DNA from: a virus
Length of the DNA: 22,402 bases
Reading direction: 5' to 3' (one strand)
IMG/VR virus record: IMGVR_UViG_3300017956_000147
Coordinates: 1 to 22,402 of that record
Position numbers and translations under genes: made by a program. This document shows, piece after piece, positions 1-22,402 of this stretch. Position 1 is the first letter of the stretch. Every line of letters starts with the position of its first letter. The notes under the pieces are model-generated. The model had not been told where the DNA came from, did no database searches, and saw nothing but the letters and a program-made list of their open reading frames with translations.

Positions 1-132
1 GCACCAGCAGTAGCGCCGACACCCGTTGCGCCGCCACCGCCACCACTACCTGACCCTGGATTCGGCGGATACGTGAACAATATACGCATCTCTCCCTTTA
101 TGGGCGGTTTTAACTTCGGAGGGCTTTTCTAA
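1..132 (+). CDS. Proline-rich virion-type protein, C-terminal fragment
   Basis: An open frame runs from the first base of the window to a TAA at 130-132, giving the last 43 residues of a protein whose start lies upstream. The visible part is Pro/Ala-rich (APTPV followed by a run of five prolines) and ends in a Gly/Phe-rich tail (PFMGGFNFGGLF). The stop overlaps the next start as TAATG, the same coupling seen at other junctions in this gene block, which supports it being a real co-translated gene. The function is not recognisable; the position suggests a structural protein. Confidence 0.7.
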   Translation, partial: APAVAPTPVAPPPPPLPDPGFGGYVNNIRISPFMGGFNFGGLF

Positions 133-2075
133 TGAGCTTCGGAAAAAGTAATCAATCATCGTCGCAGGAGATGGACCCCCAAATCAAGGGCGCGCTGCTC
201 GACGTTTTTAACAGAGGCAGACAGCTCTCTTACACGCCTTACAACCCGTACCAGTTTGCAACGGTCGCGCCTATGTCGCCTTTCCAGCAGCAAGGAATGC
301 AGGCGACTGTCGATGCTGCCAACGCAGGCTTAGGCCGAGGAGAGATGCAAGATGCGATTAACGCAGCACGCGGCGTTGCGCAGTATCGGCCTGGTCAACT
401 GCGCGGCATGGACGTAAGGCAACAGGGACCAATTGATGCTGTCGATGCAGGCGACGCTGCAGGAATGCAGCGAGCATCAGCCATGCGCCTCGGCACTAAC
501 TTCACCCCAGGCACTGCATCGGTCGGAACCGTTAGTACATCGATCGATGCGGGCGACGTTTCGGCGTCTCCAATTAGTACTGGTTATGGCGTTGACCCTG
601 CTCGCATTAATCAAGCGCAAGCGCTCGACCGATTCAAAGGCTCGATTTCTGGCGGCGCGGGCGATCGAATTACCGGGGCAATCACGGCTCCTACTGCGGG
701 GACAATCACAGCCCCTACTATTCAGGCTGGCGATACAGTGACGGAAGATACAGTAACCGCCGGCAGATTTGCTGATACAAATATCGATCCGTATATGTCT
801 CGCTTTCAGACCGGCGTGATTGACGCAGCGCTGGGCGACATCGAGAGACAGCGCAAGATCCAGCAGAACCAGAACAAAGCAGCCGCAGTGGCCGGCGGCG
901 CCTTTGGCGGCGACCGACAGGCCATCCTCGAAGCCGAGACAAACCGCGCAGCGCTTGAGCAATCGGCGCGCACGGCAGCGCAACTTAGGCAATCAGGCTT
1001 TGAGTCGGCAGCACGGCTTGCCGAGGCAGACCTCGCAAGACAGACCGACGCCGCTCGCGCTAACCAACAAGCAGCGTTACAGGCTGACCTTGCTAACCAG
1101 GCGACGGGACTGGACGCAAGCAAGGCCGGCGGGCAGCTCGGCCTGCAAGCGCAAACAACGTCAGCGCAACTCGGCCTGCAAGGCGCGCTAGCGGCGCAGG
1201 ACGCCAATTTGCGTAGGCAGCTTGCTAATCAACAGGTCAGCGTTGGTGATGCTGAGCGAGCCATGCAGGCTAGCTCAACGATGGCCGCTAATCGATTGCA
1301 AAATCGGCAGCAAGAATTGCAGCGCAGGATGAGTAATGTCGCGCAGGCAAACGAAATGAACCGCGCGAACCTCAACGCCCGCATGCAGGAACAGCAACTG
1401 CGCCAGCGAGCCTTGACGGCTAACCAGGATGCAGGATTGCAGGCACAGCTTGCTAATCAGCAAACCGCGCTCGCAGAAGGACAAGCCGCCAACCAGGGCA
1501 GGCTACAAACGCAGGCGCTTGGCGCGCAGGCAAGTCGAGCGAACCAAGATGCTGGCTTACAGGCACAACAACTCGGAGCCCAGCAAGCCCGTGCGAACCA
1601 GCAGGCGTTCTTGCAAGCGTCGCTCGCTAACCAGCAGAACCGGCGTCTGTACGGTTTCCAAAATCAGGACGCGGCGCTACAAGCGCAGCTTGCGAACCAG
1701 CGCACGGCGCTCGATCAGGCAAGGCTCGATCAAGCGCGACGCATCCAGAACCAAGACGCCAGCTTCCAGCGACAGCTCGCCCAGCAAAATCTAGGGCTGC
1801 AAGGAGCCGCGCAGCGGCTCGCTGGTGCTCAGCAGCTTGCTGGGCTTGGCCAGGATATGCGCGGGCTAGCGTTTGCAGACGCGGCAGCTCTGCAAGGGGT
1901 AGGAGATACGCAACGGCAGTTCGCGCAGCAACTGCTCGACGATCAATACCGTCGATTCCAAGAGGCTCAGAACTACCCATTCAGGATGTTCGATGTCTTG
2001 AGAAGCGGCGCAGGCATGCTGCCTAACCCAACGATGACGAGCTCGTCAGGAAGATCAACAAACCTCGGAATCTAA
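132..2075 (+). CDS. Large Gln/Ala-rich repetitive virion protein (ejection or internal protein type)
   Basis: A 647-aa protein. The N-terminal 80 residues are Tyr/Pro/Gln-rich (LSYTPYNPYQF). A Thr/Ala/Gly-rich stretch at about 100-210 follows, then a long Ala/Gln/Asn/Arg helical region from about 230 to 600. That region carries repeated LANQ and NQDA(G/A)LQAQ units; three NQDA copies begin at residues 431, 471 and 511, spaced exactly 40 residues. The C-terminal segment (QNYPFRMFDVLRSGAGMLP) has the look of conserved tails of podoviral virion proteins. There is no signal peptide or enzyme motif. The start is fixed by the TAATG overlap with the preceding gene. A role as a rod-like virion or DNA-ejection protein is inferred from composition, length and neighbours only. 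Confidence 0.85.
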   Translation: MSFGKSNQSSSQEMDPQIKGALLDVFNRGRQLSYTPYNPYQFATVAPMSPFQQQGMQATVDAANAGLGRGEMQDAINAARGVAQYRPGQLRGMDVRQQGPIDAVDAGDAAGMQRASAMRLGTNFTPGTASVGTVSTSIDAGDVSASPISTGYGVDPARINQAQALDRFKGSISGGAGDRITGAITAPTAGTITAPTIQAGDTVTEDTVTAGRFADTNIDPYMSRFQTGVIDAALGDIERQRKIQQNQNKAAAVAGGAFGGDRQAILEAETNRAALEQSARTAAQLRQSGFESAARLAEADLARQTDAARANQQAALQADLANQATGLDASKAGGQLGLQAQTTSAQLGLQGALAAQDANLRRQLANQQVSVGDAERAMQASSTMAANRLQNRQQELQRRMSNVAQANEMNRANLNARMQEQQLRQRALTANQDAGLQAQLANQQTALAEGQAANQGRLQTQALGAQASRANQDAGLQAQQLGAQQARANQQAFLQASLANQQNRRLYGFQNQDAALQAQLANQRTALDQARLDQARRIQNQDASFQRQLAQQNLGLQGAAQRLAGAQQLAGLGQDMRGLAFADAAALQGVGDTQRQFAQQLLDDQYRRFQEAQNYPFRMFDVLRSGAGMLPNPTMTSSSGRSTNLGI

Positions 2076-2078
2076 GTA

Positions 2079-2438
2079 ATGTTTAGTTTAGCGAACATAA
2101 TTAAGCGCCGACTGGCAACGAAGATCGGCGACAAGATGGAAGACATCACTGCCGGCAAAAACTTGCTTGATGATCCATCGCAAATCGGCGGCATGATCAA
2201 AGACAGCATCATGAATCGACCGACCATCGCTGCAGCCACTATGAGCGATGAAGAGTACGAAGAGTATCTGCGTCAACAGATGATGCAGCGTGGTGGTATG
2301 GCCGGTGGGAATCCCTACATGGCGCAGATGCCTGCGCTCGATATGCCGCCCGTTGGCTTAGCGCCGACTGGGGGCTTTGTTGGCCAGACGCCTAACTACC
2401 TCAACTTCGCGCAGCAAAGTTTGGGAGGTCCGTACTGA
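2079..2438 (+). CDS. Hypothetical virion-block protein, 119 aa
   Basis: Starts three bases after the preceding stop and ends in a TGATG overlap with the next gene, so it belongs to the same translationally coupled block. The N-terminal half is mixed charged (IIKRRLATKIGDKMEDITAG). The C-terminal half is Met/Gly/Pro-rich (MMQRGGMAGGNPYMAQMP) and probably disordered. No known family was recognised. The position between two large virion-type proteins suggests a minor structural or assembly protein. Confidence 0.75.
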   Translation: MFSLANIIKRRLATKIGDKMEDITAGKNLLDDPSQIGGMIKDSIMNRPTIAAATMSDEEYEEYLRQQMMQRGGMAGGNPYMAQMPALDMPPVGLAPTGGFVGQTPNYLNFAQQSLGGPY

Positions 2439-3595
2439 TGGAAAACCAATTGCCTTTCGATATCAACTCGCTGACGCCAGAGCAAAAAGCGATTGTCATG
2501 GAGCAACTCATGCAAGCCGGCGGTCAGCCGCAGCAACAGCAGGGCAACTTTGCGACTAACCTTTTTCAGAGGAGGATTCTGCAGCCATTACAAGTAAGGC
2601 TGGGGATGCGTGACTCGCCTCAAGATGTGCTTAGGAAGCAGCAATCGGTATTGAATCAGTTTCAAATGCAAGACCTTATTGCTGATCAGTCGCGCCGAAA
2701 CCAAGCGGCCGAGTATATTGCAGGGCTCGATGCAGAAAGCGCTAAAGCGCTCGGTTTGAATCCAGCGCAACTTGCGCTTGCTCAAGCAAATCCGATAGAG
2801 GCTTACGACGATATCGTCAACAGGGCGTTTTCTCGCGAAACTTACAGCACAACTCCGCAGTACGGATTTACTAAAGATAAAGCTCGCATCGCTTATCAGC
2901 TTGGTGATCGAGGCGGCATGAAAATTATCGATGTCACGCCTACACCAGACACTTACACGGTCGATACTGGCGCAAGTATTCAGATCCTTAGCAGGCTGGA
3001 TAACACGGTCATTGACACAATTGAAAAAGAAATGACGCCGGATCAGGCAGCGCGTGCGCTAATCGAGAAAGATAGAAAAACTAAAGAGGACAAGAACAGA
3101 TTAGTAACCCGCGCAAAAAACCTTCGCACTGAGTTTAATAACATTACCAAAGAAATGCGTGACGTTGGTTTGGCTTACGGAAAAATTCAGGCGTCTTCGA
3201 CTGAGCCGAGCGCAGCAGGCGACATCGCGCTTCTAATTAACTACATGAAGATGCTCGATCCCGGATCGGTCGTAAGAGAAGGGGAGTTCGCGACAGCACA
3301 AAACGCTGGCGGCGTGGAGGCAAGAGTACGAGCGACTTACAACAATTTGTTGCGAGGAGAACGCTTAACAGAGGGCCAGCGGGCAGATTTCTTAGCTTCT
3401 GCCGGCAGAGTACTCGTGCCCTATCGCGATGAGTTCGAGGCAACCAAGCTGCGGTATTCCGCCTTAGCAGAAAGAGAGGGCGTCGCCCCTAGTGATGTCG
3501 TTATCAATGATCCGTTTAGCGGGTTTGGCGTTATTGAAAGAAATAGGCAGTGGTATATCGATCGAGGTTATACGCCACCAAAAGGTATGAAGTAA
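2438..3595 (+). CDS. Putative internal virion protein, 385 aa
   Basis: The ATG overlaps the preceding stop (TGATG) and the stop overlaps the next start (TAATG). The first 45 residues are Gln-rich and low complexity (SLTPEQKAIVMEQLMQAGG, then QPQQQQ). A helical middle follows, and the C-terminal third (about 270-385) contains MKMLDPGSVVREGEFATAQ, then RLTEGQRADFL. I recognise this pattern from predicted internal or structural proteins of podovirus-like phages. No catalytic residues of a lysozyme or transglycosylase are evident. Function as a DNA-ejection or internal core protein is inferred. Confidence 0.8.
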   Translation: MENQLPFDINSLTPEQKAIVMEQLMQAGGQPQQQQGNFATNLFQRRILQPLQVRLGMRDSPQDVLRKQQSVLNQFQMQDLIADQSRRNQAAEYIAGLDAESAKALGLNPAQLALAQANPIEAYDDIVNRAFSRETYSTTPQYGFTKDKARIAYQLGDRGGMKIIDVTPTPDTYTVDTGASIQILSRLDNTVIDTIEKEMTPDQAARALIEKDRKTKEDKNRLVTRAKNLRTEFNNITKEMRDVGLAYGKIQASSTEPSAAGDIALLINYMKMLDPGSVVREGEFATAQNAGGVEARVRATYNNLLRGERLTEGQRADFLASAGRVLVPYRDEFEATKLRYSALAEREGVAPSDVVINDPFSGFGVIERNRQWYIDRGYTPPKGMK

Positions 3596-5442
3596 TGGCA
3601 ACGCAATTAGAAATACTTTTAGAAAACATCGCTATCGCTGAAGCAAACGGTGCGAGCCCGAGAGATATCGAGGGGATGGTTTCCGATTTCGGGTACACAA
3701 AGTCTCGCTTTGAAAACGCCACCAAACGTCTTGCTGAAAGTGGCGGCAAAGTAACTCCTTCTAATGCGTTATCGAACACCCTGCGCGGTTTTACGCTCGG
3801 CGCGTCTGACGCAATCGAGGCGGGCGCTCGATCGCTTGTGGGACCAGAAACCTACTCACAAGAAAGGGCTGCAATCAGACTCGGTGAAGAGGAGTATGCT
3901 GAGGACTATCCCGGCAGAAAGTTTGCCCAGGAGTTCGCCGGTGCAATACCAACAAGTATCGCTGCATCACTGGCGGTGCCAGGATCTGGCGCTGCGGTAC
4001 AGACGAGCCGATTGGCTAACTTTATGCGCGCAGCGCCCGTAGCAATGGGCGAGGGCGCGGTAGCAGGTTACTTTGGCGGAGACGCTGACCCGCTCAGCGC
4101 TGATGCACTGGGAGACGCTGCTATCGGTGCAGGTGTGGGAGCCTTGTTCCCAGCGGCAGGTAGTGCGATCGGAGCAGGGAAGGACGCAATATCACCTGCA
4201 TTCTTGAACAGCGCGCAAGAACGCATTGTGGGGGAAGTGCTGCAGAACGCTGCAACGAATCCGCAAGCTGCCGCTCGTAACCTTGCAGAAAACGCAGAGG
4301 TGTTAGTGCCAGGTAGCGTGCCTACGACCGCGCAAGTAGCGCGCGATCCAGGGCTTGCAAGTTTCGAGACAGGCGTGCGTGGACTAGATCAAAGCGGCCG
4401 CATTGCTCAAAGAATCGGCGAGCAGCAGACCGCACGTGCAGTAGAAATGCAGAGGCTTGCAGGTACTGAGGATGACCTAGCTCGATTGCGAGATTATAGA
4501 GATATGCAAACGGCGCCGATGCGTGAGCAGGCGTTTAGTCAAGGCGGCATCATCGACAACCCCGCTGACATTATCGAATCTTTTACTGCGCTCGCTAATC
4601 GCCCTGGAATCAAAGGCAGGCGGTCGGTAAGAAAGATTATTGAGCGGTTTCGAGACGATGTAAAAATGCTCGCAAAAGACCCGGATGATCCTGACAACTT
4701 GCTGCCGATTGATCCGCGCGACCTTTACGCTGTGAGGCAAGAAATCGGCGACTTGATGTCTGGTCGTTTGCAAACAGATGAGGCTTCCGTTGCAAGGCTT
4801 TCAAAGGCGGAGCTTACCGAGTTAAAGCAACTTATTGACGATGAGATTGAGCTTGTTGCGCCGGGCTTTCAAGATTACTTGCAAACTTATGTAGCGAAGA
4901 GCAGGCCGGTAAATCGAATGGAAACAGTGCAAGACCTACAGCGCCGAGCGCAGGTCGGTACTGATCTACAGACCTTAGAGCCTGTGCTGAGCCCGTTCAA
5001 AATGCGCAATGCGATCAACGCAAGAAAGCGAGACTTCGATCGATTACCGCAGTCAAACAAGAAGCGTGTCAACGCAATCATGCGTGACCTTAATCGATCG
5101 ACGGCCGCGACAGCACCTGGCGTGAAAGTACCAGGTAGCGACACGTTTAAAAACTTATCGATGGCTGCGGCGATAGGGCGGATCTTCGGTGACAACGCAT
5201 CAGACTCAGCAATACCGTCCGGTTTGATGTCGCCATTTAGGACGCTTTACGGCATCACCAACTCCGATGAGAAAATGACAGAACTACTGGTGCAGGCTAT
5301 GCTTGATCCAGAACTGTCAGCAAGACTGTTGAGCAGGGCTACAGAAGAAAACGCTAACAACTTCGTAAACGCTTTGCGCAGGAGGATGCCCGCATTTTTC
5401 TATGGTCAAGGCGCCGCGATGGTTGGATTGAACGTAGATTAA
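3595..5442 (+). CDS. Putative internal virion/ejection protein with Gly/Ala-rich membrane-like segment
   Basis: A 615-aa protein starting at the ATG of the TAATG overlap; an in-frame ATG at 3550 would add 15 residues but lies inside the preceding gene. The N-terminal 50 residues are a charged helical domain. Residues about 60-200 are Gly/Ala-rich and amphipathic (FAQEFAGAIPTSIAASLAV; GDAAIGAGVGALFPAAGSA), typical of phage proteins that enter the host envelope. The rest is a long mixed helical region with RDLYAVRQEIGDLM. This is the last gene before the terminator and attP-like region, so it closes the structural operon. Role inferred, not shown by a known domain. Confidence 0.82.
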   Translation: MATQLEILLENIAIAEANGASPRDIEGMVSDFGYTKSRFENATKRLAESGGKVTPSNALSNTLRGFTLGASDAIEAGARSLVGPETYSQERAAIRLGEEEYAEDYPGRKFAQEFAGAIPTSIAASLAVPGSGAAVQTSRLANFMRAAPVAMGEGAVAGYFGGDADPLSADALGDAAIGAGVGALFPAAGSAIGAGKDAISPAFLNSAQERIVGEVLQNAATNPQAAARNLAENAEVLVPGSVPTTAQVARDPGLASFETGVRGLDQSGRIAQRIGEQQTARAVEMQRLAGTEDDLARLRDYRDMQTAPMREQAFSQGGIIDNPADIIESFTALANRPGIKGRRSVRKIIERFRDDVKMLAKDPDDPDNLLPIDPRDLYAVRQEIGDLMSGRLQTDEASVARLSKAELTELKQLIDDEIELVAPGFQDYLQTYVAKSRPVNRMETVQDLQRRAQVGTDLQTLEPVLSPFKMRNAINARKRDFDRLPQSNKKRVNAIMRDLNRSTAATAPGVKVPGSDTFKNLSMAAAIGRIFGDNASDSAIPSGLMSPFRTLYGITNSDEKMTELLVQAMLDPELSARLLSRATEENANNFVNALRRRMPAFFYGQGAAMVGLNVD

Positions 5443-5461
5443 CTACGGCAAAATTGCGGCA
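5443..5461 (+). repeat. Left integrase arm-type repeats (two copies)
   Basis: Two near-identical elements, ACTACGGCA at about 5442-5450 and ATTGCGGCA at 5453-5461, directly follow the last virion gene. They match the AATTACGGCA copies on the other side of the tRNA-like core. Paired arm clusters around a core are the known architecture of tyrosine-integrase attP sites. Assignment as P-arm sites is inferred. Confidence 0.5.
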
Positions 5462-5471
5462 AATAATCGAC

Positions 5472-5495
5472 GAGCCCAGTAAAAATGGGCTCTTT
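5472..5495 (+). terminator. Rho-independent terminator of the virion operon
   Basis: A perfect 7-bp inverted repeat, GAGCCCA and TGGGCTC, with a GTAAAAA loop, is followed by TTT. It lies 30 bases after the last virion stop and overlaps the left edge of the tRNA-like core. The T tract is short, so efficiency is uncertain. Confidence 0.65.
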
Positions 5496-5516
5496 CGATT
5501 CCGGCCCTGGGCACCA
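5494..5516 (+). other. attP: attP core resembling the 3' end of tRNA-Phe
   Basis: This 23-bp stretch reads as the end of a tRNA: T-loop TTCGATT, T-stem 3' half CCGGC, acceptor 3' half CCTGGGC, discriminator A and CCA. TTCGATTCC with CTGGGCACCA matches tRNA-Phe genes of several gammaproteobacteria as I remember them. There is no D-arm or anticodon arm upstream, so it is not a tRNA gene. It lies 160 bp before an integrase gene and between arm-type repeats, the classic position of an attP core that restores a tRNA gene after integration. The exact crossover length is unknown. Confidence 0.75.
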
Positions 5517-5635
5517 CGACCCTCCCCGCATATTCCCCCTAAACTCCATAAAAGCCCATAAAACAAGGGTTTACGGGGCTTCTATTCTACGCCGTTTTCG
5601 CTTATAACCACATTTCCCCATATTTTTACGGCGCC
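5517..5635. other. attP spacer, no gene seen
   Basis: About 120 bp between the tRNA-like core and the right arm repeats. It is AT-rich in its second half with short runs of A and T and contains no convincing reading frame. It may hold bending-protein (IHF-like) sites and the integrase promoter, but I could not define either. Confidence 0.4.
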
Positions 5636-5667
5636 AATTACGGCAAATTACGGCAGAAATTACGGCA
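5636..5667 (+). repeat. Right integrase arm-type repeats (three copies)
   Basis: Three exact direct copies of AATTACGGCA begin at 5636, 5646 and 5658, so they are spaced 10 and 12 bp, about one helical turn. They end just before the integrase ribosome-binding site. A related TTTACGGCG lies just upstream at 5626. They match the two repeats left of the core. They are probably arm-type integrase sites and may also let the integrase repress its own gene. Confidence 0.6.
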
Positions 5668-5676
5668 GGAGCGAGC

Positions 5677-6657
5677 GTGAAGGGAACATTTAGAAAGCGA
5701 GGGGATCGCTGGGAGGCCGGCGTTATGGTCGGCGGTCAAAGAAGATCTAAAACATTCGACACTAAGCGACTGGCGCAAGCCTGGGTCGCGGAGATGGTGA
5801 CAAAGGACACTGGCGTCGCGCTTTTGAACAGTACGCTTGCCGATCTTAGTGCGCGCTACGAGCGGGAGGTGAGCGAAGCGAAGAAAGGCGCCAGGTGGGA
5901 GATGATTCGCTTAAAGATGTACGAGCGCGATTATCCCAAGCTATTCGCTCGCAAACTTTCTAGCATTCAGCGTGAGGACATCGAGCAGCTAATCGATGAC
6001 CGGCTAAAGCAGGTGAAGCCGAGCACAGTCAATCGTGACCTCAACCTTATCGCTAACTTATTCACGCAGGCGCGCCGCTGGCGCATGATGACGCACAACC
6101 CGATGGCAGACATTAAGCGACCGAAAGATCCGCCGCCGCGCGACAGGCGCATCTCGCAGGAGGAGATCGATCGATTGCTTGTTGCCCTTGATCACGTTGA
6201 CGGCGCGCAGCCCAGAACGCAAAGACAGAAAGTCGCGACAGCATTTCTGATTGCGCTTGAGACGGCGATGCGCCAGGGCGAGATCTGCAAGGTGACGTGG
6301 GATGACGTGCATCTTGATGAGCGCTACGTTTTTCTGCCGCACACCATTACGAAGACTGGTGTGCAGCGCAACGTGCCTTTATCGAAAGAGGCAGTGCGTT
6401 TGATCGGCACATTACCAAGAGAGAAAGAAGAGATGCTCGGCGTGTCAGCCGGCGTGGTCAGTACAATGTTTAGGAAAGCAGTCGCTGACTCAGCGATCGA
6501 TAACTTGACGTTTCATGATAGTCGGCATGAGGCAACGACTCGGCTTGCTCAGAAACTGCTGGTGTTAGATCTTGCTCGCGTAACCGGGCATCGAGACATT
6601 AAGCAACTCATGACCTACTACAATAAAGATGCGCGCGAGCTCGCAGACTTGCTCTAG
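5677..6657 (+). CDS. int: Tyrosine recombinase (phage integrase)
   Basis: A 326-aa protein that catalyses site-specific recombination between attP and the host attachment site. The N-terminal part (about 1-45) is a short arm-binding-like domain (FRKRGDRWEAGVMVGG). The core-binding SAM-like domain spans about 50-145, and the catalytic domain about 155-320. The expected residues are present: R199 in AMRQGEI, K226, H280-x-x-R283 in FHDSRHEA, H305 in TGHRD and the nucleophile Tyr at 314 (possibly 315) in LMTYYN. The start is GTG with AGGAG five bases upstream. It is convergent with the excisionase-like gene, overlapping by four bases. Adjacent arm repeats and a tRNA-like core support the role. 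Confidence 0.96.
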   Translation: MKGTFRKRGDRWEAGVMVGGQRRSKTFDTKRLAQAWVAEMVTKDTGVALLNSTLADLSARYEREVSEAKKGARWEMIRLKMYERDYPKLFARKLSSIQREDIEQLIDDRLKQVKPSTVNRDLNLIANLFTQARRWRMMTHNPMADIKRPKDPPPRDRRISQEEIDRLLVALDHVDGAQPRTQRQKVATAFLIALETAMRQGEICKVTWDDVHLDERYVFLPHTITKTGVQRNVPLSKEAVRLIGTLPREKEEMLGVSAGVVSTMFRKAVADSAIDNLTFHDSRHEATTRLAQKLLVLDLARVTGHRDIKQLMTYYNKDARELADLL

Positions 6658-6884
6658 CCTTTGGCCCAGCGCACTACTTCCGATTTGAGCCAAACGAACC
6701 CGGTGCCGCGCGGCTTGGGAAAGCTATCTAGTTTGCTGACCGTGTCGCGGAAGTAACGACGATTGAAATGCAAGTAGGCAGCACACTCGTCAGTGTCCCA
6801 TAACACCTCGTCCTCTCGCGGCGCCTTCGCGATCACGTGCGCAATCTTTTCTGCGAGCAGATCGTAATCGATTTCTAACTCCAC
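6654..6884 (-). CDS. xis: Excisionase-like winged-helix DNA-binding protein
   Basis: A 76-aa protein and the last gene of the leftward operon. The segment WDTDECAAYLHFNRRYFRDT then FPKPRG and VWLKSEVVRWAKG has the MerR/AlpA/excisionase layout: a helix-turn-helix opening with an aromatic residue, an 'FPKP' turn, and a 'W-x(3)E-V-xxW' closing helix. The start is GTG, with GGAG seven bases upstream and overlapping the end of the preceding small gene. Its placement at the integrase end of the early operon fits control of excision. It could instead be an AlpA-type transcription regulator. Confidence 0.75.
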   Translation of the reverse strand: MELEIDYDLLAEKIAHVIAKAPREDEVLWDTDECAAYLHFNRRYFRDTVSKLDSFPKPRGTGFVWLKSEVVRWAKG

Positions 6885-6976
6885 AGAATCACTCCCGTGG
6901 CGAGCACGCAGAACGCCAAGAACAGCAAGTGCAGAGGGAATGGCTCCGGGTTATCGCCCCAGCGGCGGCGTCTCAT
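6875..6976 (-). CDS. Small single-pass membrane protein, 33 aa
   Basis: An ATGA overlap with the stop of the DUF3310 gene gives the start, and the stop lies inside the first codons of the excisionase gene. The protein begins with a basic patch (MRRRRWGDNPEP). A hydrophobic stretch of about 18 residues follows (LHLLFLAFCVLATGVIL), then a two-residue tail. An upstream in-frame ATG at 6985 would give 36 aa. The packing at both ends and the clean membrane segment argue that it is expressed. The function is unknown; small inner-membrane peptides in early phage operons can act in exclusion or lysis timing, which is only a possibility here. Confidence 0.55.
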   Translation of the reverse strand: MRRRRWGDNPEPFPLHLLFLAFCVLATGVILWS

Positions 6977-7356
6977 AAATCGCATGTGCCGTCCTCGCAG
7001 GTTGCTTTAGCTAGGTGCGCGCTTAGCTTTGGGTCTTCGACTTCTTCGCTTAGTACAACGTCGCGCTCATCGCTGAACGGTTTGAACTGATGCTCTGTAC
7101 GGAACTGCTCTTCCTCGGACGCGGGCTCAGCTTCGAGCTCCATCTGAATTGCGATCTCGGCGTAGTGAATGATCTTGCGCAAGTCTTCGACATTCGGTCG
7201 AGCAACGCCATGTCGCCTAATCGTCCTGTATCGGCAGGCGTACTTGATGATATTGCTCGCGATCGGCGACAGGCCGTTCTTCTCGCAAAACACAATCGGC
7301 TGAATCTCGAACGACTTGTAATGCGTCCCCCCAATTTGTCTGTCCAATGCACTCAT
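6973..7356 (-). CDS. DUF3310 domain protein
   Basis: A 127-aa protein. Residues 5-70 show the DUF3310 pattern: DRQIGGTHYKSFEIQPIVF, NGLSPIASNIIKYACRYR, then NVEDLRKIIHYAEIAIQ. The family is common in phages and its function is not established. The C-terminal 50 residues are acidic and end with a CEDGTC motif. The ATG has GAGGAG seven bases upstream. Its 5' 140 bases are also read in another frame as the 3' part of the upstream gene. Confidence 0.88.
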   Translation of the reverse strand: MSALDRQIGGTHYKSFEIQPIVFCEKNGLSPIASNIIKYACRYRTIRRHGVARPNVEDLRKIIHYAEIAIQMELEAEPASEEEQFRTEHQFKPFSDERDVVLSEEVEDPKLSAHLAKATCEDGTCDL

Positions 7357-7552
7357 CTGCTTGCTCCTCTATTGTGTAATCGTTTCGCCAGGCTTTGCCT
7401 AACCACGCTTGCGCGCCACGCGCCTGGAACATTTCTACATCGGTGATCTTGTGCTTCACGCGACAAGACCGGCACACGCCAGTAGTGCGACGCACGATCT
7501 GCCCGCACAAACAGCGCTGGTAATACAGCTTGTTAAATTCCTCAGTACTCAC
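7217..7552 (-). CDS. Small zinc-ribbon protein overlapping the DUF3310 gene
   Basis: About 111 aa from a GTG whose GTGAGTACTGA context overlaps the stop of the previous gene; an ATG at 7582 would add ten residues. C14, C16, C27 and C30 (RCLCG then CRSCR) form a zinc knuckle. Residues 31-65 (ITDVEMFQARGAQAWLGKAW) look like ordinary protein. The last 46 residues lie inside the DUF3310 gene in a different frame, and may be a run-on rather than a conserved domain. Function unknown; a nucleic-acid-binding role is possible. Confidence 0.6.
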   Translation of the reverse strand: MSTEEFNKLYYQRCLCGQIVRRTTGVCRSCRVKHKITDVEMFQARGAQAWLGKAWRNDYTIEEQADECIGQTNWGDALQVVRDSADCVLREERPVADREQYHQVRLPIQDD

Positions 7553-7739
7553 CGAGGCTGTCCTTAAAGTGCTCACACTCATTTTTTTTCACCGTAAATT
7601 CGACCGGCGGCACACTCTGATAAACGGCGCACCAGTCGATAATCATCTCGTCGCAGTAATAGCAGGACGGGTAATCGTGCATGCGCTTAATGGGGATCTC
7701 GTTGCGCGTGCCTTCCTTCTTCTTGGTACGCTTTTGCAA
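7542..7739 (-). CDS. Small Cys-rich hypothetical protein
   Basis: Up to 65 aa from TTG at 7739, or 46 aa from ATG at 7682, which is four bases after the stop of the preceding small gene. Cysteines at 26, 29, 37 and 55 (PSCYYCDEM, DWCAVY, NECEHF) could bind one zinc ion. The ATG start matches the local packing, but the extra N-terminal residues (EIPIKRMHDYP) also look protein-like, so the start is unresolved. Function unknown. Confidence 0.55.
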   Translation of the reverse strand: MQKRTKKKEGTRNEIPIKRMHDYPSCYYCDEMIIDWCAVYQSVPPVEFTVKKNECEHFKDSLGEY

Positions 7740-7842
7740 GTAGCACCCCCAGCATGTCTTGGTTGAGCTTTAGTCGCTCACTAATCTCGCGCATTAGTTC
7801 GAGAATCTCTTCGACATCCTGCTCTTCTAACTCAATCATCAT
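7687..7842 (-). CDS. Small acidic helical protein, 51 aa
   Basis: Reads MMIELEEQDVEEILELMR and continues to a TAA at 7687. The start lies five bases after the stop of the nuclease gene, inside the leftward operon, with a weak GGTGAG upstream. The protein is acidic, almost entirely helical, and free of Cys, Trp and Pro until its end. If the TTG start of the next gene is used, the two overlap by 53 bases. Function unknown; a small regulatory or adaptor peptide is plausible. Confidence 0.5.
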   Translation of the reverse strand: MMIELEEQDVEEILELMREISERLKLNQDMLGVLLAKAYQEEGRHAQRDPH

Positions 7843-7847
7843 CTTTC

Positions 7848-8897
7848 TCACCCCACTACCTCCGCGCCGAATTCCTGCTTGAGCGTGTCCACGATCGGAT
7901 CGCCAAGAACGCTCACGTCGATCACCTTGGCCATCTCTTTCGACGTGAAGCCGCCTTCGCCATTCACAAACTCAGCGCCGGTCGATTTGTTGCGATAGCG
8001 CACAGCGTCATCGTCGCCATCAATGCATTCGGCCCAGTTAGTGAGCAGGGCAGGAATGAACAAGTGCTGATCGCAGCCGAGCCGCTGGTCTTCTTGGTTG
8101 AGGTCTTTGCCGTGCTTGCTGCATGACCAGCGTGCGTCGCCGTCCGTCTCTGGCGTTGAAAAACAGCACGTCCTGCAATTGGCTTGCGGGACTTGATTGC
8201 CGTGGCACACGTTGCTCTGGTCGCACCACTTGCACTTATAAAACGCGGGATCGTGACTAATGCCCTCGGGCGGTAGATCGCTCGTAATGATTCGCTCTGC
8301 TTTTGCGAGCAAACCCTCGGCGGTCTGCTTGTCGTACTTCACGCGCTCAAAGTAGAGCTCATCGTCATTTTTATTCACGGCCTGGTACAACGCGCGGTCG
8401 ATGTTCATGAGGTGCATATACACCTGCATTTGCGCGTAGTGCTCAGGCTTTGATTCCTGCACACCCTTCGATCGCACGTTTTTGAAGGACTTGTCGTTGT
8501 GCGTCTTTTGCTCGCTAACGTGCGGCGCCTTGGGCGCTTCAACCAACCCCTGCACTACGCCATCAAGCGAGCCGCCAAAGTGTCCACCGACGGCCTCTAC
8601 GCGCCATTGCTGATTCGTGTCCGGGTCAACGTCCCACACATTCAGGCCAGCCTGGCGCAGTAAAAAATTAAACACTTCCTCCTCACGGGCGCCGCGATTA
8701 AAGAGACGCAGCAGGCGAGCAGGATGTTTGGTTTGCGCGGCCCATCGAAAAATAAACCACAGCTTTCTCTGGCACTCATCACCGATCAGGCTTGCCCCAA
8801 GGTGCGCTCGGCCACCGCCATTGGTGGCCTGCGCTTCCTCGGTCGCTCGCTCAACAAGCTTGAGGGTGGTGTGCTGCTCTTCCGGCAGGGCAACCAT
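7848..8897 (-). CDS. Cas4/RecB-like PD-(D/E)XK nuclease with Cys cluster
   Basis: A 349-aa protein expected to process DNA ends in recombination. D112 (GGSLDGVV), E129-x-K131 (SEQKTH) and the YAQMQVYM helix (154-161) form the PD-(D/E)XK core. C42 (GDECQRKLWF) together with C222, C225 and C231 (KCKWCDQSNVC) gives the one-plus-three cysteine pattern of Cas4/AddB iron-sulfur nucleases. A second Cys group follows (C241, C244/C245, C259, C275), perhaps a zinc knuckle. The start ATG is four bases after the DUF669 stop with GGGAG seven bases upstream. With the ATPase and DUF669 genes it forms a recombination cassette. No CRISPR array or cas1 is present, so it is not a CRISPR gene. Confidence 0.88.
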   Translation of the reverse strand: MVALPEEQHTTLKLVERATEEAQATNGGGRAHLGASLIGDECQRKLWFIFRWAAQTKHPARLLRLFNRGAREEEVFNFLLRQAGLNVWDVDPDTNQQWRVEAVGGHFGGSLDGVVQGLVEAPKAPHVSEQKTHNDKSFKNVRSKGVQESKPEHYAQMQVYMHLMNIDRALYQAVNKNDDELYFERVKYDKQTAEGLLAKAERIITSDLPPEGISHDPAFYKCKWCDQSNVCHGNQVPQANCRTCCFSTPETDGDARWSCSKHGKDLNQEDQRLGCDQHLFIPALLTNWAECIDGDDDAVRYRNKSTGAEFVNGEGGFTSKEMAKVIDVSVLGDPIVDTLKQEFGAEVVG

Positions 8898-8901
8898 GCG
8901 C

Positions 8902-9408
8902 CTACTCCCAGGGTTTTTTGCCGGGGGCTGGCGCAGCAGGAGCGGCGGCAGCGGGAGTCGCGACAGCAGCAGGGGCTGCGGGCGCTGCGGCGGGCGCGGA
9001 GCGGCCGGCCGGGGCGTAGGCTTTGATTTCGTTCGAGTCTTCGTAGCCGTTGTCGCCTTTGCGGATCGTCACGGTGACCATCACTTCCTTGTAGTGCAGC
9101 TCCTCCGTGTCGCTGATCTTGTCCACGCCAACTGCGCGACAGATCGACGCGAGGTCTTGCTGCGCGATCGACACGGCCGTCGGGTTAGGGTTGACCAAAT
9201 TCAATCGATCCCAGATCTTTCGATCAGCATGCTGACCATCGATGATCTCCCACACCAACTGCAGATACTGGCCAGTGCCAGCGCGCGTTGGCTTCATTTC
9301 ACTTTCAGTGATCATCGCCTTGTAATCGCCCGCAGGAATGGGGGCGTACTTGTTCGTTGCGGGCGCCGCCTCGGGCGCGCTACTTACGTCAAATGCAAAA
9401 CTCGTCAT
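8902..9408 (-). CDS. DUF669 family protein, likely single-strand DNA-binding partner
   Basis: A 168-aa protein. ATGA overlap with the upstream ATPase gene fixes the start; a longer frame to 9528 lies inside the ATPase gene. The conserved core (about 20-130) includes IPAGDYKAMITESEM, GTGQYLQLVWEIIDGQ and RKIWDRLNLVNPN, the DUF669 pattern. The C-terminal 35 residues are an Ala/Pro linker ending in GKKPWE, recalling the flexible tail of SSB proteins. DUF669 genes usually sit beside Sak4-like ATPases in phages, and a role in single-strand DNA handling is widely assumed. That function is inferred here. Confidence 0.85.
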   Translation of the reverse strand: MTSFAFDVSSAPEAAPATNKYAPIPAGDYKAMITESEMKPTRAGTGQYLQLVWEIIDGQHADRKIWDRLNLVNPNPTAVSIAQQDLASICRAVGVDKISDTEELHYKEVMVTVTIRKGDNGYEDSNEIKAYAPAGRSAPAAAPAAPAAVATPAAAAPAAPAPGKKPWE

Positions 9409-10172
9409 TTCGTTTCTCCGTTGATTGCTGTCGCTATTGCGTCTTGGAATGCCGACCAGGAAAGGTCGATCTCGTCGGGTAGCCCGTAGCGATTCTTCGC
9501 TACAAAGCCAGGCTTCTCGTTCGCGCACAGCACACGCTCGCCAGTACTGACGCCGCGCACGCGCGTTTGTCCAAAGCCTTTGTCTTCTTTCTTCGTTACC
9601 ACTACATGCTTCGCGAACAGCACGGCATCGACACTCTCTTGCACGAGGCCGCTCGCTTTGTTGTGAAGTTTTATTTCGTATCGGTCGTAGGTGTCGCTAT
9701 CGGGCGACTCAAACTTACGGATGTGGGTATGGGCAATCATGATGACCGCCATGCCTTTTTTAGCGCGGAGCGCGTTCAGCGCCGCCATGAGCTCGCGCCA
9801 ATAATCGAGCGCGAACACGTAGCCCTTGCCGTAGCCAAGTTTCTCGATCGAGTCGATGCCTTGGGTCTTACAAACCTCTTTCCAAATGATCGGTTCGAGA
9901 TGATCCAGACTATCGATGACGAGTGTTTCGTAATCGTGCTCGTGCTCAATGAGAGTCGCGATAGCCTCTAGCGCCTCGGCAAAATCTTTGACCTGCGGGA
10001 ACGCGTTGATCTCAAGTGTGCCTTCTCCGGCCTCAGTTTGCAGGAACACGGGGTTCGGGGCTTGCGCGCCTAGCGTTGTTTTACCGACGCCGGCTTGCCC
10101 GTAGACCACGATGAAGGGCGGCTTAAGACCGCTAGTCTTTTTGATTGCGGAGAGATCAAATGCCATCGTCAT
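9405..10172 (-). CDS. Sak4-like RecA-fold ATPase (AAA_24), putative recombinase
   Basis: A 255-aa protein. Walker A is GQAGVGKTT at residues 25-33 and Walker B LVIDSLD at 84-90. After a helical segment, VIMIAHTHIRKFESPDSDTYDRYEIKLH carries the sensor-like residues typical of phage P-loop NTPases of the AAA_24/Sak4 group. These are single-strand annealing or RecA-like recombination proteins. The start ATG lies within the last codons of the preceding gene; a second ATG two codons on is equally possible. The order ATPase, DUF669, nuclease defines a homologous-recombination module. Confidence 0.88.
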   Translation of the reverse strand: MTMAFDLSAIKKTSGLKPPFIVVYGQAGVGKTTLGAQAPNPVFLQTEAGEGTLEINAFPQVKDFAEALEAIATLIEHEHDYETLVIDSLDHLEPIIWKEVCKTQGIDSIEKLGYGKGYVFALDYWRELMAALNALRAKKGMAVIMIAHTHIRKFESPDSDTYDRYEIKLHNKASGLVQESVDAVLFAKHVVVTKKEDKGFGQTRVRGVSTGERVLCANEKPGFVAKNRYGLPDEIDLSWSAFQDAIATAINGETK

Positions 10173-10578
10173 TCGCCTCCACCGTCACGTTTGGTTTCGC
10201 AGGCGTTGCCGTCAGCGCTTCAGCGAAAATCGCGTACACCTCGGGCTCGTTGTTGCGCAGGTACTTCAAGCGCGGTTCATCGAGCAGTTCTTTGACCTTG
10301 AGAGGTAATAGCGCCTCGGGAATCTGATTGCGCACCTTCAGCAGCTTGGTGCCATCGAGTTTGTAATTGTTCTTTTGCTTAAGAACAATCTTTTTGCCCA
10401 TTGGGGTGCGCGTGGTTGCGCTGCCATCCTCGCGCGACTTGAGCAGGGGGATAAGGCTTCGCTCAACTTTGAGCAGGGCTTCTTGGTTTTGGCGGATGAC
10501 CTCTTTCAGCATCAGCCATTGATCAGCTAACGCATCGACGGAGGGTTGGTTATGTTGCGGGACGCTTTGTAGGCCCAT
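10156..10578 (-). CDS. Hypothetical first gene of the leftward operon, 140 aa
   Basis: Starts after a strong ribosome-binding site (AAAGGAGC, about eight bases upstream) and is the first gene behind the predicted promoter at 10611-10639. Residues 15-50 form a helical, probably coiled-coil region (LADQWLMLKEVIRQNQEALL). The middle is basic (GKKIVLKQKNNYKLDGTKLL) and the end is acidic. It overlaps the ATPase gene by 17 bases. No family was recognised; the position suggests an accessory of the recombination module. Confidence 0.8.
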   Translation of the reverse strand: MGLQSVPQHNQPSVDALADQWLMLKEVIRQNQEALLKVERSLIPLLKSREDGSATTRTPMGKKIVLKQKNNYKLDGTKLLKVRNQIPEALLPLKVKELLDEPRLKYLRNNEPEVYAIFAEALTATPAKPNVTVEANDDGI

Positions 10579-10610
10579 TTCGGTTCGCTCCTTTCATCAA
10601 ACTGAGAAGG

Positions 10611-10639
10611 AGCATAACCGAATGGTATACAGGTGTCTA
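10611..10639 (-). promoter_or_regulatory. Promoter of the leftward recombination operon
   Basis: On the minus strand, TAGACA (10639-10634) and TATGCT (10616-10611) are separated by exactly 17 bases. The first gene starts about 30 bases downstream. The -35 hexamer is part of the shared operator motif, so repressor binding should block this promoter. Confidence 0.65.
10629..10639 (-). promoter_or_regulatory. Operator-like motif, copy A
   Basis: Minus-strand TAGACACCTGT, with ATA following, making a quasi-palindrome TAGACA-CC-TGTATA. The same 11-mer occurs between the repressor and Cro genes, and a one-base variant occurs at 16738. Binding by the phage repressor is inferred. Confidence 0.6.
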
Positions 10640-10646
10640 CTATGGG

Positions 10647-11084
10647 TTACACAGCAGTATTAGGGGAAGGTAGAGCGACGAGAGGCGTGAAAACCGCGTA
10701 GCGCTCTGTCGAGACAGCGAGGTCAATCATTTCTTCTTTAATGTCGCTTTCGAGTTCAAAGTTAAATTGCTTATTATCAGTGCGAATAACAAAATGCGTT
10801 TTGTTGAAATCGAACACAGCCATCGCGAAATTCGACCGCGTCCAATCGTTCTCAAATCCTGGCGCTCGATTTTTGATGACGCGACGATGCACTTCTGACT
10901 CCATAAAATTTTTACAAGCAACGCCCGGAAGCTTGCCTTCGGTGTATTTACAAACTGTCTCGTGCCAAATTTCTATGCCGTCTTTTGCCGTGCTGCAATA
11001 AACCATGTCGCCCATAAAAATTTTGTTTATAGAGTTATAAATGAAGCTGCGAGCCTCTGTGGATAGGTTTCTAGGTATCTCCAT
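10647..11084 (-). CDS. Hypothetical protein co-transcribed with the repressor, 145 aa
   Basis: The ATG lies 14 bases inside the repressor gene with no clear ribosome-binding site, which points to translational coupling. The protein is mixed alpha/beta (GDMVYCSTAKDGIEIWHETV; FAMAVFDFNKTHFVIRTDN), soluble and without Cys clusters or known motifs. The AT-richer codon use resembles that of the repressor. As the only partner of the repressor it would be expressed in the lysogen, so it might be a lysogenic-conversion or immunity accessory factor. That role is inferred from position only. Confidence 0.75.
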   Translation of the reverse strand: MEIPRNLSTEARSFIYNSINKIFMGDMVYCSTAKDGIEIWHETVCKYTEGKLPGVACKNFMESEVHRRVIKNRAPGFENDWTRSNFAMAVFDFNKTHFVIRTDNKQFNFELESDIKEEMIDLAVSTERYAVFTPLVALPSPNTAV

Positions 11085-11457
11085 TACTAATCTTGCTGAC
11101 CCCCATCTTCATAAATTGTTGTTTTACACTCAACAGCGCCTCGTATTGGCCGTCGCTGAGCAGCTCGATGTCTTGAAATGCGTCTAGTCGCTCGCTCTTC
11201 AACGACTTTTCTGTTCTAAAAAATACTTCATCGATTAACCAGGCTGGCTCAACCGCGAAGATCTTGCACAGCGCACTAATAACCTCCATTGGTGGTAGCC
11301 GGAAGCGCCCCGTCATTTTTGGCTGCTCCCATTTGGCTATTGCGTTATGAGTCACATCGACTCCATGTTTCTTTAACTCCTCCGCCAACGAACGAAGCGA
11401 CATCTCGCGCGCTGTTCGGAGCGTTTTGAGTCTTTCGTGGAAAGGCACTCTGCCCAT
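11071..11457 (-). CDS. XRE-family repressor (CI-like)
   Basis: A 128-aa protein from ATG at 11457, with AAGAGG just upstream; the open frame reaches 11604 but that part spans the control region. The N-terminal helix-turn-helix domain is clear: FHERLKTLRTAREMSLRSLA, then VDVTHNAIAKWEQ. The C-terminal part is short and helical (SDGQYEALLSVKQQFMKMG), with no LexA/CI peptidase domain. Induction would therefore not proceed by the usual RecA-stimulated self-cleavage. It is divergent from a YdaS/Cro-like gene across about 130 bp holding operator motifs, the usual layout of a lysogeny switch. Confidence 0.85.
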   Translation of the reverse strand: MGRVPFHERLKTLRTAREMSLRSLAEELKKHGVDVTHNAIAKWEQPKMTGRFRLPPMEVISALCKIFAVEPAWLIDEVFFRTEKSLKSERLDAFQDIELLSDGQYEALLSVKQQFMKMGVSKISNGDT

Positions 11458-11482
11458 ACCAACCTCTTGTTGTAAATGTCCT

Positions 11483-11513
11483 GACAGTAAACCAGAGGTT
11501 GCACCTAACTGTC
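11483..11513. promoter_or_regulatory. Inverted repeat in the repressor leader
   Basis: GACAGT at 11483-11488 and ACTGTC at 11508-11513 form a perfect 6-bp inverted repeat separated by 19 bp, in the leader between the repressor start and its promoter. It may be an additional operator pair for the repressor or for Cro. Confidence 0.3.
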
Positions 11514-11515
11514 CA

Positions 11516-11544
11516 CTAAAATAGACACCTGTTTTGCATGTCAA
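11516..11544 (-). promoter_or_regulatory. Repressor-gene promoter
   Basis: A consensus TTGACA on the minus strand (11544-11539) is followed by AT-rich -10 candidates, TATTTT at 15 bp or TTTTAG at 17 bp. The operator copy at 11522-11532 lies between the boxes, consistent with autoregulation. Spacing is not ideal, so the exact -10 is uncertain. Confidence 0.5.
11522..11532 (+). promoter_or_regulatory. Operator-like motif, copy B
   Basis: TAGACACCTGT, identical to copy A, lies between the divergent repressor and Cro-like genes. It sits within the predicted repressor promoter and just upstream of the rightward promoter candidate. Confidence 0.6.
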
Positions 11545-11561
11545 CCAAAGTGTACTAAAGT
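11534..11561 (+). promoter_or_regulatory. Rightward early promoter candidate
   Basis: TTGCAT (11534-11539) and TAAAGT (11556-11561) are 16 bp apart, about 30 bases before the Cro-like start. The boxes match the consensus only partly. A tandem decamer, ACCAAAGTGT then ACTAAAGTGC (11544-11563), covers the spacer and -10 and may be a binding site for the Cro-like protein. Confidence 0.4.
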
Positions 11562-11591
11562 GCGCAAATCGAAACACAATGGAGCAGCGAG

Positions 11592-11786
11592 ATGACACCC
11601 CCATGCATTTGGAATGAGATCAACGTGAGCCGACTAGCGAAGTCGTTGGATGTTGCGCGGATGACTATTTACAAATGGAAATCGAGCGAGAGGGGTATCC
11701 CAGCCGAGCGCGCGATCGAGATCGAGGAAATCACGGGCATCAAGCGTGCGCGCTTACGTCCAGATTTGTGGCCGGCAGATGAGTGA
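11592..11786 (+). CDS. YdaS/Cro-like antirepressor DNA-binding protein
   Basis: A 64-aa protein with GGAG ten bases upstream of the ATG. The sequence VSRLAKSLDVARMTIYKWKS, then GIPAERAIEIEEITG and LRPDLWP, is the compact helix-turn-helix pattern of the YdaS/Cro family. It is the first gene of the rightward operon and divergent from the XRE repressor. It probably represses lysogeny genes and promotes lytic replication. Its stop overlaps the primase start by eight bases. Confidence 0.88.
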   Translation: MTPPCIWNEINVSRLAKSLDVARMTIYKWKSSERGIPAERAIEIEEITGIKRARLRPDLWPADE

Positions 11787-13713
11787 GGCGCTTGTGACGA
11801 GGAATGAAATGGCTTGGGATCTATGGCAGCGAGGGCTCACCGTCCTGCCGGCGCATCCTATACAGAAGCGACCGCTCGTAAGCTGGGAGCGATACCAGGT
11901 CGAAGAGGTCAGCGAAGACCTCATGAACTATTGGACGAGCTCAGCCAAATTCGCTGAATGCAATTGGGCACTTGTCACCGGCAAGGAATATGTAGTAGTC
12001 GATGCTGACTCTCTCGATGCCATGATATGGGTTGATAACAATCTGCCTTGGACGCCGCTCAAGGTGAAGACCAGCCGCGGCAAGCACTACTACTTCCGAG
12101 TCAATCCACACTGCCCAGTGAAGTCGAGCGCGAATCCAGACTCGAAACTCGACGTGCGCGGGCAGGGCGGCATCGTTATCGCGCCTGGCTCGATTCATCA
12201 GAGCGGCAAGACCTACGAAATCGAGGTGGAGACGGGCATCGATGATCCTTTCGAGGGTATCCCGATTTGGGACTCAACCTTCCAAGAAAAGATCGATGCA
12301 GAGAACAAGCCAACGAACGTGGTCGCGATCCACGGCGCAACGCAGGGCGGCTGGCATGAGCGCATGATCAAAGAAGTCGCGAGCAAAGTGATGCGCGACT
12401 ACACGGATGAAGAAATACTCGCGGAGGCGCCCGCTTGGACAGAGCCGGGCTACACGGTCGAAGAAACGCTCGAAGAATTCCAGGTGGCGATCGATGGGGC
12501 TCGAAAGAAGTGGGCCGAGTCTATTGAGCGGAAGAAGGCACAAAAAGAAGAGGAAGTCGCGATAGCAACTGAGGCGCGGCGCGCAGCGCTGGCGCCGAGG
12601 CCGTTTGTGATGGCAGACCCGGCGGCGATCCCACCTCGTCAGTGGGTGTATGGGCGGCACTACATCCGGCGCTTTCTCAGCGTGACGGTCGCTGCGGGCG
12701 GATCGGGTAAGACCGCGCTCACGCTCACAGAAGCGATCGCAATGGCGACGGGCAAAGACATCCTTGGCACAGAAACGCTACCGCGCAGGGTGTGGGTCTG
12801 GAACCTCGAAGACCCGCTCGAAGAACTGCAGCGACGCATCGCTGGCATCTGCCAGCACTACAACGTCAAGCAAGAAGATTTTGCGGATCGGCTCTACGTG
12901 AACAGCGGTCGCGACAGCAAACTTTTGATAGCGGATAGCGAGCGCGGCGAAGCCGCGCTGACGCCTGCAGTCGATGAGATCACACACTTTATTAACGAGC
13001 ACTCGATCGACGTGATCATTGTTGATCCTTTCGTGAGCTCGCACAGACTGAATGAGAACGACAACGGCCAGATGGACCTGGTCGTCAAAGCCTGGGGGCA
13101 GATCGCCGATAGGGGCAACTGCGCCGTAGAGCTCGTGCACCACGTCCGAAAGGCGCAACCAGGACAATCGGCCAGCTATGGCGACGCTCGCGGAGCGAGC
13201 GCGCTTACGGACGCCGCCAGGCACGTGCGCCGGCTGCAGAGAATGACGGCAGAGGAAGCGAGGCTTGCCGGGATCGACGAGCGCGAGTTTTGGCAGTACT
13301 CACGCGAAGCCGACAGCAAAGACAACCTAGCACCGCCGAGTCGCGACAGCTCTTGGCGGAAGATGGTGAGTGTAGAAATCGCGAACGGGGACAGCATAGG
13401 GGTGATGGAGCCTTGGCAGTGGCCTGATGCTTTTGAGGACGTGACGGCGGCGGATTTAGCGCACGTTCAAGGGCTTATACGCGACGGAGAGTGGCGCGAG
13501 GACGTGCGCTCGAAGCAATGGGTCGGGCTTGCCGTGGCTCAGGTGCTGGGTCTAGACGAGCGCGATGAGGCCGTGAAAAGCAAAATCAAGACGATGCTAC
13601 AAACGTGGATTGATAACAGAGAGCTGAAGGTAGTGGAGCGACCTGATGCCCAGCGCAGACCGCGCAAATATATTGAAGTAGGGGACGCTCCGTCATGGAT
13701 GATGGATTACTAA
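11779..13713 (+). CDS. Prim-Pol primase-polymerase fused to a RepA-type AAA helicase
   Basis: A 644-aa replication protein. The start is the ATG overlapping the Cro-like stop (ATGAGTGA); an ATG at 11746 would add 11 residues. The N-terminal bifunctional primase/polymerase domain (about 10-180) has VVDAD at 73-77, SRGKHYYF at 99-106 and DVRGQGG followed by IVIAPGSIH at 125-139. A charged helical linker covers about 195-280. The C-terminal RecA-fold ATPase has Walker A AGGSGKTA at 306-313, Walker B DVIIVDPF at 411-418 and HHVRK at 454-458, as in RepA/AAA_25 proteins. Primase and helicase in one chain, next to an iteron region, suggest that it starts replication of the phage origin. Confidence 0.92.
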   Translation: MSEALVTRNEMAWDLWQRGLTVLPAHPIQKRPLVSWERYQVEEVSEDLMNYWTSSAKFAECNWALVTGKEYVVVDADSLDAMIWVDNNLPWTPLKVKTSRGKHYYFRVNPHCPVKSSANPDSKLDVRGQGGIVIAPGSIHQSGKTYEIEVETGIDDPFEGIPIWDSTFQEKIDAENKPTNVVAIHGATQGGWHERMIKEVASKVMRDYTDEEILAEAPAWTEPGYTVEETLEEFQVAIDGARKKWAESIERKKAQKEEEVAIATEARRAALAPRPFVMADPAAIPPRQWVYGRHYIRRFLSVTVAAGGSGKTALTLTEAIAMATGKDILGTETLPRRVWVWNLEDPLEELQRRIAGICQHYNVKQEDFADRLYVNSGRDSKLLIADSERGEAALTPAVDEITHFINEHSIDVIIVDPFVSSHRLNENDNGQMDLVVKAWGQIADRGNCAVELVHHVRKAQPGQSASYGDARGASALTDAARHVRRLQRMTAEEARLAGIDEREFWQYSREADSKDNLAPPSRDSSWRKMVSVEIANGDSIGVMEPWQWPDAFEDVTAADLAHVQGLIRDGEWREDVRSKQWVGLAVAQVLGLDERDEAVKSKIKTMLQTWIDNRELKVVERPDAQRRPRKYIEVGDAPSWMMDY

Positions 13714-14171
13714 CGTGCAAAGTATGTTTAACCGACAAACCCGCGACCGATTTCTACCCTTCTGAAAGGAAGGGCGAGTACAAACGATGTAAGACGTGCA
13801 TCCGTACTGCCAGGCAGAAGCGCATCAATGCCGGGCATAAGCCGTACTTAAAGCTGCTTTTCGGACAACTGCGCAGCAAGCGTAAATCGCTCGGCGTCGA
13901 TTGGGAGATTGAGCTTGAGGACGTGCTCGACCTTTGGGATCAGCAGAACGGCAAGTGCGCGCTATCGAACCTCAATATGACCCATCACCGAGTGGGTGTC
14001 TCTCAGAAACGCCCTTTCAACGCCTCGATCGACCGAATCAACCACAACGAAGGCTACCTAAAAAACAACGTGCAGCTCGTCTGCAGCCAGGTAAATACCA
14101 TGCGACACACGCTCAATTTGGACGAGTTTTGGTGGTGGATCAAGACCATTTCGGAGCACCAAAGTGACTAG
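13695..14171 (+). CDS. HNH endonuclease with N-terminal zinc finger
   Basis: A 158-aa protein overlapping the primase end by 19 bases. C8-x2-C11 and C32-x2-C35 form an N-terminal zinc finger (TCKVC; RCKTC). The C-terminal part has the HNH-like pattern KCALSNLNM, ASIDRINHNEGYLKNNVQLV, and CSQVNTMR, with the D-R-I-N-H and N residues of the phage HNH fold. It ends at the left edge of the iteron region. It may be a homing-type endonuclease or a nicking enzyme for replication. It is far from the terminase pair, so a packaging role is less likely. Confidence 0.85.
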   Translation: MDDGLLTCKVCLTDKPATDFYPSERKGEYKRCKTCIRTARQKRINAGHKPYLKLLFGQLRSKRKSLGVDWEIELEDVLDLWDQQNGKCALSNLNMTHHRVGVSQKRPFNASIDRINHNEGYLKNNVQLVCSQVNTMRHTLNLDEFWWWIKTISEHQSD

Positions 14172-14186
14172 TTTTGACTACTTTCG

Positions 14187-14411
14187 TGCTCCAGTGCTCC
14201 AGTCTTGCTCCAGTTCACCAAAAAGACTGGAGCAGTCAATAAAATCAATGACTTACGCGATTCTGCTCCAGTTGCTCCAGTTTGTTTTTGCTCCAGTTTG
14301 TTTTTGTTGTCGATTTATTCAATTAAATCAACGACTTATAGGATCTGCTCCAGTGCTCCAGTTGCCCTATATAAATATATATACAACTGGAGCGCTTACG
14401 CGCTCCGAGTT
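14187..14411. repeat. ori: Iteron array with AT-rich core, candidate replication origin
   Basis: Eight exact forward TGCTCCAGT copies start at 14187, 14195, 14206, 14264, 14273, 14289, 14346 and 14354. An inverted copy (ACTGGAGCA) lies at 14226, and an inverted 8-base match at 14386-14393. CCAGTTG and CAACTGG flank a 19-bp AT-rich stretch at 14366-14384, a likely unwinding element. To the right, GGAGCGC-TTAC-GCGCTCC forms a 7-bp hairpin. A larger imperfect unit, TCAA(T/C)GACTTA plus two iterons, occurs twice about 82 bp apart. The region lies between the primase/HNH genes and the next replication-type genes. Confidence 0.75.
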
Positions 14412-14519
14412 CATATATTTCTATTTTATGGCGGCGCGGCGGAGCCGCTCGCGAAGCAGAATTTCGCAACTCGTTTTGCGGGGGTTAGGATTTATGCGAT
14501 CGGCCAGGAGGGCTGAGTG
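14412..14519. other. Leader region right of the origin, no gene seen
   Basis: Rightward frames through 14164-14520 cross the iterons and do not look like protein. The sequence holds a GC-rich imperfect hairpin near 14432-14452 (GCGGC and GCCGC) and ends with the AGGAGG of the next gene. A promoter may lie in the AT-rich 14410-14430 stretch, but I could not define one. Confidence 0.4.
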
Positions 14520-14711
14520 ATGCCAACAGTGAGATTAGAAATCGATGACATGGAGCCGGGCATGCGGCTGAGCATCAAACTCGATAACGAGGAGTATGTG
14601 TACGAGATCGAGGATGACGGCGAGCCGGACGAGGAGCCCGGCGAAGCCGGGGGCGACGAGCCGGCGAGCCTTGATGCCCGCAGATTTAAATTCGGAGGCA
14701 AGAGTGGCTAG
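14520..14711 (+). CDS. Small acidic protein, 63 aa
   Basis: ATG at 14520 with AGGAGG eight bases upstream; a GTG at 14517 would add one residue. The N-terminal half reads as a small beta-rich fold (TVRLEIDDMEPGMRLSIKLD; EEYVYEIEDDG). It is followed by an acidic Gly/Glu/Asp/Pro linker and a basic end (ARRFKFGGKSG). The stop overlaps the start of the nuclease gene (GTGGCTAG). Unrecognised; the acidic tail suggests a protein-protein adaptor or DNA mimic, but that is speculative. Confidence 0.7.
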   Translation: MPTVRLEIDDMEPGMRLSIKLDNEEYVYEIEDDGEPDEEPGEAGGDEPASLDARRFKFGGKSG

Positions 14712-15045
14712 TCATCTGGAGGAGCAGTTCGCGGCGCAGCTCGATGCGTACGGAATAACGTACGACCGCGAGCAGATGCTGATACCGGGCCGCAAGTTTA
14801 GGTTCGACTTCGTCATCCCGCAGGCGGCTTTGGTGTGCGAAGTCGAGGGCGGCACGTGGTCGGGCGGCAGGCATACGCGCGGCAGCGGCTTTCGCAAGGA
14901 TTGCGAGAAGTACAACCTGGCAGTGGAGCATGGGTATGCGGTGCTGCGCTACACGTCCGATATGGTGAAAAACGGCCTTGCAGCAGAGCAAGTGAGACGG
15001 TATCTGACCAATACGTGCGCTGAGACGCAGCCAGAGGCTCTGTGA
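14704..15045 (+). CDS. VSR/DUF559-fold endonuclease-like protein
   Basis: A 113-aa protein starting at GTG, with GGAGG five bases upstream. RKFRFDFVIPQAALVCEVEG supplies D35 and E46-x-E48, the restriction-endonuclease-like core of VSR/DUF559 proteins. GGTWSGGRHTRG, FRKDCEKYN and HGYAVLRYTSDMV match small phage nucleases of this type. The likely role is nicking or cleaving branched or mismatched DNA during replication. The exact substrate is not visible. Confidence 0.8.
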   Translation: MASHLEEQFAAQLDAYGITYDREQMLIPGRKFRFDFVIPQAALVCEVEGGTWSGGRHTRGSGFRKDCEKYNLAVEHGYAVLRYTSDMVKNGLAAEQVRRYLTNTCAETQPEAL

Positions 15046-15052
15046 GGCGTTT

Positions 15053-15370
15053 ATGAACTGTCCGCAATGCCAAGGTAGGTCAGAAGTAACGCACACTCAG
15101 AGGCGTTCTGAGAGCGTCCTACGTAACCGTCGATGTAAAGTTTGTGAGTACAAATTCGACACGCTCGAATCGTTTCACGTGGAACGAAAAGGTAAACAAG
15201 TAAAACAGGTCAAAATGACCAAATCGACCGCCTCGAAGCAGGTACAATTGCGCGTCCAGCAGGAGCCGCTGAAGGAGCGTGATTATCCTGACGAGTACTG
15301 GGTAGTCGATGACATGGAAGAGGTGCGAGACGTGCTGAGAGAGATGGGAGTGGATGACTATGTCGGGTAG
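15053..15370 (+). CDS. NrdR-like zinc-ribbon protein without ATP-cone
   Basis: A 105-aa protein with GAGG five bases before the ATG. C3-x2-C6 and C28-x2-C31 (MNCPQCQG; RRCKVCEYKF then DTLE) closely resemble the DNA-binding zinc ribbon of NrdR, the repressor of ribonucleotide reductase genes. The ATP-cone that normally follows is missing; instead there is a basic linker (KGKQVKQVKMTKSTASK) and an acidic end (DEYWVVDDMEEVRDVL). No ribonucleotide reductase gene is in the window. It could mimic host NrdR, or be a Zn-ribbon transcription factor for late genes. It overlaps the small-terminase start. Confidence 0.8.
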   Translation: MNCPQCQGRSEVTHTQRRSESVLRNRRCKVCEYKFDTLESFHVERKGKQVKQVKMTKSTASKQVQLRVQQEPLKERDYPDEYWVVDDMEEVRDVLREMGVDDYVG

Positions 15371-15794
15371 ACCAAAGATGCGTGAAGCAATGCGACGGAT
15401 CGATGACCAGGGAGGCGAGGAGGTGTTCGATGACCTAGCGTCGGGCATGACAACGGTCAACCTGATCAAGAAGCTTGGCGTGAGCTCTCGCGTGTTTTAC
15501 AAGTGGATGCGGGCAACCAAAGAGCGTGAAGAGAAATACTACGAAGCGAAGCGGAAGTGGGCAGATCATCTTGCTGAGGAGACGCTAGATATTGCTGACG
15601 GCGCGATCGATGCACACGATGCACAGGTGCGTAAGCTGCGGATTGAGACTAGGCGTTGGCTCGCTGCGCGTGCGAACCCGGATAACTGGGGTGACCGTCG
15701 AGATCCGCTAGTGTCCATCAACGTCCAAGACCAGCATCTCGGCGCCTTGCGAGAGCTCATTGTGCCTGACGATAAGATCGTCTCAGAGCAGTGA
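15360..15794 (+). CDS. terS: Terminase small subunit
   Basis: A 144-aa protein from ATG at 15360, with GGGAG nine bases upstream; an ATG at 15354 adds two residues but sits too close to that site. The N-terminal helix-turn-helix (GMTTVNLIKKLGVSSRVFYK) would recognise the packaging site. The helical centre and the motif RKLRIETRRWLAARANPDNWG match the conserved segment of phage small terminase subunits. The large subunit is 2.5 kb downstream, an unusual separation. Confidence 0.88.
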   Translation: MSGRPKMREAMRRIDDQGGEEVFDDLASGMTTVNLIKKLGVSSRVFYKWMRATKEREEKYYEAKRKWADHLAEETLDIADGAIDAHDAQVRKLRIETRRWLAARANPDNWGDRRDPLVSINVQDQHLGALRELIVPDDKIVSEQ

Positions 15795-15844
15795 TACTCG
15801 CGCTCTCGCGCACCGGGCCGGGCGGTCCATCGCGCGCGTGGGAA

Positions 15845-15926
15845 TTTAACATAATCTCGCGTTAAATCAGCCAGTTAAGCGCAAGATAACAGCGTTAACA
15901 CGCCGTTACATAATAGTGCTGTTATA
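15845..15926. other. Cluster of GTTA-type elements after terS
   Basis: Seven GTTA or TAAC elements start at 15847, 15861, 15874, 15885, 15894, 15905 and 15921, 9 to 16 bp apart, in a region with no gene. Phased sites next to terS are what a small-terminase binding (pac or cosB) site could look like. The region is also simply AT-rich, so this is tentative. Confidence 0.35.
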
Positions 15927-15968
15927 AAACGTAGCAAAAACAACGACATACGTAGCCTAAAACGGGAT

Positions 15969-16019
15969 GGGGGGGGGTATCGAGATCCGAGCTCGTTCCC
16001 AGGCGCTCAGACCCCCCCC
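15969..16019. other. G9 and C8 runs, possible cos or structure element
   Basis: Nine G residues (15969-15977) and eight C residues (16012-16019) face each other across 34 bp that include the palindrome CGAGCTCG. They could pair into a long hairpin or mark a GC-rich cohesive-end region. They lie in the noncoding region 15795-16158 between terS and the leftward small-gene operon. Confidence 0.35.
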
Positions 16020-16098
16020 TTCGCGCCTTGCCGGGGGAGGGGGAGTGGTAGTTAAACCCGCACGCACCAAAAAAAATTTTTGAAATTTTCCTGCACGC

Positions 16099-16123
16099 AA
16101 AAAAAGGCCCGCTGACGCGGGCC
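16099..16123 (-). terminator. Rho-independent terminator of the small basic-protein operon
   Basis: On the minus strand GGCCCGC-GTCA-GCGGGCC, a perfect 7-bp GC stem with a 4-base loop, is followed by seven T residues. It lies 36 bases after the last stop of the leftward three-gene operon. Confidence 0.88.
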
Positions 16124-16158
16124 TAGCTGGCCTTGGGGAAGGAGGGGTCGCCAGCTTA

Positions 16159-16296
16159 TTATTTCTTTGCGGTCTTCTTGGCCTGCCGGAAGGCTTTCGC
16201 AGTCGGCGCGCCTTTGCTGCCCGGCTTACGCATTTTCTCTTTCGAGCCTGCCTTGATCCGTTTCCGCTTCGCGTGGATGTTTTTGTAAAGACCCAT
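16159..16296 (-). CDS. Small basic phage protein, 45 aa
   Basis: The start ATG shares its A with the stop of the preceding gene (TGATG), with GAGGAG six bases upstream. The protein (MGLYKNIHAKRKRIKAGSKE, then MRKPGSKGAPTAKAF and a Lys-rich tail) carries about 16 Lys or Arg among 45 residues. I have seen similar short proteins in marine phages near terminase genes, always without function. A DNA-binding or virion-packaged role fits the charge. Confidence 0.75.
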   Translation of the reverse strand: MGLYKNIHAKRKRIKAGSKEKMRKPGSKGAPTAKAFRQAKKTAKK

Positions 16297-16550
16297 CATG
16301 ATCTCCTCGATTTAGTGCCGCTGCACTTCCATCGCTTTCGCGACAATCGGAGCGGGCTGTTGGGATTCTTCGCTGCCTTCGGCGATCGCTTCATCTGGCC
16401 GGCGCTCCGCGCGCAGTAGGCGTCGCCTTTCTTCGTGCCGGCTCGCACTCGCGGCCCGCCGTCCCTGGCGCGGCCGGCCTGGCCGTACGACACCCGCTTG
16501 CCGGATGCCGTGACCTTGACCCGCGCCTTGCCCTTCCGTGGTTCTGCCAT
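16296..16550 (-). CDS. Basic hypothetical phage protein, 84 aa
   Basis: Coupled to the upstream gene by TAATG and to the downstream gene by TGATG. The N-terminal part is basic (GKARVKVTASGKRVSYGQAG), the centre is Gly/Arg-rich (RARDGGPRVRAGTKKGDAYC), and the C-terminal part has NPNSPLRLSRKRWKCSG. The two Cys residues (C46 and C76) could bind a metal ion or form a disulfide. The same general pattern occurs in uncharacterised phage proteins. Function unknown; DNA condensation or a head-associated role is possible. Confidence 0.75.
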   Translation of the reverse strand: MAEPRKGKARVKVTASGKRVSYGQAGRARDGGPRVRAGTKKGDAYCARSAGQMKRSPKAAKNPNSPLRLSRKRWKCSGTKSRRS

Positions 16551-16672
16551 TACTTAGGCGGGAATGAGGGCTTGGGCGATCCCACTCGAACGCCTGCAAC
16601 CATCGATGCGTGCTTGTTCTTTTTGTTGCTGCCGGAGTGTTTAACCGGCGCTTTAGTTCCGTGTTTTTGCAT
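16550..16672 (-). CDS. Small basic peptide, 40 aa
   Basis: First gene of the leftward operon. AGGAG lies eight bases before the ATG, and the stop overlaps the next start as TAATG. The sequence is MQKHGTKAPVKHSGSNKKNK followed by HASMVAGVRVGSPKPSF and a Pro-Pro-Lys end. It is rich in Lys, His and Gly, probably disordered, and without recognised motifs. Confidence 0.65.
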   Translation of the reverse strand: MQKHGTKAPVKHSGSNKKNKHASMVAGVRVGSPKPSFPPK

Positions 16673-16702
16673 ATCTGGGTCTCCTTGAGCCCATTAGATT
16701 AA

Positions 16703-16730
16703 TCGATAAAAAAAATAAAAATAATGTCAA
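16703..16730 (-). promoter_or_regulatory. Promoter of the small basic-protein operon
   Basis: A consensus TTGACA on the minus strand (16730-16725) is followed 16 bases later by TATCGA (16708-16703), with an A/T-only spacer. It lies about 30 bp before the 40-aa gene and eight bases from operator-like copy C, so both divergent promoters could be controlled together. Confidence 0.5.
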
Positions 16731-16737
16731 CAAAAGG

Positions 16738-16766
16738 TAGACAGCTGTAACAGCGTTTGATAAGGT
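16738..16766 (+). promoter_or_regulatory. Promoter with operator-like motif, copy C
   Basis: TAGACAGCTGT at 16738-16748 differs from copies A and B at one base. TAGACA and TAAGGT (16761-16766) are 17 bp apart, and the -10 is preceded by TGA, an extended -10. The next gene follows about 47 bp later. The arrangement is the same as at 10611-10639. Confidence 0.6.
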
Positions 16767-16813
16767 ATCACTGTTACTGAGTAGTTCACAACGAAAACAA
16801 AGGAGCGACAACG

Positions 16814-17284
16814 ATGGCAAAAGCAACTCACAACGGAATCTGCCAAGTATGCGGCGCACTGCAAGCGGTAAACCCAAAAACTGGAAAGCTAGCGAATCAT
16901 GGTTATTCGGTTATGTGGCACTCACAGCACGGCACCTGCCCTGGCTCTAGGCAATTGCCTATCCAAGTCAGCAGCGACCTTGCTGAAAAAACCGCAAAAG
17001 GGCTGGAAGAAAAAATTAATCAGCTAAGGCACGACGTAGAGCACGAGGAAATTATTAAGGTGAAGGTTACGCGTCGCGGCCCTTGGGGCCGGGAAGAATT
17101 GATGGTAACTCGCGAAGAGTTCAAAGATCCTAGCGATTTCGCTTGGGCTGAAGCTTGCCAGAGGACGCTTCGAGAAATGACTTTTCGAGCAGATTTGTAC
17201 GAGGAGTGTGTCAAACAAATCAAAAGCCGTATTGAAAAATACCACGGCCAGTCATTAATTCAACGAGATCAGGAGGCGGCGTAA
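16814..17284 (+). CDS. Zinc-finger phage protein, 156 aa
   Basis: AAAGGAGC lies seven bases before the ATG. C10-x2-C13 (GICQVCGALQAV), H29 (NHGYSVMW) and C42 (HGTCPGS) form a single zinc-binding module of a type often seen in bacterial and phage hypothetical proteins. Two helical regions follow (DLAEKTAKGLEEKINQLRHD; FRADLYEECVKQIKSRIEKY), the first likely coiled coil. The stop codon lies in the loop of a perfect hairpin. It is expressed from a promoter with the shared operator, so it is probably an early gene. Function unknown. Confidence 0.82.
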   Translation: MAKATHNGICQVCGALQAVNPKTGKLANHGYSVMWHSQHGTCPGSRQLPIQVSSDLAEKTAKGLEEKINQLRHDVEHEEIIKVKVTRRGPWGREELMVTREEFKDPSDFAWAEACQRTLREMTFRADLYEECVKQIKSRIEKYHGQSLIQRDQEAA

Positions 17285-17290
17285 GCCGCC
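17275..17290 (+). promoter_or_regulatory. Stop-codon hairpin with GUAA tetraloop, copy 1
   Basis: GGCGGC-GTAA-GCCGCC: a perfect 6-bp stem closed by a GNRA-type loop that contains the TAA stop of the 156-aa gene. The GGGGAGCGA ribosome-binding site of the next gene follows directly. A second copy at 17558 keeps the pairing with different bases. Confidence 0.65.
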
Positions 17291-17303
17291 GGGGAGCGAA
17301 ACG

Positions 17304-17567
17304 ATGGAAACAATCAAAATCACAAAGCTGTTTTATGACGATCACGTCGACCGTGATCTCCCGGCCCCGGCGATCGTGCGGGAAACGAAGCGTCACTACT
17401 TCATCGATGCCAATAGCGAGCACCTCGATGATCTTTTATCCGACGCAGAGTTTTATTGGGATCCCACGCTGTTCAACTGCGAATTCGGCGACTGGCTATG
17501 GGGCTTGATCCGATCAGCGAACGCAACCGAGAAGGCGATCAAAAAGCATTTGAAGGAGGCCGCGTAA
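17304..17567 (+). CDS. Hypothetical protein, 87 aa
   Basis: GGGGAGCG lies six bases upstream of the ATG, directly behind the first stop-codon hairpin. The protein is acidic and aromatic-rich (KLFYDDHVDRDLPAPAIVRE; AEFYWDPTLFNCEFGDWLW), soluble and compact. Its last residues (LKEAA) and stop context mirror those of the gene before it. No family recognised. Confidence 0.75.
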   Translation: METIKITKLFYDDHVDRDLPAPAIVRETKRHYFIDANSEHLDDLLSDAEFYWDPTLFNCEFGDWLWGLIRSANATEKAIKKHLKEAA

Positions 17568-17573
17568 GCGGCC
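17558..17573 (+). promoter_or_regulatory. Stop-codon hairpin with GUAA tetraloop, copy 2
   Basis: GGCCGC-GTAA-GCGGCC, again a perfect 6-bp stem with the stop codon in the loop. It follows AGGA, as copy 1 does, and is followed by the GGAGGAGCGA ribosome-binding site of the recombinase frame. Relative to copy 1, two base pairs are swapped with both sides changed. Confidence 0.65.
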
Positions 17574-17585
17574 GGAGGAGCGAGC

Positions 17586-18335
17586 ATGAAAACAAGAAGC
17601 ATCAGGGGCGAGTACCGCAAGCGCCGCCAGGTTCAGGAGCAAGCAGAAAGGAGAGCAACCATGATCTACGGATACACCCGCGTAAGCACGGAAGAGCAAG
17701 CCGACGGCACGTCCCTCGCAACGCAACGCACCATGATTCAGGGCGTTGCTCTCGCGAGCCAGCTCCCGACGGACATCACGTACCTAGCCGACCCCGGCGT
17801 GAGCGGCAGCGTGCCGTTCTTCGCCAGACAGGCTGTCGCGACTCTTGCCCTGCAGCCCGGCGACATCATTATCTGCAGCGCCCTTGATCGATTTAGCCGC
17901 GACGCGCGCGATTGCCTTAACACGATCCACGAGCTCAAGGAGCTCGGCGTGCGTTTGTTCTTGAACGGCCACGGCGACGTGACCGACGAGGGCAACGTCA
18001 CAGCGCGCCTCATGCTTGAAATCATGGCAGCGTTCGCCGGCCACGAGCGCCGCGTGATCAAGGAGCGCACAACGCGTGGCCGGCGCGCGAAGCGCGAGCG
18101 GGGCGGCTTTATCGGCGGCGAAGCGCCCTGGGGCTGCGCCATCGAGGGTGAGGGCAAAGAAGCGATCGTTGTCGAGCTCCCGCAGCGCCGCGAGGCGATC
18201 GGCAAGATGCGCGAGCTCCGCGACGCAGGAAAAAGCTATCGCGACATAGCGCAACTCATTTCTGCGCAATACAATCTCGCCACCTCTCACATGAAAGTTA
18301 AGCGAGCATTGGATGCCGAAAGCATCAGCCCCTAA
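17586..18335 (+). CDS. Serine recombinase (resolvase/invertase type)
   Basis: A 249-aa frame. The recombinase proper starts at M26 (ATG 17661, AAAGGAG seven bases upstream) with the family opening MIYGYTRVSTEEQ. Counting from there, the nucleophile is S9 with R7; DRFSRDARD at 76-84 holds the conserved Arg residues, and HERRVIKERT at 128-137 starts the long helix. The C-terminal SYRDIAQLISAQYN is a helix-turn-helix. The 17586 ATG also has an excellent site (GGAGGAG, five bases upstream) and adds a basic 25-residue tail, so two forms are possible. It lies between terS and terL and overlaps terL by 23 bases. Sites and substrate are unknown. Confidence 0.9.
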   Translation: MKTRSIRGEYRKRRQVQEQAERRATMIYGYTRVSTEEQADGTSLATQRTMIQGVALASQLPTDITYLADPGVSGSVPFFARQAVATLALQPGDIIICSALDRFSRDARDCLNTIHELKELGVRLFLNGHGDVTDEGNVTARLMLEIMAAFAGHERRVIKERTTRGRRAKRERGGFIGGEAPWGCAIEGEGKEAIVVELPQRREAIGKMRELRDAGKSYRDIAQLISAQYNLATSHMKVKRALDAESISP

Positions 18336-19725
18336 TCCTTATATCGATTTCCTCAAGCGCTACCGGCATGACCCGGTGGCGTTTGTGGAGCACGTTCTCA
18401 AGGTTAAAGTGCAGCCCTGGCAGGCGGATCTCTTGCAAGCCGTGCAGGACGGCGAGCGGCGCATCTCAATCCGCTCTGGCCACGGGGTGGGTAAATCGAC
18501 AGCCGCCGCATGGACCATGCTTTGGTATCTCATTACTCGATACCCGGTAAAGATTGTTGTCACGGCGCCGACCAGCGCGCAGCTATTCGACGCGCTGTTT
18601 GCCGAGCTCAAGCGCTGGATCAACGAACTGCCGATGGCTTTGAAAGACATCCTTGAAGTGAAGAGCGATCGCGTGAGCCATAAATCGGCGCCAAGCGAGT
18701 GCTTCATCTCTGCTCGAACTAGCCGTGCCGAGACACCAGAAGCGCTGCAGGGCGTGCATGCCGATAACGTGCTGCTCATATGCGATGAGGCGTCGGGGAT
18801 CCCCGAGCAGGTGTTCGAGGCTGCGGCCGGATCGATGTCGGGCGAGAACGCTTGCACGATTCTCCTCGGCAACCCAACTCGATCGAGCGGGTTTTTCTTC
18901 GACACGCATCACACGCAAGCCGGGGAATGGTGGACGCGGAAGGTGAGCTGCGCTGATTCGCCGATGGTCAGCGACCAGTACGTCGATGAGATGAAGGTAA
19001 GGTATGGCGAAGAGAGCAATGCGTTTCGCGTTCGCGTGTTGGGTGAGTTCCCGGCTCGCGACGATGACACGGTCATCCCGCTAGAGCTCGTCGAAAGCGC
19101 GCAGGTGCGCGACATTGAGATCAGCGATGATGAGCCGATCATCTGGGGGCTTGACGTTGCGCGTTTTGGTAACGCCGCGAGCGTGCTCTGTAAGCGCCAG
19201 GGGCGCAAGATTTTAGCCATGCAGGATTGGCGGGGGCTCGACCTAATGCAGCTCACAGGCGCCGTGGTGGCCGAGTATGAGAGCTGTCAGCCTAGACAAG
19301 AGCCCATGCAGATCTGCGTTGACTCGATCGGCGTCGGGGGCGGCGTGTGCGATCGTCTGCGCGAGCTCGGCCTGCCGGCCGTTGGTATTAACACGGCAGA
19401 AAGCCCGGCCCTGCGCGGTACGTATATGAACCTTCGAGCGGAGCTCTGGTTCAAGCTAAAAGCCTGGCTAGAGGCGCGCGACGTGAACATGCCCAAGGAC
19501 GATTTGCTCCTCGCCGAGCTCGTCGCTGTCAAATATAAGTTTACAAGTGCTGGCAAACTTCAGATCGAGAGCAAAGACGAGATGCGGCGGCGAGGAATGG
19601 CAAGCCCCGACCGTGCAGACGCCGTATGCCTTACGTTTGCGACTGAGGCCGCGACTGTGATCAAGGGCGGGGCGATGGCCAGCAATTGGCAGAAGCCTAT
19701 CCGCCGAAACCTATCGGTCGTCTGA
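18313..19725 (+). CDS. terL: Terminase large subunit
   Basis: A 470-aa DNA-packaging motor. ATPase domain: Walker A RSGHGVGKST at 54-63, Walker B LLICDE at 154-159, and a coupling-like motif LLGNPTR at 184-190. The RNase H-like nuclease has D281 (GLDVARFG), D337 (CVDSIG) and D436 (SPDRADAV). Together these cleave and translocate phage DNA into the prohead through the portal. The start overlaps the serine recombinase end. The full family length is present and intact. Confidence 0.96.
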   Translation: MPKASAPNPYIDFLKRYRHDPVAFVEHVLKVKVQPWQADLLQAVQDGERRISIRSGHGVGKSTAAAWTMLWYLITRYPVKIVVTAPTSAQLFDALFAELKRWINELPMALKDILEVKSDRVSHKSAPSECFISARTSRAETPEALQGVHADNVLLICDEASGIPEQVFEAAAGSMSGENACTILLGNPTRSSGFFFDTHHTQAGEWWTRKVSCADSPMVSDQYVDEMKVRYGEESNAFRVRVLGEFPARDDDTVIPLELVESAQVRDIEISDDEPIIWGLDVARFGNAASVLCKRQGRKILAMQDWRGLDLMQLTGAVVAEYESCQPRQEPMQICVDSIGVGGGVCDRLRELGLPAVGINTAESPALRGTYMNLRAELWFKLKAWLEARDVNMPKDDLLLAELVAVKYKFTSAGKLQIESKDEMRRRGMASPDRADAVCLTFATEAATVIKGGAMASNWQKPIRRNLSVV

Positions 19726-19745
19726 AAAAGATTACAAGTGTAAAC

Positions 19746-19774
19746 TTACGCAACTCATTTTGATTTGAGATAAT
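19746..19774 (+). promoter_or_regulatory. Extended -10 promoter ahead of the 42-aa gene
   Basis: TGA-GATAAT (19766-19774) is an extended -10, five of six to consensus. A weak TTACGC lies 17 bp upstream. It occurs in the only gap of this late block and could drive the virion genes that follow. Confidence 0.4.
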
Positions 19775-19790
19775 TGAGCGTACCTTTTTG

Positions 19791-19802
19791 CCCATATATG
19801 GG
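19791..19802 (+). promoter_or_regulatory. 12-bp palindrome overlapping a ribosome-binding site
   Basis: CCCATATATGGG is a perfect palindrome whose right arm overlaps the GGGAG ribosome-binding site of the 42-aa gene. In RNA it might hide the site, or in DNA serve as a binding site. Confidence 0.35.
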
Positions 19803-19810
19803 AGCGCTCG

Positions 19811-19939
19811 ATGCCGAATACCCAAAACCCTAAGCCCTACCGCAACGGCCCTGGCGGCCATCGCGACGCCGCAGCCGACATCGTGATCATGCTCGGCATC
19901 GCTGACAAGAAGAAAAAGAAAGCCAAAAAGAAGAAGTAG
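19811..19939 (+). CDS. Lys-tailed small protein, 42 aa
   Basis: GGAG six bases upstream of the ATG; the stop (TAG) is immediately followed by the ATG of the 736-aa gene. It reads MPNTQNPKPYRNGPGGHRDA, then ADIVIMLGIAD, and ends in a run of ten residues that are nearly all Lys. The basic tail resembles that of the 45-aa protein at 16159. It may bind nucleic acid or be packaged with DNA; function unknown. Confidence 0.65.
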   Translation: MPNTQNPKPYRNGPGGHRDAAADIVIMLGIADKKKKKAKKKK

Positions 19940-22150
19940 ATGGGGCTCTTCGATTACTTCTCTGAGCTCGCCCAGCGCGCCGCAGAAAGAGAGTTAGATC
20001 GGCAGCGCATTATGGGCGAGCAGACGCGCGCCTTCGCTGATCAATACACCCCCTCTCAAGCCCAGGCGGCGTATCTTGCTGGCTCGATGGCTCCTGCGGC
20101 CGCGACGGCTGATGCGGCCGGACAGATGGCGCCGTTCCCGCCGGCAGACCTGCCATTGGAGCAACTCCCGCAATACATGCAAAGCGCGCAACCAATGCCC
20201 AGCATGCAGCAGAATTTGCAGCAGGGTAATTATTTAGACGCCGGTTTACAGGGTGTTGGGTTATTAGGGGATGCATTGACCCTTGCAGGTATTGGCGTGC
20301 CATTGAAGGCGCTGTCTAAGACAGGCCAAGCCATGCGTCAATCGACAAACCTGCTTGAGCCTAGCGACGTACCTCGCCTGCAGTTCACGGGTGATAGCGC
20401 GCCACAGCAGCTCGCTGAGGGTACCAGCCGTCAGTTCAGCACGACAGGCAAGTATCGAGGCGCTCCTGCAGATATTAAGTCGCCTGCGAAGCTGGCAGCT
20501 ATGCAGCGCAAGCTAAGAGATTACGCCGAGAAGGGCGCTGATTATCGTTTGTGGTACGAGCAAACCAACGACGCTATCAAGCAACAAACTGCCGGCCGTC
20601 CAGGCAGACAAGATCAATACGCGGCGACGGCCGCTATCACCAGCCAGGGCACGAGCGTGCCGGCGAACGCGACGATGGCCATGAAGGGCTACAACCAGGC
20701 GATAGTCGGTGACGATATTGCAACAGGAAGATTCCCTTCATCGATGGGGCCGGCCATTCAAGACGTGTTTAGCGGAACGTCTGCGCCTCTCGGGCCTAAG
20801 CGCGAGCCGTTTTACGAGGCACTCAACCAGGAAGCTGGGCGCGCAAGGCAAACAAACGACATTCGGCAGGCGCGTGCATTCGGCTACAAAAACCCAGACG
20901 GCAGCACATTCGATGGCGGGCTAAGTGAGGCTCAGCATCGATTCATGGATGAGGAAACAGCCAAGCTGGTCGAGTTCGCGCGCAAGAACAAATTGGGCGG
21001 TCATGACGATTGGAATGCAGACCGAGTGCAGGCCGCTATTTGGATTGCACAAAAGGCAGAGGAAGAGGGCACATCGATCGCTGAAGCGGGGCGCATGTTC
21101 CAAGACTTTACGCCGCAAGCAATGATTAGAACCGAGGCGGCCCCCTCGGCTTCTCTGGGCCATCTGGGCGGTCTTCTAGATGAGAACAATGCACAGGCAT
21201 TAAGAGACTTCAGCGCCCTTCAGGATGAAGCCATGCTCACGCCAGGCGGTCTTGATTTCATGACTGCGCAATCTGGCGCGATGACCTCGCCAGCGTACTC
21301 CGGCCCTGGCGCCTATATGGGACAAAGCAATCCCGGCGTCGGCATCCCTGTGTCGGTAGGCAAATCTACAGAAACCGTTGTTGACCCTGTGTCTGGTAAG
21401 GGTATCGAAGCATCCATCATGGACCCCGCGAGCCGGAAGGTTGTCGAAGCCTCTGCAGCCATGCAGGGCTTGCTTAGAGCGCAAGACACTGTCGGTTACA
21501 CATCGATAACGAAGGCACCGAACGCTGCCTCTCGCAATGCGCTAGAGGTCAACCTCGGTCAGACCATATCGCCCGAGCAGATCGTTCGACTAGAGAAAGC
21601 GATTAATGAGGAGTTTGGTGAAGGGCTGTTGATACCACTGCACACCCGCAACGGAGTGTCGATCATCGCTGCCGGCCCTGATGAGCTCAAGACTCTCGTC
21701 GGGGATACAGCGCCCAAGAAAACGCCTCAGTGGCAGAAACGTCTTAACTCGCTGGTTCGTAATGAGCTCTCACCAGAAAGCACTGACTGGGGATTGAATA
21801 CGGGCGACCTGGTCGGCGATACAGAAAATTGGACATACACCCCAAGCAGGTACTTGGCGCCGCTCGAAGAAGTCGGCCCAGAAATGCGTGGGTTGCTTGA
21901 TGCCGGAGCGAGAAAGATTTCGCCCGTTTTAGAAAAGCTCGACTCGGAGCTGGTCAAAGAATTCCCTGCAGCGGGTGAGCGCAGCGTGATTGTTACTCGT
22001 GTTCGTCAGGCTCTTGCTGAGAAGGGAATCGCAGGGGTTCGGGAGCTGGTGGATAAGGGGCTAGTCCCTGCTTTTGCGCTAGGCGTTCTTCTTGGCGCGC
22101 AAGCTCTTCCGTCAGCCACTGAAGATCAGCGTCCCACATCTTTGATCTGA
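19940..22150 (+). CDS. Large hypothetical protein between terL and portal, 736 aa
   Basis: Starts directly at the preceding stop. The N-terminal 100 residues are Ala/Gln/Met/Pro-rich; a hydrophobic stretch follows at about 103-123 (GLQGVGLLGDALTLAGIGVP). The segment DYRLWYEQTNDAI, YAATAAITSQGTSVPANATM and MKGYNQAIVG (about 200-256) resembles a domain I associate with large uncharacterised phage proteins such as DUF7178; I am not sure of the match. The rest is mixed alpha/beta, ending with a hydrophobic tail (LVPAFALGVLLGAQALP). Long, multi-domain and next to the portal, it may be a virion-associated polyvalent protein. No catalytic motif was recognised. Confidence 0.82.
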   Translation: MGLFDYFSELAQRAAERELDRQRIMGEQTRAFADQYTPSQAQAAYLAGSMAPAAATADAAGQMAPFPPADLPLEQLPQYMQSAQPMPSMQQNLQQGNYLDAGLQGVGLLGDALTLAGIGVPLKALSKTGQAMRQSTNLLEPSDVPRLQFTGDSAPQQLAEGTSRQFSTTGKYRGAPADIKSPAKLAAMQRKLRDYAEKGADYRLWYEQTNDAIKQQTAGRPGRQDQYAATAAITSQGTSVPANATMAMKGYNQAIVGDDIATGRFPSSMGPAIQDVFSGTSAPLGPKREPFYEALNQEAGRARQTNDIRQARAFGYKNPDGSTFDGGLSEAQHRFMDEETAKLVEFARKNKLGGHDDWNADRVQAAIWIAQKAEEEGTSIAEAGRMFQDFTPQAMIRTEAAPSASLGHLGGLLDENNAQALRDFSALQDEAMLTPGGLDFMTAQSGAMTSPAYSGPGAYMGQSNPGVGIPVSVGKSTETVVDPVSGKGIEASIMDPASRKVVEASAAMQGLLRAQDTVGYTSITKAPNAASRNALEVNLGQTISPEQIVRLEKAINEEFGEGLLIPLHTRNGVSIIAAGPDELKTLVGDTAPKKTPQWQKRLNSLVRNELSPESTDWGLNTGDLVGDTENWTYTPSRYLAPLEEVGPEMRGLLDAGARKISPVLEKLDSELVKEFPAAGERSVIVTRVRQALAEKGIAGVRELVDKGLVPAFALGVLLGAQALPSATEDQRPTSLI

Positions 22151-22241
22151 TGCGCTCGAACTTTTCAGGAATGGACGCAAGCCGATGCCGACCAAAGTCG
22201 GTGTTCGGATCGAAATACTGGGCAGGAGTTAGCTTGCTCAT
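21993..22241 (-). CDS. Possible antisense gene overlapping the end of the 736-aa gene
   Basis: An 82-aa frame from ATG at 22241. The part outside the 736-aa gene reads as ordinary protein (MSKLTPAQYFDPNTDFGRHR, then LASIPEKFERIRSKMWDADL), and a charged helix plus a Pro-rich tail follow inside it. It would fill the otherwise empty 106-bp gap before the portal gene and overlap the neighbour by 158 bases tail to tail. There is no clear ribosome-binding site, and the strand is opposite to all neighbours, so this is uncertain. Confidence 0.4.
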   Translation of the reverse strand: MSKLTPAQYFDPNTDFGRHRLASIPEKFERIRSKMWDADLQWLTEELARQEERLAQKQGLAPYPPAPEPLRFPSQQEPDEHE

Positions 22242-22256
22242 ACAAGGAATCATAGC

Positions 22257-22402
22257 ATGAGTGATGCTTACCAAGATATCGATGACGAGCAGTTCATCGA
22301 TGAAGACCCAGGCATGGATGAAGAGCAGATTGAATCGATCGCGCGTCTAGCGATTGAGGACGCTGTCGATTTCATCGATAACACGGTCAGCCCTGGTCGC
22401 GC
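22257..22402 (+). CDS. Probable portal protein, N-terminal fragment
   Basis: ATG at 22257 with AGGA about eight bases upstream; the frame stays open to the window end (48 codons). An acidic start (SDAYQDIDDEQFIDEDPGMD) leads into IARLAIEDAVDFIDNTVSPG, closely resembling the opening of podovirus-type portal proteins (a helix ending in F/Y-I-D-x-x-x-S/A-P). Position just after the terL block supports portal. The bulk of the protein is not visible. Confidence 0.6.
   Translation, partial: MSDAYQDIDDEQFIDEDPGMDEEQIESIARLAIEDAVDFIDNTVSPGR

Follow-up and report, generated by a model that had tools for sequence, protein, structure and literature searches.

Organization of the attachment region

The stretch of viral DNA analyzed here, hereafter the window, is an IMG/VR record 22,402 bp long with a tyrosine integrase gene (int). 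Upstream of int, a 23-nt core (TTCGATTCCGGCCCTGGGCACCA) is flanked by two left arm repeats and by three right arm repeats that match one another exactly (Table 1). The core consists, in order, of the T-loop (TTCGATT), the 3' strand of the T-stem (CCGGC), the 3' strand of the acceptor stem, the discriminator A and the CCA of a tRNA. No complete tRNA was found by ARAGORN in the whole window, the tRNA end standing alone as in an attP. The exact repeat AATTACGGCA starts at 5636, 5646 and 5658, which gives spacings of 10 and 12; an earlier note, made from the letters of the window, had placed the core, the two left arms and the three exact right arms, with these spacings, correctly. Shuffled sequence would contain 0.56 exact copies of TTACGGCA on average, whereas the window contains four, of which three are clustered within 30 bp. 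With one mismatch allowed, the arm pattern showed no enrichment across the window as a whole (13 occurrences vs 10.65 expected), and the evidence for the arms is therefore their clustering and conservation, not their count.

Table 1. Coordinates of the attachment region and of genes discussed in the text.
Feature	Position	Strand	Basis or remark
Left arm repeat 1, CTACGGCA	5443..5450	+	sequence
Left arm repeat 2, TTGCGGCA	5454..5461	+	sequence
Terminator-like hairpin	5472..5492	+	abuts core; 30 bp past rightward gene 3550-5442
Core: tRNA 3' end from T-loop to CCA, most likely of tRNA-Leu(UAA)	5494..5516	+	
Degenerate fourth right arm-like unit, TTACGGCG	5626..5633	+	
Right arm repeat 1, TTACGGCA	5638..5645	+	
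Right arm repeat 2, TTACGGCA	5648..5655	+	
Right arm repeat 3, TTACGGCA	5660..5667	+	
Tyrosine integrase, 326 aa, GTG start	5677..6657	+	PF00589, E 3.9e-23; phrog_1
Predicted arm-binding domain, codons 1-45 (R8, E13, G15)	5677..5811	+	structure model, covariation
Small HTH protein, candidate excisionase by position only	6654..6884	-	phrog_4996, phrog_668 HTH; overlaps int end
Repressor-like HTH protein	11071-11604	-	family match only
Cro/YdaS-like protein	11592-11786	+	family match only

The hairpin that abuts the core folds with -16.7 kcal/mol (z -5.04, 5466-5502), was also found by a terminator-like scan and is similar to sequence carried by most relatives; it may act as a terminator. Its 5' strand, GAGCCCAG, is also able to pair with CTGGGC of the core. 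An Rfam search of 5300-5700 returned a single match far under the gathering score, which was taken as chance.

The product of int is a putative phage integrase of the tyrosine recombinase type, as judged from the PF00589 match and from six residues (R199, K226, H280, R283, H305 and Y314) that were invariant in 13 relatives and which we take to be the tyrosine recombinase catalytic motif. The predicted N-terminus comprises strands at residues 4-8, 11-18 and 21-27 followed by a helix at 30-45, with a similar result when the domain was modelled alone, and in the model residue 8 lies on a strand neighbouring that of residues 13 and 15. Among fold matches to the whole model, lambda Int and Tn1549 Int lead. 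The isolated N-terminal domain model had no significant match in the PDB, its best rows being dsRNA-binding domains, with an AP2 domain in sixth place (E 0.22).

To the left of the core, the two left arms and the reading frame 3550-5442 are found with no tRNA body, and int lies to the right; the same unsplit arrangement is seen in related viral loci. Since the site is unsplit, the DNA of the window is most likely not integrated, and the absent tRNA body, the left arms and the continuing reading frame, like those of the relatives, thus bear out what the earlier note had proposed. Its further statement that phage genes lie on both sides holds on the right, where int is; the gene on the left, 3550-5442, is called a phage gene by its place in the record, because it has no family match. 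The long rightward proteins encoded at 132-2075, 3550-5442 and 19940-22150 had no Pfam or PHROGs match at E 0.001. A terminase lies 12.6 kb to the right of int in the window and about 12.5 kb to the right of it in the related 35.7 kb record L023. With its unsplit site and its repressor-like and Cro-like genes, the window, as far as family matches tell, represents a temperate phage. As for the candidate excisionase of the window (6654..6884), an annotated putative excisionase gene on the same strand lies right behind int in phage TRS1 and one gene further in Cr-LKS3. Directly ahead of the terminase, at 17586-18335 on the plus strand, the window also encodes a serine recombinase (Resolvase, phrog_95/phrog_125), and thus one phage carries two kinds of site-specific recombinase.

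Conservation of the arrangement in related phages

When viral contigs were scanned with the integrase, 35 loci were retrieved, and 24 of them had a whole integrase 67-100% identical to that of the window. Two left arms, core, right arms and int were present in 22 of these 24 (L003-L006 and L008-L025), the other two (L002 and L007) being cut upstream. Three further loci with integrases of 54-55% identity (L028, L030 and L031) share the layout, bringing the related loci to 25, all with similar spacing. Many of the 25 are near copies, and together with the window they reduce to 16 distinct arm sets. The letters of the core differ slightly among relatives. At 38% identity (L033 and L034), repeats were present and a core of the window type was absent. 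In five loci (L010, L011, L012, L015 and L016), GCCGGTTCGACCCC, which resembles the 5' half of a tRNA T-arm, lies to the left of the left arms.

A chromosomal relative was found in Marinobacterium litorale DSM 23545 (G001; L587 and L586), with an integrase 50% identical to that of the window. Here, int and its three ACAGCA right arms lie behind a tRNA-Leu(UAA), while on a different contig the same core, without a tRNA body, stands behind two ACAGCA left arms. Both core copies differ by one base, G in the tRNA copy and T in the other. The first contig encodes a portal protein (phrog_1216) and a virion RNA polymerase (phrog_2206); the second, to which it is not joined, encodes a phage exonuclease at its end. 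The two ends are probably attL and attR of one prophage, presumably of the N4 type.

The layout noted at 5443-5667 is confirmed. Its reading as the intact attP of the tyrosine integrase encoded by the adjoining int is supported by this layout, its conservation, the PF00589 match and the M. litorale ends, one an attL and the other resembling an attR.

Target tRNA of the core

The exact 23-mer was searched in an even sample of the class Gammaproteobacteria (369 genomes), and was found in 26 of them at 29 places. ARAGORN assigned 25 of these places to tRNA-Leu(UAA) and none to tRNA-Phe, while four were partial copies not called as tRNA. The core is thus identical to tRNA 3' ends in the sampled genomes, which may not include the host of the window. 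In genome G190, the 23-mer occurs twice, 8.36 kb apart (L543 and L558), once in a tRNA-Leu(UAA) and once without a tRNA body, and both copies adjoin TTGGGTAA repeats; this pair is perhaps a small element at the same site with different arms. Among viral contigs, 24 stretches carried the 23-mer, at least 5 of them from close kin of the window phage, and ARAGORN called two tRNA-Phe and four tRNA-Leu(UAA). As the 23-mer ends both kinds of tRNA in viral contigs, its letters alone are not decisive.

We also scanned genomes with an integrase alignment and inspected the best 80 loci among the matches listed. None of these 80 was a prophage with the window's own integrase, the top identity being 53%. 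A tRNA ending at most 320 bp before int was present at 45 of the best 80 listed loci, namely 35 Leu (17 of them UAA), 5 Thr, 2 Phe, 2 Arg and 1 Cys; the Cys row (L065) is a wrong-start artefact, a tRNA-Leu(UAA) adjoining its int. The nearest listed integrases with an upstream tRNA (L064, 53%; L061, 52%; L062, 50%) all lie behind tRNA-Leu(UAA), with 158-172 bp between tRNA and int compared to 161 bp in the window by the same count. These are followed, among the matches listed, by L126 (49%) at tRNA-Leu(GAG) and, at 47%, by tRNA-Leu(UAA) twice, Phe and Thr, and listed chromosomal relatives of 47% identity or less are also found at tRNA-Phe, Thr and Arg. No nearby tRNA was found for L060 (51%) and L063 (48%). 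Taken together, the 3' end of a host tRNA-Leu(UAA) gene is the most likely target of the core.

Two other readings of the site were weighed against this one. The earlier note had taken tRNA-Phe as the target, and a true attP that integrates at tRNA-Phe in a host outside the sampled Gammaproteobacteria would be compatible with several observations: in two viral contigs (L041 and L043), a tRNA-Phe(GAA) ends in the exact 23-mer, several truncated copies of it occur in a tRNA-Phe-like context, and 2 of the 45 listed chromosomal relatives with an upstream tRNA have Phe (L070 and L135). Against it stand the 29 exact places in 369 genomes, with 25 Leu(UAA) and not one Phe, and the three nearest listed chromosomal integrases, all gammaproteobacterial and all at tRNA-Leu(UAA). 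A tRNA that matches the 23 bp does exist, as the note expected; it is tRNA-Leu(UAA), whereas no tRNA-Phe gene ending in the 23-mer was detected in the 369 genomes, and prophages with the window's integrase beside tRNA-Phe did not appear among the listed matches. We accordingly consider tRNA-Phe an unlikely target of the window, even though its host may lie outside the sampled genomes, and give this reading only a slim chance. A tRNA fragment left by chance or degeneration, with the true crossover elsewhere, would agree with the lack of a recombination product for the window phage, but the tRNA-like core is kept between the arms at the same place in 25 related loci, and one relative, M. litorale, has two apparent end products, which makes such a remnant highly improbable.

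Variation of the arms and covariation with integrase residues

Arm sites are written here as TT n1 n2 n3 n4 n5 n6, the window having TT ACGGCA. Their letters vary between relatives (ACGGC in the window, AGC-type, ACC-type, GCC-type, GTCCC and GGTCAC), and the arms largely change together, with two close versions mixed within one phage in L005, L014, L018, L023 and L024. At n3 and n4, left and right arms of one phage agreed in 52 of 64 comparisons (52 of 60 without L030, which is in a shifted register), compared to 36.5% agreement with other lineages.

A wider set was assembled from 530 sequences including the window, 494 of which had an integrase match starting by residue 30. Left out were 144 with less than 70 nt upstream, 5 short ones and 3 without a start, and the remaining 342 comprised 231 that were distinct in the first 60 residues; the absence of an arm call for 81 and a wrong start in L337 reduced these to 149 loci. 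As regards the 144 loci with less than 70 nt ahead of int, many loci of the viral collection start right with the first codon, so arm sites are often lost at predicted prophage ends. A first arm caller called 168 of the 231 (null 3.9%) and picked some AT-rich repeats, while a tightened version called 150 (null 0.95%), both nulls being plain letter shuffles. The caller used DNA only, but was fixed after residues and arms had been compared side by side. Moreover, since the rule was guessed from the same loci, the statistics on the 149 loci are not independent of that guess; the held-out test alone is.

Among the 149 loci, n3 was G in 81 of 85 with E15 and in 9 of 64 with other residues, n4 was C in 89 of 104 with R13 compared to 7 of 45, and n5 was C in 93 of 97 with R8 compared to 13 of 52, which leaves 13, 22 and 17 exceptions for n3, n4 and n5, respectively. 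When one representative was kept per 80% catalytic identity (108 loci), the counts with and without the respective letter were 54/3 vs 8/43 for n3, 61/11 vs 6/30 for n4 and 58/3 vs 10/37 for n5. By shuffle-corrected mutual information over 313 columns filled to at least 90%, column 15 ranked first for n3 (0.72 bits, catalytic-domain maximum 0.29), column 13 first for n4 (0.37 bits vs 0.23) and column 8 first for n5 (0.50 bits vs 0.23).

Shared descent was addressed with independent pairs. On a tree of catalytic columns, 9.5 pairs changed the same way and 0.0 the opposite way for 15/n3 (median p 0.002), and 7.7 against 0.2 for 13/n4 (median p 0.008), while 8/n5 (4.1 against 0.2, p 0.125) was not significant. 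With 282 columns scored alike, column 15 came first for n3 (9.5; catalytic maximum 4.9), followed by column 6 (6.4), column 13 first for n4 (7.5; catalytic maximum 4.7) and column 8 third for n5 (3.9; catalytic maximum 3.6), behind columns 55 and 24. A whole-integrase tree built without columns 8, 13 and 15 gave 11.3 to 0.0 for n3 (median p 0.001), 9.5 to 0.5 for n4 (p 0.006) and 5.1 to 0.2 for n5 (p 0.06). Greedy pairing by catalytic identity put column 6 above column 15 for n3, column 13 first for n4 and column 8 third for n5. The association persisted in pairs matched on the N-terminal domain (p 0.0007, 0.002 and 0.001 for n3, n4 and n5), where columns 15, 13 and 8 ranked 3, 13 and 3, others scoring equal or better; a tree of the N-terminal domain only left too few pairs. 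The window itself breaks the n3 rule, having G15 with n3 = G. Arginine with guanine and glutamate with cytosine, on the opposite strand, are usual contacts, and we infer that residues 8, 13 and 15 touch arm bases n5, n4 and n3.

The rule, once fixed, was applied to 22 phage and plasmid records unused before. Two were left out (L564, with its match in two pieces, and L576, with an unclear start), and of the other 20, six had no arm call, six were near-duplicates of training rows and eight, with less than 90% N-terminal identity to the training set, were counted. The prediction was correct in 7 of the 8 at each base, compared to 4, 5 and 5 when always guessing the rule's letter. Correct at all three bases were, for instance, 1127AP1 (N8, R13, Q15; GCACA) and Pusillimonas (S8, R13, E15; ACGCA). 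The single miss, Pm86, was wrong at all three bases and is an arm miscall, in which an AT repeat was taken despite an exact TTACGCCA pair. Five of the six near-duplicates were correct at all three bases, and L579 was wrong at two.

Cassette exchange and linkage

The pair L008 and L017 has 94-100% identity in the bins between -600 and -245 and 89-97% in int past codon 60, but only 68-70% from -60 to +60, with differences in 19 of 46 columns of the right arms and in 18 of 60 columns of the first codons. Conversely, L008 and L022 are 93-97% identical from -60 to +120 and 24-88% elsewhere, differing in 2 of 46 columns of the right arms and in 2 of 60 columns of the first codons. This identity pattern indicates that the right arms can be exchanged together with the codons of the N-terminal domain as a unit. 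Three bases differ between the left arms of L008 and L017, each of them n3 or n4.

Because the right arms adjoin the domain codons, linked inheritance could add to the association, and one may ask whether it accounts for all of it, neighbours moving together without any specific recognition. The cassette exchange just described is real, and pairs matched on the N-terminal domain fail to single out columns 8, 13 and 15, both of which speak for linkage. However, for each base a single column stands out, and few others in the N-terminal domain do so, the main exception to this specificity being column 6 for n3; the left arms, about 200 bp off beyond the core, change too in L008 and L017, at n3 or n4; and the R/C and E/G pairs can be read as the arginine-guanine and glutamate-cytosine contacts noted above. 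Linkage is a real confounder, but the column specificity and the left arms argue that it does not account for everything, and linked inheritance as the only source of the association is in our judgement unlikely.

Proposed mechanism and its implications

In the mechanism that we propose, recombination by the window's own integrase would take place between the 23-nt core at 5494-5516 and the 3' end of a host tRNA gene, most likely one for tRNA-Leu(UAA), and would leave the tRNA restored. The five arm sites, two on the left and three on the right, would be bound by the enzyme's N-terminal domain, while its C-terminal domains would act at the core in a lambda-like manner, and a β-hairpin would largely read the arms, residue 8 specifying n5, residue 13 n4 and residue 15 n3. 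An intact temperate-phage attP whose core targets tRNA-Leu(UAA) and whose arms are read by residues 8, 13 and 15 is, as a whole, very probable. With somewhat less assurance, we also consider it probable that, in a large integrase family, a mostly one-residue-one-base arm code lies on one face of the β-hairpin (8/n5, 13/n4, 15/n3) and that this code has changed by the swap of a cassette of about 200 bp with the right arms and the domain codons, the left arms following at the bases that are read and the choice of tRNA by the remainder of the enzyme being kept.

The attP of the window is ordinary in itself, yet it led to a family in which many arm alphabets are in use. Should the rule be true, arm sites could be predicted from the integrase sequence and true prophage ends could be checked, and cassette exchange plus point changes would explain how five dispersed sites change at once. 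Natural pairs of the L008/L017 type suit testing of this explanation.

Comparison with known systems

Among the matches listed from open-licence literature, searched by titles and opening abstracts, no treatment of covariation between arm sites and integrase residues was found. Acinetobacter phage vB_AbaS_TRS1, one of the closest known systems, has an integrase 43.6% identical to that of the window, an annotated putative attP some 165 bp upstream of int and two TTACGCCA repeats; unlike in the window, its arms have other letters, which fit its R13, E15 and R8. The M. litorale element shares with the window the two left and three right arms and a similar core geometry, and differs from it in its arm letters and in carrying the portal and virion RNA polymerase genes.

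Tyrosine recombinases with an arm-binding domain, including those of Tn916 and Tn1549, are treated in a classification (PMC8138268), and like the Tn916/Tn1549 type, the window integrase is predicted to combine arm-binding, core-binding and catalytic domains; Tn1549 Int is also among the best fold matches to its model. Lambda Int, as described in PMC4880445, has an N-terminal domain and acts with five arm-type sites and core sites. Like the lambda Int/attP system, the window combines a tyrosine integrase that has a small predicted N-terminal arm-binding domain with arm sites that flank the core, its repeats lying on both sides as in lambda, and the lambda Int structures 1z1b, 1z1g and 5j0n are nearest to the predicted fold of its integrase. 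The two nevertheless differ in that the integrases are only 18-21% identical in alignments and that the core of the window is a tRNA 3' end, the attB of lambda not being a tRNA gene.

Follow-up and report, generated by a model that had tools for sequence, protein, structure and literature searches.

Gene content and iteron array of the viral record

The window, meaning the whole stretch of 22,402 nucleotides that was analysed, carries a tyrosine integrase, repressor and Cro-like genes, Sak4, exonuclease genes, terS and terL, and looks like a temperate phage or prophage fragment. In addition to the tyrosine integrase (5677–6657), it has a serine resolvase-type recombinase gene (17586–18335) between terS and terL. 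Three large open reading frames left of the integrase (647, 385 and 630 amino acids, within 132–5442) had no Pfam matches, and one of them matches phrog_13634; they are possibly cargo or host flank. The central gene order is helicase, HNH/EndoVII-like gene, repeat array, small genes and terS, with the following features:

11746–13713, + strand: Prim-Pol/RepA-type (AAA_25) helicase with a C-terminal winged helix, 655 amino acids, the proposed initiator (PF09250, PF13481, 1g8y)
13695–14171, + strand: HNH/EndoVII-like gene between helicase and array, overlapping the helicase stop (PHROG endonuclease matches)
14187–14195, + strand: iteron 1, TGCTCCAGT, exact match
14195–14203, + strand: iteron 2, exact match, one base in common with iteron 1
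14206–14214, + strand: iteron 3, exact match
14226–14234, − strand: iteron 4, inverted, exact match
14264–14272, + strand: iteron 5, exact match
14273–14281, + strand: iteron 6, exact match
14289–14297, + strand: iteron 7, exact match
14346–14354, + strand: iteron 8, exact match
14354–14362, + strand: iteron 9, exact match, one base in common with iteron 8, left of the central palindrome
14386–14394, − strand: iteron 10, inverted, 8/9 match (CGCTCCAGT), right of the central palindrome
14358–14390: central palindrome and proposed melting site, CCAGTTG, 19 AT-rich nucleotides and CAACTGG, between convergent iterons
14389–14406: hairpin GGAGCGC-TTAC-GCGCTCC, with compensating arm changes in relatives

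The helicase gene, earlier placed at 11779–13713, has its best start at 11746 or close by and runs to the stop at 13713. Nine exact copies of TGCTCCAGT (eight forward, one inverted) lie within 176 bp (14187–14362) and none elsewhere in the 22,402-base record, against 0.17 expected by chance and a maximum of 2 in 100 dinucleotide shuffles. A preliminary description of this DNA had proposed an iteron-type origin here, citing eight forward copies, an inverted exact copy and an inverted 8-base match in a noncoding stretch of about 350 bp; all were recovered at the positions given, the noncoding stretch at about 14172–14519. The pairs that it called abutting (14187/14195 and 14346/14354) are indeed adjacent copies, which overlap by one base (8-bp period). 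Its check for scattering of the 9-mer across the genome also came out favourably, all exact copies being confined to the array. Several near-identical short repeats, as expected of an iteron origin, lie beside the proposed initiator gene.

The helicase carries a predicted winged-helix tail

The window protein begins with a PF09250 Prim-Pol domain (E 6e-18, amino acids 25–175) and has no Toprim match. Its match to PF13481 (AAA_25; E 3e-42) marks a RecA-fold ATPase core related to RepA, and RSF1010 RepA (1g8y, E 1.4e-11) was the sole PDB relative of this ATPase by sequence. The protein is thus classed by sequence as an RSF1010 RepA-type (AAA_25) helicase, with putative hexameric helicase activity. 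A tail of about 100 amino acids extends beyond the ATPase domain, and an AlphaFold2 model of amino acids 536–655 (mean pLDDT 80.9, about 90 over the domain) gave it an H-H-H-E-E topology, that is, the three helices followed by a two-stranded wing of a winged helix. In this model, residues 636–638 form the wing tip and residue 588 lies in the loop before helix 2:

13447–13680, + strand: winged-helix domain (amino acids 568–645), the proposed iteron reader (AlphaFold2 model, winged-helix matches)
13507–13509, + strand: codon of Arg588, which covaries with iteron bases 8–9 (R: GT, Q: CC)
13651–13659, + strand: codons of wing-tip Gln636-Arg637-Arg638, which covary with bases 4–5 (636 and 638) and base 2 (637)

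The best structural matches of the tail were winged helices (RQC, PadR, MarR) with modest scores (best Foldseek E 0.02), and because these matches are weak the winged-helix call rests on topology. The 50 listed structural matches did not include the origin-binding domain of phage P4, an absence that is uninformative, and a profile search of the tail against PDB sequences returned nothing significant. On the relatives' loci examined, no protein apart from the helicases clearly had this tail; tail matches without a simple P-loop pattern were the helicases themselves, fragments of them or weak matches.

Iteron spelling switches together with the wing in close relatives

In close relatives an array sits at this position too and with this layout, so that the check on relatives named in the preliminary description also came out in its favour, but it is written in another spelling in all or nearly all copies. 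Five spellings occur overall: in addition to that of the window we found TGCGTCAGT (L012, L013, L015, L020, L021), TGCGCCAGT (L014), TTCTCCAGT (L016, L018) and TTCGCCAGT (L022, L025). Tail residues track the spelling, QRRP occurring with TGCTCC, QRHL or QRHM with TGCGTC, HRKL with TGCGCC, KSRV with TTCTCC and QSKN with TTCGCC. The earlier proposal that this particular 9-mer is the recognition unit is therefore right about the array, which is kept, and wrong about the word, which varies with the protein.

The helicases of the window and L012 are 98% identical, and their DNA differs at 18/18 specificity bases, at 2/61 of the remaining iteron positions and at 32/205 outside positions. Compared with an 88% relative (L017), the window differs at 0/79 iteron bases and at 21/203 outside bases. 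Slippage or mobility can spread short repeats, and such an array might have no binding function at all, being a product of chance or of a mobile repeat family. This account is scarcely credible given nine copies where 0.17 are expected, iteron bases that are kept while spacers drift, and a spelling predictable from the protein (below), a covariation that already contradicts it.

We also ran a DNA-only cross-check in which viral contigs were scanned for the 17-mer TGCTCCAGTGCTCCAGT, which brought in unrelated contigs as well. Where such contigs had at least five exact 9-mers (L033, L035, L039, L041, L045, L047, L049, L053), the array lay immediately on the 3' side of the gene for an AAA_25 helicase whose wing is R-R or R-K; L031 and L036, found in the same way, have arrays, but no helicase gene is visible because the contigs end close to the array. 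The opposite truncation occurs at L019 (1971–3971), whose helicase is nearly identical to that of the window over the last ~170 residues, has the wing KSRM and sits on a contig that stops before the array; its iteron unit is predicted to start with TTC. The nearest named phage relative, Rhizobium phage RHph_X2_26, has neither the wing motif nor an array, and the bacterial genomes of one class that were searched yielded few full-length relatives with the wing.

Four residues covary with five iteron bases across the family

Alignment-based scans gave 164 unique helicases, 159 of them with enough 3' sequence. A repeated 3' 9-mer above all 30 shuffles was present for 133/159, and no array rose above shuffles for the remaining 26, which could stem from too few copies, from a genuine loss or from sites located elsewhere. 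We kept 119 arrays with at least three exact copies, excluding by hand eight loci of unclear register. Taking one array for each combination of 80% helicase cluster and iteron left 78 non-redundant representatives, which cover 36 iteron types. Iteron detection mildly favoured the observed word shape and used no protein information.

Mutual information between every alignment column (about 380) and every iteron base was concentrated on residues 637 (z 31), 638 (z 16), 636 (z 9) and 588 (z 25–31). Base 2 follows residue 637 (R with G in 71/71 and S or G with T in 7/7 of the 78 loci; z 31, next column 5). Base 4 tracks residues 638 (z 16) and 636 (z 9), base 5 tracks 638 (z 8) and, less sharply, 636, and bases 8–9 track residue 588 (z 25 and 31), with R paired to GT in 38/40 and Q to CC in 28/30. 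From these pairings we derived a largely predictable code: at 637, R would specify G and S or G would specify T; at 588, R would specify GT and Q CC; and at 638, together with 636, the Q-R-R type would specify TC, H a G at base 4, E CG, and N-R-N or T-R-M AT. The code has gaps, as K-R-M wings and K at 638 pair with several spellings, and base 2 seems to be A or C at two hand-excluded loci whose residue 637 is Gly. The pairings are chemically plausible for direct readout, R, H and K occurring with G or C:G pairs and E with C.

The preliminary description had attributed recognition to the fused primase-polymerase/helicase without a separate initiator, perhaps with help from the HNH protein. The helicase stands, but its reading part would be the C-terminal winged helix and not the Prim-Pol. 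Helicases without a detectable Prim-Pol domain (L106, L110, L033, L128) have the same arrays and follow the same code, and the Prim-Pol was accordingly rejected as reader and is better regarded as an optional partner.

Of 684 located iterons, 672 are 3' of the helicase gene, 9 inside it and 3 upstream. The first iteron lies a median of 21 nt past the helicase stop, and in 90/119 relatives the array begins within 60 nt of that stop with no gene between. An HNH/EndoVII-like gene divides helicase from array in the window clade, and in most relatives nothing is there. Involvement of the HNH protein is thus unlikely and its candidacy as reader found no support; given the 90/119 arrays next to the stop, its gene looks lodged between reader and site. 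It could be a homing-type insertion, for which the origin-directed nuclease Odn of ICP1, as presented in part of PMC8263062, is a comparison.

A more general form of this idea is that some other phage or host protein, such as the HNH protein or a small neighbour, reads the iterons and that the wing covaries through gene linkage. Genes beside the array are linked and are exchanged along with it, and in the window clade it is the HNH gene that adjoins it. We nevertheless regard this as very improbable: of ~380 columns, the covariation involves just three adjacent residues at the wing tip and one in a loop, it holds across clusters joined at 55–60% identity and on plasmids, and most arrays directly follow the helicase stop.

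Hold-out tests, blind prediction and plasmids

When whole clusters joined at 60% identity were withheld, the four residues gave all five variable bases correctly in 49% of held-out cases, compared with 4% for the nearest relative and 14% for the majority base. Using a tree built from the helicase core, with the tail removed, we compared 59 disjoint pairs: neither wing nor spelling had changed in 21, the wing only in 7, the spelling only in 2 and both in 29 (Fisher P 4e-8). Ranking all columns by these pairs placed residue 638 first (7e-8) and 636 second (2e-5).

For a blind set of 18 new helicases (closest training relative 49–81%), 11 had a clear array, and the exact 9-mer was predicted in 7/11. 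Per base, predictions were correct in 10/11 for base 2, 11/11 for base 4, 9/11 for base 5 and 10/11 for bases 8–9.

Four small alphaproteobacterial plasmids were also examined, and helicase and array do occur together on circular plasmids. The iterons of pR24_3 (KRN, Q; TGCCCCACC), M. lotononidis unnamed3 (KGN, Q; TTCCCCACC) and the phage-plasmid Rhodoplanes plasmid 1 (MRH, Q; TGCGTCACC) are as the code predicts, the last not being fully independent because its wing is the same as that of L508 in the blind set. Plasmid pVL1_6 (L519, NZ_AP024151.1, 7592–9060) falls outside the code: its wing is altered, and its G-rich repeat is another one, AAGGTGGGG. On Methylobacteriaceae plasmids a separate Toprim gene adjoins the helicase. 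One of the plasmids has repBC, and the plasmids do not prove origin function because they may carry another Rep protein.

A central palindrome lies between convergent iterons

In the window, CCAGTTG (14358–14364) and CAACTGG (14384–14390) enclose 19 bases of which 16 are A/T (CCCTATATAAATATATATA), an AT-rich element of the kind expected for unwinding. The inverted pair had been reported with "nearly pure A/T" bases inside, a slightly generous wording for a pair that is present, and the neighbouring GGAGCGC hairpin was found as reported. As a universal element, an AT-rich core was rejected, a stretch at least 90% A/T occurring in just 8/78 family loci. Palindromes with a stem of at least 6 were found in convergent iteron gaps at 46/78 loci, compared with 3 for divergent and 9 for tandem gaps, and the AT-rich core of the window would be the local form of this general central palindrome between convergent iterons. 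A CCCCTAAAGGGG-type central palindrome is present in 27/78 loci against 2.5 expected, and that of the window clade is TATATAAATATATATA, preceded by CCC. At L053, L110, L154, L157, L181 and others, the CCCCTAAAGGGG-type palindrome lies 50–230 nt past the helicase stop between convergent iterons; melting, priming or termination are possible roles. GC skew was also tried as an origin test and set aside as uninformative, because its sign changes follow gene direction in the window and its extremes are not at the array in four plasmids.

Plasmid iteron arrays act in control as well as in initiation. The tail might accordingly read iterons whose main task is control, by autoregulation or by handcuffing-type copy control, with replication starting elsewhere; the terminator-like hairpin located at the array and the 26 helicases without a clear array would fit. 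The array is, however, 3' of the gene and not at its promoter (672/684 located iterons), no sigma-70-like promoter beyond chance was found in or near the array, and a palindrome between convergent sites is an origin-like layout. We consider a mainly regulatory array unlikely, and the same site could also serve autoregulation.

Proposed mechanism and significance

The unique array, its position 3' of the helicase in relatives and the covariation all support the iteron-type candidate origin of the preliminary description. The array is probably an origin, and the C-terminal winged helix of the RepA-type helicase is its likely reader. Taken together, we assign a probability of roughly 0.8 to the reading that the array is the phage replication origin and that the helicase encoded upstream is its own initiator, acting through winged-helix reading of the iterons.

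Following this logic, the C-terminal winged helix would bind the 9-mers one by one, with wing-tip Gln636-Arg637-Arg638 reading bases 4–5 and 2 and Arg588 reading bases 8–9. Sites flanking the central AT-rich palindrome would then load helicase rings, the palindrome would melt, and the N-terminal Prim-Pol would prime. A specificity switch would consist of a few wing residues changing together with all iterons, so that related phages would carry distinct origins. Direct binding, readout geometry, loading, melting, origin function and exclusivity between origin types are what we infer from sequence comparison and modelling.

For the family as a whole, we think it quite likely that a large group of RepA-type helicases of phages and some plasmids act as initiators unaided, the wing tip reading iterons through a compact and mostly predictable code, and that wing and iterons switch together, so that close relatives carry many origin types that exclude one another. 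This would offer a sequence-only route to origins and initiator names for a large set of phages and phage-plasmids, most of it unannotated. The 36 iteron types paired with their readers are a natural data set for base choice by winged helices, apparently through the wing tip. The system also makes testable the joint specificity change of one protein and about ten sites, and whether specificity switching sets replication compatibility between related phages.

Comparison with known systems

The iteron origin/initiator theme is already known; the residue-to-base code appears to be new, as we found no published description of such a code for replication initiators in the open-access literature, nor a base-by-base code with natural switching for P4. 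The helicase of the P4 alpha protein belongs to superfamily 3. In satellite phage P4, the single protein alpha unites a primase, a helicase and, at its C-terminus, a winged-helix domain that binds the origin, with repeats as the binding sites (PMC4234260, which cites Ziegelin and Lanka 1995 and Yeo et al. 2002). The likeness, as far as that account goes, is a winged-helix origin binder joined to a helicase (and in the window to a primase), with repeats as the proposed sites. The enzymatic domains differ: in place of the Toprim-type primase of P4 alpha (PMC4234260) the window protein has a Prim-Pol, and in place of the superfamily-3 helicase a RepA/RecA-fold (AAA_25) one. ORF904 of Sulfolobus plasmid pRN1 likewise joins Prim-Pol and helicase to a C-terminal winged helix, and its origin follows the gene on the 3' side (PMC4234260). 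Its helicase is of the SF3 type and its origin a stem-loop without iterons, in contrast to the RepA/AAA_25 helicase and iterons of the window.

RSF1010 (IncQ) resembles the window in its RepA-type helicase, iterons and archaeo-eukaryotic-type primase. There the roles belong to three separate proteins, with iterons read by RepC (PMC4234260), whereas here helicase and reader are fused and, in the window, the primase too. By analogy, the best explanation is that a single polypeptide does what RSF1010 divides among RepC as iteron reader, RepA as helicase and RepB' as primase.

For specificity switching, the comparison is RepA of the PLE satellite of Vibrio cholerae, whose initiator DNA-binding domain and origin covary from one related element to another as a swappable module, as shown by origin swaps (part of PMC8263062). 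In that part of the source, PLE has a RepA_N initiator and two allele groups with no residue-to-base code noted, whereas the family described here has 36 iteron types and a readable code.
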